Of a DNA stretch of 54,462 bases, positions 1-54,462 are shown in pieces. Numbering within the stretch: the first letter of the stretch is position 1; the number at the start of each line of letters is the position of its first letter. The stretch spans positions 1 through 54,462 of the forward strand of contig JAFVZN010000026.1 of the NCBI GenBank assembly GCA_017508135.1, read 5' to 3'. Made by a program: the position numbers and the translations under genes. A model generated the notes under the pieces. It searched no databases and was not told the origin of the DNA. It saw nothing but the letters and a program-made list of their open reading frames with translations. Source of the DNA: Lentisphaeria bacterium. Its GTDB lineage: Bacteria; Verrucomicrobiota; Lentisphaeria; Victivallales; Victivallaceae.

Positions 1-139
1 CCTCCAGCCCGGCTCATAGGCGGTAATATCGCAAAGCCGGGCGGGTTTTGCAAGCGAGAAGCGAGGGGAGTGGACTACTTGTCCTCGACCCGAGCGGCGA
101 GCGCAGCAAGGCGCGCTCCGGCAAAGCGAGATTACCGCC
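1..139. repeat. GC-rich dispersed repeat, left-edge copy
   Basis: Non-coding GC-rich block closed by the perfect 9-bp inverted repeat GGCGGTAAT (19-27) and ATTACCGCC (131-139). Inside it GCCCGGCT (7-14) faces AGCCGGGC (35-42). The reverse complement of roughly 88-139 resembles the block that starts near 54228 at the other end of the window (GCGG-AATCTCGC, then GCGCCTTG, then CGCTCGCCGCTCG), so it looks like a member of the same modular repeat family. It may extend beyond the left edge. I see no gene in it. Confidence 0.5.
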
Positions 140-142
140 CCC

Positions 143-198
143 AAAAAAAAGAAGGCAGACCGGACGGTTGAGGGCATACCGGAGCCGGGTACTGCCTT
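143..198 (-). terminator. Intrinsic terminator of the small membrane protein gene
   Basis: On the minus strand AAGGCAG (198-192) pairs with CTGCCTT (158-152). A second CCGG/CCGG pairing lies inside, and the sequence continues into a T-rich run (TCTTTTTTTT, 151-143). It lies just downstream of the stop codon at 221. Confidence 0.75.
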
Positions 199-220
199 GA
201 AGCAGGTTGTGTGAAATCAA

Positions 221-679
221 TTATTTTTCAGCGGGTGCTTTCGCTTTGGGCGGACGGGGACCTTTCCCCCTTTTTCCTTTGGGGGCTTTGTCTTTGAAGA
301 TCGAACGGATATATTCTCTGCGTTCTTCTTTGGTCTTCAAGCTCTTCAAATGCTCCCGCTGTTCCGGAGTGAGTTTGGAGAGAAACGCTTTTCTGCGCTC
401 TTTTTTCGCTTCAGCTTCCCCATCTTCTTCACTGTTGTTCCGGTGGCAGTAGCAGGAGACGACAGGATCTTCATCGGCATGGCAGTATTCATTCACTGCC
501 ATGATGACAAAATGGTAGATGATAACTGTGATTATCGACGTGAAGAAAGCGATACCCAGAATGTGCCAATCGCTCTTGGGAGAGATGCACTGGAAACTTT
601 TCCGGTTGGGGGTATCGGCAGCTTTGGAACCTTCTGCTGCGACATCGGTTTCGGCAGTTTTTTCAACTTGATCGCTCAT
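221..679 (-). CDS. Small single-pass membrane protein, function unknown
   Basis: I do not recognise this 152-residue protein. The start is set at the ATG at 679, because a GGAGG lies 7-8 bases upstream of it; the ATG at 694 overlaps that ribosome binding site. Residues 1-37 are polar and acidic. Residues 40-62 form one strongly hydrophobic segment (I, V, F rich), followed by a short stretch with three cysteines (C66, C76, C78) that could face the periplasm or bind a metal. Residues 90-130 are a charged helix with LTPEQREHLKSL, reminiscent of the LTxxQ helices of Spy/CpxP-like proteins, though too short to assign. The tail is Lys/Pro/Ala rich. It stands alone with its own terminator, and its upstream DNA runs into the dispersed repeat. 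Confidence 0.7.
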   Translation of the reverse strand: MSDQVEKTAETDVAAEGSKAADTPNRKSFQCISPKSDWHILGIAFFTSIITVIIYHFVIMAVNEYCHADEDPVVSCYCHRNNSEEDGEAEAKKERRKAFLSKLTPEQREHLKSLKTKEERREYIRSIFKDKAPKGKRGKGPRPPKAKAPAEK

Positions 680-742
680 AAAAAAATCCTCCATCAATTT
701 GAGTTAAGCAGGCATCAGAATTGCCCTTCTGTCTACTTAACG

Positions 743-765
743 CAAAATAATGGAGGATTATTTTG
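743..765. repeat. Perfect inverted repeat
   Basis: CAAAATAAT (743-751), a GGAGG loop and ATTATTTTG (757-765) form a perfect 9-bp stem. It lies between the small membrane protein gene and the repeat that abuts purU. It is AT-rich with no T-run, so it is a poor terminator; it could be an operator or part of the repeat boundary. Confidence 0.5.
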
Positions 766-786
766 TTATTGTCAGATTTTTTTTAT

Positions 787-975
787 TGTTATTGTCTCAT
801 TTCTGGTGAAATCAAAACTTCGGCGGGCTCTACTCCAAAAAATCTCCCTGCGGCGGCGGGAGAGCCGCCTCGCCGCTCGTGCTTCGCACGCGACGGTTGC
901 AGTCGATTTTCCGGAGACCTCGCTCTGCGGCATTCCGTGCGGCTTATGCCGTACTCATGCCTTGAGTATGGTATT
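787..975 (+). repeat. Modular dispersed repeat (copy beside purU)
   Basis: The opening block (TTGTTATTGTCTCATTTC onward, 787-826) is nearly identical to 54184-54224. The blocks at 837-936 (CTCCCTGCGGCGGCGGGAG, then CTCGTGCTTCGCAC, then GCAGTCGATTTTCCGGAGAC) recur at 54378-54462 and in part at 54260-54325. The closing CATGCCTTGAGTATGGTA recurs near 54345. It stops just short of the purU stop codon at 982. No gene lies in it. The shuffled block order between copies suggests a modular, palindrome-rich intergenic element. Confidence 0.75.
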
Positions 976-981
976 CTCCGG

Positions 982-1836
982 TCACTTGGAAAAGACGATC
1001 GTGCGGGAACCGGAGATTATGACCCGATGCTCCAGATGCGCCCGTACCGCCCGGGAGAGTACACGGCGTTCGATATCCCGTCCGCGCTGCTTGAGGTCTG
1101 CCGGAGTGCTTTCATGCGTTATCGGTTCCACATCCTGTTCAATAATAGGACCTTCGTCCAAATCTGCCGTTGCATAGTGCGCGGTGGCACCGATCATCTT
1201 TACCCCGCGTTCCCATGCTCTGCGGTAGGGGTCTCCGCCCATGAATGCCGGGAGAAACGCGTGGTGGATGTTGATTATGCGTGACGGATAATGGGCGATG
1301 AAATCATCGGACAATATCCGCATATAACGGGCGAGTACGACCAGGTCGACGTGGTGTTTGGCAAGGAGATCAAGGATCTTCTGTTCCTGTTCGGGTTCGT
1401 GTCCCTTTTCCACCGGCAGGCAGTAATAGGGGACCCGGAACTTGTTTGCGACCTCCTCCAGATCCGGATGGTTGCTTATGGCGAGAACGACTCTTCCTCC
1501 CCCCAGAGTGTTTTCTTCGGAGTTGACGAGCATATCGTAAAAGCAGTGGCTGGTCTTGGATACCAGCACTGCCACATTGCGGATGTCTCCGATGTAGTGT
1601 ACAGAGTAGGTAAGGGCGTACTCTTTGGCAAAATTGCCGAACTCCTCCTCCAGCGCGTTGCGGGTGACTTCCGGCGGCAGCTCCAGCAGAATACGGGTAA
1701 AGTATTCATTGGCGATGACATCGGTGTACTGGCGGCATTCGATGATGTTGAGATCGCGTGACGTGAAGAAGCCGGAGATGGCGGCGAGCAATCCCTTGCG
1801 GTCTTCGGTACGGATAAGAAAAACTACTTGACGCAT
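982..1836 (-). CDS. purU: Formyltetrahydrofolate deformylase
   Basis: Hydrolyses 10-formyl-tetrahydrofolate to tetrahydrofolate and formate in the cytoplasm, feeding formate to purine synthesis and balancing the one-carbon pool. The 284 residues match the family in length and order: an N-terminal ACT regulatory domain (about 5-85, opening with an RTEDRKGLLAAISGF motif) and a formyltransferase-fold catalytic domain (about 85-280). The catalytic triad is visible as N189 and H191 in INIHHAFLPAF and D227 in ADLDEGPII. The gene follows the sigma factor gene by 21 bases on the same strand, so the two are probably co-transcribed. The C-terminus looks complete even though the dispersed repeat begins only a few bases after the stop codon. 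Confidence 0.93.
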   Translation of the reverse strand: MRQVVFLIRTEDRKGLLAAISGFFTSRDLNIIECRQYTDVIANEYFTRILLELPPEVTRNALEEEFGNFAKEYALTYSVHYIGDIRNVAVLVSKTSHCFYDMLVNSEENTLGGGRVVLAISNHPDLEEVANKFRVPYYCLPVEKGHEPEQEQKILDLLAKHHVDLVVLARYMRILSDDFIAHYPSRIINIHHAFLPAFMGGDPYRRAWERGVKMIGATAHYATADLDEGPIIEQDVEPITHESTPADLKQRGRDIERRVLSRAVRAHLEHRVIISGSRTIVFSK

Positions 1837-1857
1837 ATTTATTGATGATCCTTCTGA

Positions 1858-3126
1858 TTATTCGTCTTCATCGTCATTGGCAGATGGCGGGGCACTTATT
1901 CCGGCTTCATCCATAAGCAGCTGTTTGAGTTTGGTCAATGCCTGATTCTGGATCTGGCGGACACGTTCTCTGGTTCTTCCGATCTGCTGGCTGACCTCTT
2001 CCAGAGTGAGGGTCCTGCCGCCGCGAAGTCCGAAGCGCATTTCCAGGATCTTCCGTTCGCGGTCATCCAGTTTGTCGAGCAGATCCATCAAGCGGAATAC
2101 AGATTCGATATCTCCGATGATCTGATCCGGGGTCATGGCGTGGCGGTCAGGGATGATGTCCTGAAACTCGCCTTCTTCGCCCTGCTGGATCGGGTCATGC
2201 AGTGAAATCGTCCGCAAGTCAGCCAGACGCAGACCGGAAACGGTGCGTTCACTGAATTCGAGATGTTCGGCGATCTCGGCATCGGAGGGATCGCGTCCAA
2301 GCTCTTCCGCCAGCTTCATCCGCACGGTTTTGATCTTGTTTATTTTTCCGGCACTCTGCACCGGGATACGGATCGTGCGGCTCTGGTTCGCCAGTGCCCG
2401 GCGCATGGACTGCTTGATCCACCATGCGGCGTAACTGGAAAATTTGGCACCTTTTGCCGGATCAAACTTCTCCACTGCCCGCATCAGACCGATATTTCCT
2501 TCGCTGATAAGGTCGAGCAGCGGCAATCCCAAACCTTTGAAGTCGTGCGCGATCTTCACTACCAGACGGAGGTTCGCCTTGATCAAGGTGGTCCGGGCGG
2601 CTTCGTAACGTGCCGGATCGGTACTGTGGATGGCTTCGGAAAGTTCCGCTTCCTCTTTTTTGTTGACCAGCGGGATCTGGGCGATCTCGCCCATGTAAAC
2701 CTTCATCGTGTCGTTCTTGCTGCCGATAAGCACCTTGGATTCGAGAGCGGTTTTCCGGGCAATATCTTTTTCCTGCTTGGTACGGAGCCGGGTGGAACCG
2801 GGGGAGGTGGAGGCGTTGTCGGAAGCCGCTTTTTCGGCGGCGGCACGTTCGGCATCGCGCTGTTCCCGTTCGGCGGCGGCGGCGTAAGCGTAGGCGGCTT
2901 CATCGTCATCGCCGAAATCATCTTCGAACGGGATAAGCTGTGCCGGTTTTGCCGGAGCATCGCTTTCCGGGTTGCGTTTGGGGGCAAATTTTGTCGGCGC
3001 GGCGGAAACTTTCCGGATCACCGGTTTGCGTTTGGGCGCGGCAGCGGCAGTTTCAGCGGCGGCATTATCCCCGGTCGCGTCGATCGTATCGTTGATCTCA
3101 GCATCAAAATCTTTGTCACTCATCAT
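1858..3126 (-). CDS. RNA polymerase sigma-70 family factor (RpoD/RpoS group)
   Basis: Directs RNA polymerase to promoters. The 422 residues begin with about 120 residues of low-complexity Ala/Lys/Asp sequence in place of a recognisable region 1.1. Region 1.2 follows ([15 protein letters not shown], near 135), then region 2 ([31 protein letters not shown] and the -10 recognition helix [13 protein letters not shown], about 185-255), region 3, and region 4 with its helix-turn-helix ([20 protein letters not shown], about 375-400). The ending [18 protein letters not shown] is closer to group 2 (RpoS-like) factors than to the usual primary RpoD sequence, so I leave the symbol open. The two adjacent ATGs (3126 and 3123) both sit after AGGGG. 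Downstream purU is probably in the same transcript. Confidence 0.9.
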
Positions 3127-3344
3127 TTATAACCCCTGTCTTTGTTTGGGCGGTCAGGCAATCGCGATCGCTTTGCCGCCTTGTTTTATAAAAAACTGAT
3201 AAATTTTTCAAAATAATCCGTTTTTCCGCTTCCAATAGAGGCGTTTAACGGTTATAGTATATAGTTGACAACAGGTGCAGAGATTTTTCCACACCGGTTA
3301 TACTACAACAACAATAAACGATTTTTAAGAAAACTCAAGGGCAA

Positions 3345-6300
3345 ATGATTAAAATTTGGCAGAAAAACTTAAAAAAATATCTCGCATCCGGGGAAATGTG
3401 CGGAAAATCCGCGATTTCAGTCATTCCGGAGGCTCTGCCATTGCTTTTGCTCCGGGAGTTGGAACACTCTTCTTCCACGCTTGCTGTTACTTTGCCGGAT
3501 GCCAAAACCGTGGAAAAAGTCCATCTCGCACTGGAACAGTTGATGGCTGTGTGCGGGGTCTCCAAAAAAATCCTGCTGGTACCGGAGTGCGGTCGGGGAA
3601 AACTTCTTTTTCCCGGCGGTGAAGCCCGCCGTGCCCGGGCTTTGAACCGGGTGCTGAATGAGAAGTTTGACCTTATCATGGGCAGTGTTCATGCGATGCT
3701 GGGTCCGGCTCCGCGCCCCAATGATAGCAAAGATGCGCAAATCGAGTTGCGCTGCGGTATGACGATACCGGTTCCCGAACTTCTGGAAACTCTGGTGAAA
3801 CTGGACTATGATGATGAAGTCACGGTGACGATCGCCGGTGAATTTTCCCGGCGCGGCGGCATTGTGGATATTTTCAGTCCGGCACACGATGAGCCGTGCC
3901 GCTTTGAGTTTTTCGGTGACACGATCGATTCCATGCGCTTTTTTTCTCCGGAGACCCAGCGTTCCACCGGCAAAGCCGGATCATACCGTATCATCAACCG
4001 TGCCGGGATCACCGCCGGTGGAAGTGCGGAATCGGATCTGTTTGAATACCTTGAATGTGCCGGAGATTTTTCCATGCTGGACATCTATCCGGAGTCCGGG
4101 GTGGAACTTCTGGCAAAATACAGCGTTCCCGGTGCCATCGAACGGTGGGAAGCTTTGCGCGCAGAACATCCGCATACGGTCTATTATGAAACGTTGCCGC
4201 CGGAAGACGGTATTGCCGCATGTGTCTCTTCGGATCTGCTCGCACTCAATCTGGAACGCAGTGGTCACCGCTTATCCGGCGGTATCATGGAGAAAGAGCG
4301 GGCTTTGAAATTTGCTTTGCTTCAACAGCAAATTGAAAATTTCTCCGGCGACGTTGTGGTGCTTGCTTCCTCGGAAGAGGATATCCCGCTGCTGAAAGCA
4401 TGGTGCCGTGACAGCGGTTTACCGCTTAAAAAGCTCGGGTTTGATGTATTTCCTCTTGAGAGTGGATTTATTATCAGTGAACCGTCAACTCTCATGTTGA
4501 GCTGTAATGAATTTACGGAGTGCGGTTTTGTCCGTTCCACCTCCGGAAATTCCGATGCTGCCGCAGATACGGAAGATGGTTCCGGCGGAGCAGAGGAACT
4601 TTCCGCCGCCGGGGGAGGGGAGATCGAGTTTTCTTTTGCGGAATTTGACGAAGGGGATCATGTCGTCCATATCGACTTCGGGATCGCGATCTGCCGCGGC
4701 ATAAGGAAACAGGACAGCGAAGGGGAGGTTCGCGAAGTTATCACTCTGGAATTCCGCGGCGGACAGCTGCTTCATGTGCCGATCTGTCAGGCAGGAAAAA
4801 TCAGCCGCTATCTCGGTGCCGCCGGAAAGGTGAAACTCCATGCTCTCGGCGGAGCCAAATGGGATGCCGAAAAGCAGAGTGTCCGCGCCGGTGTCCGCAA
4901 TTATGCCGCTGAAATGCTCAGGTTCCAGGCGGTGCGGCAGGCGTTGCCCGGTATCGAAATGAAAGCTCCGCGTGGTGAGATGCGGACCTTTTTGCGCCAG
5001 TTCCCGTTCCGGGATACCACCTGCCAGATCCGGGCGACACGGGAAATCGTTGCCGATATGATCTCCCGGAAGCCGATGGATCGTTTGTTGTGCGGAGATG
5101 TCGGTTACGGCAAGACGGAAATCGCCATGCGTGCCGCGTTTCAGGCCGTTGCCGCCGGGTATCAGGTGGCGGTGATCGCGCCGACAACGGTGCTGGCGCA
5201 ACAGCATTTCCGGACATTTGTTGAACGTTTCCGCGAATATCCTTTTGTTATCGACACGGTGAGCCGCTTCCGTACCGGAGCGGAACAGCGTCAGATCATC
5301 GCAGCGTTGAAAAGCGGCGGCATCGACATCATCATCGGAACGCACCGTTTGTGCGGAGAAAATTTCAAGTTTAAAAATCTCGGTCTGGTCATTATCGACG
5401 AAGAGCAGCGTTTCGGTGTGGAACACAAGGAACGGCTGCGCCGTTTCCGGGTGGAGGCCGATGTTTTAAGTATGTCTGCCACCCCCATTCCGCGAACACT
5501 TTATCTGGCGATGGCGGGAGCGCGCGATTTGAGTACGCTGGTCACGCCGCCCAAGCTGCGCCTTCCGGTAAAGACGGTCATCGCGCCGCAGGAGGATGCG
5601 CTTGTCCTTGCCGCTGTCCGGGCGGAGCTTGCCCGGGGCGGACAGGTTTATTACCTTCACAACCGGGTGAAGACGATAGATCATTGTGCGGAAAAGTTCC
5701 GTGCCATGCTTCCGGATACCCGGATCGCGGTCGCGCACGGACAGATGGAGGAAGAGGAACTTTCCGAAGTTATGGAAGGTTTTCAGAACGGTTCCGTCGA
5801 TATGCTTATTTGCAGTACCATCGTCGAATCCGGTCTTGATGTTCCCAATGCCAACACCATGATAATCGAACGTGCCGACCGCTTCGGCCTGGCGGAACTC
5901 TATCAGCTCCGGGGCAGGGTGGGACGCTGGAAACAGCAGGCGTATGCCTACATGCTGCTGCCGGGGGATCAGATCATCGGAACGGCGGCTCGGAAACGGC
6001 TTGCCGCTATCCGGCGTTGTTCGGCGCTCGGTTCCGGATTTCAGCTGGCGTTGCGCGATCTGGAGATACGCGGTGCCGGAAATCTGCTGGGCGCGGAACA
6101 ATCCGGACATTTGAATATGATCGGCTTTGATCTTTACTGCCGGCTGCTGAAACAGGAAATCGGTAAACTTCAGGGCAAGGAGGAGATCATCTTTCAAATG
6201 CCGGAACTTTCGATAGACTTCATCCGTCCGGCGTTACAGGTGCCGTCGGGAAAAATGGCGGCGGCATTTCCCGATGATTACATTGAAAACGACCAGCTCC

Positions 6301-6629
6301 GCATCGCGGCATACCGTCAGTGGGGAGAGATCCATACTCCTGAACAGTTGACCGCGTTCACGGAACAGCTTGAAGATATTTACGGAAAGCTCCCGGAGAG
6401 GGCAAAAATGCTGTTGGAACTTGCCAAATTGCGGGTGATGCTGTGCCGGACACCGTTCAAGAAACTTGTTGTCGCCGACGGCGTGGTTTCAATATCCACT
6501 CCGGGCGGAGTCGTTTACCGCCGCCGGGGTGCGATACCGCGCCTTGATCCCCGGGATCCGCCGTGGCTGCGCCTCCGGCATCTGGAGTCGATCATCGGAG
6601 GGATACCTCTGCAACTCGGCATGAAGTGA
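3345..6629 (+). CDS. mfd: Transcription-repair coupling factor Mfd
   Basis: Double-stranded DNA translocase that pushes stalled RNA polymerase off lesions and recruits UvrA. At 1094 residues it has the usual family length. Visible domains in order: an N-terminal UvrB-like module with the loose repair-recruiting surface (1-about 330); a CarD-like polymerase-interaction domain (FDEGDHVVHIDFGIAI, about 430-520); and a superfamily 2 helicase with Walker A GDVGYGKTE near residue 584, the DEEQ box near 685, a SATPIPRTL motif near 710 and the QLRGRVGR motif VI near 855. A C-terminal domain 7 follows. The ATG at 3345 follows AAGGG. The gene is divergent from the sigma factor gene, with 218 bp of shared AT-rich upstream DNA. 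Confidence 0.96.
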   Translation: MIKIWQKNLKKYLASGEMCGKSAISVIPEALPLLLLRELEHSSSTLAVTLPDAKTVEKVHLALEQLMAVCGVSKKILLVPECGRGKLLFPGGEARRARALNRVLNEKFDLIMGSVHAMLGPAPRPNDSKDAQIELRCGMTIPVPELLETLVKLDYDDEVTVTIAGEFSRRGGIVDIFSPAHDEPCRFEFFGDTIDSMRFFSPETQRSTGKAGSYRIINRAGITAGGSAESDLFEYLECAGDFSMLDIYPESGVELLAKYSVPGAIERWEALRAEHPHTVYYETLPPEDGIAACVSSDLLALNLERSGHRLSGGIMEKERALKFALLQQQIENFSGDVVVLASSEEDIPLLKAWCRDSGLPLKKLGFDVFPLESGFIISEPSTLMLSCNEFTECGFVRSTSGNSDAAADTEDGSGGAEELSAAGGGEIEFSFAEFDEGDHVVHIDFGIAICRGIRKQDSEGEVREVITLEFRGGQLLHVPICQAGKISRYLGAAGKVKLHALGGAKWDAEKQSVRAGVRNYAAEMLRFQAVRQALPGIEMKAPRGEMRTFLRQFPFRDTTCQIRATREIVADMISRKPMDRLLCGDVGYGKTEIAMRAAFQAVAAGYQVAVIAPTTVLAQQHFRTFVERFREYPFVIDTVSRFRTGAEQRQIIAALKSGGIDIIIGTHRLCGENFKFKNLGLVIIDEEQRFGVEHKERLRRFRVEADVLSMSATPIPRTLYLAMAGARDLSTLVTPPKLRLPVKTVIAPQEDALVLAAVRAELARGGQVYYLHNRVKTIDHCAEKFRAMLPDTRIAVAHGQMEEEELSEVMEGFQNGSVDMLICSTIVESGLDVPNANTMIIERADRFGLAELYQLRGRVGRWKQQAYAYMLLPGDQIIGTAARKRLAAIRRCSALGSGFQLALRDLEIRGAGNLLGAEQSGHLNMIGFDLYCRLLKQEIGKLQGKEEIIFQMPELSIDFIRPALQVPSGKMAAAFPDDYIENDQLRIAAYRQWGEIHTPEQLTAFTEQLEDIYGKLPERAKMLLELAKLRVMLCRTPFKKLVVADGVVSISTPGGVVYRRRGAIPRLDPRDPPWLRLRHLESIIGGIPLQLGMK

Positions 6630-6663
6630 GCTTTGGGATTTTGTTTTTTATGATCGAAAAGAT

Positions 6664-7566
6664 ATGACTCTGGAATATATTGATTTACATACGCACAGCA
6701 GTTGCTCTGATGGCACTTTGACCCCGGCGGAGATATTTTCTCTGGCGCGGAGCATCAACCTTGCCGCCGTTGCACTGACCGATCACGATACGGTTTCCGG
6801 AATACCGGAATTTCTGGCGGCGGCGAAAGAATACCCCGAATGTGAAGCCATCCCCGGGGTGGAGCTTGCCTGTTCGTTTATGTCCAGAGAGGTGCATATC
6901 GTCGGCTTGTTTATCAACCCGGCGGGGAGCAAACTCCGGGAGTTTATCGAAGATGCCCGGCAGGAACGGATGCGCCGCAACCGCGATTTGCTGGTAAAAC
7001 TTTCTCTGCTCGGGTACAAACTGGATCCGGCTATGCCGCAATTTGCCGGATTACCGCTGGACGGGGTGGGGCGTCCCCACTTCGCCGCCGCGTTGATGGA
7101 ACATTACAACTTCCCCCATCCCCGGATGGTGTTTGAAAAACTTCTCGGTCGCAACCGTCCGGCGTATATCCCCCGCCGTCTGCCGGAGCCGCAGCGGGCG
7201 ATCGAAGCCATTCACGATGCCGGCGGTGTGGCGGTATGGGCGCATCCGGTACGGCGCGAAGCCAATGAACGCGCTTTTTTGAAACGTGCCGCCAGAAAAC
7301 TTTGCAATATGGGCCTTGATGCCATCGAAGGATATTACAGCATGTTCAGCAGTGTGGAAACGGCGATGGTGACGGAAGTTGCCGGAAGTTTGGACCTTGC
7401 CGTTTCCGGCGGCAGTGATTTTCACGGTGCCAACAGCCCGGATGTGATATTGGGGTTCGGTGCCGGAGGGTTGCGGGTCCCGGTCGGTTTGCTGGATGCG
7501 CTCAAGGCAAAACGTTTTCCCGGATCGCCCGGGCAAGGACGGCAGCCAGACGTTTACGGTAATTGA
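6664..7566 (+). CDS. PHP-domain phosphoesterase (RNase AM/YciV-like)
   Basis: A 300-residue PHP metallophosphoesterase. Members of this subgroup remove 5'-terminal nucleotides from short RNAs or hydrolyse 3',5'-bisphosphonucleotides. The metal-binding signatures are clear: DLHTHSSCSDG at residues 7-17, TDHDTVSG near 40, GVELACS near 65, WAHPVRR near 192 and SGGSDFHG near 245. It lies 34 bases after mfd on the same strand, probably one transcript. Its last 65 bases overlap, tail to tail, the 3' end of the amidase gene on the other strand, so the final 20 or so residues are encoded antisense to that gene. The exact substrate cannot be read from the sequence. Confidence 0.88.
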   Translation: MTLEYIDLHTHSSCSDGTLTPAEIFSLARSINLAAVALTDHDTVSGIPEFLAAAKEYPECEAIPGVELACSFMSREVHIVGLFINPAGSKLREFIEDARQERMRRNRDLLVKLSLLGYKLDPAMPQFAGLPLDGVGRPHFAAALMEHYNFPHPRMVFEKLLGRNRPAYIPRRLPEPQRAIEAIHDAGGVAVWAHPVRREANERAFLKRAARKLCNMGLDAIEGYYSMFSSVETAMVTEVAGSLDLAVSGGSDFHGANSPDVILGFGAGGLRVPVGLLDALKAKRFPGSPGQGRQPDVYGN

Positions 7567-8386
7567 GGTCGGCACAGCGTAATGCTTCCTCCCGGTTGCT
7601 GAGGAAACCGGCTTCAATAAGCACCGCCGGACAGCGGGCATCCCGCAATACCTGAAAATTGGCAAAGCGTATCCCCCGTCCCCGCGAAGTTGTAACTTCC
7701 TGCTGCGCCTGCTGCAATGAGCTGGCAAGCTGTACGCTCTTTCTGAGCTGGGTGAAACGTTCCGGAGCTTGCGGCGTAAGGCAGAAAACTTCAAACCCCG
7801 CCGCATACGGATTGGCGGCAGAGTTGTGGTGTACGGAAATAAATATGTCTGCTTTGTAGGCGTTGCCGCGCTTGTCAAGTCTGATCTTACGATCGGATGT
7901 GCGGGTATAAAGAACGGTAAAACCGTGCTTTTGCAACTCACTGCCAAGGCGGAGTGCCAGGTCAAGATTGAGTCCTTTTTCGGATACGCCTTTGATAAAC
8001 GGAAGCGGAGCCCCGTGGTCACTGCCGCCGTGACCGGGGTCGATCAGAACGACTTTCCCTTTCAGCTTTTCCGGCGGCGACATCAAGGTGAAAAGAACCG
8101 TTTTAACGGAACGTTCCGGCAATATCCATTTGCCGCTTTTGCTGTCTTTGCTGATTTTGTCCGGCATGAATACCGGCATCCCGTTGCAGTGAAGCATGGT
8201 TCTGCCATTGGTGAACGACAATGTCACACGTTCATTCTTCAAAATCAGACGTTCCGGGACGGCATCAGTATTTTCCTGAAACACGGTGTACGGAAGATCG
8301 TATATATCTTCGGGCAGTCGTGTGCATGAACAGCCTGACACGGCAAAGAGCAATATTGTGATGAACGCTGAAAAGATTTTTCTCAT
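7502..8386 (-). CDS. N-acetylmuramoyl-L-alanine amidase, lipoprotein
   Basis: Cleaves the amide bond between N-acetylmuramic acid and the stem peptide of murein; zinc-dependent Amidase_3 family. The 294-residue product begins with a lipoprotein signal (MRKIFSAFITILLFAVSGC, lipobox AVSGC with C19), so it should be anchored by lipid to the envelope. The catalytic domain starts near 110: LIDPGHGG (first zinc His), a Glu in SEKGLNLDLA, SVHHNSA (second His) and the closing Glu in LIEAGFLSN near 267. Its start overlaps the stop of the acetyltransferase gene by 4 bases (ATGA), making it the last gene of the transpeptidase-accA-argA-amidase operon. The 3' end overlaps the PHP gene by 65 bases. Confidence 0.92.
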   Translation of the reverse strand: MRKIFSAFITILLFAVSGCSCTRLPEDIYDLPYTVFQENTDAVPERLILKNERVTLSFTNGRTMLHCNGMPVFMPDKISKDSKSGKWILPERSVKTVLFTLMSPPEKLKGKVVLIDPGHGGSDHGAPLPFIKGVSEKGLNLDLALRLGSELQKHGFTVLYTRTSDRKIRLDKRGNAYKADIFISVHHNSAANPYAAGFEVFCLTPQAPERFTQLRKSVQLASSLQQAQQEVTTSRGRGIRFANFQVLRDARCPAVLIEAGFLSNREEALRCADLNYRKRLAAVLARAIRENVLP

Positions 8387-8874
8387 TGGTGATCCGTAGA
8401 ACTCAGCAGCAGTGCTGTTTCATCACAGCAGTGATATTTCGGACATTTGGAACAATCGCTCCAGATCTTCTCCGGAAAACTCTCTTTGTCCACCACGGCA
8501 AAGCCCAGCGAACGGAAAAATTCCACCTGCAATGTCAACGTGAACAAACGCCACGTTTTCCGTTCAGCACTCAACTTGTCAATGATGAACTTCACCAGTT
8601 TTTTACCGATACCCTGACCCTGACACGCGGGAGAGACGACAAGGGAGCGCACCTCCAGTAAATCGTTGCTGAAATCACGCGCAGCACAGCATCCGCAAAT
8701 GCTGCCGTTTTTTTCGGCAACGATGAAGTTTGCCAGATATGCGGCAATATCATCTTTGCTGCGTTTGAGGACAACACCATTGCCGGTGTAGAGTTCGATC
8801 AGGGAAAAAATCGCATCGATATCGGCTGTTGCCGCCGGACGGATACGAAGTTCTCCGGGGGAAAGAGTGTTCAT
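8383..8874 (-). CDS. Single-domain GNAT amino-acid N-acetyltransferase (short ArgA type)
   Basis: A 163-residue GNAT protein. The acetyl-CoA loop is SPACQGQGIGKKLV (about 82-95). The C-terminal segment PEKIWSDCSKCPKYHCCDE carries the cysteine pattern I associate with the short, single-domain N-acetylglutamate synthases found outside enterobacteria, so the likely reaction is acetylation of glutamate as the first step of arginine synthesis. That functional call is inference; another amino-acid substrate is possible. It is translationally coupled on both sides: 4-base overlaps with accA upstream and with the amidase gene downstream. Its setting in a fatty acid/cell-wall operon rather than among arg genes is unusual. 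Confidence 0.78.
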   Translation of the reverse strand: MNTLSPGELRIRPAATADIDAIFSLIELYTGNGVVLKRSKDDIAAYLANFIVAEKNGSICGCCAARDFSNDLLEVRSLVVSPACQGQGIGKKLVKFIIDKLSAERKTWRLFTLTLQVEFFRSLGFAVVDKESFPEKIWSDCSKCPKYHCCDETALLLSSTDHQ

Positions 8875-9881
8875 TTTTCCTCCGGTTCCCCCACGACGGT
8901 ATCGGCTTTAGAAAGTCCGGCTCCGGCAGTCTCAAAGCAGCCGAATTTACGGAACTTCTCATAACGCTGGGCTTTGAGTTCTTCGCCGGAAAGTTTTTCC
9001 AGTTCCGCAAGACTCTTTTCGAGTTCCTCCTTGAGCAGTTCCGCCGCTTTTTCGTGGTCGCGGTGGGCACCGCCCAGCGGTTCTTTGACGATGGCATCGA
9101 CGATACCGAGTTCGTAAAGTTTTCCGGCGGTGATCTTCAATGCTTCTGCCGCCTGCGGAGCAAATTTGCGGTCTTTCCACAAGATCGCGGCACATCCTTC
9201 CGGAGTGATGACCGAGTAGTAAGCGTTTTCCATTATCAGCACCTTGTTGCCGACTCCGAGCCCGATGGCACCGCCGGAACCGCCTTCACCGATGATCGTG
9301 ACGATCACCGGAACTGTCAGTTTGAACATCTCCCGCAAGTTGACGGCGATCGCTTCGGCGATGTGACGTTCTTCACTGCCGATACCGGGGTAGGCTCCCG
9401 GAGTATCGACAAAGGTCAGCAGCGGGATTTGCGCCTGTTCCGCCAGACGCATCAAACGCAGAGCCTTGCGGTAACCTTCCGGCTGCGGCCAGCCGAAGTT
9501 GCGGAAGAGATTGCTCTTCATATCGCGTCCCTTCTGGGTGCCGAGAACGATGACCGGACGGTCGTTGAAAAGAGCTGGGCCACCGATGACGGCTTTATCA
9601 TCGCTGAAACGGCGGTCACCGGAAAGTTCTGTGAAGTTGCGGCAGATCAAATTGATATAATCCAGCGTATAGGGTCTCCGGGGATGGCGGGACAACTGCA
9701 CCCGCTGCCACGGAGTGAGTTTTGCATAAATATCCAGCATCATATCCTGCAGACGCCTGGTCAATGCGCTTATCTCTTTGGAAACATCGATGTTGTTTGA
9801 ATTGGAAAGAGCTTCCAGTTCGTCGATCTTTTTCTGGAGTTCCGCGATGGGAGCTTCAAAGTCGAGATAGATGTCGTTCAT
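8871..9881 (-). CDS. accA: Acetyl-CoA carboxylase carboxyltransferase subunit alpha
   Basis: With AccD forms the carboxyltransferase that moves CO2 from carboxybiotin to acetyl-CoA, giving malonyl-CoA for fatty acid synthesis. The 336 residues fit the family: an N-terminal helical segment (DFEAPIAELQKKIDEL), the HPRRPYTLDYI motif near 65, GTQKGRD near 115, FRNFGWPQPEGYRKALRLM near 125, FVDTPGAYPGIGSEERH near 160 and the oxyanion-forming GEGGSGGAIG near 203. The last 35 residues are poorly conserved and acidic. Preceded by the transpeptidase gene with an 18-base gap and overlapping the acetyltransferase gene by 4 bases. Confidence 0.95.
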   Translation of the reverse strand: MNDIYLDFEAPIAELQKKIDELEALSNSNNIDVSKEISALTRRLQDMMLDIYAKLTPWQRVQLSRHPRRPYTLDYINLICRNFTELSGDRRFSDDKAVIGGPALFNDRPVIVLGTQKGRDMKSNLFRNFGWPQPEGYRKALRLMRLAEQAQIPLLTFVDTPGAYPGIGSEERHIAEAIAVNLREMFKLTVPVIVTIIGEGGSGGAIGLGVGNKVLIMENAYYSVITPEGCAAILWKDRKFAPQAAEALKITAGKLYELGIVDAIVKEPLGGAHRDHEKAAELLKEELEKSLAELEKLSGEELKAQRYEKFRKFGCFETAGAGLSKADTVVGEPEEK

Positions 9882-9899
9882 ATAAAACCTTTCGTTAGA

Positions 9900-11120
9900 T
9901 CAATCTGTAATCTCCACCGGGGTTCGTACCGGTACGAGGTAATAAAGCAGGATGATATCCTGATTTCGCATTCTGATGCATCCGCGGCTGATCGCTTTGC
10001 CGACGGAGTTGTCATCCGGCGAACCGTGGATGCCGTATCCTTTGCCGCTGCCGGGGCCGCGTCCGGTGTGCCCCCAAAGTTTAAGGAAACATTCTCCCAG
10101 AGGATTTTCCTTGTCGCCATAGGCGAAGATTCTGCCGTCCGGGCCGTGCCACTTCGGATGATAAAGGCGGTGGGCGATATAAAATTTTCCCGTCGGAGTG
10201 GAGTTCTTTCTTCCGATACCGATGGGGAATACGGCGAAGATCTGCCAGACGTTCTTTTTCTGATGCCACAAGTTCAGAGTGTGCGACTGCTTGGAGATGG
10301 TGATACGCCACTTTCCGGGGATGACGGTCAAACGTTCTCCGATACGGAGGGAGTAGTTTTTCTTCCGGTTGATCTTTTTCAGACCTTCGATCGTGGTACT
10401 GTAACGGTGGGCTATTTTGGAAAAGTTGTCTCCGGCGACGACCTTGTAGGTTATGGCACCGTGTTTCCAGTTCCGGTTGGCAAACTTGGTCTGCACCGCC
10501 GCCGTGAGGTAAGCTCCGACCTGGTTCCAGTTGGCGGAACAGCAGCCGCCGGAAGAGTACTCTTTCATCAGGAATGCACTTGCCGCACTTATGACTTCAT
10601 CCGGGGAGGACAACGTTTTCAAGCGGGCTATGACCTCATCGGCTCCCGGAGCCTGATTCGGTTTGTAAACGGGGGTATCTCCGGCATCGCCGCCGGGGAC
10701 GGTGGAACCTTTTTTGTACCATGATTCCAGAGTGGTTTCGTTGCTGGTACCGGAAGTTCCGCTGCTGCCGGAGGATGTTTCCCGGGTGGAGGTGGAGGAA
10801 GAGCTTTCATTGCCGGAAGTGGAAGTTCCACCGCTGCCTGCGGCAGAGGACGAAGAACTGCTGCTGTCACCGCCATTGTTGTCATTGGAGCTGTTGCTGT
10901 CGTTTGTATCAGAGGCGGTTTCATTTTTGGCTTCGGTGTTTGCCGGAGCGGTTCCCTCTTTCGGCTTATCTTCACCGTGCGGAATAAAAATCCATACCAG
11001 AGCCACGGTAATGGCGGCAACGATCACGAGCACGCCGAAGAAGCGGAGCCCTTTGGACCCGGAGTTGCGGCGACGGGGCAGATTCCGGGAAGAATTTTTA
11101 AAGTCGTAAGATACCGGCAT
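9900..11120 (-). CDS. LysM and L,D-transpeptidase (YkuD) protein with Ser-rich linker
   Basis: Probable murein L,D-transpeptidase that makes 3-3 crosslinks or attaches proteins to the wall. Of 406 residues, 1-25 are basic and cytoplasmic, about 26-47 form a single membrane anchor, and 50-150 are an extended Ser/Gly/Thr/Asn-rich linker, as expected for spanning periplasm or outer wall. A helical segment follows (about 160-205) with a GGCC cysteine pair, then one LysM domain (TYKVVAGDNFSKIAHRYSTT, about 224-268). The YkuD domain runs from about 270 to the end with the catalytic signature HGS...SRGCIRM (His near 365, Cys near 381). It is the first gene of the accA-argA-amidase operon and has a clear promoter about 60 bases upstream. 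Confidence 0.9.
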   Translation of the reverse strand: MPVSYDFKNSSRNLPRRRNSGSKGLRFFGVLVIVAAITVALVWIFIPHGEDKPKEGTAPANTEAKNETASDTNDSNSSNDNNGGDSSSSSSSAAGSGGTSTSGNESSSSTSTRETSSGSSGTSGTSNETTLESWYKKGSTVPGGDAGDTPVYKPNQAPGADEVIARLKTLSSPDEVISAASAFLMKEYSSGGCCSANWNQVGAYLTAAVQTKFANRNWKHGAITYKVVAGDNFSKIAHRYSTTIEGLKKINRKKNYSLRIGERLTVIPGKWRITISKQSHTLNLWHQKKNVWQIFAVFPIGIGRKNSTPTGKFYIAHRLYHPKWHGPDGRIFAYGDKENPLGECFLKLWGHTGRGPGSGKGYGIHGSPDDNSVGKAISRGCIRMRNQDIILLYYLVPVRTPVEITD

Positions 11121-11179
11121 TGCAGTTCCAATGTTTTTATTGTTTTACAAATTCAAATACGTTACAATACAGCTTCATT

Positions 11180-11208
11180 AATATAATACCGAAAAGGCTT
11201 TTTTTCAA
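11180..11208 (-). promoter_or_regulatory. Promoter of the transpeptidase-accA-argA-amidase operon
   Basis: Minus strand: -35 TTGAAA (11208-11203), 17-bp spacer, -10 TATATT (11185-11180), about 60 bases before the transpeptidase start. Confidence 0.75.
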
Positions 11209-11238
11209 GCGTTTGATGCAATTGTCGCTGTATAAATT

Positions 11239-12177
11239 TTACTGACAGACGTTGATCTTTTTTCCGTCCCAGAGGAGTTTTTCGCCCCAAACCGGAACGT
11301 AGGCATCGAGGTTATCTTTCCTGAAGTTGGCAACTTCTTCTCTTCCAAGCTGAAACGGCCAGCGCCAGCGGTTGTATTCATGCCCCATCTCCAAAAGATG
11401 CACGATCAAAGTGAGATCGGGGTTGAGTTTTTTTGCCGCTTCGACAGGTTTCATACCGCAGCGGGGGTGAACAGCGTAGAGATGGATGGTCTCCGACTGC
11501 TTCTTCAAATAGTCGTGATGGAAAATATCGCCGCTGGTGAAAAAGACAAAGTTTTTATCTCCGGTCGGACAGACGAACTCCATCGGCATCACGAAGTTGC
11601 GCAAAGTCGGGTTGTGGTCGGCCTCTCCGCAGTGGATGGTAATACCGTTGAGCGTGTGGGTGGCGGAGGTGGCTTTGGTATATCCCCGGGCTGGGAAAAA
11701 GTTGCTTATCACAAATTTTCCATCGGCATTTATCGTGCGGAGCAGGGGGATGTCGTAGTGGTCGTTGTGATTGTGGGTGACGGCAATAAAGTCCAGCAGC
11801 GGTGCCAGTTTGACTGCGCGCCGGTGGTGGATGTCAACGCCGAAACAGGCGGTCGGAGTTTTTATGACGAATCCCATGTTGTAAAGGTACCAGATGACCA
11901 CGGTTCCGGGGTTGACCTGCGTGGCGGGAATGTCGATGAGCAGATGGTCCAGTGTCTGATCGTAATATTTCAATACCGGATTGTTGGTCTTGCGGTCGGG
12001 GTCGTCGTCAAAGGTTTCAAACTCCGCTTTCAGAGTTTTATCGACGATAAGCTGCATTTGATCCTGAAGTTTTTCCCGTTTGCCGGTATCTTTTTCCGTC
12101 CGCATCTGAGAAAAATCAACGCCGGAAGCGGATAACCCGAGCGAAAGAGATAAGAGCTGCAAAATAAATTTTTTCAT
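11239..12177 (-). CDS. Exported metallo-beta-lactamase-fold hydrolase
   Basis: A 312-residue protein with an N-terminal signal peptide (about residues 1-19, MKKFILQLLSLSLGLSASG). The metallo-beta-lactamase fold is shown by THNHNDHYD near 131-139 (the HxHxDH zinc motif), a His in GEADHNPTL near 182, SGDIFHHD near 212 (bridging Asp) and HLLEMGHE near 262 (final His). It belongs to the large UlaG/YtnP-like group of metal-dependent hydrolases; the substrate is unknown and the exported location is atypical for lactonases of sugar pathways. Monocistronic, with its own promoter directly upstream. Confidence 0.82.
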   Translation of the reverse strand: MKKFILQLLSLSLGLSASGVDFSQMRTEKDTGKREKLQDQMQLIVDKTLKAEFETFDDDPDRKTNNPVLKYYDQTLDHLLIDIPATQVNPGTVVIWYLYNMGFVIKTPTACFGVDIHHRRAVKLAPLLDFIAVTHNHNDHYDIPLLRTINADGKFVISNFFPARGYTKATSATHTLNGITIHCGEADHNPTLRNFVMPMEFVCPTGDKNFVFFTSGDIFHHDYLKKQSETIHLYAVHPRCGMKPVEAAKKLNPDLTLIVHLLEMGHEYNRWRWPFQLGREEVANFRKDNLDAYVPVWGEKLLWDGKKINVCQ

Positions 12178-12210
12178 AAAACATGGTCTCCTTTTTTTGT
12201 TGTTTTCTAT

Positions 12211-12238
12211 AATATAGTACCCGAATGTCGCTTTTCAA
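12211..12238 (-). promoter_or_regulatory. Promoter of the exported MBL-fold gene
   Basis: Minus strand: TTGAAA (12238-12233), 16-bp spacer, TATATT (12216-12211). It lies about 35 bases before the start codon. Confidence 0.75.
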
Positions 12239-12263
12239 GATGTGATTTCGCATCTTGCCGCGG

Positions 12264-12293
12264 TTGACAAAAAATTTTTTTGCGCTACATTAT
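12264..12293 (+). promoter_or_regulatory. Promoter of the ybaK-like gene
   Basis: TTGACA (12264-12269), 18-bp spacer, CATTAT (12288-12293). It ends 37 bases before the chosen start at 12331, which argues against a start at 12280, inside the promoter. Confidence 0.6.
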
Positions 12294-12330
12294 GCGGAAA
12301 GCAGTTATTTTGGACAAAGAAGAGGTTGAT

Positions 12331-12807
12331 ATGGCTGGAAAAACCAATGCGTTGCGGATCATTGAAAGTGCCGGTGCCGGCTTTGAAGTGTATGAATACG
12401 ATATTTCCGACGGCATGATCGATGCAATTTCCATCGCCCGGAAAATCGGCAGAAGTCCGGACGAGGTCTTCAAAACTCTGGTCACGGAGGACCCGAAACA
12501 TGAGCATTTTGTCTTTGTTGTCCCCGCCGCCGGGGAACTGGATTTGAAGAAAGCGGCAAAAGTTTCCGGTAAAAAGAGCATCGACCTCATCCCGTCCAAA
12601 CAGTTGTTGAACCTCACCGGATATATCCACGGCGGATGTTCTCCGGTGGGGATGAAGAAAAGTTTCCCCACATTTATCGACGAAAGTGCCATCCTTTACG
12701 ATACGATATGCGTTTCCGGCGGCAGGGTCGGTTTGAATGTCGCCATCGCTCCGGAACAGCTTGCCGGTCTGGTTGAAGCTGAATTTGCCGATTTGTGCAA
12801 GGGGTGA
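12331..12807 (+). CDS. ybaK: Cys-tRNA(Pro)/Cys-tRNA(Cys) deacylase, YbaK/EbsC family
   Basis: Trans-editing enzyme that hydrolyses mischarged aminoacyl-tRNA, mainly Cys-tRNA(Pro). The 158 residues match the family. Visible signatures are VFKTLVTED (about 47-55), the substrate-pocket Lys and Gly segment AAKVSGKKSIDLIP, GYIHGGCSPVGMKKSFPTFID near 103-123, and the closing SGGRVGLNVAIAPEQL. The start at 12331 is preferred over the in-frame ATG at 12280 because AGAGG lies 6 bases upstream and a sigma-70 promoter ends at 12293. It runs tail to tail with the M24 peptidase gene, with only 2 bases between the stop codons. Confidence 0.9.
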   Translation: MAGKTNALRIIESAGAGFEVYEYDISDGMIDAISIARKIGRSPDEVFKTLVTEDPKHEHFVFVVPAAGELDLKKAAKVSGKKSIDLIPSKQLLNLTGYIHGGCSPVGMKKSFPTFIDESAILYDTICVSGGRVGLNVAIAPEQLAGLVEAEFADLCKG

Positions 12808-12809
12808 CT

Positions 12810-13922
12810 TCACTCTATCGTCAGGAGATCCGGTGCCCGGGTCAGGCAGTTGACCGTACCATCCGGAGCAAGATAAATCAAATCCTCCAACCGGATTCCG
12901 CCCCATTCCCGGTAGTAAACCCCGGGTTCGACGGTGAACACCTCTCCGCCGTGGAGTTTTGCTGTACTGCGCGGAGAAAGGCGCGGTGCTTCGTGTATTT
13001 CCAGGCCGACACCGTGACCGAGACCGTGAAAGAATCCGAAGGGTTCACCGTCAGAGACTCCGGTGTGGAAGCGGTGGCGGTCAAGGATGTTTTCCGCCAG
13101 CTTGTGCAGTTTGGCGCAATCGGCACCGATGGAGATATTCTCTTTGACCGCATCGCGGGCGGCTTTAACGGCGATATAGGCTTTTTTGACGATCTCCGGA
13201 GCTTTGCCTTTCACCACGGTGCGGGTGAGATCTCCCCAGTAACCGCTTTCCAGGGAGCGGGGAAAGATATCCATAACGATGGGGGTTCCGGCGAAAAGGA
13301 TACCGCTTCCTGAGTTGTGCGGCTGGGAGGATTGGATGCCTCCGGCGCAGATGGTTCCGGTGGGGAGGGAACCGTTTTTCAATATGGCGCAGTCGATTTC
13401 CGCGCGCAATATTTCGCTGGAAAGGGGGGCGTTGTTCCAGAGTATGGTCCCGTCATTGGCGATGGAACTCTCTCCCAGGAGTTCTACCGCGCGGGAGAAA
13501 CCGGCTTCTCCGGCGCGCTGGCTGGCGGTGATAAAACCGACCTCTTCCGGAGATTTACTCGATCGTCCGGGGCAGAACTCTTTTTCGGAGACCTGCAGTT
13601 TGATACCGGTGCCGCGCAGTTTTTCTGCCAGTCCCAGCGGGAAAGAGGGGGGGACTTCAAAAAACTCTGCTTTCAGAACTTCTGCCGCCCTGGCGATGAT
13701 TTCGCTTCTGGTCGTACCGTAGTCGTTTTCGGGAAGCACAGCCACTCCCGGCTTTGCCGTCTGGCGGGCGCGCGATATTTCCAGTTTGGACATAAGGGCG
13801 GTGACGGTGCCGTTGTGTTCGAAACAGATGAAATCATCCGGGGTGGAAATTCCGGTGAGATAGCGTATTTCCGGAGAATTTTCACCGGAACCGATAAGTA
13901 ATCTTGTAAAATTTTTGTTCAT
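12810..13922 (-). CDS. M24 family aminopeptidase (Xaa-Pro aminopeptidase-like)
   Basis: A 370-residue creatinase-type metallopeptidase that would remove N-terminal residues preceding proline. The N-terminal domain (1-about 125) has the creatinase-N fold pattern. The C-terminal pita-bread domain carries all five dimetal ligands: Asp in VMDIFPR near 226, Asp in GDLTRT near 237, His in HGLGHGVGLEIHE near 305, Glu in VEPGVYY near 335 and Glu in RLEDL near 350. It is convergent with the ybaK-like gene and begins about 130 bases from plsY, which is read the other way. It could also be a Xaa-Pro dipeptidase; the sequence does not separate these. Confidence 0.88.
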   Translation of the reverse strand: MNKNFTRLLIGSGENSPEIRYLTGISTPDDFICFEHNGTVTALMSKLEISRARQTAKPGVAVLPENDYGTTRSEIIARAAEVLKAEFFEVPPSFPLGLAEKLRGTGIKLQVSEKEFCPGRSSKSPEEVGFITASQRAGEAGFSRAVELLGESSIANDGTILWNNAPLSSEILRAEIDCAILKNGSLPTGTICAGGIQSSQPHNSGSGILFAGTPIVMDIFPRSLESGYWGDLTRTVVKGKAPEIVKKAYIAVKAARDAVKENISIGADCAKLHKLAENILDRHRFHTGVSDGEPFGFFHGLGHGVGLEIHEAPRLSPRSTAKLHGGEVFTVEPGVYYREWGGIRLEDLIYLAPDGTVNCLTRAPDLLTIE

Positions 13923-13926
13923 AGTA

Positions 13927-13955
13927 TTGACATTTCACCGTTTTTGAGGCATATT
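13927..13955 (+). promoter_or_regulatory. Candidate promoter of plsY
   Basis: TTGACA (13927-13932), 17-bp spacer, CATATT (13950-13955). The transcript would have a leader of nearly 90 bases before plsY; I see no riboswitch-like structure in it. Confidence 0.5.
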
Positions 13956-14049
13956 ATATCTTGTCCGGAGTATTTTTACCATCCGGAGTGGACAATGTTT
14001 AACATACTGCACATTGTGCGGGTAGTCAAGTGCAGACAGGAGAAAATTT

Positions 14050-14718
14050 ATGAGCAGTGTTATTCAGGGCGTGTTTATGATTCTCGGAGCGTATATGCTT
14101 GGAAGTATTCCGTGGGGCTTTATCATCGGCAGGATGTACGGAGTTGACGTGCGTACCGTCGGGTCGAAGAATATCGGAGCTACCAACGTTACGCGTACTG
14201 TGGGAAAGATCCCCGGAAAAATCTGTTTCATCCTCGATTTTCTCAAAGGCTGTCTGCCGGTGCTGGCAGTTCAGGTCGTTGCGAAAAGCGGAGCGTGGCA
14301 GGGCTTTGAATGGGTGGTCATCGCGGTGATGCTGGCAACGATACTCGGGCATATTTTTCCGGTGTTTCTGCAGTTCAAAGGCGGCAAAGGTGTGAGTACC
14401 GCTGCCGGAGCGATCATGGCACTGGCTCCGTATCCGCTTCTGGTGGCGTTTGCCGTCTGGGTGGTGGTCTTTTTTGTCTCCCGTTATGTTTCGCTTGCAA
14501 GCATAACTGCGGCGGCGGTGCTGCCGGTGGTGGCATGGGCGTTCAAGCTGGCGGGGATCGGTTCTCCTGCGGCGCGGGCGAACTGGACACTGATTTTTCT
14601 GCTGGTGGTCGCCGTGCTGGCGATCGTCCGCCATCACACCAATATCCGGCGGTTGCTCAACGGTACTGAGAGCCGTTTCGGCAAGGATAAAAAAGCTGAC
14701 AGCGGCGCAAAAAAATGA
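14050..14718 (+). CDS. plsY: Acyl-phosphate:glycerol-3-phosphate acyltransferase
   Basis: Inner-membrane enzyme that transfers the acyl group from acyl-phosphate to glycerol-3-phosphate, the first step of phospholipid synthesis in most bacteria. The 222 residues contain five or more membrane helices and the three family motifs: GSKNIGATNVTRT (about 38-50, motif 1), GHIFPVFLQFKGGKGVST (about 100-117, motif 2) and RHHTNIRRLLNGTE (about 197-210, motif 3). The tail is polar and Lys-rich. AGGAGAAAATTT lies just before the ATG. Confidence 0.95.
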   Translation: MSSVIQGVFMILGAYMLGSIPWGFIIGRMYGVDVRTVGSKNIGATNVTRTVGKIPGKICFILDFLKGCLPVLAVQVVAKSGAWQGFEWVVIAVMLATILGHIFPVFLQFKGGKGVSTAAGAIMALAPYPLLVAFAVWVVVFFVSRYVSLASITAAAVLPVVAWAFKLAGIGSPAARANWTLIFLLVVAVLAIVRHHTNIRRLLNGTESRFGKDKKADSGAKK

Positions 14719-14756
14719 TTTTTTTGAAAAATAATGGATATTTTTGATTAACGCGC

Positions 14757-14785
14757 TTGAAATTTTACGGATGAAAGACTATATT
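14757..14785 (+). promoter_or_regulatory. Promoter of the TIGR04073-type gene
   Basis: TTGAAA (14757-14762), 17-bp spacer, TATATT (14780-14785), about 57 bases before the start at 14842. One of the best matches to the promoter form repeated in this window. Confidence 0.8.
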
Positions 14786-14841
14786 CAATAACGAGTGATT
14801 CAGATTTTAAAACTTTTAAAAATAAAAAATGGAGTTAAGTG

Positions 14842-15279
14842 ATGAAGTTCGGAAAGTTTTTGATGATCGCGATGGTCGCGGTGACGGCTGTTGTTTGTTC
14901 CAACAGCGTGTCTGCGGCAGAGAATGAGCCGGCGTGGTTTACCCGTCCTGTGGAGAAGCTCGGCCGCGGTGTTGCCAACATTGCATTCGGTGTCCTCGAA
15001 CTCCCGATGCAGTGGACTATCGTTACCCGTGAAGACGGCGGCATTGCCGGATTGACTTACGGTACGCTCAAGGGCGTGGGTCATTTCATTGCCCGTGTGT
15101 GTGTCGGTGTTGTCGAAGTCGTGACCTTCCCGTTCCCGCTTCCTGATTGCCCGGAATATCCGGACGATGCCGGCTGGGGCTATGGTCCGATCCTCCGTCC
15201 GGCGTGGATCGTCCCCGTCGGCAGCGATTGGAACAACTTTGTTTACGATGACAGATCGATCGTAAATCCCAATTTGTAA
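14842..15279 (+). CDS. Exported small protein, exosortase-associated TIGR04073 type
   Basis: A 145-residue protein with a signal peptide (about 1-24, cut after SVSA). The mature part has the pattern I associate with the TIGR04073 family: KLGRGVANIAFGVLELP (about 38-54), GGIAGLTYGTLKGVGHFIARVCVGVVEVVTFPF in glycine-spaced segments (about 68-98), then a Tyr/Pro/Trp-rich tail. The family is described as associated with exosortase/PEP-CTERM systems; its molecular role is not known. ATG 14842 is chosen over the preceding GTG because GGAG lies 7 bases upstream. It has its own promoter and a hairpin terminator. Confidence 0.75.
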   Translation: MKFGKFLMIAMVAVTAVVCSNSVSAAENEPAWFTRPVEKLGRGVANIAFGVLELPMQWTIVTREDGGIAGLTYGTLKGVGHFIARVCVGVVEVVTFPFPLPDCPEYPDDAGWGYGPILRPAWIVPVGSDWNNFVYDDRSIVNPNL

Positions 15280-15300
15280 CGGTCGTTTTTGAATGACGGT

Positions 15301-15340
15301 AATGCCGGAGCGCGTGTGATGCGGTTCCGGCATTGTCTTT
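15301..15340 (+). terminator. Terminator after the TIGR04073-type gene
   Basis: AATGCCGGA (15301-15309) pairs with TCCGGCATT (15326-15334), followed by GTCTTT. The stem is strong, the T-run short. Confidence 0.65.
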
Positions 15341-15393
15341 ATAAGGTGAACCGGTTTCAAGGTTTGAGTAATTTTTGATTTGATGGTGAGATT

Positions 15394-16494
15394 GTGAGTT
15401 TTTCCTGTGGATTTGTCGGATTGCCCAATGTGGGTAAATCAACCCTTTTCAATGCCCTCAGTCACGGTGGTGCTGAAGCGGCGAACTTTCCGTTTTGTAC
15501 GATTGAGCCAAATGCCGGCATCGCCAAGGTGCCGGACAAACGTCTGGCGGTGCTTGCTGAATTGGAGAATTCCGGACGTATCGTTCCGTCCACGTTGAAG
15601 TTTATCGACATCGCCGGATTGGTACGCGGAGCCAGTCAGGGCGAAGGTCTTGGCAACCAGTTCCTCGGTCATGTGCGGAATGTCGATGCGGTGGCGCACG
15701 TCGTGCGGTTGTTCGGTGATTCCAATGTGGTCCACGTTTCCGGAAAGGTCGATCCTGTGGACGATCTTGAAACTATCGGAACCGAATTGATGCTCGCCGA
15801 CCTTGAGATGTTGGAAAAACGGCGGGATAAGGCGCACAAACTGGCGCGTTCCAACGATGCCGATGCCAAGCTGGAATATGAGCTGGTCAAATCTCTGATC
15901 GCTGATTTGGAGAACGGCAGTGTGCCGAAGTTCGACCGGGATGATAAAAAAATCCGGAATCTGGTGGAATCTTTCGGATTGCTGACCGTGAAACCTGCTT
16001 TCATCTGTGCCAACGTCGGAGAAGAGCAGATCGCGGATTACACCAACTGCGAAGCCGGAAAGCGGCTGCAGGAGTACGCCGCCGCACACAATATGGAAGT
16101 AATTCCGGTGTGCGCCAAGCTGGAAGATGAGTTCGGTTCGCTTTCAGAAGAGGAAGCCGCCGTGTTCATGGAAGATCTGGGTATCACTGAATCCGGTTTG
16201 GACAAAGTCATCCAGACCGGTTACCGGCTTTTGGATTATATCACCTTCTTCACCGCCGGTCCCATGGAATCGCGGGCGTGGACCGTCACCCGGGGCGCAC
16301 TGGCACCGGAGGCCGCCGGCAAGATCCATACTGATATGTGCCGCGGATTCATCCGTATGGAAACGGTTTCCTACGATGATCTGGTCGAATGCGGTTCCTG
16401 GGCGAAAGCTCAGCTTGCCGGTAAGTTGCGTATTGAAGGAAAAGATTATGTCGTCCAGGATGGCGATGTTATCCATGTCCGGTTTTCGGTGTAA
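15394..16494 (+). CDS. ychF: Redox-regulated ATPase/GTPase YchF (OLA1 family)
   Basis: Ribosome-associated P-loop NTPase with ATP preference, linked to stress response. The 366 residues match the family: Walker A GLPNVGKS (8-15), the DIAGLVRGASQGEGLGNQFL switch II segment (about 73-92), and NVGEE near 208 in place of NKxD, the change that gives YchF its ATP specificity. A coiled-coil arm lies at about 130-195 and the TGS-like domain at the end (about 280-363, with AWTVTRGALAPEAAGKIHTD). GTG start at 15394. First gene of a tight cluster with dksA-like, lspA and nnrDE. Confidence 0.95.
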   Translation: MSFSCGFVGLPNVGKSTLFNALSHGGAEAANFPFCTIEPNAGIAKVPDKRLAVLAELENSGRIVPSTLKFIDIAGLVRGASQGEGLGNQFLGHVRNVDAVAHVVRLFGDSNVVHVSGKVDPVDDLETIGTELMLADLEMLEKRRDKAHKLARSNDADAKLEYELVKSLIADLENGSVPKFDRDDKKIRNLVESFGLLTVKPAFICANVGEEQIADYTNCEAGKRLQEYAAAHNMEVIPVCAKLEDEFGSLSEEEAAVFMEDLGITESGLDKVIQTGYRLLDYITFFTAGPMESRAWTVTRGALAPEAAGKIHTDMCRGFIRMETVSYDDLVECGSWAKAQLAGKLRIEGKDYVVQDGDVIHVRFSV

Positions 16495-16524
16495 TGATCC
16501 GGAGACGGGAAGTTCGGAGGCAAA

Positions 16525-16899
16525 ATGAAGTTTGAAGGAAAAGATCTTGAGTATTATAATGCGCTGATGGATGCCCGCAGCATGGTCGCGGAACAGATGC
16601 GGTTCTGTGCTGATTCAGCGTTGAGCGCAGATAATATTGAGAAACGCGGTGTCACCACCCACATGGCTGACAGTTCATTCGATAACTCACGGCATGAAAT
16701 GACTCTGCGGATGCTCAGCGAAGATGGCGATATCATTTCGCTTATAGATGATGCGATAGAGCGTCTTGCCAACGGCGAGTACGGCAAATGTCTGGATTGC
16801 GGCGAGATGATCGCTGAAGCGCGGTTGAAAGTCCGTCCTTACGCGCTCTTTTGCGTAAAGTGCAAAAGCCGCCACGAAGAAATGATGAAGAATCGCTGA
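16525..16899 (+). CDS. DksA/TraR-type zinc-finger protein
   Basis: A 124-residue relative of DksA, which binds the secondary channel of RNA polymerase and shifts transcription under nutrient stress. Residues 1-75 form the predicted coiled-coil, with D/E-rich content; the family signature is the four-cysteine zinc finger CLDCGEMIAEARLKVRPYALFCVKC, with pairs near 91/94 and 112/115. It is 30 bases downstream of ychF and its TGA overlaps the ATG of lspA. Many PVC and delta-type genomes carry a dksA-like gene directly before lspA, so the pairing is expected. Whether it responds to ppGpp as E. coli DksA does cannot be judged here. Confidence 0.88.
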   Translation: MKFEGKDLEYYNALMDARSMVAEQMRFCADSALSADNIEKRGVTTHMADSSFDNSRHEMTLRMLSEDGDIISLIDDAIERLANGEYGKCLDCGEMIAEARLKVRPYALFCVKCKSRHEEMMKNR

Positions 16900-17429
16900 T
16901 GGCTGGCAGGATCGAAAAAAATTCCCCGCAGGAGAAGCGGGTGTTCCTTTATGCCGGAGCTGCCGGAGTGATTTTTCTGGCGTTGGATCTGTGGACGAAA
17001 TGGTATATCGTGACCAGGTTTGAACTCCATGAATCGATTGAAGTTCTGCCGCCGGTGTTGAATTTTACCAGTGTGCGTAATTACGGTGCGGCGTGGAGTA
17101 TTTTAAGCGGCAAAGGGTGGCTGCTTTTGTGCTTTGCACTGGCGACGGCGGCGGTGTTGGTCTGCTTTTTCCGGAAGTTGTGCGAAGGATGCCGTGAGCG
17201 TTATTTTGCCATGATGCTGTTGTTTGCCGGTATTATCGGCAACTCGCTTGACCGGTGTTTCCGGGGGGCGGTGGTGGACTTTATCCATGTGCATTGGAAA
17301 AATGTGTGGCACTATCCCGTGTTCAATATTGCTGATATTGCCATCTGCTGCGGAGTAGGGCTGTTTATCCTCTCCAATTTACTGCGTAAGAGCGAGCCGG
17401 AAAAAACTGCCGGAGACGGGGAAAAATAA
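16899..17429 (+). CDS. lspA: Lipoprotein signal peptidase (signal peptidase II)
   Basis: Inner-membrane aspartyl protease that cuts the signal peptide of prolipoproteins. 176 residues from the ATG at 16899, which overlaps the preceding stop codon (TGATG). Four membrane helices are visible. Conserved motifs: DLWTKW near 31 (the conserved first-helix Asp/Lys), FTSVRNYGAAWSIL near 58-71, GNSLDR near 113 with one catalytic Asp, and YPVFNIADIAI near 140 with the second. Its presence fits the lipoprotein signal of the amidase encoded at 7502-8386. Confidence 0.95.
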   Translation: MAGRIEKNSPQEKRVFLYAGAAGVIFLALDLWTKWYIVTRFELHESIEVLPPVLNFTSVRNYGAAWSILSGKGWLLLCFALATAAVLVCFFRKLCEGCRERYFAMMLLFAGIIGNSLDRCFRGAVVDFIHVHWKNVWHYPVFNIADIAICCGVGLFILSNLLRKSEPEKTAGDGEK

Positions 17430-17431
17430 TC

Positions 17432-18913
17432 ATGTTTCCGGTCAGCGTTGCCCGAATGAGGAGTATGGAACAGACGGCGATCGCCGCAGGTGTTCCGGAG
17501 TATGAGTTGATGTGCCGCGCCGGAAATGCGGCGGCTGACCTGATAGCGTTTCATTATCCGGCTCCGGGGCGTATCGTTATTCTTTGCGGCGGCGGAAACA
17601 ATGGCGGAGATGCGCTGGTTTGCGCGCGGAGATTGCATGAACGTTACCGCCGGGAAGTGGTGGTATTCAGTGTCCGGGACCGGGAAAGTTTTTCCGGATG
17701 CGCCGGAAATGCGGCATCTGATCTGCCGGATGATATCCCTTTTTACCTCAGAGATTCCCTTGAAAATGTTCATTTTTATCCCGGCGATGTGATCGTTGAC
17801 GGCTTGCTCGGTATCGGTTACAGCGGCGGGAAGATGCGGGAAAATATTGCCGCGTACATCCGGAAAGTCAATGCCGCATCGCTGCCGGTCGTGGCATTGG
17901 ATCTGCCCAGCGGTTTGAATGGCGATACCGGAGTCGTTTCCGATGCCGGAGCGGTCAATGCCGCACTGACCATAACCTTCGGTGCGCCGAAAACGGGGTT
18001 GTTTCTCAATGACGGCGCCCGGTACCGGGGGGTGTTGCGCCTGGTCGATATCGGTTTGGATAAAGGTGCAGATACCGGTGAATTTGAATGTTTTACCAAT
18101 ATTGATGCGCAACTCATTGTTCCGCGCTGTGAGTGTGATTGTCATAAAAATTCCCGGGGCAGGGTACTGGTTTGGGGCAGCAGTGAAAAATATCCCGGAG
18201 CCGCCGCATTGACTTCCGAAGCGGCATTGCGCTGCGGAAGCGGCATTGTCCGGTTGATCTCATGTGGAAGATGTGACCGCAACTTGCCGAATGCGGTGAT
18301 TTATCATCATATTCCCAACGGGTGTGACCCCGGGCGGGAAGCGGAACAGTTTTTTCCCTGCAGTGACGTGCTGATCGCCGGATGCGGCTGGGGGGATGAA
18401 ACGCCGCCGGAGGCGTTGAAAGCGGTGTGGAACTTCCCCGGAGTGGTGGTGCTTGACGCGGATGCGTTGAACCTTATCAGCCGGAATCCGGGAGTGTGGC
18501 AGGCGCGGGAAAATGTGATCATGACACCGCATCCGGGAGAAGCGGCGCGATTGGCGCACGCGGCGGGGATCGGAGAGGTTTCCTGCCGGAGAGTGCTGGC
18601 ATTGCTGCTTGCTGAAAAATACCATGCCTGCATAGTCTTGAAAGGCAAAGACACACTTATCGCTTCTCCTGAGGGGCGGATCATCGTCAGCAGCAGTGGA
18701 AATTTCAAACTTGCCACTGCCGGAAGCGGCGATGTGCTTGCCGGATGTATCGGTGCGTTTGCCGGAAATGGTTTGCCGCTGATGGATAGTGCGGCTCTGG
18801 GAGCTTATCTTCACGGCGTTGCCGGAGAAAACAGCTGCGGTATGATCGCCGATGATCTGCCGCTGCTTGCCGGGAAAATTCTGTCATCCATCCGGGAATC
18901 GCGGATTTTTTGA
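17432..18913 (+). CDS. nnrDE: Bifunctional NAD(P)H-hydrate epimerase/dehydratase
   Basis: Repairs damaged NADHX and NADPHX. The N-terminal YjeF domain (about 1-215) epimerises the hydrate: GGGNNGGDALVCARRL near 50-65, VDGLLGIGYSG near 118 and ALDLPSGLNGDTG near 152. The C-terminal ribokinase-like domain (about 235-493) is the ADP/ATP-dependent dehydratase: GSSEKYPGAAALTSEAALRCGSG, DADALNLI near 340, MTPHPGEAARL near 362 and the phosphate loop AGSGDVLAGCIGAF near 430. At 493 residues it is the standard fused length. Starts 2 bases after lspA; last gene of the ychF cluster. Confidence 0.94.
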   Translation: MFPVSVARMRSMEQTAIAAGVPEYELMCRAGNAAADLIAFHYPAPGRIVILCGGGNNGGDALVCARRLHERYRREVVVFSVRDRESFSGCAGNAASDLPDDIPFYLRDSLENVHFYPGDVIVDGLLGIGYSGGKMRENIAAYIRKVNAASLPVVALDLPSGLNGDTGVVSDAGAVNAALTITFGAPKTGLFLNDGARYRGVLRLVDIGLDKGADTGEFECFTNIDAQLIVPRCECDCHKNSRGRVLVWGSSEKYPGAAALTSEAALRCGSGIVRLISCGRCDRNLPNAVIYHHIPNGCDPGREAEQFFPCSDVLIAGCGWGDETPPEALKAVWNFPGVVVLDADALNLISRNPGVWQARENVIMTPHPGEAARLAHAAGIGEVSCRRVLALLLAEKYHACIVLKGKDTLIASPEGRIIVSSSGNFKLATAGSGDVLAGCIGAFAGNGLPLMDSAALGAYLHGVAGENSCGMIADDLPLLAGKILSSIRESRIF

Positions 18914-19007
18914 AACATCGCTTTCAGTTGTCTCATAAAAAAACAAACCTTCCTCCTCCCCAAAACACTGTTTCGGAAAAATTATGGGATATTTGTGGCA
19001 TTGTACT

Positions 19008-19048
19008 AATAATTAGAATTTGCAAATTATTATAATGAGTGTTATATT
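19008..19048 (+). promoter_or_regulatory. Promoter and probable MarR operator of the RND pump operon
   Basis: TTGCAA (19020-19025), 17-bp spacer, TATATT (19043-19048). The perfect 12-bp palindrome AATTTGCAAATT (19017-19028) covers the -35 box, and a wider pair AATAATT (19008-19014)/AATTATT (19025-19031) surrounds it. A repressor dimer here would block the promoter, which fits autoregulation by the MarR protein encoded next. The rest of 18914-19153 shows no gene. Confidence 0.6.
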
Positions 19049-19153
19049 ATATCCATAAATATTATCTGAAAGAGGCAATGATTTTCTGGAGTTTTTGAGA
19101 ACTGTTGAAATTGCTTCTGAAAAAAGCATGAAATTCAGAGAGGCATTTACGTC

Positions 19154-19636
19154 ATGGCAGAAGAAAGCAAAAATGTCGGTCGCATACAGCAGTTGATCTG
19201 CGGATGCGCGGATGAGTTACGCGATTACTGGCTGGCGCAGCAGTCGGCAAAGGATGTGAGTGCCATCATGGCACTTTCCATCAGTCAGCAGCGGATGTTG
19301 CGTAAAGTGTGGCGGATGACTGCGGAACGTCAGGACGGGGTCATGCTCCGGGAACTGGCGGACCAGTTGTCGCTCTCCTGCAGTGCGGTGTCGGTCATGG
19401 TCGATGCCATGGTCAAACGCGGAGTTCTGGTGCGGCAGCCGTCGCAGGAGGATCGCCGGAAAGTGTTGATCCGTATTTCCGATTCCGGGAAGGCATTTTC
19501 GCAGAGGTACGATAAGATGTTTGAAGGTTTGTGTCAGGAGTTTGCCGCCGGAAAAAGTGCGGCGGAAATGGAGGCATTCACCGGGATGCTTGATGAATTC
19601 ATTACATTTTTATACCAAAAAAATGAGGAAAAATAA
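19154..19636 (+). CDS. MarR family transcriptional regulator
   Basis: A 160-residue winged-helix regulator. The DNA-binding region runs about 60-110: LRELADQLSLSCSAVSVMVDAMVKRGVLVRQPS, then the wing with the family signature EDRRKVLIRIS. The flanking helices would dimerise. It is the first gene of the operon that encodes the adaptor and the RND pump (gap to the adaptor about 12 bases), so it most likely represses the pump until an inducer binds. Its probable operator lies over the -35 box upstream. The inducer is unknown. Confidence 0.9.
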   Translation: MAEESKNVGRIQQLICGCADELRDYWLAQQSAKDVSAIMALSISQQRMLRKVWRMTAERQDGVMLRELADQLSLSCSAVSVMVDAMVKRGVLVRQPSQEDRRKVLIRISDSGKAFSQRYDKMFEGLCQEFAAGKSAAEMEAFTGMLDEFITFLYQKNEEK

Positions 19637-19648
19637 GAGGTGAAAGAA

Positions 19649-20746
19649 ATGAAAAAATTTTATTCTGTGATCGCCGGGTGCATGTTGGCGTGTTCAACAC
19701 TTATGGGGGCGGCGGAACGTCCGCCGGAAATGGTGAACGTTGATAAGGTGAAACTTATCGATGCCAGCATCAAAAAACGTTACATCGGAACGCTGATTTC
19801 CGCATTGGACGTGAGTTTGGTTCCGCGTATCTCCGGTATCATCGAAAAGAAGCTGTTTGAAAACGGTGATCTGGTCAAAAAAGGTCAGCTGCTCTTCCAG
19901 CTGGAAGATACCACCTACCGGGCGCAGCTTGCCGCCGCCAAAGCGAAAGTCGAACAGTGTCAGGCGGAATTCAACTTCGCATCTGCCAATTTGAAGCGTG
20001 TCACCACGCTGAGAAAGCAGAATGCGGTCTCTGAAAGTGCCTACGATGAAGCCGTGCGGCTGGAAGGTACCAGCAAAGCGGCACTTGCCGCGGCAAAAGC
20101 GTCATTGATCGATGCCGAAAACAATTTGAGCTATACCAGAATCGTTTCTCCCATCGACGGACGTGTCGGTAAGGCAGTACTTTCTGACTTCAACTATGTG
20201 ACCCCGTCGACGGGATCGCTGGTGACGGTGGTTTCCACAACTCCCATGTATTTGAATTTCTCCATCAGTGCGCGGGACTTCTACAAATATTTCGGTTCTA
20301 TTGAAAACATCCGCAAATCTGCGAAGATCACCTTTGAACTTGCCGACGGAACTCTTTATAATGAAGCAGCGTTCCATATCCTGCTTCCGGAAAACCGTAT
20401 CGATAAGAAAACAGATACCGTTTTGATCCGCGGTTACTTCAACAACCCGGAGCTGAAGCTGCTGCCCGACAGTCTGGTAACTACCTATTTGTCCCGTTCC
20501 ATCGGCAAAAAACAGACTGTTCCTCCAACTGCCATCCTCAATGACAGCAAAGGCAACTACGTTCTGGTTGTCGGCAAAGATAACATGGTCAGCCGCCGCA
20601 ATGTCACCGTAGGTGATCTGGTCGGCGGACAGCAGATCATTGAATCCGGGTTGGCGACCGGCGAAGTCGTGGTCGTCGATGGTACGCACAAGGCGCGTCC
20701 GGGAGCCAAGATCGTTCCGGTTTATCCCAAAGCGGAGAAGAAGTAA
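19649..20746 (+). CDS. RND efflux periplasmic adaptor (AcrA/MexA-like)
   Basis: Membrane fusion protein linking the inner-membrane pump to an outer-membrane channel. 365 residues from the ATG at 19649, chosen over a GTG at 19640 because AAGAGGTGA ends about 6 bases before it. The signal region is MKKFYSVIAGCMLACSTLMGAA, and a lipid-anchored start at a Cys is possible. Barrel-sandwich halves are VPRISGIIEKKLFENGDLVKKGQLLFQLED (about 50-80) and NLSYTRIVSPIDGRVGK (about 150-167), separated by an alpha-hairpin coiled coil (85-140). A beta-barrel and a membrane-proximal domain follow, with GLATGEVVVVDG near 337. The stop is directly followed by the pump ATG. Confidence 0.92.
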   Translation: MKKFYSVIAGCMLACSTLMGAAERPPEMVNVDKVKLIDASIKKRYIGTLISALDVSLVPRISGIIEKKLFENGDLVKKGQLLFQLEDTTYRAQLAAAKAKVEQCQAEFNFASANLKRVTTLRKQNAVSESAYDEAVRLEGTSKAALAAAKASLIDAENNLSYTRIVSPIDGRVGKAVLSDFNYVTPSTGSLVTVVSTTPMYLNFSISARDFYKYFGSIENIRKSAKITFELADGTLYNEAAFHILLPENRIDKKTDTVLIRGYFNNPELKLLPDSLVTTYLSRSIGKKQTVPPTAILNDSKGNYVLVVGKDNMVSRRNVTVGDLVGGQQIIESGLATGEVVVVDGTHKARPGAKIVPVYPKAEKK

Positions 20747-23700
20747 ATGTTTTCGCAAATATTTATTGACCGGCCGAAACTGGCAATGGTGATCTCGATA
20801 GTCACCGTTATTGCCGGATTGTTGTGTGTGACACAGGCTCCGATCGCGGAATATCCGGAAATCGCGCCGCCGACGATCATGGTCTGGGCGAGCTACACCG
20901 GCGCCAGTGCGTCGGAAGTGTCCAACACGGTTGCGACTGTTATCGAGGAGCAGATGAACGGTTTGGAAAATCTGCTCTACTTTTCCAGTACCAGCAGCGA
21001 TACCGGAACCTATATGCTGGAAATCACCTTTGAATCCGGAACCGATACCGACATCGCGCTGGTGAACGTGCAGAACGCTGTAAAGCGCGCTGAACCGCTG
21101 TTGCCGCAGTCGGTGAAAGACAACGGAGTGCGGCAGTTCAAGCGTTCCGGAGACATCTTGAGTTTGTACAACTTTACCACTGACGGCAGTAAATTGTCGC
21201 TCACGGAATTGTCGAACTTTATCCGGACCAACGTGCGCGACCCGCTGACCCGTATTCCCGGTGTCAGTGAAGTCAGTATCATGGGTGAACGTAATTACAG
21301 TATGCGTATCTGGTTGAATGCCAGTCACATGGCGCAGCTCGGAATCAAAACTGAAGATGTGCGTAATGCCGTTCAATCTCAGAATATTCAGGCCGCCGCC
21401 GGCAGTGTCGGTGCTGAAAGTGCCAACGATTTCCTGCAGTTGAAACTCAACGCGCTCGGACGTCTTGACAGCGTGGAGCAGTTCTCCAACATCATCGTCC
21501 GCAGCGGTGATGGCGGTTCCCAGATCAAATTGGGGGATATTGCCCGTATCGAACTTGGCGCAGAAAACTATTCCAATGGTGCGCGTTTGAACGGAACAGA
21601 TGCAATTTCTCTGTTGATTTACCGCAATACCGATGCCAACGCCATTGATGTCGTCGATCAGTGCAACGCACTGCTGGAGGAGATCAAGCGCACTCAGTTC
21701 CCTGAGGGTGTCGATTATTCGATCTCCTATGACCCCACCCGGTATATCCGGGTGTCGATGGCGGAAATTTTTGAAACACTTATTATGACACTTATTCTGG
21801 TGGTTATCATCACCTGGGTGTTTTTGCAGGATTGGCGGGCGACTCTGATCCCGGTGCTGGCGATCCCCGTGAGCTTGATCGGTACGTTTATCTTCCTTAT
21901 TCCGATGGGCTTCTCCATAAATTTGCTGACGATGTTCGGGCTTATTCTGGTTATCGGTTCGCTGGTGGACGATGCTATCGTGGTGACGGAAAACACCATA
22001 CGGTTGATTGAGGAGGAGAACCTTTCCCCGAAAGAGGCCGCCAAAAAGTCGATGAAGCAGATCACCGGAGCCATTATAGCCACCACGCTGGTGACGGTGG
22101 CGATCTATGTGCCCGTGGCATTTTACGGCGGAATGGTTGGAACTATTTATATGCAGTTTGCGGTAACGATGTGTATTTCACTGTGTCTGTCGACCTTCAA
22201 CGCCATGACTTTGAGTCCGGCGTTGTGCGGATTGCTGCTGCGCAAGCCCAAAGAGCAAAAGATGTTCAAATTGTTCAACTGGACACTGGATTGGACACGG
22301 AGAAAATATCTGGGTGTTTCCGCATTCATGGTGAGATATACCGTTGTTGCAGTGTTGATTTTTGCGGCAGTTATTTACTTCAACGTCCATTACTTCAAAA
22401 CGATTCCCAGTTCCTTTATTCCGCCGGAAGACAAGGGTGCGTTGATGGGTATGGTCGATCTGCCGCCCGGAGCGACGCTGAAACGTACGACTGAAGCACT
22501 GAAAAAGGCAGAAGATTCGATCATGAATATTCCCGGTGTGGAAAATATCATCGGTATTACCGGATTCAGCTTTACCAGCGGTACCGGTGAAAACGTCGGA
22601 AGTTTGATCGTCACACTCAAAGATTGGAGTGAACGTACTACGCCGGAAACCCAGATCGGTGCTATCCAGCAGAAGGTGCAGGCGGCGGTCTCCCAGATCC
22701 CCGAAGCGCGGATCGTCTTCTTCCAGCCGCCGGCGATCATGGGACTCGGTGTTACCGGCGGTGTGACCTTCATGCTTCAGGCGAATGCCGGTCAGACTCC
22801 GCAGGAGCTTTACAGAGCTATGGGATTGCTGTTGATGGAGCTGTATAAACTGCCGGATGTCAAGATCGCATTCGGTAACTTTGAAGCGACCACCCCGCAG
22901 CTGTATCTGGATATCGACCGGGAAAAGGCTGAGGCGATGGGCGTTCCGGTCAGCAGGATTTTCCAGTCATTGCAGGGAAAGATCGCCTCTACTTACATCA
23001 ACGACTTCAACTTGCTGGGGTACTCTTTCAAGGTCAAGATGCAGGCGGAAGCCGGAGACCGTTCCGCTATCAGCGATATTGAGCAGATCATGATAAGTTC
23101 CAACAATGGTGACATGGTTCCGCTGTCGGCGTTCGCCGAAGTTAAGCGTACCATCGGTCCGCGTTTGATAACCCGTTTCAATCAGTTGATGTCTGCTAAA
23201 ATCACCGTCGAAGGCAAGAGCGGTGTCACCAGTCATGCCATCATGCGGCATATCGAACGCATCGTGAAAGAAAAGCTGCCCAAAGGATACCAGATCAGTT
23301 GGACTGACCAGAGTTATCAGGAGCGCGGCAACGAAGGGCGTATCATTCCGTTGTTGATATTGGCGATGGTATTCGGTTATCTCTTCCTGGTCGGACAGTA
23401 TGAAAGCTGGACGATGCCGATCTCTGTGGTGCTCTCCTTTGCGTTTGCCATGCTGGGCGGATTTATGGGCATGAGCTGGTTCGGTCAGGATTTCAGTATC
23501 TACGCGCAGCTGGGTATCATCATGCTGATCGGTCTTGCCTGCAAGAACTCCATTCTGATGGTGGAACTTTCCAAGCAGGAGCGGGAAAGCGGCAAGTCGG
23601 TTTTCGAAGCGGCGCAGAACGGATTCAGTCAGCGTTACCGTTCCGTGCTGATGACGGCATGGTCGTTTATCATCGGTGTGTTCCCCATGGTCATCGCCAC

Positions 23701-23866
23701 CGGAGCCGGTGCCGGAAGCCGGAGAGCTATCGGTATTTCCACATTCTGGGGAATGCTGCTGTCGACCATCTTCGGTATAGTCTTTGTTCCGCCGCTGTAC
23801 GCATTCTTCCAGAATATGCGTGAACGGATAATGGGCTACAACAAAAAGAAGAAAGAACAAGATTGA
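20747..23866 (+). CDS. RND efflux pump, HAE1 (AcrB/MexB) family
   Basis: Proton-driven trimeric inner-membrane exporter of hydrophobic compounds. The 1039 residues carry twelve membrane helices in the two-repeat AcrB layout. The proton-relay residues are present: the Asp pair in GSLVDDAIVVTENT near residue 407, and Lys in GLACKNSILMVELS near 930. The N-terminus FIDRPKLAMVISIVTVIAG and the signature PIAEYPEIAPPTIMV are typical HAE1. It starts immediately after the adaptor stop codon. No outer-membrane TolC-type gene is present in this operon, so the pump must borrow one encoded elsewhere. Substrates cannot be predicted. Confidence 0.95.
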   Translation: MFSQIFIDRPKLAMVISIVTVIAGLLCVTQAPIAEYPEIAPPTIMVWASYTGASASEVSNTVATVIEEQMNGLENLLYFSSTSSDTGTYMLEITFESGTDTDIALVNVQNAVKRAEPLLPQSVKDNGVRQFKRSGDILSLYNFTTDGSKLSLTELSNFIRTNVRDPLTRIPGVSEVSIMGERNYSMRIWLNASHMAQLGIKTEDVRNAVQSQNIQAAAGSVGAESANDFLQLKLNALGRLDSVEQFSNIIVRSGDGGSQIKLGDIARIELGAENYSNGARLNGTDAISLLIYRNTDANAIDVVDQCNALLEEIKRTQFPEGVDYSISYDPTRYIRVSMAEIFETLIMTLILVVIITWVFLQDWRATLIPVLAIPVSLIGTFIFLIPMGFSINLLTMFGLILVIGSLVDDAIVVTENTIRLIEEENLSPKEAAKKSMKQITGAIIATTLVTVAIYVPVAFYGGMVGTIYMQFAVTMCISLCLSTFNAMTLSPALCGLLLRKPKEQKMFKLFNWTLDWTRRKYLGVSAFMVRYTVVAVLIFAAVIYFNVHYFKTIPSSFIPPEDKGALMGMVDLPPGATLKRTTEALKKAEDSIMNIPGVENIIGITGFSFTSGTGENVGSLIVTLKDWSERTTPETQIGAIQQKVQAAVSQIPEARIVFFQPPAIMGLGVTGGVTFMLQANAGQTPQELYRAMGLLLMELYKLPDVKIAFGNFEATTPQLYLDIDREKAEAMGVPVSRIFQSLQGKIASTYINDFNLLGYSFKVKMQAEAGDRSAISDIEQIMISSNNGDMVPLSAFAEVKRTIGPRLITRFNQLMSAKITVEGKSGVTSHAIMRHIERIVKEKLPKGYQISWTDQSYQERGNEGRIIPLLILAMVFGYLFLVGQYESWTMPISVVLSFAFAMLGGFMGMSWFGQDFSIYAQLGIIMLIGLACKNSILMVELSKQERESGKSVFEAAQNGFSQRYRSVLMTAWSFIIGVFPMVIATGAGAGSRRAIGISTFWGMLLSTIFGIVFVPPLYAFFQNMRERIMGYNKKKKEQD

Positions 23867-24534
23867 TAAGCGTTGTTAAAAAAACGTGTATGATATTCTC
23901 CTTCCTTGCGGCGGCGGCTGTTATGGCTGCTGCGGCGGGGGAGGGGGAATCCGCTTTTGACGTGTTGCGGAAAGAGAACGCACAGCTCCGCTCTCAGCTG
24001 ATAAAGCTGAACGCGGAACTCTCTTTGATGCGGTTGTGGCTTGCCGGAATGGTTTCCGGAGAAGCGGAAGTTGCTCCGGAGCAGAAAGCGTTACTGTTGA
24101 CCAAGTTCAACGAAGTTGTCCGCAGAGGACAGGAGCTGGCGTTGAAATCCGGCGATGTCACGCGGGAGTTGCGGCGGTTGCTTTTATCGCTGAAACTGGA
24201 TGATGCGGTGCGTATCCGCTACACCATGCTGTTGGACGAACTGGACCGGATGGCGCAGGAATTTTCCGGTGCCGTGGTGAAAACTGACAGTAAAAATCTT
24301 GATTTGCGGATAATTTCTATGGACAGCAAACTCCATATCGCGGTCGTGTCCGGAGGATTGCGGGAGGGGATTTTTCCCGGTATGGTATTGTATCCGATGG
24401 GGAATCCATCTTCCAAACTGCGCTTGCGGGTGATTGGTGTCCGCAGTGGGGCGTGCGCGGTCGATCTTGCCGGTGGCGAATGGAGTGAAGTCACTCCCGG
24501 TATGCGTCTTACACCATTCAAGCGCGACCGGTGA
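23863..24534 (+). CDS. Exported coiled-coil protein of unknown function (pump operon)
   Basis: I do not recognise this protein. It begins at a TTG (23863) overlapping the end of the pump gene by 4 bases, or at the ATG at 23890; both leave a hydrophobic signal-like segment (IFSFLAAAAVMAAAA). Residues about 30-60 and 75-145 are predicted helical with coiled-coil character (LRKENAQLRSQLIKLNAEL). The last 70 residues look like a small beta domain with GGLREGIFPGMVLYPMGN and GEWSEVTPGMRL, a pattern similar to MreC-type or SH3-like beta barrels. Its overlap with the pump gene says it is made with the pump, perhaps as a periplasmic accessory. The tandem repeat begins 6 bases after its stop. Confidence 0.6.
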   Translation: MISVVKKTCMIFSFLAAAAVMAAAAGEGESAFDVLRKENAQLRSQLIKLNAELSLMRLWLAGMVSGEAEVAPEQKALLLTKFNEVVRRGQELALKSGDVTRELRRLLLSLKLDDAVRIRYTMLLDELDRMAQEFSGAVVKTDSKNLDLRIISMDSKLHIAVVSGGLREGIFPGMVLYPMGNPSSKLRLRVIGVRSGACAVDLAGGEWSEVTPGMRLTPFKRDR

Positions 24535-24540
24535 TGTCAG

Positions 24541-24812
24541 CGGAGGCGGCTCGCGGACAATCTCTTGTCAAGTCATCGGTCGTAAATTCAGTTGAGTACA
24601 GTCGTACACTCCTTCATTTACGCCTCGACTTGATGTCGACCTTGACTCACGATCCATCCTCCGCTTGCGGAGGCGGCTCGCGGACAATCTCTTGTCAAGT
24701 CATCGGTCGTAAATTCAGTTGAGTACAGTCGTACACTCCTTCATTTACGCCTCGACTTGGCGTCGACCTTGCCTCACGATCCATCCTCCGCTTGCGGAGG
24801 CGGCTCGCAGGC
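24541..24812. repeat. 127-bp tandem repeat with nested hairpin
   Basis: Two full units (24541-24667 and 24668-24794) differ at only 3 of 127 positions; a third unit is cut after about 16 bases. Within each unit nested complementary arms are visible in order: TCAAGTC, CGTAAAT, GAGTAC ... GTAC-CTC, ATTTACG, GACTTGA, so the unit can fold into one long hairpin. CCTCCGC and GCGGAGG form another hairpin at each unit junction. No gene is supported in 24535-24926; a short open frame here is only the repeat. Confidence 0.85.
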
Positions 24813-24819
24813 ACATAGC

Positions 24820-24852
24820 AAAAAAGGCAGTTTCCCGGCGGGTAACTGCCTT
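24820..24852 (-). terminator. Terminator of the oxidoreductase gene
   Basis: On the minus strand AAGGCAGTT (24852-24844) pairs with AACTGCCTT (24832-24824) and runs into six Ts. The arms begin with the same AAGGCAG/CTGCCTT as the terminator at 143-198. Confidence 0.85.
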
Positions 24853-24926
24853 AACTGTATAAAAGCTCCGAACTCGACCGGCGGATGTATCGCAAGACAA
24901 CGCCGCAGTTTCGCTTTTAAGTAAGG

Positions 24927-26156
24927 TTACTGCTGATTTCGGAACTTTTCGGCATCAAACGCCATAAAGTGACCGGCGAGCATCTCCTGCGGCGTTGCGC
25001 CTAAAAGTGATTGATCGTTTGCCGCCACCGCGCGGAGAAAATCCCGCATCAAACCGGCATCGCCGCCGCCATGTCCGCCGGAAAGTGCCTGGCTTTCGGC
25101 GTTGACATCGTAAATGGTTCCCTCTTTTTCTCCGAAGCGGGCGACTTTGATTTTGTTGCCGTCACCGTGGATTTCTCCGTGCGTGCCGCGAAATTCGCTT
25201 TCGCGGGAGACTTCATTGGAAAAGGCGGTCATGGTCATGGTTCCGGTGATATTGCCTTCGTAGAGGAAGTTCAACACCTGATTGTCCACAACATCGTTGT
25301 CACAGGCAAAGACACAGCGGCCGTAAGGACCGTTTTTCAATGCCGCCGAGACACCATCTTCGGTCATGTCGCTGGTTATGACATCCAGCGGCCAGTGGTG
25401 GGCTCCGGAGTTGAGGCGTTCAAAATAGAACTTTTTGGCAGAATAGATACATTCGTCAGCCAGCTTGCAATCCATGCAACGGTCGGCGGCACCGGCGGGG
25501 CGGTTGGCGGCAGTGAAATATTTCAATGAACCGAAACTGGTGACGTTGAGACATTTTTTGCCGACAAGGAAGTTCAATATATCCATGTCGTGACAACTTT
25601 TGGCAAGCAGCATCGGACAGGATTCGGCACTGTTGCGCCAGTTGCCCCGGACGAAACTGTGCGCCTGGTGCCAGTAGCCGACTTTCTCTATATGGCGGAA
25701 CGTGATAAGTTCGCCGATGACTCCGGAGTGGATAAGTTCGCGCAGTTTGCGGAAGTACGGAGAATAACGCAGCACGAAACAGACGCCGAAAACTATATTG
25801 CTACGGCACACCGCATCGCAGATCATGCGGCATCCGGCTTCATCGGTCGCCATCGGCTTTTCCAGCAGGATATGGTAATGGCGTTTGGCAAAAGCTACCG
25901 TCGGTTCAACGTGAAGTTTATCCTGAGTGGCGATGATGACAGCATCGGCAAGGCGGGGCTTGTCGAGCATCTCCCGGAAATCGGTGAAACAGTTTTCATC
26001 CGGGATATTATGGAGTTTTTTCATCCGGTTGCGGCGATAATCATCGGGGTCGGCAACGGCGACGACCTGAGCTTCGTCCGGGTGTTTCAAAATATAATTT
26101 CCATACCCGTAACCTCTGGAACCGGCTCCGACAATGGCTGTTTTCAACGGTGGCAT
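24927..26156 (-). CDS. Gfo/Idh/MocA family oxidoreductase
   Basis: NAD(P)-dependent dehydrogenase of a sugar or inositol-like substrate. 409 residues from the ATG at 26156, which has AAAGGAG about 8 bases upstream; the earlier ATG at 26180 lacks one. The Rossmann domain starts with AIVGAGSRGYGYGNYI (7-22). The family signature LLEKPMATD lies near 95 with the catalytic Lys, and KSCHDMDILNFLVG near 185 carries the conserved His/Asp. An unusual cysteine cluster CMDCKLADEC (about 226-235) sits in the substrate domain. It is divergent from the large glycosidase-like gene, so both may act on one glycan. Substrate unknown. Confidence 0.88.
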   Translation of the reverse strand: MPPLKTAIVGAGSRGYGYGNYILKHPDEAQVVAVADPDDYRRNRMKKLHNIPDENCFTDFREMLDKPRLADAVIIATQDKLHVEPTVAFAKRHYHILLEKPMATDEAGCRMICDAVCRSNIVFGVCFVLRYSPYFRKLRELIHSGVIGELITFRHIEKVGYWHQAHSFVRGNWRNSAESCPMLLAKSCHDMDILNFLVGKKCLNVTSFGSLKYFTAANRPAGAADRCMDCKLADECIYSAKKFYFERLNSGAHHWPLDVITSDMTEDGVSAALKNGPYGRCVFACDNDVVDNQVLNFLYEGNITGTMTMTAFSNEVSRESEFRGTHGEIHGDGNKIKVARFGEKEGTIYDVNAESQALSGGHGGGDAGLMRDFLRAVAANDQSLLGATPQEMLAGHFMAFDAEKFRNQQ

Positions 26157-26200
26157 AAGATATACTCCTTTGTGCTGCATTCGGGAAATTTTCTCCGCTT

Positions 26201-26229
26201 AATATACTGTACGCTGTACGCCTTTTCAA
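26201..26229 (-). promoter_or_regulatory. Promoter of the oxidoreductase gene with direct repeat in the spacer
   Basis: Minus strand: TTGAAA (26229-26224), 17-bp spacer, TATATT (26206-26201). The spacer holds two adjacent TGTACGC copies (26208-26214 and 26215-26221, plus strand), which could be a regulator site. Confidence 0.75.
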
Positions 26230-26352
26230 GCAGAAAAGATACAGTTTTGCGATAAATAATTTTTTTGTACCGGGCATACTTGAATTTATGCGGCGGCGGT
26301 GGTATTTTATTCAGCGAATAAAATGCAATGCCGAAAACAGGGATCAGTTGTT

Positions 26353-29300
26353 ATGAATACACACTACAAATATGATGACAGCGGGGCTGAGATCGCCGGT
26401 TCTTTTGAATATTTCAACCGGGTATTGTACGGCGGACATGAAAAGGATGACGTTCAGGAACGCTTCTTCACCTTCGCCGGAGATACGCCGGTATTTATGG
26501 GCGCGGTCAGTGATTTTACCCGGGATACCTGGTGTTATCAGGCGAAAAACGGTGTGCTGAAAAGCGGGCTGGCGTTGACCCCCGGCCATGTGGAAGGCGG
26601 GGCAAAGGATAACTTTTCATTGTGGTTCCACCGGTCAAATGATATTTTTGCGCGGTGGCACAACGGGTATATGAGTTATGAATTGAGCCGGTTCTCGCCC
26701 TATTTCCCGGATGTCAAGGTGAAGATGGCGGTTTATCCGTTGAATCCCGGAGACGGATACGCTGTGGAATATGAGATATCCAGCGACCAGCGGGTGATCT
26801 TTTGCGCTGGTTTCGGCGGGATAACACCGTTCTTCGGGCGGTTTGAGTATCATAACTCCGCGCAGAAAGAGTTCTCCTGCGATGACTGCAAGGATAATCA
26901 CGCCACGCTTACTGAACATGGAGCCGTTATCACGGGGCCGTGCGATACCGTTTTGCAGATCGGCGATACGCTGGGATGTGTATACGAACTTGACGGCGCA
27001 CCGGCGATGACTGAGGCGCATCCGTCAATGTTTCTGACTGCGCACGGGGAAGGGGAGCCGGTGGTGGTGAAGCTTTCCCGCGAGATCGCGCCGGGCGGGG
27101 TGTTGAAAGGGAGGATCGTGGTCATCCGCAATGACAATAGCGGCTTGCTGAAAAAATATCTTTCCATGCCGGATCTGGGAAGATTTTTGCGGAATCAGGC
27201 GCGGAAAAAGTTTTCCGGGAGGGGATTGCATACTCCCGATGGAGCGTTGAACTCCATTTTTAAAGATTTGATCATCGCGCAGGATGCCGCCTTCCACGGA
27301 CGGAGCTTTTATCACGGAGCGGTCGGCTATCATGCGCCGTTTCTGGGGTGGCGCGCTTGGTATGCTCCGACATTGCTCGGATGGGATGAACGGGTAAAGA
27401 GGGCGATCAACAGCCATTTCGATACGATAATGCGTTCCGGCGGTGAAGAAAAAGTGTGGTGGGACGGCGGCGACCGCCCCGATCTTGACCATGAAGGTAC
27501 TCAGTATCACCATCTGGAAAATTCGCACGGTTTCCTCCCCGCGCTTCTCCATCGCAACGACATCTACGATATGCAGGAGGTCGCGCTGGATATGACACTG
27601 CACTATCTGGAATATTCCGGTGATATGGAAACTGCCGCAAGGATCATCGACCGTATCGACGAGATGCTGGATTGGGAGGAGCGGATACTTGATCCGGATG
27701 GCGACGGACTTTATCAGAACTTTCTCAACACCTGGATATCCGACGGACACAGTTACAACGGCGGAGCGTGTGCGCAGGCGAGCTGTTACAACTTCCGCGC
27801 GAACCGTATTGCCGGGCGCATCGCTGAAAAGCTGAACCGTCCGGAGCTGGCTGAGAAATTTTCCGATCGGGCGGCAAAGATAAAAGCCGCGTTCAATGTC
27901 CGCATCTGGCAGGAGAAATCCGGAGTGCCTGCCGAATTTATCGACACCATCGGCAACAGGCTGGTTCATGCTTCGCCGGAGTTGTCCACTCTTTATCTGG
28001 CATCGGAATGTGAGATAATTGATGAATTTTACCGGAATTACCGCAGTTTGTGTTTCGCTGAAAGAGAGATCAAAAGTGTGACCAGTGCCATCCGGAAAGG
28101 ACGGTTGTACTACTCGTCCAACTGGCTGCCGAAAAAATATTCAACCTGCGGAATATTCCCCGCTGAAAATGCGGCACTGGCATTGGCGTTTTACCGGAAC
28201 TTCCGGAAAGATAAGGCGTTCGAGATCATCGAAGCATTGATCGACGGATTTGAATTATCCATGCACCCCGGAGCGATCTCCCATGTCTTTACGCCGCTGG
28301 GCGGGGAAGATGGCGGCGATCTTGATTTTACCGATGTCAGCAGTTGTATATTGCGGGTGCTGATCGAAGGTATGTGGGGATGGCAGAGAGCCGACAGCGG
28401 AAGTGTTACGGTGGTCGCGCCGCAGCTGCCGGATAAGTGGAACGGATGCTGTATCACACTTCCGGGATTCAGCGGAAGTTTCCATGCCGGAATTGCGGCA
28501 GATGCTTACAGCTTCACGCTGAAAGCTGATGGCAATAAGAAACAGTTCATCCTGCCGCTGCGTTCAGCGGCACTGGATGGCGTGATGCTCAACGGCAGTG
28601 AAGTTGAATACAAGACAATGGCACTTCCCGGAGGCGCGGCGGTCATGATCGAATGCTCCGGAGGCTGGGAGAAGTTCGATTTTGAAATCTTCTATGGGGA
28701 AAGAGAACTCTTCCCCGCGTTGAGCGTTGCCGAAATGACCGTTTATCCCGGAAATATCGTGGAACTGCCCGTGCGCAACGGAAAAGTTCTCCGCGTGGAT
28801 GACCCCGGTCGCGTGCTGGAAGAACTCGATGGCGGCGTTTACCGTGTCGGAGAACATCCCGATGGTATAGCTGATATCTTTATACTTGCTGAGAGTTCCG
28901 GAGGCGTTGAGGTACTGCTGCCGCTGGCATTGAAAATCCGGAATCTTGTGCCGGCAACAGTGCCGGAGCCGGAAAAAGAGTATGAGTTTGTCGATATTGA
29001 AAAATATTGCAATGCGGCATTGACCGCCATCCATGAGCAGGATTTCTGCTCTCCGCGTCCGGAGGGGTATTCCATCGGTATGCGGAAGAATGGACGTTAC
29101 GCGTGGGAGTGGAACCACTTCGGACATAATGCGGTCAAGGTGGACGATTCCGTATTGCGCAACTCCGGAGGCAGTGTAAAAACCCCGCGCGGAGCAAAAT
29201 TCAAAGTCTGTTCCGGAAAGGAAAATGCGGTCACCGTTTCCATCTGGGATAATTTCCCCACCCGGAGCGTGATCCCGCTTCCGGGAAAGGCGGCAAGCCG

Positions 29301-29601
29301 GGTCAAAGTGCTGTTGTGCGGTACGACCAATGCCATGCAGAGCCGGGTGGTCAATGGTAAGTTGACCGTGATATGTGCCGATGGCAGACGGAAGTGTCTG
29401 GAATTGGTTCATCCGGTCAATTTTGATGATTTTCTGGTACCGGCACTGCAGCAGGAGTTTGAATATTTCTATATCGGAGAGGGAACCCACGCGATCGTGG
29501 CGGAGATCCTGCTGGAACCGGGGATGGTGCCGCAGGAACTGGAAATCGAAGCGGTCGCCAATGAGGTGATAATTTCGATACTTGGAGTATCCTGCTGCTG
29601 A
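26353..29601 (+). CDS. Large glycosidase-like protein (six-hairpin fold), probably cytoplasmic
   Basis: A 1082-residue protein that I take to be a glycoside hydrolase of the six-hairpin (alpha/alpha)6 type, perhaps the DUF4450 group; the family name is tentative. Residues 1-about 290 form a beta-rich N-terminal domain. The barrel (about 300-700) has WWDGGDRPDLDHEGTQYHH, HYLEYSGDMETAARIID and DPDGDGLYQNFLNTWISDG segments rich in acidic residues, and NAALALAFYRNF; the catalytic acids cannot be fixed. Beta domains make up the rest. No signal peptide is visible from the chosen ATG (26353), in contrast to the secreted DUF4838 proteins in this window, so it may act on imported oligosaccharides. The neighbours (oxidoreductase, isomerase) fit sugar breakdown. 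Confidence 0.65.
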   Translation: MNTHYKYDDSGAEIAGSFEYFNRVLYGGHEKDDVQERFFTFAGDTPVFMGAVSDFTRDTWCYQAKNGVLKSGLALTPGHVEGGAKDNFSLWFHRSNDIFARWHNGYMSYELSRFSPYFPDVKVKMAVYPLNPGDGYAVEYEISSDQRVIFCAGFGGITPFFGRFEYHNSAQKEFSCDDCKDNHATLTEHGAVITGPCDTVLQIGDTLGCVYELDGAPAMTEAHPSMFLTAHGEGEPVVVKLSREIAPGGVLKGRIVVIRNDNSGLLKKYLSMPDLGRFLRNQARKKFSGRGLHTPDGALNSIFKDLIIAQDAAFHGRSFYHGAVGYHAPFLGWRAWYAPTLLGWDERVKRAINSHFDTIMRSGGEEKVWWDGGDRPDLDHEGTQYHHLENSHGFLPALLHRNDIYDMQEVALDMTLHYLEYSGDMETAARIIDRIDEMLDWEERILDPDGDGLYQNFLNTWISDGHSYNGGACAQASCYNFRANRIAGRIAEKLNRPELAEKFSDRAAKIKAAFNVRIWQEKSGVPAEFIDTIGNRLVHASPELSTLYLASECEIIDEFYRNYRSLCFAEREIKSVTSAIRKGRLYYSSNWLPKKYSTCGIFPAENAALALAFYRNFRKDKAFEIIEALIDGFELSMHPGAISHVFTPLGGEDGGDLDFTDVSSCILRVLIEGMWGWQRADSGSVTVVAPQLPDKWNGCCITLPGFSGSFHAGIAADAYSFTLKADGNKKQFILPLRSAALDGVMLNGSEVEYKTMALPGGAAVMIECSGGWEKFDFEIFYGERELFPALSVAEMTVYPGNIVELPVRNGKVLRVDDPGRVLEELDGGVYRVGEHPDGIADIFILAESSGGVEVLLPLALKIRNLVPATVPEPEKEYEFVDIEKYCNAALTAIHEQDFCSPRPEGYSIGMRKNGRYAWEWNHFGHNAVKVDDSVLRNSGGSVKTPRGAKFKVCSGKENAVTVSIWDNFPTRSVIPLPGKAASRVKVLLCGTTNAMQSRVVNGKLTVICADGRRKCLELVHPVNFDDFLVPALQQEFEYFYIGEGTHAIVAEILLEPGMVPQELEIEAVANEVIISILGVSCC

Positions 29602-29605
29602 AAAA

Positions 29606-29642
29606 CAAAGGGCTGGCGGAGTATGTTTCCGACAGCCCTTTG
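29606..29642. terminator. Bidirectional terminator
   Basis: CAAAGGGCTG (29606-29615) and CAGCCCTTTG (29633-29642) form a perfect 10-bp stem with further pairing CGGA/TCCG inside. It lies between the convergent glycosidase-like and isomerase genes and can serve both. Confidence 0.8.
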
Positions 29643-29655
29643 AAATTGATAACGC

Positions 29656-30516
29656 TTATTTAAAGAGGCGGATCAAAGTTTCAATACCGATCTCGGTACC
29701 GGTAACGCAGTTTTCCGGACCTTCAAATTCCAGAGAAATACAGCCGTCATAACCGGAACGTTTCACGATATCCGCCAAAGCTCTGATATCCATCATTCCG
29801 TGACCGAGAATGGTGCCGCGGAGAAGGTTGCCGCTGCGGGTGCGTATCCAGCTGCCGCCGGGCTGGAAATCCGAAGGAGTGCGGCGGATAAAGTCCTTGA
29901 AGTGAACTTGAGCGGCAAGAGAGATATTGTTCAAAGTTCCGATCAGAGGGTCTTCATCGGCACAAAGAAAGTTGCCGACATCGAGAGTGGTGCGGTAGTT
30001 TTTGCGGTTGACGGTTTTTATCAACTGCTGGACACGCTCGCTGTTTTGAAAGAGGTAACCGTGGTTTTCAACGGAGAGAGTGATGCCGTACTTTGCAGCA
30101 TGATCTGCCAGAGCTCCGCAGCAATCAGCGACGACCGGAAGATCTTTTTCAAACTGTTCTCTTGTACACAGAGCCGCCTGACGGTTGCCGGCATCGCTGC
30201 GCATCAGAGGAACACCGAGGAAAGCTGCGCGCTCGACCATGCCTTTCATGCGTTCAAGTTCGGCGGCAACTGAGGCGGCATCGGGCTGGCAGAAGTTGGC
30301 GGCAACCGTGAAACTGGAAAGCATGATATTGCGTTCTTTGGCGCGGGAAATAAAGCGTTCCATCAAAGAGCGGTCCGAGGTATCGCACCACTTCCCGGGA
30401 GAAAATTCGATCTGCTCACCGTTGCGGTCAGCGACGAAATCGACCATATCCGGCAAATCCATCCGTCCGGCGATATACTCCCGGCAGAGACAATAAGTAC
30501 TGATTCCTATTTTCAT
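29656..30516 (-). CDS. Sugar phosphate isomerase/epimerase (xylose isomerase-like TIM barrel)
   Basis: A 286-residue AP endonuclease 2-type TIM barrel. Metal-binding residues appear in order: Glu in LSVENHG near 157, Asp in TLDVGNF near 185, His in QVHFKDF near 211 and Glu in SLEFEGPE near 266. Such proteins isomerise or epimerise keto sugars or inositol derivatives; the substrate is not readable. AAAGGG lies 7 bases before the ATG. Convergent with the glycosidase-like gene and divergent from panB. Confidence 0.85.
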   Translation of the reverse strand: MKIGISTYCLCREYIAGRMDLPDMVDFVADRNGEQIEFSPGKWCDTSDRSLMERFISRAKERNIMLSSFTVAANFCQPDAASVAAELERMKGMVERAAFLGVPLMRSDAGNRQAALCTREQFEKDLPVVADCCGALADHAAKYGITLSVENHGYLFQNSERVQQLIKTVNRKNYRTTLDVGNFLCADEDPLIGTLNNISLAAQVHFKDFIRRTPSDFQPGGSWIRTRSGNLLRGTILGHGMMDIRALADIVKRSGYDGCISLEFEGPENCVTGTEIGIETLIRLFK

Positions 30517-30563
30517 AAAGAAACCCTTTCTGTTGTTGGGTGATCAATTCTTTGTACTGCTTT

Positions 30564-30591
30564 AATATAGCACCGGAAAAATATTTTGCAC
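30564..30591 (-). promoter_or_regulatory. Candidate promoter of the isomerase gene
   Basis: Minus strand: GTGCAA (30591-30586), 16-bp spacer, TATATT (30569-30564). The -35 is one base off the TTGCAA seen elsewhere in this window. Confidence 0.5.
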
Positions 30592-30632
30592 CATGCAGAA
30601 TGATAAATTTTATAACTCTTGCCCGGAAAAAG

Positions 30633-30661
30633 TTGAAAAAATGGCGAAATCGGGGTATATT
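30633..30661 (+). promoter_or_regulatory. Promoter of panB
   Basis: TTGAAA (30633-30638), 17-bp spacer, TATATT (30656-30661), about 57 bases before panB. Confidence 0.8.
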
Positions 30662-30717
30662 AAACAACACAGACTGCTGTTGTACTGTTTCAACAGATGA
30701 AAGGAGAGTTCAGGTTT

Positions 30718-31518
30718 ATGAAAAAGACCACTGTCAGTTCTTTTGCCCGGCGCAAGGCCGCCGGAGAAAATATTGTGATGTGTACCGCTTACGATGCCCC
30801 GTTTGCCGGGTTCGCTTTCGCTGCCGGTATCGATATGATGCTCGTTGGCGATTCAGTAGGTACGACCGTTCTGGGCCATGACAGCACGCTTCCTGTGACC
30901 ATGGAAGATATCATCCGCCATACTCAGGCGGTCCGGCGCGGTGCTCCGGATGCTTTTCTCGTCGCCGATCTGCCGTTTATGAGTTACCAGTGTTCAATGG
31001 AAGATGGTCTCCGTAACGCCGGGCGTCTGCTCAAAGAAGCCGGTGCCGATTCCGTCAAACTCGAAGGCGGTGCTGAATACGCAGAACTTGTTTCCAAAAT
31101 GGTTTTAAGCGGTATCCCTGTCATGGGGCATATCGGCTTGATGCCTCAAAGCGTTCAAGTCCTGGGCGGCTACAAGGTGCAGGGCAGGGGCGATGCGGCG
31201 GTTGCCAAACTGATCGCCGATGCTCAGGCTTTGGAGGCGGCGGGAGCTTTTGCCATCGTATTGGAGTGTGTTCCTGAACCGGCGGCGGCGGAAGTTACCA
31301 AAGTTCTCAGCGTTCCCACCATCGGTATCGGTTCCGGACGTTTTTGTTCCGGACAAATTCAAGTTCTGCACGATCTTCTCGGGCTTCTTGCGTTCAAACC
31401 CAGGCACGCCGGACGTTATGCCGAAATCGGCGAACTGGTCAAATCGGCTCTGAAAAATTATTGTGATGATGTGAAAAACGGTACTTTCCCTGCGGAAGAT
31501 AATATTTTCACCAAGTGA
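30718..31518 (+). CDS. panB: 3-methyl-2-oxobutanoate hydroxymethyltransferase
   Basis: Makes ketopantoate from 2-oxoisovalerate and 5,10-methylene-tetrahydrofolate, the first committed step of pantothenate and coenzyme A synthesis. The 266 residues match the family: CTAYDAPFA near 21, LVGDSVGTTVLGHDSTLPVTM near 42-62, KLEGG near 113, GHIGLMPQS near 136 and LECVPEPAA with the catalytic Glu near 182, then TIGIGSGRFCSGQIQVLHDLLG. The start at 30718 follows AAAGGAGAG; an earlier ATG at 30697 lacks a ribosome binding site. No panC or panD lies beside it; the gene has its own promoter and terminator. Confidence 0.95.
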   Translation: MKKTTVSSFARRKAAGENIVMCTAYDAPFAGFAFAAGIDMMLVGDSVGTTVLGHDSTLPVTMEDIIRHTQAVRRGAPDAFLVADLPFMSYQCSMEDGLRNAGRLLKEAGADSVKLEGGAEYAELVSKMVLSGIPVMGHIGLMPQSVQVLGGYKVQGRGDAAVAKLIADAQALEAAGAFAIVLECVPEPAAAEVTKVLSVPTIGIGSGRFCSGQIQVLHDLLGLLAFKPRHAGRYAEIGELVKSALKNYCDDVKNGTFPAEDNIFTK

Positions 31519-31573
31519 CAATAGCCGTTTTTTATTCAGCCGGGCTGCGGCAAACGCTCCCGGAAACAAAATT

Positions 31574-31613
31574 ACTCCGCCTTTTCCGGAATGGGGGGGC
31601 GGAGTGTTTTTAT
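31574..31613. terminator. Terminator after panB, usable from both sides
   Basis: ACTCCGCC (31574-31581) pairs with GGCGGAGT (31598-31605), followed by GTTTTTATTT on the plus strand. On the minus strand it is followed by AATTTTGTTT, so it may also stop the transporter transcript. Confidence 0.8.
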
Positions 31614-31660
31614 TTAACGGCAAAAAAGAAAGCTCTGCTGCAATCGGCTGTTTATTCTTC

Positions 31661-32533
31661 TCAGGATCGTTTTTGGCGCGCGGGGATCTGTACCAGCAGG
31701 ACGGCGGCAAAGATGATGGCGCAACCGGTCAGATTCTGCAGCGAATAGCGTTCTCCAAGCAGCCACCAGCCCCAGATCACGGCAAATACCGATGCCGTAC
31801 TCAACACGATGGATGCGGTAGCCGGATGCACATATTTCTGTGCCGCCACCTGTACGGTGCAGGCAAAACCGATGGCAATGAGACCGCAGTAGAGCAACGG
31901 TCTGGTCGTGGCGGTGATGCTTGCCCAGGAACAGCTTTCTCCAGCCAGCAGTGCGGCGATCCCGGAAATCACTGCAACGGTAAAAAATTGCACCGCCGCC
32001 AGCTGCAACGCATCGGCATCCGGGGCAAATTTTGCTATCGCAATAAACTGGAACGCAAAGAACAGCGCGCATAACAGCATAAGAAAATCTCCGGTATTGC
32101 CGATGCTGCCCAGGGTCCCATCGGAACAGAGCAGGAACGCTCCCAGTACCGAAAGCAGTGAGGCTGTCCAGATTTTCCAATCAGATTTTTTCCGGATGAA
32201 CACTCCTATTACCGGGATCATAATGACGTAAAGTGCCGTCAGAAATCCCGCTTTTCCGGCGGTGGTGTAGAGCAAGCCGAACTGTTGCAGTATTTCGCCT
32301 CCGGCAAGGCAGACACCGCAGGCAATGCCGCCGGTAAACAGTTTTTTATCCGGACGTTTCCGCATATAGAAAATCACCGGCAGCAGCATCAGACTCCCGA
32401 GCAGATAGCGCAGAAACACAAAGTACAGCGGCTGCATCGTATTCATCGCATCCGCCTGTGCGGAATAGGACAATCCCCAGATCACTGCCGTAAGAAGCAG
32501 TGCCGATGTGGCATAAATATTTGACAATTTCAT
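31661..32533 (-). CDS. DMT superfamily (EamA) transporter
   Basis: A 290-residue membrane protein with ten predicted helices arranged as two EamA repeats (about 8-130 and 145-285), as in drug/metabolite transporters. The first helix AVIWGLSYSAQ and the end of repeat two, TASVFAVIWGWWLLGERYSLQNLTG, are typical. It probably exports or imports a small metabolite such as an amino acid; the substrate cannot be told. Single gene with its own promoter, read convergently to panB. Confidence 0.88.
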   Translation of the reverse strand: MKLSNIYATSALLLTAVIWGLSYSAQADAMNTMQPLYFVFLRYLLGSLMLLPVIFYMRKRPDKKLFTGGIACGVCLAGGEILQQFGLLYTTAGKAGFLTALYVIMIPVIGVFIRKKSDWKIWTASLLSVLGAFLLCSDGTLGSIGNTGDFLMLLCALFFAFQFIAIAKFAPDADALQLAAVQFFTVAVISGIAALLAGESCSWASITATTRPLLYCGLIAIGFACTVQVAAQKYVHPATASIVLSTASVFAVIWGWWLLGERYSLQNLTGCAIIFAAVLLVQIPARQKRS

Positions 32534-32583
32534 ATAGAAGTACCGTCGTTATTTTTCTGAAATAATTTGAGTCTATCTCATAT

Positions 32584-32619
32584 AATATACTTCTTTTTAA
32601 TGAAAATTGCAAGCAATTT
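32584..32619 (-). promoter_or_regulatory. Promoter of the EamA transporter gene with overlapping palindrome
   Basis: Minus strand: TTGCAA (32612-32607), 17-bp spacer, TATATT (32589-32584). AAATTGC (32604-32610) and GCAATTT (32613-32619) form an inverted repeat across the -35 box, a possible operator. Confidence 0.7.
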
Positions 32620-32667
32620 CCGGTATTGCCTGCCGGAGATCATGGGCTGAAAATTCTGTTCGGGATA

Positions 32668-32710
32668 TTGACAAATTTTAAAATGGGATTATATTATCAC
32701 ACCGTGTGAT
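32668..32710 (+). promoter_or_regulatory. Promoter and 15-bp palindrome before the LRR gene
   Basis: TTGACA (32668-32673), 16-bp spacer, TATATT (32690-32695), directly followed by the perfect palindrome ATCACAC-C-GTGTGAT (32696-32710). The palindrome sits where transcription should begin, a classic repressor position, and reaches into the first possible start codon. Confidence 0.6.
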
Positions 32711-33908
32711 ATACGGCACAAAATTGCGTTTGTTGTGGATAGCAGGTGGTAGTTTGTTTTATCCGGACGGTTTCGATCCGGAAGGTTGCTTTATTCCTGA
32801 AAACAGAAAAATTATGATCGGTGAAAATTCGGCATCTCCGGTTCAGACGGTTCGTCTCTCCCGGTATAACGAGGCGGTTCCCAACGGCAGGATCGCGCCT
32901 GAAAGGATCGCTGACGGAATGGCGTTCAGCGAAGATATGGTTATTCTGCTGAAATGTGTCGACCGCAGTATTACTGAAGCCATTGTCCCTCCGGGCGTGA
33001 AATATATTGCCGACAGGGCTTTTTTTGATTGTTCACATTTGATGCAGGTGGTTATTCCGGACAGCGTTATCGCGATCGGCAACAGTGCTTTTGCTCAGTG
33101 TCAGGCGTTGAACATGGTCACTTTGCCGGAAGATATTACGGTGATCGGGGAGGCGGCGTTCCGGGATTGTACACGATTGGAGTCTGTCGTTTTTGACAGA
33201 ACCGGGAACGGGATGCCGGCAAATGCGCGTGCAATGGCACGGATATGCAGCTTTGCCTTTTCCGGATGTCTGCTTTTGGGCAGTATAAGTGTGCCGGATG
33301 ACGTTTATGAGATCGGTTGTTCGGCGTTTGAAGGATGCAGGGCGTTGTCGGAAATCGCTCTTCCCCGCGCTTTGAGCAGGATAGGTGAGGATGCCTTTGC
33401 CGGATGCGTGAGTTTGACGGAGTTTATCATTCCGGATGGCGTTGCGCGTATTGAACCGTGGACGTTTTACAATTGTACCGCGCTGAGTCATGTTTATATT
33501 CCGCAAGGAGTCGTGTCTATCGGTGAATCGGCGTTTGAGGCGTGTCCCGGTTTGAGTGAGATAAAAATACCTTCCAGTGTTGTCAGCATCGACCCGCTGG
33601 CATTCGGCAGAGTGGATGAGCGTCTGGCCGGATCGGTTGAAGCGGCACGTCGCGCCGCCGAAACGGCGGAGGATGATTTCTGTCTGGACATGTCGTTGAT
33701 AACTGCCGGATGTATCGCTGCCGGTGTGATCGCGGGCCGCAACATCCGGGATGATGATGACGATTATTATGATCGTTACGGCGGCAGCGATGATGATTGT
33801 TATGATTGTTACGGCGGCGATGATGACGACGATAATGACGACGGTTATGATTGCTGTGACATCGACGATTGCGATGATTGCGACGACTGCTTTGAAGAAC
33901 GTTTCTGA
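32706..33908 (+). CDS. BspA-type leucine-rich repeat (LRR_5) protein with Asp/Tyr/Cys tail
   Basis: A protein of up to 400 residues. The start is uncertain: the GTG at 32706 lies only 11 bases after the -10 box, so it would be nearly leaderless; a TTG near 32754 (after AGGTGG) or the ATG at 32815 are alternatives. Residues about 90-300 hold seven or so repeats of about 23 residues with the LRR_5 pattern (IPDSVIAIGNSAFAQCQAL, IPQGVVSIGESAFEACPGL). Around 332-346 is a short hydrophobic stretch, then a tail of about 50 residues almost entirely Asp, Tyr, Gly and Cys. No signal peptide is visible. BspA-type proteins often mediate binding; the tail suggests metal binding. Function unknown. Confidence 0.75.
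   Translation: MIYGTKLRLLWIAGGSLFYPDGFDPEGCFIPENRKIMIGENSASPVQTVRLSRYNEAVPNGRIAPERIADGMAFSEDMVILLKCVDRSITEAIVPPGVKYIADRAFFDCSHLMQVVIPDSVIAIGNSAFAQCQALNMVTLPEDITVIGEAAFRDCTRLESVVFDRTGNGMPANARAMARICSFAFSGCLLLGSISVPDDVYEIGCSAFEGCRALSEIALPRALSRIGEDAFAGCVSLTEFIIPDGVARIEPWTFYNCTALSHVYIPQGVVSIGESAFEACPGLSEIKIPSSVVSIDPLAFGRVDERLAGSVEAARRAAETAEDDFCLDMSLITAGCIAAGVIAGRNIRDDDDDYYDRYGGSDDDCYDCYGGDDDDDNDDGYDCCDIDDCDDCDDCFEERF
33748..33900 (+). repeat. GAT/GAC-rich simple-sequence tract inside the LRR gene
   Basis: Low-complexity coding DNA made of GATGATGAC, GATTGTTATGATTG and GGCGGC blocks encoding the D/Y/C/G tail of the LRR protein. Such tracts change length easily by slippage, so tail length may vary between strains. 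Confidence 0.6.
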
Positions 33909-33918
33909 GCGGGAAATG

Positions 33919-33954
33919 ATCCGCCGGAATGCGTTTGGGGCATCAACGGCGGAT
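33919..33954. terminator. Hairpin between LRR and rhamnosidase-like genes
   Basis: ATCCGCCG (33919-33926) and CGGCGGAT (33947-33954) can pair. It overlaps the stop codon of the rhamnosidase-like gene at 33943 and lacks a T-run, so termination is uncertain. Confidence 0.4.
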
Positions 33955-35748
33955 GAACTCCGAAAGCAGGATGTGTGAACTCCACGCATGACAATCACTG
34001 CGGGGGGCATCAAACTCTTCCGGAAGTGTGACCAGATTTTCTTCTGTCAGCTTGTAAAATTTTTCCAACCGCTTTTTTTCCAACTCTTTCAGTCCGTAGA
34101 TCCGGCACATGGACATATAGTAAAAGGAAAAATATATCCCGCAGGGGATCAATCCGCCCTGTTCCAATGCCTGTATCAGCAGCTTTCTTTCATCCTGCGG
34201 AACGCCGCACAGCAGTGCCAGAACCTGAGAATGCTCAGAGAAACTGCGGTGTTCCGGATCATCGGCATACATCTGCCGCTCCCGGTCAAAATATTTTTCC
34301 CGCAGAGAAGATAAACTGCGTTCGGCAGCTTCGGCATAACGGGGAGAGCGGCTGATCCCGCTTAATTTTTTCAATGCAAGCACACGGATGAAGTTCAATG
34401 GTGCGTTGGCTTGTCCGGGAGCGGGTTCACCGCGTTTCCATTCACGGCACCAGTCCACAAAGCCCCAGCCATCGGGGTTCCACAATCCGTCGCTGCCGCA
34501 TCCGGCAAGGAGATACTCTCCGACGCTGAGCAACTTTCCGGAGAGTTCCTGCATCAAATCATCATTGCCGAAACGGTCAAAGTAATCCCCTGCCATCAAC
34601 AGAAATGTCACGCTGAACGCCGGAATATTCTGCTCATTTTTAGATGGATACTGACTGTGCAGAGAACCATCCGGGCGGATGCCGGAGGCAAATACTCTCA
34701 ACGCTTTGCGGATCAAACTTACATCGCCGTTCAAATAATAGAGACACAACGCTTCGATACGGGAATCTCCCACATACATCAACTGCTCATAAAACGGGCA
34801 GTCCATAAAAGTTTCCCAACAGCAGTTGCGCAGCGTGTTATATGCCATTTTTTCCAGAACAGAAGCCGATGGCGCAAGCGGCGGCAGCGGATACCCGGTG
34901 CGGTAAAAATCAAATTCATATCTGACATCTCCGGATATTTCGACTTCCAGATACCGCCCTGCGCGCCAGAAAAAACTGCGGAACTCAATATCGCCATTTA
35001 CATCAAATGTATCGTAATTGCCGATAAAGACGTTGCCGTCACGGTTGCCTTTGTCGGCATAAAGTTTCATATTGTTGTAGTTGTCATTCAAATACGGACA
35101 TTCGCTCCAGCGCAGTTTCACTGTTCCTGTTCCGTAAAGTTTTACGGTATAATATGCCATCACATAATCGTCAAAGCGGTAAAGATGACCGCTTATCCGG
35201 CGCGGAGACAACTTTTCACAAACCAGCGGCGGCAGATCCGGCGGAAACAGTTTTCTTCCGTCATCAAAATATTCCACGCTCTGCCAATTGCCGCCGTGTC
35301 CGGCAAAGATGCCGCAGTCGTATCTTTCCGGCAAATGAAAACGCGGATAACTTCCCCAATCGGGGAACGGCAATTCAAACTCCAACTCTTCCAGACAGCA
35401 ATCCCACCGGCAATCCTGCGGCAATCCGTCAACAAAAAATCCGTGCCGTACCGACATCTGTCCTGCCGCCCGGAACTTCTGTCCGAAACACAACACGCGG
35501 GCGCACAACGTGTGAGTTCCGGCAGTTGTCCTGAATGTTTCCTCCCGGTAATACCACCGCTCCGGGCAGCCCCGCTCCGGACCTTCAGCCAGAAACTTGC
35601 CATCCAGAAACAACTGGCACCGTTCATCTGCGGAAAAACGGACAGTTATATTTTCATCGTTTTCAGAAACAAACTGCCCGCGAAAAACTGCGATATATGC
35701 TTCCCGGTGCAAATTACCGGGAAGTGTCATCCAACGTTCCATCGCCAC
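33943..35748 (-). CDS. Alpha-L-rhamnosidase-like glycosidase (GH78-like)
   Basis: A 601-residue protein with the layout of GH78-like enzymes: N-terminal beta domains (1-about 285, with a LFLDGKFLAEGPERGCPERW lectin-like segment) and an (alpha/alpha)6 barrel (about 290-600). The barrel entry motif DCPFYEQLMYVGDSRIEAL (about 318-336) holds the acidic residues used for catalysis in GH78, and the closing TLPEEFDAPRSDCHAWSSH (about 575-593) is also typical. No signal peptide is seen, so it is probably cytoplasmic. The GTG at 35748 has GGAG 6 bases before it, better placed than the ATG two codons later. It lies 3 bases after the preceding gene; last gene of the pseudopilin operon. Confidence 0.8.
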   Translation of the reverse strand: MAMERWMTLPGNLHREAYIAVFRGQFVSENDENITVRFSADERCQLFLDGKFLAEGPERGCPERWYYREETFRTTAGTHTLCARVLCFGQKFRAAGQMSVRHGFFVDGLPQDCRWDCCLEELEFELPFPDWGSYPRFHLPERYDCGIFAGHGGNWQSVEYFDDGRKLFPPDLPPLVCEKLSPRRISGHLYRFDDYVMAYYTVKLYGTGTVKLRWSECPYLNDNYNNMKLYADKGNRDGNVFIGNYDTFDVNGDIEFRSFFWRAGRYLEVEISGDVRYEFDFYRTGYPLPPLAPSASVLEKMAYNTLRNCCWETFMDCPFYEQLMYVGDSRIEALCLYYLNGDVSLIRKALRVFASGIRPDGSLHSQYPSKNEQNIPAFSVTFLLMAGDYFDRFGNDDLMQELSGKLLSVGEYLLAGCGSDGLWNPDGWGFVDWCREWKRGEPAPGQANAPLNFIRVLALKKLSGISRSPRYAEAAERSLSSLREKYFDRERQMYADDPEHRSFSEHSQVLALLCGVPQDERKLLIQALEQGGLIPCGIYFSFYYMSMCRIYGLKELEKKRLEKFYKLTEENLVTLPEEFDAPRSDCHAWSSHILLSEFIRR

Positions 35749-35751
35749 AGC

Positions 35752-36642
35752 TTACTCCACATAAGGATTATTGAGTGCCAGCTTGCGGGAGAGCCGGATG
35801 ACTTTGCCTTTGGCATCGATTATCTGCAATGCTGTTGCGAATTTCACTGCCTGTTCCGGGAGGGTGATTTCCGCGCGGCAATCCATTGTTCCGGAAGCTG
35901 CGGTGTATACCGGCAATTCTTTGCACACTTCCGGCTTGCCGTCGGAATAGAGTATCCATTGCGCCTTGCCGGAGAACGGCGTTTTTGCCGTATTGACCAG
36001 CTGTGCTTCCAATGTGACTTTTCCGCCTTGACCGGGGATGGCTTTCACTCCCTTCAACACGCACTGCCGGTATCCGGCAAGTGTTGTTTCCGGAATATTC
36101 AGAATAAACGGTTTGGCTGACAGCACCTCATTTTTGCCGCCGGCACTGCGGCGGTATTTGAAGTCGAACCGCCACTTGTTCTGCATCCGGATCGCCTTGC
36201 CTTTGCCGGTGTTGTAGAAACTGCTTTCCAGTGCGGCATACTGAATGAACCATTTGACCTGCCAGCCATCATCGCCTACTTTTTCAACTTTCGGGAACAC
36301 TCCGGCGGAACTCCAATCCGGGGTGAGAAAGGCGGTGATATATCTGTTTGAAGGATTGACCAGCATCCGGTAATAAGGGAAGGTGATCTTCGCCCTGGCA
36401 GAACCGGAATAAGGGGTGAAACAGATCTCAAGTGCCTCTCCGCTGAAGACGTTCCAACGGGGTTTTGCATAATATTTTTTTACATATGCCATATTCGGTT
36501 CTTTGCAGAACCAGGTGATTTCCACACCTTCAGCTTTTACTTCAATACTGACATCATTCATATCAAAGCTGACTTTTTCTGCCGCATACACACAGTTTGC
36601 CGCAAGTACAGCAGCAAATGCAAAGATGATTTTTTTGAACAT
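35752..36642 (-). CDS. Exported protein with CBM9/DOMON-like beta domain
   Basis: I do not recognise a named family. The 296 residues start with a signal peptide (MFKKIIFAFAAVLAANCVYA, cut near 21). The first 180 residues form a beta-rich domain with the flow of carbohydrate-binding DOMON/CBM9-like modules (FSGEALEICFTPYSG, WQVKWFIQYAALESSF). The last 100 look like an Ig-like fold (GGKVTLEAQLVNTAKTPFSGKAQWILY). The related C-terminal modules of the DUF4838 proteins nearby suggest a shared role in glycan binding. It sits between the DUF4838 and rhamnosidase-like genes with gaps of 11 and 3 bases, so it is made with them. Confidence 0.65.
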   Translation of the reverse strand: MFKKIIFAFAAVLAANCVYAAEKVSFDMNDVSIEVKAEGVEITWFCKEPNMAYVKKYYAKPRWNVFSGEALEICFTPYSGSARAKITFPYYRMLVNPSNRYITAFLTPDWSSAGVFPKVEKVGDDGWQVKWFIQYAALESSFYNTGKGKAIRMQNKWRFDFKYRRSAGGKNEVLSAKPFILNIPETTLAGYRQCVLKGVKAIPGQGGKVTLEAQLVNTAKTPFSGKAQWILYSDGKPEVCKELPVYTAASGTMDCRAEITLPEQAVKFATALQIIDAKGKVIRLSRKLALNNPYVE

Positions 36643-36653
36643 TGTTTTATTCC

Positions 36654-39008
36654 TTATTTAAAATTTAATTTACCAAAACGTTCTGTAACGCCGAAACTTG
36701 CTTCAAAAGTCGGACTCCAGGCATATCCGCTTGCTTCACCTCCACGGAAAAAATTGCCGTAACAGATATTTTTCACCGGCAGTGACGCCAGAGGGATCTC
36801 CACATCGACCTGCCATGTTTTGCCGCTGATATTGCTTTTTACAGTCAATCCCGGCACTTCGATCTTATCGAAGCCGTTTTTGCGGATACCTGCCAGATAT
36901 TTTCCGGACGGCGGGATCATCAGCTGGAAAAAAATCTTTTTTCCGGCATCGGAGAGCATTATCTCCCAACTGTCACCGTTCCAGATCGCCCGCGCGGCTT
37001 TCGGCGGGGAAACCAGATTGGAATCCAGCAGCCGGATGTGAAGTTTTTTCCCGTCAGCTGACAACCGGCACTGCACATAGATATTGCGGGAAACGGCAAA
37101 GCCCCGGTTGTCCATAAATTTCCGGGGAGAATCTTTAAATCTGTCGCCGCGCGTAATATCCATTTCCGGAACCGGAGCTTTTTTCAAAGCCGTTATTTCG
37201 GAGGCGCGGCGGAACATTTCAAGTTCGTTTTCCAGCTTGAGAAGTGCCGGAGCCTGATTCGCCTTGACGAAGCGGGTCTCGATCTGCTGTTTACTGTTTT
37301 TGCCGTAACGTTCGATCAACGCTTCACGGGAGATCGCCGGACGGATATTATCATAGTTGTGGAGCAAACTCAAGTCGATAACCAACCGTTCCCGGCGGAC
37401 GTTGATAAGTGTCCGTTCATCCGTGGCGCATTTGGCTTCCGCCCGGTTAAAAAGTTCCTCTGTCCGGGCGTAAAATTCCCGGTCCAGCCACGGGCGCGGG
37501 CGCGTCTTGTATCTCTCCTGTTTGGGGCTGAAAACGATGCCGGTATTTCCCCGCTGACGGGCTGTCAGGTAATCCAGATACTCTTCCATCTCCTTTGCCG
37601 CATTGCCGTAAAAACCTTTCATGAAATCGGTCACAAGTTCGCGGTCATCCCGCGTGATATCATCCATGAGTTTGTAACCGAGATAGTGTTTCAACGCATA
37701 AAAACTGGAAATATCCGCCGCCTGAGACTCCGCACGGATCATCCGTACACCATGGTCGAAGTAGTATTTCAGATTGTTTTTGATATCCCGGACGTTGGTA
37801 TAGGGTTCCGGGTAGGAGTCCCAGTAGAATATCCAGTAATCCCAAATCGAAAGCTGGCTTGCACGGTGTGACCATCCGGCGATCTGGTTGCGGAACGTCG
37901 GATCTTTTTCCGTGGCTATCGGTTCATAAAAGTTTCCAACATTGTGTGCCAGGTCGACGATGACATTTTTTTCCGCTTTGATATGCGACTTCGGCGGCTC
38001 TTTGGAAAAGCTGTACGCGCTGGTCTGCAAAATGATCTCCGGATATTTTTTGGCAACATCCCTGGCGATATCATTGATAAACTCCAGCAGCAAACCGCTT
38101 TGACCATGCTTTTTGATGATCGCACTGCAATCCGGACACCAGCAGAAATATGAACTGGAATCATTCTGGCTGAGATTGTAGAGTACCGGAGCCGGATATT
38201 TGTATCTTGCCGCTTTCTGACGGTCGGATTTGATGAATTTATACAAATTCTCCTTGAACAGCCGCCGCGCTTCCGGATTGGTCAGGCAGAAGTTGGGACC
38301 GAGTCTGCCGATCAATCTCCGGCGTTTCCCGTTGGGGGCCATCGCCAGCAGTTTAAGGTTGTTTTTGGGCCAGTTTTTGCTGAAATCGTAGAAGGTGTGG
38401 ATATCCCCCGGCGTGCCGTAGACCGCTTTTGCCAGCGGATGATAGCTCTTTTTCAACGCAAACGCAGTCTCATAAAACTCCCGGCGGTTGGCGTTGCCGC
38501 CAAAGATCCGCCGCAGACGGAATGACGGTGCCCGGCGGATGTTCATCTCCGGGACGATCAACTTTTTCCGTGAAGGAATAACCACATTCGCCTGATCAAA
38601 ATAGCGGCATCCGGCAAACTCCTGCAGAAACTCATATAAGCCGAAAAGTTTTCCGGCATGATCTTTACCGTTGATTATTATCTGCGAACCGGCACTTTTC
38701 ACTGCAAACATCTCCGCAGCCATTTCCGCTTCATCTGCGCCGTTGGCAATGGCAAAAGCGGTATTGCCGAAAGAGATGAACTTCTGTCCCGGAGCAACAT
38801 TTTTTTCCATCACGATCCGGAATCCGGCACCGGTTATCTGCTGAAGCGTCCGCGCGAACCCGGACAATTCTTTCTGTAAAACTCCAGCCATTTTATCCGG
38901 ACGGACTATCACATATTCCGTCTTGCCATTTTCAGCGAGAATAATCTCTGCCGCTCCGCAAAGTGCGGCACAACTCAGCAGCAATGCTGCAAACAACCGT
39001 TTCATCAT
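36654..39008 (-). CDS. Secreted DUF4838 protein with C-terminal CBM-like domain
   Basis: 784 residues from the ATG at 39008 (GAGGG 5 bases upstream; the ATG next to it is also possible). Signal peptide at about 1-19. Residues about 20-150 resemble the alpha-glucuronidase N-terminal domain (GKLFGLYEFLQEFAGCRYFD), residues 160-480 are the DUF4838 catalytic-like region (SQNDSSSYFCWCPDCSAII with paired cysteines near 290-305, then QTSAYSF and DLAHNVG), and the last 180 residues form a CBM9-like beta domain (SWEIMLSDAGKKIFFQLMIP). DUF4838 proteins are thought to be glycosidases, but the substrate is unknown. It follows the pseudopilin gene by 8 bases, in a four-gene operon facing AraC. Confidence 0.78.
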   Translation of the reverse strand: MMKRLFAALLLSCAALCGAAEIILAENGKTEYVIVRPDKMAGVLQKELSGFARTLQQITGAGFRIVMEKNVAPGQKFISFGNTAFAIANGADEAEMAAEMFAVKSAGSQIIINGKDHAGKLFGLYEFLQEFAGCRYFDQANVVIPSRKKLIVPEMNIRRAPSFRLRRIFGGNANRREFYETAFALKKSYHPLAKAVYGTPGDIHTFYDFSKNWPKNNLKLLAMAPNGKRRRLIGRLGPNFCLTNPEARRLFKENLYKFIKSDRQKAARYKYPAPVLYNLSQNDSSSYFCWCPDCSAIIKKHGQSGLLLEFINDIARDVAKKYPEIILQTSAYSFSKEPPKSHIKAEKNVIVDLAHNVGNFYEPIATEKDPTFRNQIAGWSHRASQLSIWDYWIFYWDSYPEPYTNVRDIKNNLKYYFDHGVRMIRAESQAADISSFYALKHYLGYKLMDDITRDDRELVTDFMKGFYGNAAKEMEEYLDYLTARQRGNTGIVFSPKQERYKTRPRPWLDREFYARTEELFNRAEAKCATDERTLINVRRERLVIDLSLLHNYDNIRPAISREALIERYGKNSKQQIETRFVKANQAPALLKLENELEMFRRASEITALKKAPVPEMDITRGDRFKDSPRKFMDNRGFAVSRNIYVQCRLSADGKKLHIRLLDSNLVSPPKAARAIWNGDSWEIMLSDAGKKIFFQLMIPPSGKYLAGIRKNGFDKIEVPGLTVKSNISGKTWQVDVEIPLASLPVKNICYGNFFRGGEASGYAWSPTFEASFGVTERFGKLNFK

Positions 39009-39016
39009 AATGACCC

Positions 39017-39919
39017 TCAATTACCCGTAACGCGTTTCGTGATCTGAGCACTATTGGTCAGCCGTTCCTGATTGTGGACACTGAAATCGGTCGCCAGAAA
39101 ATTGAACCGGCGTTTATGGCGGAGCTGGATATCGCTGATGTCAGCTTCATTGATCGTGTTGAATACGATGTTTTTTCCGTCAGCAAGCAGCATCTTGCCG
39201 GAAGATGGTCTGATTTCAGAAAATTTACAGCCGTCATTAGTGAATTTACTGTCAATAATATAGTTGGTAATACCGTAGTCTGCACTGGTACTGGTATAAC
39301 TGTTTGACCAGCCTTTATCAGTTCCGGCGGCGGTCGGACAGCCCAGGATCGCCGCCACCGGCTTGGCACTGGCTACACCGCTTTTTTCATACATCGCGCT
39401 GTCCTTGTTTTTGCCGGAAATACATTTCGCGGCATACAGCGCGCCGACCCAGGTGTAATTTTTCATTCCGGATGCTGTTGCCCGGTTGAATGGATACGGC
39501 AGCCAGTTGTCGCTGGAGTCAATGTAATTGGTGATGCCGGTGCCTAGCTGTTTCAAATTGGAAATGCAGTTGGCACTGCGCCCGCGCTCCCGCGCGCTCT
39601 GCAGAGCGGGCAGCAGAATTGCTGCCAATATTGCAATTATTGCAATCACCACCAGCAATTCTATCAAAGTGAAATGGGAGTGTGCGGGGGACAAGGAAAA
39701 CTTTTTTTCACGAGAAAAAAAGTTTTCCCTTTCCCCCGCGCCCCCTTTCTCTTTCAAAAAAAGCGGGGTATTTTGCACCTCCAGTTTGTCGCCGCGCTTG
39801 AAAAAACGCATTGTTGAGATGAAAGTATCCACGAGCAGTTCAATCAAAGTGAATTTGCGTACAGAAGCAGGATGTTGTTCCAATTCTTGCCGGAAATTTT
39901 TTATTGAGCAGTGTTTCAT
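39017..39919 (-). CDS. Pseudopilin-like protein with duplicated FTLIELLV motif (copy A)
   Basis: A 300-residue member of the type II secretion/type IV pilin-like family with a C-terminal H-x9-DG-like domain common in PVC bacteria. ATG 39919 follows GGAGG by 8 bases; the longer frame to 40033 has no such site. Residues 23-30 read FTLIELLV, and residues 83-90 read it again, followed by the true hydrophobic helix [16 protein letters not shown]. The 60 residues between come from an inserted cassette (39660-39850). Neither motif is preceded by the usual Gly or Ala (K22 and H82). The mature domain has [12 protein letters not shown] and [17 protein letters not shown] near the end. First gene of the DUF4838/rhamnosidase-like operon. 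Confidence 0.85.
39651..39857 (-). repeat. In-frame palindromic cassette duplicating the pilin motif (copy A)
   Basis: The DNA coding FTLIELLV occurs on both sides (about 39651-39674 and 39832-39854), like a long target duplication. Between them lie an 8-bp outer stem GCGGGGGA/TCCCCCGC (39684-39691, 39732-39739) and a perfect 15-bp inner stem (39695-39709 with 39714-39728, loop ACGA). The block coding [16 protein letters not shown] follows. The same cassette sits in the pseudopilin gene at 43316-44230. Confidence 0.85.
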
Positions 39920-39942
39920 TTTTACGACCTCCTTTTTTGAAT

Positions 39943-39963
39943 GTGTGCATTTTTTTGGTACAC
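39943..39963. promoter_or_regulatory. Imperfect palindrome before the pseudopilin operon
   Basis: GTGTGCATTTTTTTGGTACAC has outer arms GTGT/ACAC with two internal mismatches. It sits 24 bases before the pseudopilin start, between it and araC, so it is a candidate site for the AraC protein or another regulator. Confidence 0.35.
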
Positions 39964-39996
39964 TGTTTAAAATACTCAAAAAAATAAGAAAAGACC

Positions 39997-40025
39997 TTGA
40001 CTTTCGGGACAAGTTATAGTATATT
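39997..40025 (+). promoter_or_regulatory. Promoter of the AraC-type regulator gene
   Basis: TTGACT (39997-40002), 17-bp spacer, TATATT (40020-40025), 30 bases before the start at 40056. I see no equally good promoter on the other strand for the pseudopilin operon, which would fit activation by AraC. Confidence 0.75.
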
Positions 40026-40055
40026 TGAGCCAATGTGGAAGAGGAGGAATTTTTT

Positions 40056-40952
40056 ATGGCACCGACACATTGGCAACTGGAAAACTTTATTGAAAAAAAT
40101 CGCTTACCGCTTTATTTTGTGCATGTTCGTCCCGGAACCCATCCGCCGGAACAATACCACGATCACAACAGCAGTGAAATCGTGATAATCCTTCAGGGCA
40201 ATGCTGAACATATAGTAAAAACAGGCAAAAAAATAAGTTCTGCTCCGATTTCTCCGGGGGATCTGCTGGTCATCCATCCCGGAGTTGCCCACGCTTACAA
40301 AAACACCTCCACGTTGGAACTTATCAATCTGGTCTACGATTTCCGGCAGCTGGTCATGCCGCAGTTGGATGCGGTGACGCTGCCGCTCTTCCGGGAGTTT
40401 TTCCCGGACACGCCGCCGCCTTTTCCGACCCGGGCAACTCCGGCGGCGCATTTGTCTCCGGCTGAACTGGTCCAACTCCGTCCGCTGATCTTCGATTATG
40501 CTCAAACGCTCAATGATTTCGGAGCCGGTTCGCTTTTTCAGGCAATGGCACTTTTCATGCAGTTGACCGTGACTATTGCCAAAATGCGCCCGGAAGAAAA
40601 AATTTCCAAAAATCCGGTCCCTGACAATATCAGCAAGGTATTGCACCGTATCGCCGGAGAGTATGCTTCGGTGTTGACCTTGGACACTCTTGCCCGGACC
40701 GCCAGTATGTCCCGGCGCAACTTTACCCGGCGTTTCCGGGAGATAACCGGACTCAGCTGCAGCCGGTATATCATGCTGTTCCGGCTGCAGCAGGCGGCGG
40801 AGATGATGAAGAATCCGGGCAATGATTTGGGGCAGATCGCCTTGAGCTGCGGCTTTTGCGACAGCAACTATTTATGCAAAAAGTTCCGGCAGATCTATGG
40901 AGAATCTCCCGGAGCGTTCCGTAAACGTTTTGCAGCAAAGCTGAAGATATGA
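40056..40952 (+). CDS. AraC family transcriptional regulator with cupin sensor domain
   Basis: 298 residues. The start at 40056 has AGGAGG 8 bases upstream; the GTG at 40035 lies within about 10 bases of the -10 box. The N-terminal cupin (about 1-110) has the metal- or sugar-binding signature [21 protein letters not shown] and [15 protein letters not shown]. The C-terminal double helix-turn-helix (about 195-295) has [24 protein letters not shown] and [29 protein letters not shown], the AraC signature. It faces the pseudopilin-DUF4838-rhamnosidase-like operon and precedes an isomerase, so it probably senses a sugar released from the target glycan and activates these genes. Confidence 0.92.
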
Positions 40953-40995
40953 TTTGATAATATACCATAATGGTTGAAAATCTCTCTTTTGGCAG

Positions 40996-41024
40996 TTGCA
41001 AATGTATGACAGAGATGATATATT
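40996..41024 (+). promoter_or_regulatory. Promoter of the isomerase-phosphoesterase pair
   Basis: TTGCAA (40996-41001), 17-bp spacer, TATATT (41019-41024), about 65 bases before the start at 41089. Confidence 0.75.
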
Positions 41025-41088
41025 ACACTTTGGAATATGAACATTTCATTTCCGATGAAAAATAATGATTTGGCAAAAGAGGATTCTT

Positions 41089-41967
41089 ATGGTAGTGCTG
41101 ACATTTTGCTATCCATGGCTGAAACTGGAACGGGAAGAACGGAAACAGAAAATGGCTGAGTTCGCTGAAAACGGCGTACAAAATCTGGTTTTGACTACCG
41201 GATTGCTGGAGGCCGGATGCCGCGATACCGGTCTTCTGGTTTCGTTTTTTCAGGATATGCAGGAGTATGGTTTGCAGTTCACTGATTCCCATGCGTTCTG
41301 GGGATACTGGTCGGACCCGGGAATGCCGCTTCCGGAGTGGAAAGAGGTGATGCTTCTGCGCCACCGTATGGCGTTCCAATTCTGCAATCGCTTCGGTGTC
41401 AAGACGATGGCGTTTCATACCGGAACTACCAACAGCAGTGTTTACGGAAAAAATCTGACGTTGGACGATTATTATCAGGCTTTGATCTCTTCTCTGGAGA
41501 TCCTTCTGGTGGAAGCTGAACGCTGCGGCCTTATCATCGCTTTGGAAAATCAGTGGACTCCGCTTAACCACAGCAGTGTCCTTTTGAAAGTTATCGAACA
41601 CTTCAACTCCCCTTATCTCGGACTTTGTTATGATTCCGGTCACGGCAACCTTTCGGAAAAGGGCAGATTTCTGCCTGACAAAACTATCGTTCCCATTCTC
41701 TGGGATGATCTCGGTGTGCCGGTTCAGTGGGAGGAAGATCTTCTGGAAAAATTTGCTCCGCATCTGGTGAACTGCCATCTGCACGATAACGACGGCATAC
41801 TCGATTCCCATCAGATGCCCGGTACGGGAACTGTCGACTGGGAGCGTGTCCGCAAAGTTTTGAAAAGTGCGCCCCGCTTGCAGAGCATTCAGAATGAAAG
41901 TTCACCCGGTGATGCTTCGGTTGCCGAATATTGCCGCGTGTTCCGGAATATGTTCAACATGATATGA
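41089..41967 (+). CDS. Sugar phosphate isomerase/epimerase (TIM barrel)
   Basis: 292 residues from the ATG at 41089, which follows AGAGGA; an ATG at 41065 lacks a ribosome binding site. The xylose isomerase-like barrel has metal ligands in order: Glu in IALENQWTP near 150, Asp in LCYDSGHGN near 184, His in NCHLHDNDG near 231 and Glu in IQNESSPGD near 271. It is likely to act on a sugar or sugar acid. The stop overlaps the start of the phosphoesterase gene (ATGA), so the two are made together. It is only distantly similar to the isomerase encoded at 29656-30516. Confidence 0.85.
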   Translation: MVVLTFCYPWLKLEREERKQKMAEFAENGVQNLVLTTGLLEAGCRDTGLLVSFFQDMQEYGLQFTDSHAFWGYWSDPGMPLPEWKEVMLLRHRMAFQFCNRFGVKTMAFHTGTTNSSVYGKNLTLDDYYQALISSLEILLVEAERCGLIIALENQWTPLNHSSVLLKVIEHFNSPYLGLCYDSGHGNLSEKGRFLPDKTIVPILWDDLGVPVQWEEDLLEKFAPHLVNCHLHDNDGILDSHQMPGTGTVDWERVRKVLKSAPRLQSIQNESSPGDASVAEYCRVFRNMFNMI

Positions 41968-43229
41968 AAGAAAACATTATGGCAAAAAACGATTTTTATT
42001 TTGCTCAACTGACCGATGTCCATATCGGCACCAATCCGAAGCCCGCTGAAGCAAAATTGCAGCTGCAATGGGCGTTGAGTGAACTGCTCTCTTTTGAAAA
42101 AACTCCGGAAATTCTTCTGTTCACCGGGGATTTGGTCTGCAACGGCCGCCGCGATGAGCTGGAAGAGTTCAAGTCGGTGATGAAGAGCTGCACCATCCCG
42201 TGGCGCGCGCTTGCCGCCAACCACGACCTCTGGGGAGAAAACGATGATTCGGCGTGGCAAGAGAATATCGGCGATTTGCGCTGCAGTACCGTTGCCGGAG
42301 ATTTCAAATTCATCCTGTTCAACGACATCACCGATCGCGGCGATGGTTGGAAAGTTTCCCCGAGTGAAGCTGATTACCAGTGGCTTACAGCTGAACTTGA
42401 AAGTGCCGGAGACAAAAACATCATCGTCGCCATCCACAATCCGCCGTCATCGGAATCCCATATTTACAGCCGTTGGAGCGATGCCGATGCCGGACGTTTT
42501 CTTCAACTTCTTGCCAAATACAACGTCAAGGCTTTGATCTCCGGAGATTACCACGTCAACGACGAATGGGAACGCGAAGGGGTGAAGATCATCAATACCG
42601 GCGCGCTGGTCGGAATGTTTTACAGCGGGCAGGGGAACTTCCCGGTGAAGCCGGGATACCGGCTCTTCCACTGGGATGGTGAAACTCTCCGCTCCTTCTG
42701 GCGGGAAGGCTCCTATTGGATACTGCCGCCGGATGTGGAAATGAAGCAGATGTACTGCGGCGATTTTCCGCTTTACAGTTTCAATAAGAGGCAGAATTTG
42801 TGGTGGCCGATACCGCTTTATGAACGCATTCAAGTTTCTGTGACCGGCTTCGGCAATGCCGGAACCGGCGGTCCGCGCCCCATTGTGCGGCCGATGCACG
42901 TTTTCGGTAAAACGGTCATCAAGGCGGATGTTTTTTCCACGCATCTCGACACCGCTGCTGTGGAATGGAGTTTGGACAACGAACACTGGTTCCCGATGAC
43001 CAAAGTCTGGGATGGTCTCTGGCAGCAGTATGAGGCTGAATTTGATCCGGGTTCCCTGCGTAACGGAGAATACCTTTGCAAAGTCCGCGCTGTCGGCAGT
43101 GACGATTCCAAATATTACGATGCCGTGCCGGTGATGATTTGCGGTCCGCGCAATGCGCCGCGGGTCAAAGATGCGGTCTTTGCCGGAGCAACTCAGCTCT
43201 TTCAAACGATGCGGAACCCATACGACTGA
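41964..43229 (+). CDS. Calcineurin-like metallophosphoesterase with C-terminal beta domain
   Basis: Up to 421 residues; the ATG at 41964 overlaps the upstream stop codon, and the ATG at 41979 is an alternative. Metallophosphoesterase signatures are complete: QLTDVHIG (DxH), LFTGDLVCNG (GD), LAANHDLWG (NHD), VAIHNPPSS (His) and ISGDYHVN (GxH). The last 170 residues form a beta-rich domain (VEWSLDNEHWFPMTKVWDGLWQQYEAEFD), as in secreted purple-phosphatase-like proteins, but no signal peptide is visible. It may dephosphorylate a sugar phosphate made or used by the coupled isomerase; that is inference. Confidence 0.85.
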   Translation: MKENIMAKNDFYFAQLTDVHIGTNPKPAEAKLQLQWALSELLSFEKTPEILLFTGDLVCNGRRDELEEFKSVMKSCTIPWRALAANHDLWGENDDSAWQENIGDLRCSTVAGDFKFILFNDITDRGDGWKVSPSEADYQWLTAELESAGDKNIIVAIHNPPSSESHIYSRWSDADAGRFLQLLAKYNVKALISGDYHVNDEWEREGVKIINTGALVGMFYSGQGNFPVKPGYRLFHWDGETLRSFWREGSYWILPPDVEMKQMYCGDFPLYSFNKRQNLWWPIPLYERIQVSVTGFGNAGTGGPRPIVRPMHVFGKTVIKADVFSTHLDTAAVEWSLDNEHWFPMTKVWDGLWQQYEAEFDPGSLRNGEYLCKVRAVGSDDSKYYDAVPVMICGPRNAPRVKDAVFAGATQLFQTMRNPYD

Positions 43230-43248
43230 GTTTCGGGAGACAAAATTG

Positions 43249-43292
43249 CGCCCACGCACTTGAAACTTCCGGTGCGCGGGCGTTGTTTTTTT
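43249..43292 (+). terminator. Terminator after the phosphoesterase gene
   Basis: CGCCCACGCAC (43249-43259) pairs with GTGCGCGGGCG (43272-43282) with one mismatch, followed by TTGTTTTTTTT. Confidence 0.85.
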
Positions 43293-43315
43293 TACTGTTT
43301 TAAAGATCGGAGAAA

Positions 43316-44230
43316 TCAATCTTTGGTCGGGCGGAAATAAATTTTCTTCCACTCAGGATGGGTTTCGATCTGGTAATTTTTCCAGCTCAATGTCCGCACC
43401 GAACCATCGACCATTGTCGCATTGGAATCTCCGCCTGTTGGCGCATTTTTCCCGGTATTGTACATCGTCGGGCGGTGCCGCCAGCGGATCAGCGAGTTGG
43501 GATGTGACGGGGATTTGAACATCATGTGCTTGAACTGAAACAGCGAGCCGGTATGTTCCATCAGCAGAACGTGTCCCACGTTCCAGTTTGCCTGCTTTAC
43601 AAAACGTGCAGTATAGCCGTCATAAGAACCGAACTCTCCGGCGGCGGTTATGCTGGCGGTCAGCATGATGCTTGCCGCGTAATCGCTGGCATAAGTTGCT
43701 TCATCGGGAACCGGGTTGCCGGGGCAGATCATCAAAGAGTCGCCGAAGCCTCTGCTCTTTAAATATGCCCGGGTGGGGTTTCTTTTGAAATATTTGAGAT
43801 CGTAGAAAAGTTCCGGACAACCTTTGCCCGTCTCGTTGTTCCATGCCGCCGGGAACCAGGAATCGAAGTCTCCGGTGTAGATCGAGAAAAAGCTTCCGAG
43901 CTGCTTGAGATTGTTCCTGCAGCTGCTTTCTTTGCCGCGCGCCCGCGCATTCTGCAATGCCGGGAGAAGCATTGCCGCCAGAATAGCGATAATGGCAATT
44001 ACGACCAGCAGTTCGATGAGAGTGAATGAGTGTGCGGGGGACAAAGGAAACTTTTTTTCACGGGAAAAAAAGTTTCCTCTTTCCCCCGCGCCCCCTTTCT
44101 CTTTCAAAAAAAGCGGGGTGTTTTGCTGCTCCCGTTGGTCGCAGCGGAACAGAAAACGCAATGATGAGATAGTAGAACTTACCAGTAATTCAATCAGCGT
44201 GAAGAGGGAACAGATCTGCTTACGTTTCAT
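43316..44230 (-). CDS. Pseudopilin-like protein with duplicated FTLIELLV motif (copy B)
   Basis: A 304-residue relative of the protein encoded at 39017-39919. The ATG at 44230 follows AAAGGA. The first FTLIELLV is at residues 10-17 and the second at 69-76, followed by [16 protein letters not shown]. The residues before each motif are L9 and S68, not the usual Gly or Ala. The C-terminal region has the H-x9-DG-like motif [17 protein letters not shown]...ATMVDGSV near 270. It has its own promoter, which shares a 17-base block with the promoter of the DUF4838 gene just upstream. Probably an envelope-anchored or fibre-forming protein; direct function is unknown. Confidence 0.85.
44005..44214 (-). 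repeat. In-frame palindromic cassette duplicating the pilin motif (copy B)
   Basis: Same architecture as the cassette at 39651-39857: outer stem GCGGGGGA/TCCCCCGC (44034-44041, 44082-44089) and a perfect 15-bp inner stem (44045-44059 with 44064-44078, loop ACGG). Compared with copy A, the inner stem changes on both arms (GGAAAAC/GTTTTCC in A, AGGAAAC/GTTTCCT in B) so that pairing is kept. Confidence 0.85.
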
Positions 44231-44273
44231 ATCTTTTTTCCTTTGGCTGTTGTATCTTTTGTGTTTACGATAT

Positions 44274-44310
44274 ATTATATCACAATTTTTAATCTTTTTC
44301 CATATCTGAA
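44274..44310 (-). promoter_or_regulatory. Promoter of pseudopilin B with shared upstream block
   Basis: Minus strand: TTCAGATATGGAAAAAG (44310-44294) contains the -35 TGGAAA (44302-44297); 17-bp spacer; -10 TATAAT (44279-44274) within TGTGATATAATA. The same layout and sequence recur at 47232-47268. Confidence 0.7.
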
Positions 44311-44354
44311 TCGAACAAAAAAATACCATTTTCTTTGCAGGCGGAAAATTGTTT

Positions 44355-44380
44355 GCCGGGGGAGGTTGAACTCCCCCGGC
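44355..44380 (-). terminator. Terminator of the second DUF4838 gene
   Basis: GCCGGGGGAG (44355-44364) and CTCCCCCGGC (44371-44380) form a perfect 10-bp stem with a 6-base loop. The T-run on the minus side is weak, but the stem is strong and sits just after the stop at 44386. Confidence 0.75.
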
Positions 44381-44385
44381 TTATC

Positions 44386-47187
44386 TCAAGGCTGGTATTC
44401 AAACATATTTTCAATGATGTGTATTCCGCCGCGGGGCTGGGCGAGGAGAAAGAGCTGACCTTTGCCCATCGTCCGGAAGAGCAGGGCAGGGGATTCGGTA
44501 TTGTTTTTGTTCATCTGGGTCATCAGCACCCGCCACTTGTCGGGATACCTGGGGGATAAGGTGACGATGCCGCAGCTCTTATAAGTTTTCCGGAGATCAT
44601 GCTTTGCCGTATTGAATTTCGGGTCGATGGTCACGGGTTTGAGGATGCGGTGCGGATTGGCAAGATTCTTGACTTCAAAGCTCTTATCTCCGAGACCTTT
44701 CCCGAGCATGTAGAGCCAGAAGTAGTTGTGGATGACCAGTTTTGAACCGTTTTCAACGGCGGGCGTGACTGTCTTTTCCCAGAACTTCCGGTCGAACCGG
44801 GTCTTATAGGGGTTGATATAGATCATGTCAACTCCGGTCAAATCAAGTTTGGCAGCTTCTTCTTCGCCGATGACCGTCATGAAACTCCAGTTGTTGTCAA
44901 AGAAAAATTTGCGGTATTTGTTGAACCAGGTGGCACTGGCACTTCCGGCGATCCAGACCAGCATCTTGGCTTTGCTGACATTCTTTCTGAAGAACATCAC
45001 TCCGCCGCTGGAAATATCCTGATGCGCCGGTTTGGGGAAACCGATGGCATCCGGTTTGCTGTTGCGGATGATAAGGAAACGCCATGAGGATCGCGGTGTC
45101 ACCTCGCCCATCTCGGAAAAGGGTAACGTGATGGTGGCTGTCCAGCGGTCTTTTTCCAATTTTATATGGCTCTCCCAGCGGGGGTTCCAGGAGGTGTCGT
45201 TTGCCATGGCATCGTAGCGGTTGTTTCCGGCAGTGACGACCAGATGGCGGTCGGAATTGCCGTCGCCGGTATCGACCATTATTTCAATGGAATCATCTTT
45301 CCAGACATCTCCGTCATGTTCCGTTGAAGATTTGCGCAGAGCTGCCATATCCGGTTCCCAACATACCGCCCGGATGTGGACACCTTTGTCGTCCCAGTAA
45401 ACTTTGACGGAGGTTTTTTTGTCTCCGTTCGGGGCTTTTTTTGCTCGAAGCGGAAGAGAAAGAGCCTGATCGAAACCGGTCGCTCCGGGGAGGTAAGGGG
45501 GGATGACCGTGGGGGCAGTACCGGAAATTTTGAAATACTCTTCCCAGGTGCTGAACAGAATACTTTCCTGATTGACTTCCGCAAGGTGCTTTTTGTTTCC
45601 GGCGGAAACTTTCAATGCCTGATCGAGCCAACTGCGGCAGAGTTTCACGCGCCCGGCATTGAGAATGTGCTGCGCGGAGGCTGCCGGACTGCGGTAAAAA
45701 TAGTTCGGATGAGCTTTCTGGTTTTCCCATGCTTTGGCAAGTTCACTGAAATATTTGAACATGAACGGAGCCGCTTTGGTGCCGTAAACCTTGCTGCACC
45801 ACTCTTTCAACAGCGCGTTGACATCGGCATCCGGGTTCCAGCAGAGCTGCGCCCACATCCAGTTGGCAAGGCGGTGGATCTGCGGGGCAAGTTCGTGCCG
45901 TTTCAAATTTTTTCCGTAGTAGACGAGCATTTCGGTTTTTACCCGCACGGCGTTGAGGTCGCGGAAGGTGCGCATGGCATCGGCGGTGGCGTTCCAGTTG
46001 GCGACAAAGGCGGTGGGTTTGAAGACGTCAAACTCATAGCCGTAAATTCCGATGGCGGCTTTTTCTTTCCATCGCTTGATTTCGGCGAGGCTTCGGGCGT
46101 TGGTCGGACATTTGGGATCAGTGAGCTTGTGCGCGTAACAGCGGTTGTAATGGCAGTATTCCACATATTCAAGTTCGGAAACCTTTTGTTCCGGAGGCGT
46201 ACGGTACTCCTGATAAGCGATACCGGCGAATTTCAACTTCGGGAACTCTTTCTTCAAGGCGGGGATCAGAGTTTTGCTGTAATAATCGTACCAGAAACCG
46301 GTACGGCTGCCGTGGGAGGAACATTTTTCACATTCGCAGCGGATGGTGGTATCGGCAGGAAAAAGGTTGAGAAGTTCGAGATTGTCTTTTCTGATCGTCT
46401 GGGAAATATTGTCCAAGACCTGCCGGGTGAAGCGCGGATTGGACCAGCAGCCGGCGATACCGGAAATGTTTCTGGCTCCGCCGATCATGGCAAAAAGTTC
46501 CGGATCGTTTTTGAAGTTTTGCCTGACATTGTAGACCCGGACGCGGTGACCGCCGCCGATGCGGTAAAATCCGGCTTTGTCCCGGATGGATGGGGTGCGG
46601 GAATCGCCGTTCAGGAAGTTGCGCGCCATCCAGATCTCCGTCGGAACATGGCGGTGCCAGTGGCAGGGGGACATCGCGCGGATCTTGAATGCGGGAGTGA
46701 AGTTGTAAGCAAGTTTCTCCGGAAGCGTGTAACTGCTGCGTTTCACGATGAATTCACCATCATCGCCGGGCCACAGCCAGCGGACACTCAACTGGTTCTG
46801 CAAAAAGGAGTAAACCGAATAAAGCACCGCCCGGGGAGTGTTGCCTGCCAGATAAAGGTCATTGCCGTGAGTGTAAACGGCAACGGTTTCTATGGCATCG
46901 GCTCCGGGAAGTTTGAAGCTGGATGCAAGTTTCGCTATTTCCGGAGAGGTGGCTGGAGTTCCGAGGCGGATGTTGAATTGCCCTTTCGGAGTTGGTTTGG
47001 AGAGAAAATCCGCTCCGGAAATCTTCTTCAAAGCAGATGCAAGTTCGCTTGCGGCATAGGTGATCTCATTGCCGGAATTTTCCGGAAGCACGATTTGCCA
47101 TCGGGTTTTTCCATTTTCAAACAGCGGGGCGGCGGCCGCAGCAGCGAACAGAAGTACGGCACAATAAAAAGAAAGCCATTTTTTCAT
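44386..47187 (-). CDS. Large secreted DUF4838 protein with CBM-like and GATase-like domains
   Basis: 933 residues from the ATG at 47187 (MKKWLSF, with GGAGA about 10 bases upstream). Signal peptide at about 1-20. Residues 25-135 resemble an alpha-glucuronidase N-terminal domain (GNTPRAVLYSVYSFLQNQLSVRWLWPG). Residues 170-500 are the DUF4838 core (NLFPADTTIRCECEKCSSHG near 290, VEYCHYNRCYAHKL). Residues about 560-730 are a CBM9-like beta domain (WKDDSIEIMVDTGDG). The last 200 residues resemble the ThuA/GATase-1-like fold (MLVWIAGSASATWFNKYRKFF, VDMIYINPYKTRF, GKGQLFLLAQPRGG). Probable secreted glycosidase of unknown substrate. Pseudopilin B lies downstream. Confidence 0.78.
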   Translation of the reverse strand: MKKWLSFYCAVLLFAAAAAAPLFENGKTRWQIVLPENSGNEITYAASELASALKKISGADFLSKPTPKGQFNIRLGTPATSPEIAKLASSFKLPGADAIETVAVYTHGNDLYLAGNTPRAVLYSVYSFLQNQLSVRWLWPGDDGEFIVKRSSYTLPEKLAYNFTPAFKIRAMSPCHWHRHVPTEIWMARNFLNGDSRTPSIRDKAGFYRIGGGHRVRVYNVRQNFKNDPELFAMIGGARNISGIAGCWSNPRFTRQVLDNISQTIRKDNLELLNLFPADTTIRCECEKCSSHGSRTGFWYDYYSKTLIPALKKEFPKLKFAGIAYQEYRTPPEQKVSELEYVEYCHYNRCYAHKLTDPKCPTNARSLAEIKRWKEKAAIGIYGYEFDVFKPTAFVANWNATADAMRTFRDLNAVRVKTEMLVYYGKNLKRHELAPQIHRLANWMWAQLCWNPDADVNALLKEWCSKVYGTKAAPFMFKYFSELAKAWENQKAHPNYFYRSPAASAQHILNAGRVKLCRSWLDQALKVSAGNKKHLAEVNQESILFSTWEEYFKISGTAPTVIPPYLPGATGFDQALSLPLRAKKAPNGDKKTSVKVYWDDKGVHIRAVCWEPDMAALRKSSTEHDGDVWKDDSIEIMVDTGDGNSDRHLVVTAGNNRYDAMANDTSWNPRWESHIKLEKDRWTATITLPFSEMGEVTPRSSWRFLIIRNSKPDAIGFPKPAHQDISSGGVMFFRKNVSKAKMLVWIAGSASATWFNKYRKFFFDNNWSFMTVIGEEEAAKLDLTGVDMIYINPYKTRFDRKFWEKTVTPAVENGSKLVIHNYFWLYMLGKGLGDKSFEVKNLANPHRILKPVTIDPKFNTAKHDLRKTYKSCGIVTLSPRYPDKWRVLMTQMNKNNTESPALLFRTMGKGQLFLLAQPRGGIHIIENMFEYQP

Positions 47188-47231
47188 TTTGAAGAATCTC
47201 CGTTGAAAACTTTGAATAGATGCTGATAAAT

Positions 47232-47268
47232 AGTATATCACACCAATCCCGCTTTTTCCATATCTGAA
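47232..47268 (-). promoter_or_regulatory. Promoter of the second DUF4838 gene with shared upstream block
   Basis: Minus strand: TTCAGATATGGAAAAAG (47268-47252), -35 TGGAAA (47260-47255), 17-bp spacer, -10 TATACT (47237-47232) within TGTGATATACTA. Matches the promoter at 44274-44310 outside the 9 bases between the two conserved blocks. Confidence 0.7.
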
Positions 47269-47369
47269 AGAAACATTTGAATACCATTTTTTTACAGATG
47301 TGAAAAAGCTGTTCTCCGGGAGATTTCACATTCAAGCGCGAATGCGGTGCTGCGTGAAGCCGGCAATTT

Positions 47370-47876
47370 TCATATTTCGGCTTCCATGACATAGTCCGTC
47401 ATAAAGAAACCGTTGCCGATATCGTTGTCCTCCTGGTGTACCATAGTGAAGCCGTTGGCGGTATAGCACTTGATCGCATTGGCATTCTGCCGGTTGACAT
47501 TGAGTCGCAGATAATTGAAACCTGCGCCTTTTGCCGCCTGCTTTACCAATTTGACAGCGGCACTGCCGATGCCTTGTTCCTGCTTTTCCGGGAGCAGATA
47601 AAGTTTATGCAGCTTGGCGACTTTGCGCACGGGATCACACTCTCCCCAGGCAAGGTATCCGGCGATCGCTCCGGCTGATTCCACAAAGCAGTAATGTACT
47701 CCTGCGCTGACCTCTCCGGAAATAACTTCCCCGGAATACATCATATCCATCATGTACGCAATTTGTTCAACAGACAGAATATCTTTGTAACAAACCGGCC
47801 AAACTGTTTCCGCAAGCTCTCTGACTTTCCCGTATTCATCTTTCTGAACCGGGCGCAATATGATATCGTTGTTCAT
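47370..47876 (-). CDS. GNAT family N-acetyltransferase
   Basis: A 168-residue acetyltransferase. The acetyl-CoA binding segment is KLYLLPEKQEQGIGSAAVKLVKQAA (about 92-116), followed by LRLNVNRQNANAIKCYTANGF, the GNAT motif B typical of RimI-like and small-molecule enzymes. It lies 18 bases after pheA on the same strand and is probably the last gene of the aromatic operon, though nothing in it ties it to aromatic metabolism. Substrate unknown. Confidence 0.85.
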   Translation of the reverse strand: MNNDIILRPVQKDEYGKVRELAETVWPVCYKDILSVEQIAYMMDMMYSGEVISGEVSAGVHYCFVESAGAIAGYLAWGECDPVRKVAKLHKLYLLPEKQEQGIGSAAVKLVKQAAKGAGFNYLRLNVNRQNANAIKCYTANGFTMVHQEDNDIGNGFFMTDYVMEAEI

Positions 47877-47894
47877 AAGTGTCTCCGTTGAAAA

Positions 47895-48968
47895 TCATTT
47901 GGTTCCGATCTGCGGATAACTGCCGAGAATTTTGAAGAATGCGGAATTTTGTTCCAGCTCCATGCAGGCATCTTTCACGTCCGGATCACTTTGATGTCCG
48001 AGCAAGTCGATGAAAAAGCAGTATTCCCAACCGGCTTGCTGCTGCCACGGGCGGCTTTCGATCAAAGTCAGCTGCAGCTGATTTTTCCGGAACGGTTCCA
48101 ACGCTTCATACAGTGCGCCCGGACGGTTTTTTACCGCAAAACACAAACTGGTTTTGTCATTGCCGCTGCGTGCAACAGGGTGTTTGCTGATAACCAGAAA
48201 TCTGGTGGTGTTGGTGCTGGAATCCTCCACATTTTCTTCAAGGATGTTCAAATCGTGAAGTTTACAGGCAACGGGCGTTCCCAATGCGGCGGCGAACTCT
48301 TCTTGCGCGGCTCTTTCCGCGGCGAAGGCGGTGCTGGTCATCTCCACAAGTTCCACTCCGGGAAAATGTTCAAGCAGATAGTGCTGGCATTGTCCGAGTA
48401 CCTGCGGATGGCTGTAAATGCGTCTGATCTCCTCCCGTTTGCACTTTGCCATCAGCGAATGGTGGATACGGCAATACTTTTCTGCGGTAATTTTGACATC
48501 ACTTTTCACCAGCCAGTCCATAGTGTAGTTGATAACTCCTTCGGCGGAGTTTTCAATGGGAACACAACCGTGATCTGCTCTGCCGCATTCGACCGCCCGG
48601 AAAACTTCCGGGATGGTCTTTTGCGGAACCAGTTCCGTTTGCGTACCGAAAATCTCTATCGTCGCCTGATGGGAAAATGTTCCCAACGGCCCCAGAAAAG
48701 CCGCTTTGAGCGGCCGTTCCAACGCCCGGAGCCCGGAAAAGATTTCCCGGTAGACGGCATGGAGGATCTCCGGTGTCACCGGCCCGGAATTGAGGGCTTG
48801 CAGGCGTTCCATCATCTTTTGCTGATAAACCGGATCATATACCGGCTGATTCTGCTCACGCAACTCTCCGGCAACATTTTTTGCCGCCAGAAAACGTTTG
48901 TTGAGCAGTGCTATCAGCTGAGCATCAAGTTTTTCCACTTCCGCAAGAGCATCTGATGATCTGTTCAT
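47895..48968 (-). CDS. pheA: Bifunctional chorismate mutase/prephenate dehydratase (P-protein)
   Basis: Converts chorismate to prephenate and on to phenylpyruvate, the phenylalanine branch. 357 residues from the ATG at 48968, which follows AAAGGAGTG by 6 bases; the longer frame upstream overlaps the fusion gene. Domains: AroQ chorismate mutase (about 1-85, LDAQLIALLNKRFLAAKNV), prephenate dehydratase (about 90-270: FLGPLGTFSHQAT, CVPIENSAEG, and STNTTRFLVI with the catalytic Thr), and a C-terminal ACT domain (about 280-355) with the phenylalanine-binding sequences RPGALYEAL and ESRP. Feedback inhibition by Phe is therefore expected. It lies 13 bases after the aroB-tyrA-aroK fusion. Confidence 0.95.
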   Translation of the reverse strand: MNRSSDALAEVEKLDAQLIALLNKRFLAAKNVAGELREQNQPVYDPVYQQKMMERLQALNSGPVTPEILHAVYREIFSGLRALERPLKAAFLGPLGTFSHQATIEIFGTQTELVPQKTIPEVFRAVECGRADHGCVPIENSAEGVINYTMDWLVKSDVKITAEKYCRIHHSLMAKCKREEIRRIYSHPQVLGQCQHYLLEHFPGVELVEMTSTAFAAERAAQEEFAAALGTPVACKLHDLNILEENVEDSSTNTTRFLVISKHPVARSGNDKTSLCFAVKNRPGALYEALEPFRKNQLQLTLIESRPWQQQAGWEYCFFIDLLGHQSDPDVKDACMELEQNSAFFKILGSYPQIGTK

Positions 48969-48981
48969 GGGAACACTCCTT

Positions 48982-51513
48982 TTACAGCCATTTGTCTTTG
49001 TAGAGGGAAAGGATATGCAATGCCGTATAATGTGGTGTCGCCGCCGGTACGCACCGGGCTTCGCACGTTGAGGCAAACACCGCTTTGCGGGCGATGTTCA
49101 TCTCTTTGAACGCTGCTTCGGGATCGGAAACATTCTGCAGGAACGGCGGCAGACCTTTCTTTATGATCCGCTCAAAAGCGACCTTGTCGTCCGTATCCAG
49201 CCACACCTTGAATCCAAGCTGTTCTCCGGTTTGAACGTCCACAAAAGGATTGCTTAAAGCTCCGCCGCCCAGAGCAATGACCATCCGTTCGTTTGAACCG
49301 GCAAGATCGCGCAGTACATCGGCTTCCAATTTCCGGAAGAACTCCTCTCCGCCGGCGGAGAAAATTTCCCGGACACTGCGGTTTTTACCATCTCTTTCCA
49401 CGATCAGATCATCGCTGTCCACGAATTTTATATCAAGGATCGCGGCGATCTCTTTGCCGACGGTGGTTTTTCCGCAGTGCTTGATGCCGCAAAGGACGAT
49501 ATTCTGCGGCAGATCATGGCTCTTTTTGTAACAGAGCCAGGAGTCGCGCAAATCGCGCCCCAGAGCAAAGAGTTCAAAGAATTTGTTTCCGTCACCCTGA
49601 ACCAGCGTGCGCCTTATTTCTGCCAGACGGTACTGGAATTCATCGAGTGCCGGCATGATCGCACCGCTGTTGGATATACAAATTTCCCGCCACATGGCAG
49701 GTGAACTTGAGGCGATACGGCTGGTATCCCGGAAGCCGGTGGCACAGCCGGAGTAATAACGGCGCTGTTCACCGGCATCGCTGCGGTCAAGGATGCTGCG
49801 GGTGAGTGCCGAAGCGATGATATGCAGCATGTGGCTGGAGTTGGCAACCAGGGCATCGTGGGAATCGCAGTCGATATCCTTTAAATTGGCGTTGAGATCT
49901 TTCCAGAAATTTTTTACCGTCGCCATGCCTTGGGCGGAGGAGTATTTTCCCGGGACGATCAGGATGTCGGCGTTTTCATAAAGTCCTTTCACGGCTGAAC
50001 GCCAGGAACTTTTTTCCGTTCCCGCCATCGGGTGACTGCCGACGAAGTCCAGTTCGGGAAACTCAGCGGCACATTTGATGATACACCCTTTTACACTGGA
50101 GATATCGGTCATCACGGCACCGGGTTTCTGGAAATGGTGATACTTGCGGATAAACTCCATGGTCACCGGTATCGGCAGACAGAGGATGACGATATCGCCG
50201 CTGGCGATGGCATCTTCCGGAGTGGCATAGATCTTTTCAGCGGCGAGTTTCTCCGCCATCGCCTGACAGCCTTCGGGAGAACGGTTCCAGACGGAGACCA
50301 TATATTTGCTGTGGTCGATGCTCAACGCCATGGAAGCTCCGAGCAGACCGAGGCCGATGATGGCAACCTCCGGGCGGTTGTCGGCGACCGGAGAAAGGTG
50401 GTCAAAACGGAATTTGAAATATTTTTCCAACAGTACGGCAGTTTGCTCCGGATCCAGATCGACAGTTTTGACTTTGCCGGTCTCCAGCGGTAAAACTGCC
50501 CGGAACTTTCCGTCGCCGTTTTTCTTGTCGCCTTTCATCAACGCGATGATTTTTGCGGTATCACGTTTGATCGCGGAGGTTGGGAAACTTTCGGGAGCGA
50601 TGTTGTATTTTTCCAGAAGCTGATGCTGAAACGCCATTACGTCATTCCGGCAAAGTCCGAGTTCCTGAGCGATAAAAACGGCGATGTCCATTCCGATCGC
50701 CACCGCTTCACCGTGGGCGAGAGCAAAAGAACTCAAGTGTTCCAGTGCGTGACCGAAGGTGTGACCGTAATTCAAAAAGACACGCCCGGAATCGCCGCTT
50801 TCTTTTTCATCGGCGGAGACCACCGCCGCTTTGATCTCGCAGGAACGTTTGACGGCGAATCGGATTTTCTGCAAATCTTCAATCACTTCGGCAAAGGAGT
50901 GTTTCTGCAGTTCTCCGGCAAAATCCCGGTCGAGGATCATCGCGGTTTTTACGATCTCCGCCATACCGCTGGCGATTTCCCGTACCGCAAGTGTTTTCAA
51001 AAGAGAACAATCAATAACGACCAGCTTCGGCTGATGGAAGGCACCGACCAGATTTTTGCCGTGAGCGGTGTCAACGGCGGTTTTTCCGCCGACCGAAGAA
51101 TCCACCATCGCCAGCAGAGAGGTCGGTATCTGGATGAAATCAACTCCGCGCATATAAACGGATGCGGCAAAACCGGTCAGATCACCCGTCACTCCGCCGC
51201 CAAGAGCGGCAAAGAGCGCGTTACGTCCCAGTTTGAGTTCGGCGGCGTAAGCGCAAAGTTTCATTGCGTTGTCGATATTTTTTGAAGCTTCGCCTGCGGG
51301 GAATACCCAGTGGAAAACGGTTTTTCCGGCTGAGGTCAAAGAGGAGGTTAGCTTGTCCAGATATCGCGCGGTGTTGCTGTCGGCAACAATAAGAACATTT
51401 TTCTGCGGCAACGCGGCAAATGCATCAACAACGGCATTGCTTTCAATGGAGTCGAAAATGATGTCATAACTGCGTTCACCCAGTTCCACGGTCACTTTTT
51501 CACTGCTGTTCAT
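48982..51513 (-). CDS. Trifunctional AroB-TyrA-AroK fusion protein
   Basis: One 843-residue frame joins three enzymes. Residues 1-about 365 are 3-dehydroquinate synthase (AroB): ALGGGVTGDLTGFAASVYMR, PTSLLAMVDSSVGGKTAVD and NYGHTFGHALE with the zinc His. Residues about 383-665 are prephenate dehydrogenase (TyrA): NAD-binding VAIIGLGLLGAS near 385, TDISSVKG, GSHPMAGTE, and ANSSHMLHIIASAL with a conserved His. Residues about 670-843 are shikimate kinase (AroK): P-loop GIKHCGKTT near 677, DSDDLIVE, GGEEFFRKLEADVL and ALGGGALS. The parts lie in frame with no stop or frameshift, and each keeps its key residues. The start overlaps the aroA stop (ATGA). It covers steps 2 and 5 of the shikimate pathway plus tyrosine synthesis. 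Confidence 0.93.
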   Translation of the reverse strand: MNSSEKVTVELGERSYDIIFDSIESNAVVDAFAALPQKNVLIVADSNTARYLDKLTSSLTSAGKTVFHWVFPAGEASKNIDNAMKLCAYAAELKLGRNALFAALGGGVTGDLTGFAASVYMRGVDFIQIPTSLLAMVDSSVGGKTAVDTAHGKNLVGAFHQPKLVVIDCSLLKTLAVREIASGMAEIVKTAMILDRDFAGELQKHSFAEVIEDLQKIRFAVKRSCEIKAAVVSADEKESGDSGRVFLNYGHTFGHALEHLSSFALAHGEAVAIGMDIAVFIAQELGLCRNDVMAFQHQLLEKYNIAPESFPTSAIKRDTAKIIALMKGDKKNGDGKFRAVLPLETGKVKTVDLDPEQTAVLLEKYFKFRFDHLSPVADNRPEVAIIGLGLLGASMALSIDHSKYMVSVWNRSPEGCQAMAEKLAAEKIYATPEDAIASGDIVILCLPIPVTMEFIRKYHHFQKPGAVMTDISSVKGCIIKCAAEFPELDFVGSHPMAGTEKSSWRSAVKGLYENADILIVPGKYSSAQGMATVKNFWKDLNANLKDIDCDSHDALVANSSHMLHIIASALTRSILDRSDAGEQRRYYSGCATGFRDTSRIASSSPAMWREICISNSGAIMPALDEFQYRLAEIRRTLVQGDGNKFFELFALGRDLRDSWLCYKKSHDLPQNIVLCGIKHCGKTTVGKEIAAILDIKFVDSDDLIVERDGKNRSVREIFSAGGEEFFRKLEADVLRDLAGSNERMVIALGGGALSNPFVDVQTGEQLGFKVWLDTDDKVAFERIIKKGLPPFLQNVSDPEAAFKEMNIARKAVFASTCEARCVPAATPHYTALHILSLYKDKWL

Positions 51514-52790
51514 GGTTGTACACTTTCTTTTATGGAAACTCCAAGTCGGGAAAAATCATCGGCAAACGCCGGATATGTCACCTGACAACATTCACCATCC
51601 TTGATGAGTGTCGTTCCCTCTGCACCCAATGCCGCCACGGTCAACGCCATGGCGATACGGTGGTCGCCGTAACTGTCGGTCAACGCACCGTGCAGAGTTT
51701 TGCCGCCATGGATTATCATGCCGTCATCAAGCTCCTCTATTTCTGCGCCCATTTTGCGCAGTTCTCCGGTCATGCAGGCGATGCGGTCGCACTCTTTCAA
51801 ACGCGCCTGCGGAACATTTGCCAGATGGGTCTCCCCCTGAGCGTAACAGCCCAGCACCGCCATGAGCGGCAGTGCATCCGGGGTTGCGTTCAAATCGAAA
51901 GTCCCTCCTTTGAGCGCGGATCTGCGGACGACGACTTCACCGTTATCGACGGTTATATCGCCGTTCATGGCGCGGACATGATCGAAAACTTTTTTATCTC
52001 CCTGCAAATCGTCAAAGTCCAGATTGGCAATACGGACCTCTTTCCCTGCGATGACACCGGCTCCCAGCGGGAATGCCGCCGTGGAGAAATCCGCCGGAAT
52101 GATCCGGGAAAATGGTTGATAATGCTGGTTGCCCGGAATTTCAAAATGAAGAAGGTCGTCCGTGTATTTTACACAAATACCGCACCGTTTCAGCCAGTCC
52201 AGGGTGATGCGTACATAATCGGCTTCGTTGAGAAAATCCAATGTCAGAACGGAATCGTTTTCCGCCATGACCAGAGCCATCAGAAGTGCCGTCAGATATT
52301 GGCTGGTCGTTCCGTCCACTTGGGTTGAACCGCCTTGAAGCGGACCGGTGACAGAAAGCGGAGCAAAGCCGTTGGTGCTGGAACACTCTGCTCCGAGCGC
52401 ACTCAAAGCGGCAAGTTCTCCTGCCATTATCCGGGTCCGCAAAGAGGAGTCGCCGTCAAAGGTGACCCTGTTTTTGCCCAGCGCGGAAACGGCGGTGATT
52501 ATCCGCATGGTGGTCCCGGAGTTTCCGAGGTCGATGGTTCCGGCATTGGCGGTGAAATTTTTTCCGCAGCCGGTTATCTGCCAGAGAGAGGGTGTTTCAT
52601 TGATCGTTGCGCCGAGGGCACGGGCGGCGGCGAGGGCGCTGCGGGTGTCGGCAGAATAAAGCGGAGCGTGTATCTCCGAAGTTCCTTCGGCAAGCAGTGC
52701 GGCGACCACCGCCCGGATGGTGTGGCTTTTGGAACCCGGAACGGCAATGCGGCCGGATAATTGTGAACAGGGGGAAATTTTCCAGATCAT
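51510..52790 (-). CDS. aroA: 3-phosphoshikimate 1-carboxyvinyltransferase (EPSP synthase)
   Basis: Adds enolpyruvate from phosphoenolpyruvate to shikimate-3-phosphate. 426 residues, standard length. Signatures: GSKSHTIRAVVAALLAEG (19-36), LGNSGTTMRIITAVSAL near 87, DGDSSLRTR near 110, and SYGDHRIAMALTVAALGAEG near 382. GNSGTT replaces the more common GNAGTA/T; changes in this loop affect glyphosate binding, so sensitivity cannot be assumed. GGAGG lies 7 bases before the ATG. It follows aroF by 60 bases and overlaps the fusion gene by 4 bases. Confidence 0.95.
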   Translation of the reverse strand: MIWKISPCSQLSGRIAVPGSKSHTIRAVVAALLAEGTSEIHAPLYSADTRSALAAARALGATINETPSLWQITGCGKNFTANAGTIDLGNSGTTMRIITAVSALGKNRVTFDGDSSLRTRIMAGELAALSALGAECSSTNGFAPLSVTGPLQGGSTQVDGTTSQYLTALLMALVMAENDSVLTLDFLNEADYVRITLDWLKRCGICVKYTDDLLHFEIPGNQHYQPFSRIIPADFSTAAFPLGAGVIAGKEVRIANLDFDDLQGDKKVFDHVRAMNGDITVDNGEVVVRRSALKGGTFDLNATPDALPLMAVLGCYAQGETHLANVPQARLKECDRIACMTGELRKMGAEIEELDDGMIIHGGKTLHGALTDSYGDHRIAMALTVAALGAEGTTLIKDGECCQVTYPAFADDFSRLGVSIKESVQP

Positions 52791-52850
52791 TGGATGGCCT
52801 CCATTTTTATTTTGCGTTTTTTCCGGTGACAGTTGCGGACATTTTTCATT

Positions 52851-53858
52851 TCAATCTTCCTGCATGATTTTTTTCAAAGAGGTGAGTTTTTTCGCCAGCT
52901 TGTCGAAGCTCTCCGGAGTAAGGCTCTGGGGGCCGTCACACTTGGCTTTGGAGGGGTCGTTGTGTACTTCGATCATCAAACCGTCAGCACCGGCGGCTAC
53001 TGCTGCCATGGAGAGCGGAGAGACGAAATCCGCGATCCCGGCCGCGTGGCTGGGGTCGATCACGACCGGCAGATGGGAAAGTTTCTTGAGTGCCGGAACC
53101 GCAGAGATATCCAGAGTGTTCCGGGTGTAGGTTTCAAAGGTACGCACACCGCGTTCGCAGAGGATGACCTGATCGTTGCCGAAAGCCATGATGTATTCCG
53201 CACTCATCAACAGTTCCTGATAGGTGCTGGCAAGACCGCGTTTGAGCAAAACCGGCTTGCCTGAGCGACCCAGCTGCTTGAGCAGTTCAAAGTTCTGCAT
53301 ATTGCGGGCACCGACCTGAATGATGTCGATCTCGTCGAAGAGGTCAAGCTGTGACAGATCCATGATTTCGGTCACGATCGGAAGTCCGGTATCCTTTTTG
53401 GCTTCAAGGAGAAGTTTGATGCCTTCTTCGCGCATTCCCTGGAAGGCATAGGGGGAAGTGCGGGGTTTGAACGCGCCGCCGCGCAGGATTTTTGCTCCGG
53501 AATTTTTCACATCGCGGGCAACGGAGATGATCTGTTCTTCGCTCTCGACCGAACAGGGACCGGCGATGAGGGTGAGGGAATTGCCGCCGATGACGGCATC
53601 GCCGACGGTGATAACGGTGTCCATCGGATGAAATTTCCGGTTGGCGTTTTTGAAAGGTTCCTGGATGCGTCGGACTGCTTCGACGATTTTCAGCTGGGAG
53701 AGGCTTTCGATGTCGATCCGGGTGGTGTCGCCGACCAATCCCATGATGGTCTGATGTACACCTTCGGTGATGTGCGGAGTGACACCGTGGGATTTTACCA
53801 TCTCAGCCAGTGTGTTCAGTTCTTGTGCTGTCGTGTTCTCTTTCAGAATAATAATCAT
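52851..53858 (-). CDS. aroF: 3-deoxy-7-phosphoheptulonate synthase (DAHP synthase, type I beta)
   Basis: First step of the shikimate pathway: phosphoenolpyruvate plus erythrose-4-phosphate gives DAHP. The 335 residues follow the Thermotoga-type layout: an N-terminal ferredoxin-like regulatory domain (about 1-68, MIIILKENTTAQELNTL to VEAVRRI), which in that type binds Tyr or Phe, then the catalytic barrel. Motifs: LIAGPCSVES near 94, RGGAFKPRTSPYAFQG near 120, QVGARNMQNFELL near 180 and VIDPSHAAG near 268. The ATG at 53858 follows GGGA only weakly. It is the first enzyme gene of the operon, behind the attenuator, so it may be controlled at both enzyme and RNA level. Confidence 0.95.
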   Translation of the reverse strand: MIIILKENTTAQELNTLAEMVKSHGVTPHITEGVHQTIMGLVGDTTRIDIESLSQLKIVEAVRRIQEPFKNANRKFHPMDTVITVGDAVIGGNSLTLIAGPCSVESEEQIISVARDVKNSGAKILRGGAFKPRTSPYAFQGMREEGIKLLLEAKKDTGLPIVTEIMDLSQLDLFDEIDIIQVGARNMQNFELLKQLGRSGKPVLLKRGLASTYQELLMSAEYIMAFGNDQVILCERGVRTFETYTRNTLDISAVPALKKLSHLPVVIDPSHAAGIADFVSPLSMAAVAAGADGLMIEVHNDPSKAKCDGPQSLTPESFDKLAKKLTSLKKIMQED

Positions 53859-53895
53859 TTTTTTTGTCCCGTATAATAATAGTTGTTTTTTTATT

Positions 53896-53938
53896 AAAAG
53901 AAAGAACCCCGCCGGAAAATTTTATTTCAGCGGGGTTC
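53896..53938 (-). terminator. Attenuator terminator before aroF
   Basis: On the minus strand GAACCCCGC (53938-53930), a 17-base loop, GCGGGGTTC (53912-53904), then TTTCTTTT (53903-53896). It is a perfect 9-bp GC-rich stem with a U-tract, located 38 bases before aroF and after the leader peptide stop. With no gene of normal size upstream in this strand, it is best read as a leader terminator of the aro operon. Confidence 0.85.
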
Positions 53939-54000
53939 GGAAAACTTATACTGTATATGTCAGAACTGTTTCAAGCCGGCAACAACCTTTCCGCCCCGCT
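53929..54000 (-). promoter_or_regulatory. Antiterminator pairing of the aro leader
   Basis: On the minus strand AGCGGGG (54000-53994) directly followed by CGGAAA (53993-53988) can pair with TTTCCG (53943-53938) and CCCCGCT (53935-53929), with two unpaired A residues (53937-53936). These 13 base pairs use up the 5' arm of the terminator, so only one of the two structures can form. The upstream half lies within codons 20-25 of the leader peptide, so a moving ribosome would block it. Confidence 0.75.
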
Positions 54001-54061
54001 TTCTAAAGTAAAAAGCAAAGCAGCTGATAAAGTAAAAAAAGTTGTTGTTGATATAACTCAT
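53960..54061 (-). CDS. Leader peptide of the aromatic amino acid operon
   Basis: A 33-residue peptide, MSYINNNFFYFISCFAFYF followed by RKRGGKVVAGLKQF. Residues 8-19 are FFYFISCFAFYF: six Phe and two Tyr in twelve codons, with no Trp. It starts 41 bases after the -10 box and ends 22 bases before the terminator stem. No strong ribosome binding site precedes the ATG; an in-frame GTG three codons earlier is an alternative. Known attenuation leaders such as PheL are built the same way: when charged Phe- or Tyr-tRNA is short, the ribosome stops in this run. Codons 20-25 encode the antiterminator strand, so a ribosome that reads through masks it and lets the terminator form. The regulatory role is inference from this arrangement. 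Confidence 0.75.
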   Translation of the reverse strand: MSYINNNFFYFISCFAFYFRKRGGKVVAGLKQF

Positions 54062-54101
54062 AGTCTGCACTTTTTTATGACTTTGAAAAATCACTGTACC
54101 T

Positions 54102-54129
54102 AATATAACATGAATCACCTGGATTTCAA
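54102..54129 (-). promoter_or_regulatory. Promoter of the aromatic amino acid operon
   Basis: Minus strand: TTGAAA (54129-54124), 16-bp spacer, TATATT (54107-54102). Transcription would start near 54095, giving a leader of about 237 bases that carries the leader peptide, the antiterminator and the terminator. Confidence 0.75.
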
Positions 54130-54183
54130 GTTGAATTTTCAAAAAAAACTCAAGGAATATCCAAAAGGAGCCAAATTTTATAT

Positions 54184-54462
54184 TTTGTTATTGTCTCATT
54201 TCTGGTGAAATCAAAACTTCGGCGGTGCATTGCGGCAATCTCGCGCCTTGCGTCGCTCGCCGCTCGTGCTTCGCACTCGACGGTTGCAGTCGATTTTCCG
54301 GAGACCTCGCTCTGCGGCATTCCGCGCACCTTCCGCCTTACTCATGCCTTGAGTATGGTAGTTGTTTAATACTTCAAAAAATCTCCCTGCGGCGGCGGGA
54401 GAGCCGCCTCGCTGCTCGTGCTTCGCACTCGACGGTTGCAGTCGATTTTCCGGAGACCTCGC
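54184..54462 (+). repeat. Modular dispersed repeat, two partial copies at the right edge
   Basis: 54184-54224 repeats 787-826. Then comes a variant block (GCGGCAATCTCGCGCCTTG, from about 54231) related to the reverse complement of 88-139, the shared CTCGTGCTTCGCACTCGACG/GCAGTCGATTTTCCGGAG block, and CATGCCTTGAGTATGGTA. A second copy of the CTCCCTGCGGCGGCGGGAG block begins near 54385 and runs off the window. No gene is visible in 54143-54462. Confidence 0.75.

Follow-up and report, generated by a model that had tools for sequence, protein, structure and literature searches.

Does the short Phe- and Tyr-rich reading frame ahead of this aromatic amino acid operon control its transcription and, if so, how? 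The operon lies on the minus strand of the window (the whole stretch of 54,462 nt that was analysed), which is the entire contig C99 of a draft genome that is 72.65% complete. The gene order is aroF-aroA-(aroB/tyrA/aroK fusion)-pheA:

52851..53858, minus strand: DAHP synthase of the B. subtilis type, 335 aa, the operon's first gene (PF00793, TIGR01361, NF006421)
51510..52790, minus strand: aroA, EPSP synthase (TIGR01356)
48982..51513, minus strand: trifunctional fusion of 3-dehydroquinate synthase, prephenate dehydrogenase and shikimate kinase
47895..49076, minus strand: pheA-like chorismate mutase / prephenate dehydratase (PF01817, PF00800)

The real start of the pheA-like gene is probably downstream of the listed TTG. 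Thirteen genomes of the family, the one studied here among them, carry the aroB-tyrA-aroK trifunctional fusion at full length. In some relatives (G033, G039 and G046), the match to the fusion covers the tyrA-aroK part alone, in one open frame.

Organization of the leader region

Upstream of the operon, the original prediction placed a promoter, a 33-residue leader peptide with six Phe and two Tyr in residues 8-19, a terminator with a U-tract and an exclusive 13-bp antiterminator whose upstream strand is inside the peptide's codons. These elements are present in the sequence, the promoter as a promoter-like site, and the ORF matches exactly:

54102..54129, minus strand: promoter-like site, TTGAAA (54124-54129), 16-nt spacer and TATATT (54102-54107), with TG before the -10; a pattern match
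53960..54061, minus strand: leader peptide ORF, 33 codons and TGA, MSYINNNFFYFISCFAFYFRKRGGKVVAGLKQF; frame kept in 13 relatives
54005..54040, minus strand: regulatory codons 8-19, FFYFISCFAFYF, encoding F F Y F I S C F A F Y F (6 Phe, 2 Tyr)
54005..54024, minus strand: region 1, pairing with region 2 in ribosome-free RNA (protector hairpin); outer arm 54038-54050
53988..54002, minus strand: region 2, 5′ arm of the antiterminator, AAAGCGGGGCGGAAA, within leader codons 20-25
53929..53944, minus strand: region 3, 3′ arm of the antiterminator, TTTTCCGAACCCCGCT; its CCCCGC part doubles as the 5′ arm of the terminator
53905..53937, minus strand: terminator hairpin (regions 3:4), AACCCCGC...GCGGGGTT, GC-rich
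53896..53906, minus strand: U-tract, TTCTTTCTTTT, interrupted

Phe is encoded at positions 8, 9, 11, 15, 17 and 19 and Tyr at positions 10 and 18; only one of 500 dinucleotide shuffles of the region equalled the F/Y-richness score of this leader. The leader stop codon is 101 nt from the aroF ATG with the terminator in between, and 46 nt separate the terminator from the DAHP synthase gene. The Shine-Dalgarno sequence of the leader is weak in the window (AAGTGCAGACT-ATG), as is that of aroF.

The leader fold is more stable than all 200 of 200 dinucleotide shuffles (z -4.7). Regions 2 and 3 form the antiterminator through 13 pairs and a 2-nt bulge, and this duplex (-26.0 kcal/mol) scored above 300/300 shuffles (z -4.6). 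Among the Rfam families for amino acid leaders and T-boxes, no covariance model matched the window at the gathering score. A search of nine leader loci at E 0.5 returned two irrelevant matches and no relevant family.

The promoter-like site has 10 of 12 consensus matches, which taken alone is near chance. When the 75 nt upstream of the leader ATG were scanned in 21 related leaders, 12 had a site with 10 or 11 of the 12 consensus positions, compared to 5.8% of shuffles. Upstream of this site we noted a 55-nt direct repeat (54256-54310 and 54408-54462), the copies of which are 98% identical and 152 nt apart. The second copy stops exactly at the contig end.

Ribosome position and the competing hairpins

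We consider it about 90% probable that this leader is a ribosome-mediated transcription attenuator of the classical kind, sensing charged tRNA-Phe and tRNA-Tyr. From the sequence elements we infer promoter activity, stalling and regulated read-through, as follows. RNA polymerase would start near 54095 and a ribosome would begin the leader peptide. Scarcity of charged Phe- or Tyr-tRNA would make the ribosome wait within codons 8-17 and so open the 1:2 protector hairpin. The freed region 2 would then pair with region 3 once this is transcribed, the terminator would come too late, and transcription would read through into aroF-aroA-aroB/tyrA/aroK-pheA. If both charged tRNAs are plentiful, the ribosome would be on region 2 (about codons 18-29) or past it, permitting 3:4 pairing and a stop near 53896. 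In ribosome-free RNA, the 1:2 hairpin and the terminator are predicted to form, giving a default of "off" on the full transcript.

We modeled folding with region 4 not yet transcribed. With the ribosome at codons 6-17, the antiterminator probability was near 1 for most footprints tried, and with the ribosome at about codons 19-29 it was mostly near 0. According to the model, stalls at Phe 8, 9, 11 and 15 and at Tyr 10 would all be productive, and the outcome at codons 17-19 would depend on the footprint. Codon 15 is ~20 nt before the GCGGGG core, and the spacing of the Trp codons of trpL is close to this. In equilibrium folds of the full leader, the terminator won at every ribosome position tried. 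Therefore, antitermination must be kinetic and decided by timing, as in other attenuators.

It had been proposed that full translation covers the upstream strand of the antiterminator. In the folding model this is so for a ribosome on about codons 18-29, but a ribosome at the stop codon (codon 34), approximately eight codons past region 2, leaves that strand uncovered. Thus, textbook stop-codon masking is not exactly applicable. As modeled, termination once the whole peptide has been made would need another basis: timing, formation of the 1:2 hairpin behind the ribosome, or arrival of the next ribosome.

Conservation and distribution among relatives

We aligned 14 leaders of the window's type (A1) and a sister set of ten leaders (A2). 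By its own terms, the original prediction would fail if the Phe/Tyr codons or the two stems were missing from relatives; both are kept. In A1, gap segments inside the ORF are all 3 or 6 long, and those after the ORF are of every length. Changed F/Y codons still encode F or Y in 56% of cases versus 22% for random single changes, a comparison uncorrected for relatedness. Codon-position divergence in the leaders showed no clear synonymous bias.

Alignment and a stem covariation check had also been proposed. In A2, covariation of the antiterminator is 0.380 (shuffled mean 0.199, slid maximum 0.138) and that of the terminator is 0.412 (shuffled mean 0.237, slid maximum 0.128), and in neither case did any of 500 shuffles score as high. 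Both sides have changed in 11 cells of the antiterminator and 15 of the terminator; one strand is common to the two stems, and both covary. Compensated pairs include region 2 GGGGCUUGC opposite GCAAGCUCC (L002), GGGGUUUGC opposite GCAAACUCC (L125) and GGGGCCCG opposite CGGGCUCC (L131). This strong signal derives from the sister set and not from the window's own subfamily, where 134 of 500 shuffles reached the antiterminator covariation because the GC core is nearly invariant. One window-type leader (L124) has an A-U pair in place of an antiterminator G-C, and the window-type terminator shows mild covariation.

Upstream regions of DAHP synthase homologues were gathered from the same family, the phylum and GTDB genomes, and short ORFs with an F/Y-richness score ≥4.5 were counted. 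Such ORFs precede DAHP synthase in 72 of 115 related regions, compared to 1 of 115 antisense regions and 2.3% of shuffles. By group, they were found in 22/40 regions of the Lentisphaerota set, 47/68 of Bacillota (Clostridia), 3/4 of other named Lentisphaerota and 1/2 of Treponema. Across these regions the design is the same and the sequence differs. Distant phylum members also have leaders, for example MNNNRYFYFGFFYFAFTERGVG (L197) and MHQTLSYASFYFYYGYWWFSSRGM... (L191).

A hairpin and T-run follow the ORF in 67 of 75 leaders according to a first terminator script. This script missed the terminator of the window because the U-tract is interrupted; a second script detected it. The antiterminator duplex beats 95% of shuffles in 24/25 leaders of the Lentisphaerota set and 13/43 of Bacillota, and the mechanism is therefore well supported in Lentisphaerota and less so in Bacillota.

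We made several further observations on these regions. In the Clostridia regions L036-L112, the Phe/Tyr leaders (47 of 68 Bacillota regions) mostly have terminators. Many of these terminators contain CGCAGTGAA and show weak pairing to a TTTGCTGC segment that follows the aromatic codons; CGCAGTGAA also occurs in several terminators from Lentisphaerota. The L191 leader (genome G140), MHQTLSYASFYFYYGYWWFSSRGMVAHALKG, also precedes DAHP synthase and combines Phe and Tyr codons with two tandem Trp codons; it may respond to Phe, Tyr and Trp alike. No convincing leader was found in pheS upstream regions of the genus. Runs of four F/Y codons across the genome studied here gave 138 matches, fewer than a reversed control pattern, making the count uninformative.

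The leader was proposed as the attenuator of the aromatic operon. This is supported for the window, but such leaders are not confined to the operon, and most of the relatives' operon copies of DAHP synthase are without one. The operon copy carries a leader in the window, in G032 and in G068, although the G068 contig may be a binning error because it is from another genus and has several DAHP synthase fragments. In one sister clade, where several of the DAHP synthase copies are the first gene of an aro operon, the seven copies checked have no such leader. Where the operon copy is leaderless, the other DAHP synthase copy in these relatives usually has a leader. The genome studied here has a second DAHP synthase (C42:6780), preceded by its own Phe/Tyr leader MNKNYGKIYRFSFYFYFRGGACRAMI (L002:1321-1401) with its own terminator and antiterminator, and this leader type is common to at least three relatives. 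Judged from these sequences, operon-wide attenuation within the genus is a feature of the window's small clade only, and the usual place of the leader is a stand-alone DAHP synthase.

The original prediction stated that Phe and Tyr, and not Trp, are the amino acids read by the leader, and the codons of the ORF bear this out. The scarcity of trpE in the genus would explain this choice: of 34 members, 7 were found to have the gene and 27 to lack it, and among the 14 good genomes 3 have it. It is also not in the assembly studied here, a weak observation alone at 72.65% completeness, and the pattern is consistent across good genomes. trpB was found in most genus members. Loss of trpE with trpB kept suggests loss of de novo Trp synthesis and possible indole salvage, and the Phe/Tyr choice fits organisms that send chorismate mainly to those two amino acids. 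Six genus members (L219-L224) have Trp-coded leaders before trpE, for example MKTTLCKIIFLSKAWRWR (L220), MQKTFHNCLVWWCWR (L224) and MKNLTCKIILTKGWRWRF, followed by hairpins that look terminator-like by eye. These are putative trp attenuators in Lentisphaerota, and leader-peptide attenuation seems to be a general habit of the lineage.

These results bear on other explanations of the locus. One is a small gene for a functional hydrophobic membrane peptide, with the hairpin serving merely as its terminator; we regard this as very unlikely. A promoter-like site and a terminator do flank the ORF, and residues 8-19 are indeed hydrophobic, but only the aromatic class of residues is conserved, whereas length and the other residues vary widely. 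Further, the C-terminal codons pair and covary with a terminator arm, the ORF keeps its place ahead of DAHP synthase across phyla, and Trp-coded counterparts precede trpE. A metabolite riboswitch or T-box with an incidental short ORF could account for the strong leader fold (z -4.7) ending in a terminator, and T-boxes are usual for aromatic genes in Bacillota. However, neither the window (gathering thresholds) nor the nine leader loci (E 0.5) gave a relevant Rfam match, and what is conserved is the codons and two short stems, with no aptamer-like core across families, leaving this explanation only a slight chance. Leader peptides can also act through Rho-dependent termination or translation control (tnaC and ermC types), but such control of aroF is similarly improbable, as no sequence feature points specifically to it, nearly all members have an intrinsic terminator and U-tract with a 5′ arm common with the antiterminator, and the terminator sits within the 101 nt that separate the leader stop from the aroF ATG.

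In combination, the leader reads as a real, conserved attenuator of the classical type that belongs to a broad class located upstream of DAHP synthase.

Origin and comparison with known systems

In the DAHP synthase tree, sequences from Lentisphaerota and Clostridia are intermixed, and three DAHP synthase clades join at one unresolved fork. Most other genera of the family are without a close relative of the window DAHP synthase. The named public contigs nearest to the window DAHP synthase include several Lentisphaerota, among them SIG97 and SIG87, the upstream regions of which look like those of the same-genus genomes G031 and G037. By eye, the Oligosphaeraceae leaders (L038, L040) resemble clostridial ones (TAAYFYYRFAYYFTGKA versus FAAEYFYFNFAYFFGKA). 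That leader and gene were transferred together is plausible enough, from these sequences, to merit a test.

A broader reading, which we hold tentatively and put a little below an even chance, is that these leaders form a class of combined Phe/Tyr attenuators, widespread and as yet undescribed, that goes with DAHP synthase genes of the B. subtilis type in gut Clostridia and Lentisphaerota. The class would have moved between phyla with the gene, with stems rewritten and aromatic codons kept, and in the window's clade the leader-gene unit would control the whole shikimate-to-Phe/Tyr operon.

Ribosome-mediated attenuation is known mostly from Proteobacteria and Actinobacteria. The leaders described here may extend it to Lentisphaerota and, through their shared target gene, to many gut Clostridia, in which one would expect T-boxes. 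They also suggest a compact and testable rule for organisms without trpE: Phe/Tyr leaders on the common pathway, and Trp leaders only with the trp operon. As a natural series in which stems are rewritten and Phe and Tyr codons are interchangeable, they could be useful for studies of ribosome position versus termination. Lopatovskaya et al. (2010; cited in PMC4833913) reportedly surveyed attenuation across bacteria, and that survey may hold predictions.

The original prediction knew of no described case in the phylum, and in the openly accessible literature we found no report of such an attenuator for Lentisphaerota or for clostridial DAHP synthase. However, a Phe-coded uORF before aroF in Acholeplasma, uORFC-13-1, was proposed in 2021 as a likely attenuator (PMC8632094). 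Compared by described features, it resembles the window leader in its Phe-codon uORF, promoter-like boxes and apparent terminator directly before aroF. It differs in that the published motif has "at least one" Phe residue and a further conserved helix, and its 24 representatives are from Acholeplasma and environmental sequences only (PMC8632094). As far as we found, the attenuator is new for the phylum and the mechanism is not.

Enterobacterial pheA and pheST attenuators have a Phe-rich leader and competing antiterminator and terminator, and control Phe synthesis. Unlike these, the window leader has no Rfam match, reads Phe and Tyr together and has DAHP synthase as its first gene. The original prediction pointed to enterobacteria as the well-known case; leader peptides have also been described beyond Proteobacteria (PMC2965389, PMC1262725). 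The His leader peptides before hisS/hisZ in bacilli, reported in 2010, likewise represent leader-peptide attenuation outside Proteobacteria and Actinobacteria, but involve another amino acid, other genes and Bacillota only (PMC2965389). In Actinobacteria, leader peptides were found in 2005 and no RNA regulation of Phe or Tyr operons was reported (PMC1262725). The trp attenuators (E. coli trpL; trp of Corynebacterium and Streptomyces, PMC1262725) share the logic and the 1:2, 2:3 and 3:4 arrangement of the window leader. In contrast to these, the window leader reads Phe/Tyr instead of Trp and runs approximately eight codons past region 2, so that a ribosome at its stop codon would not cover that region.
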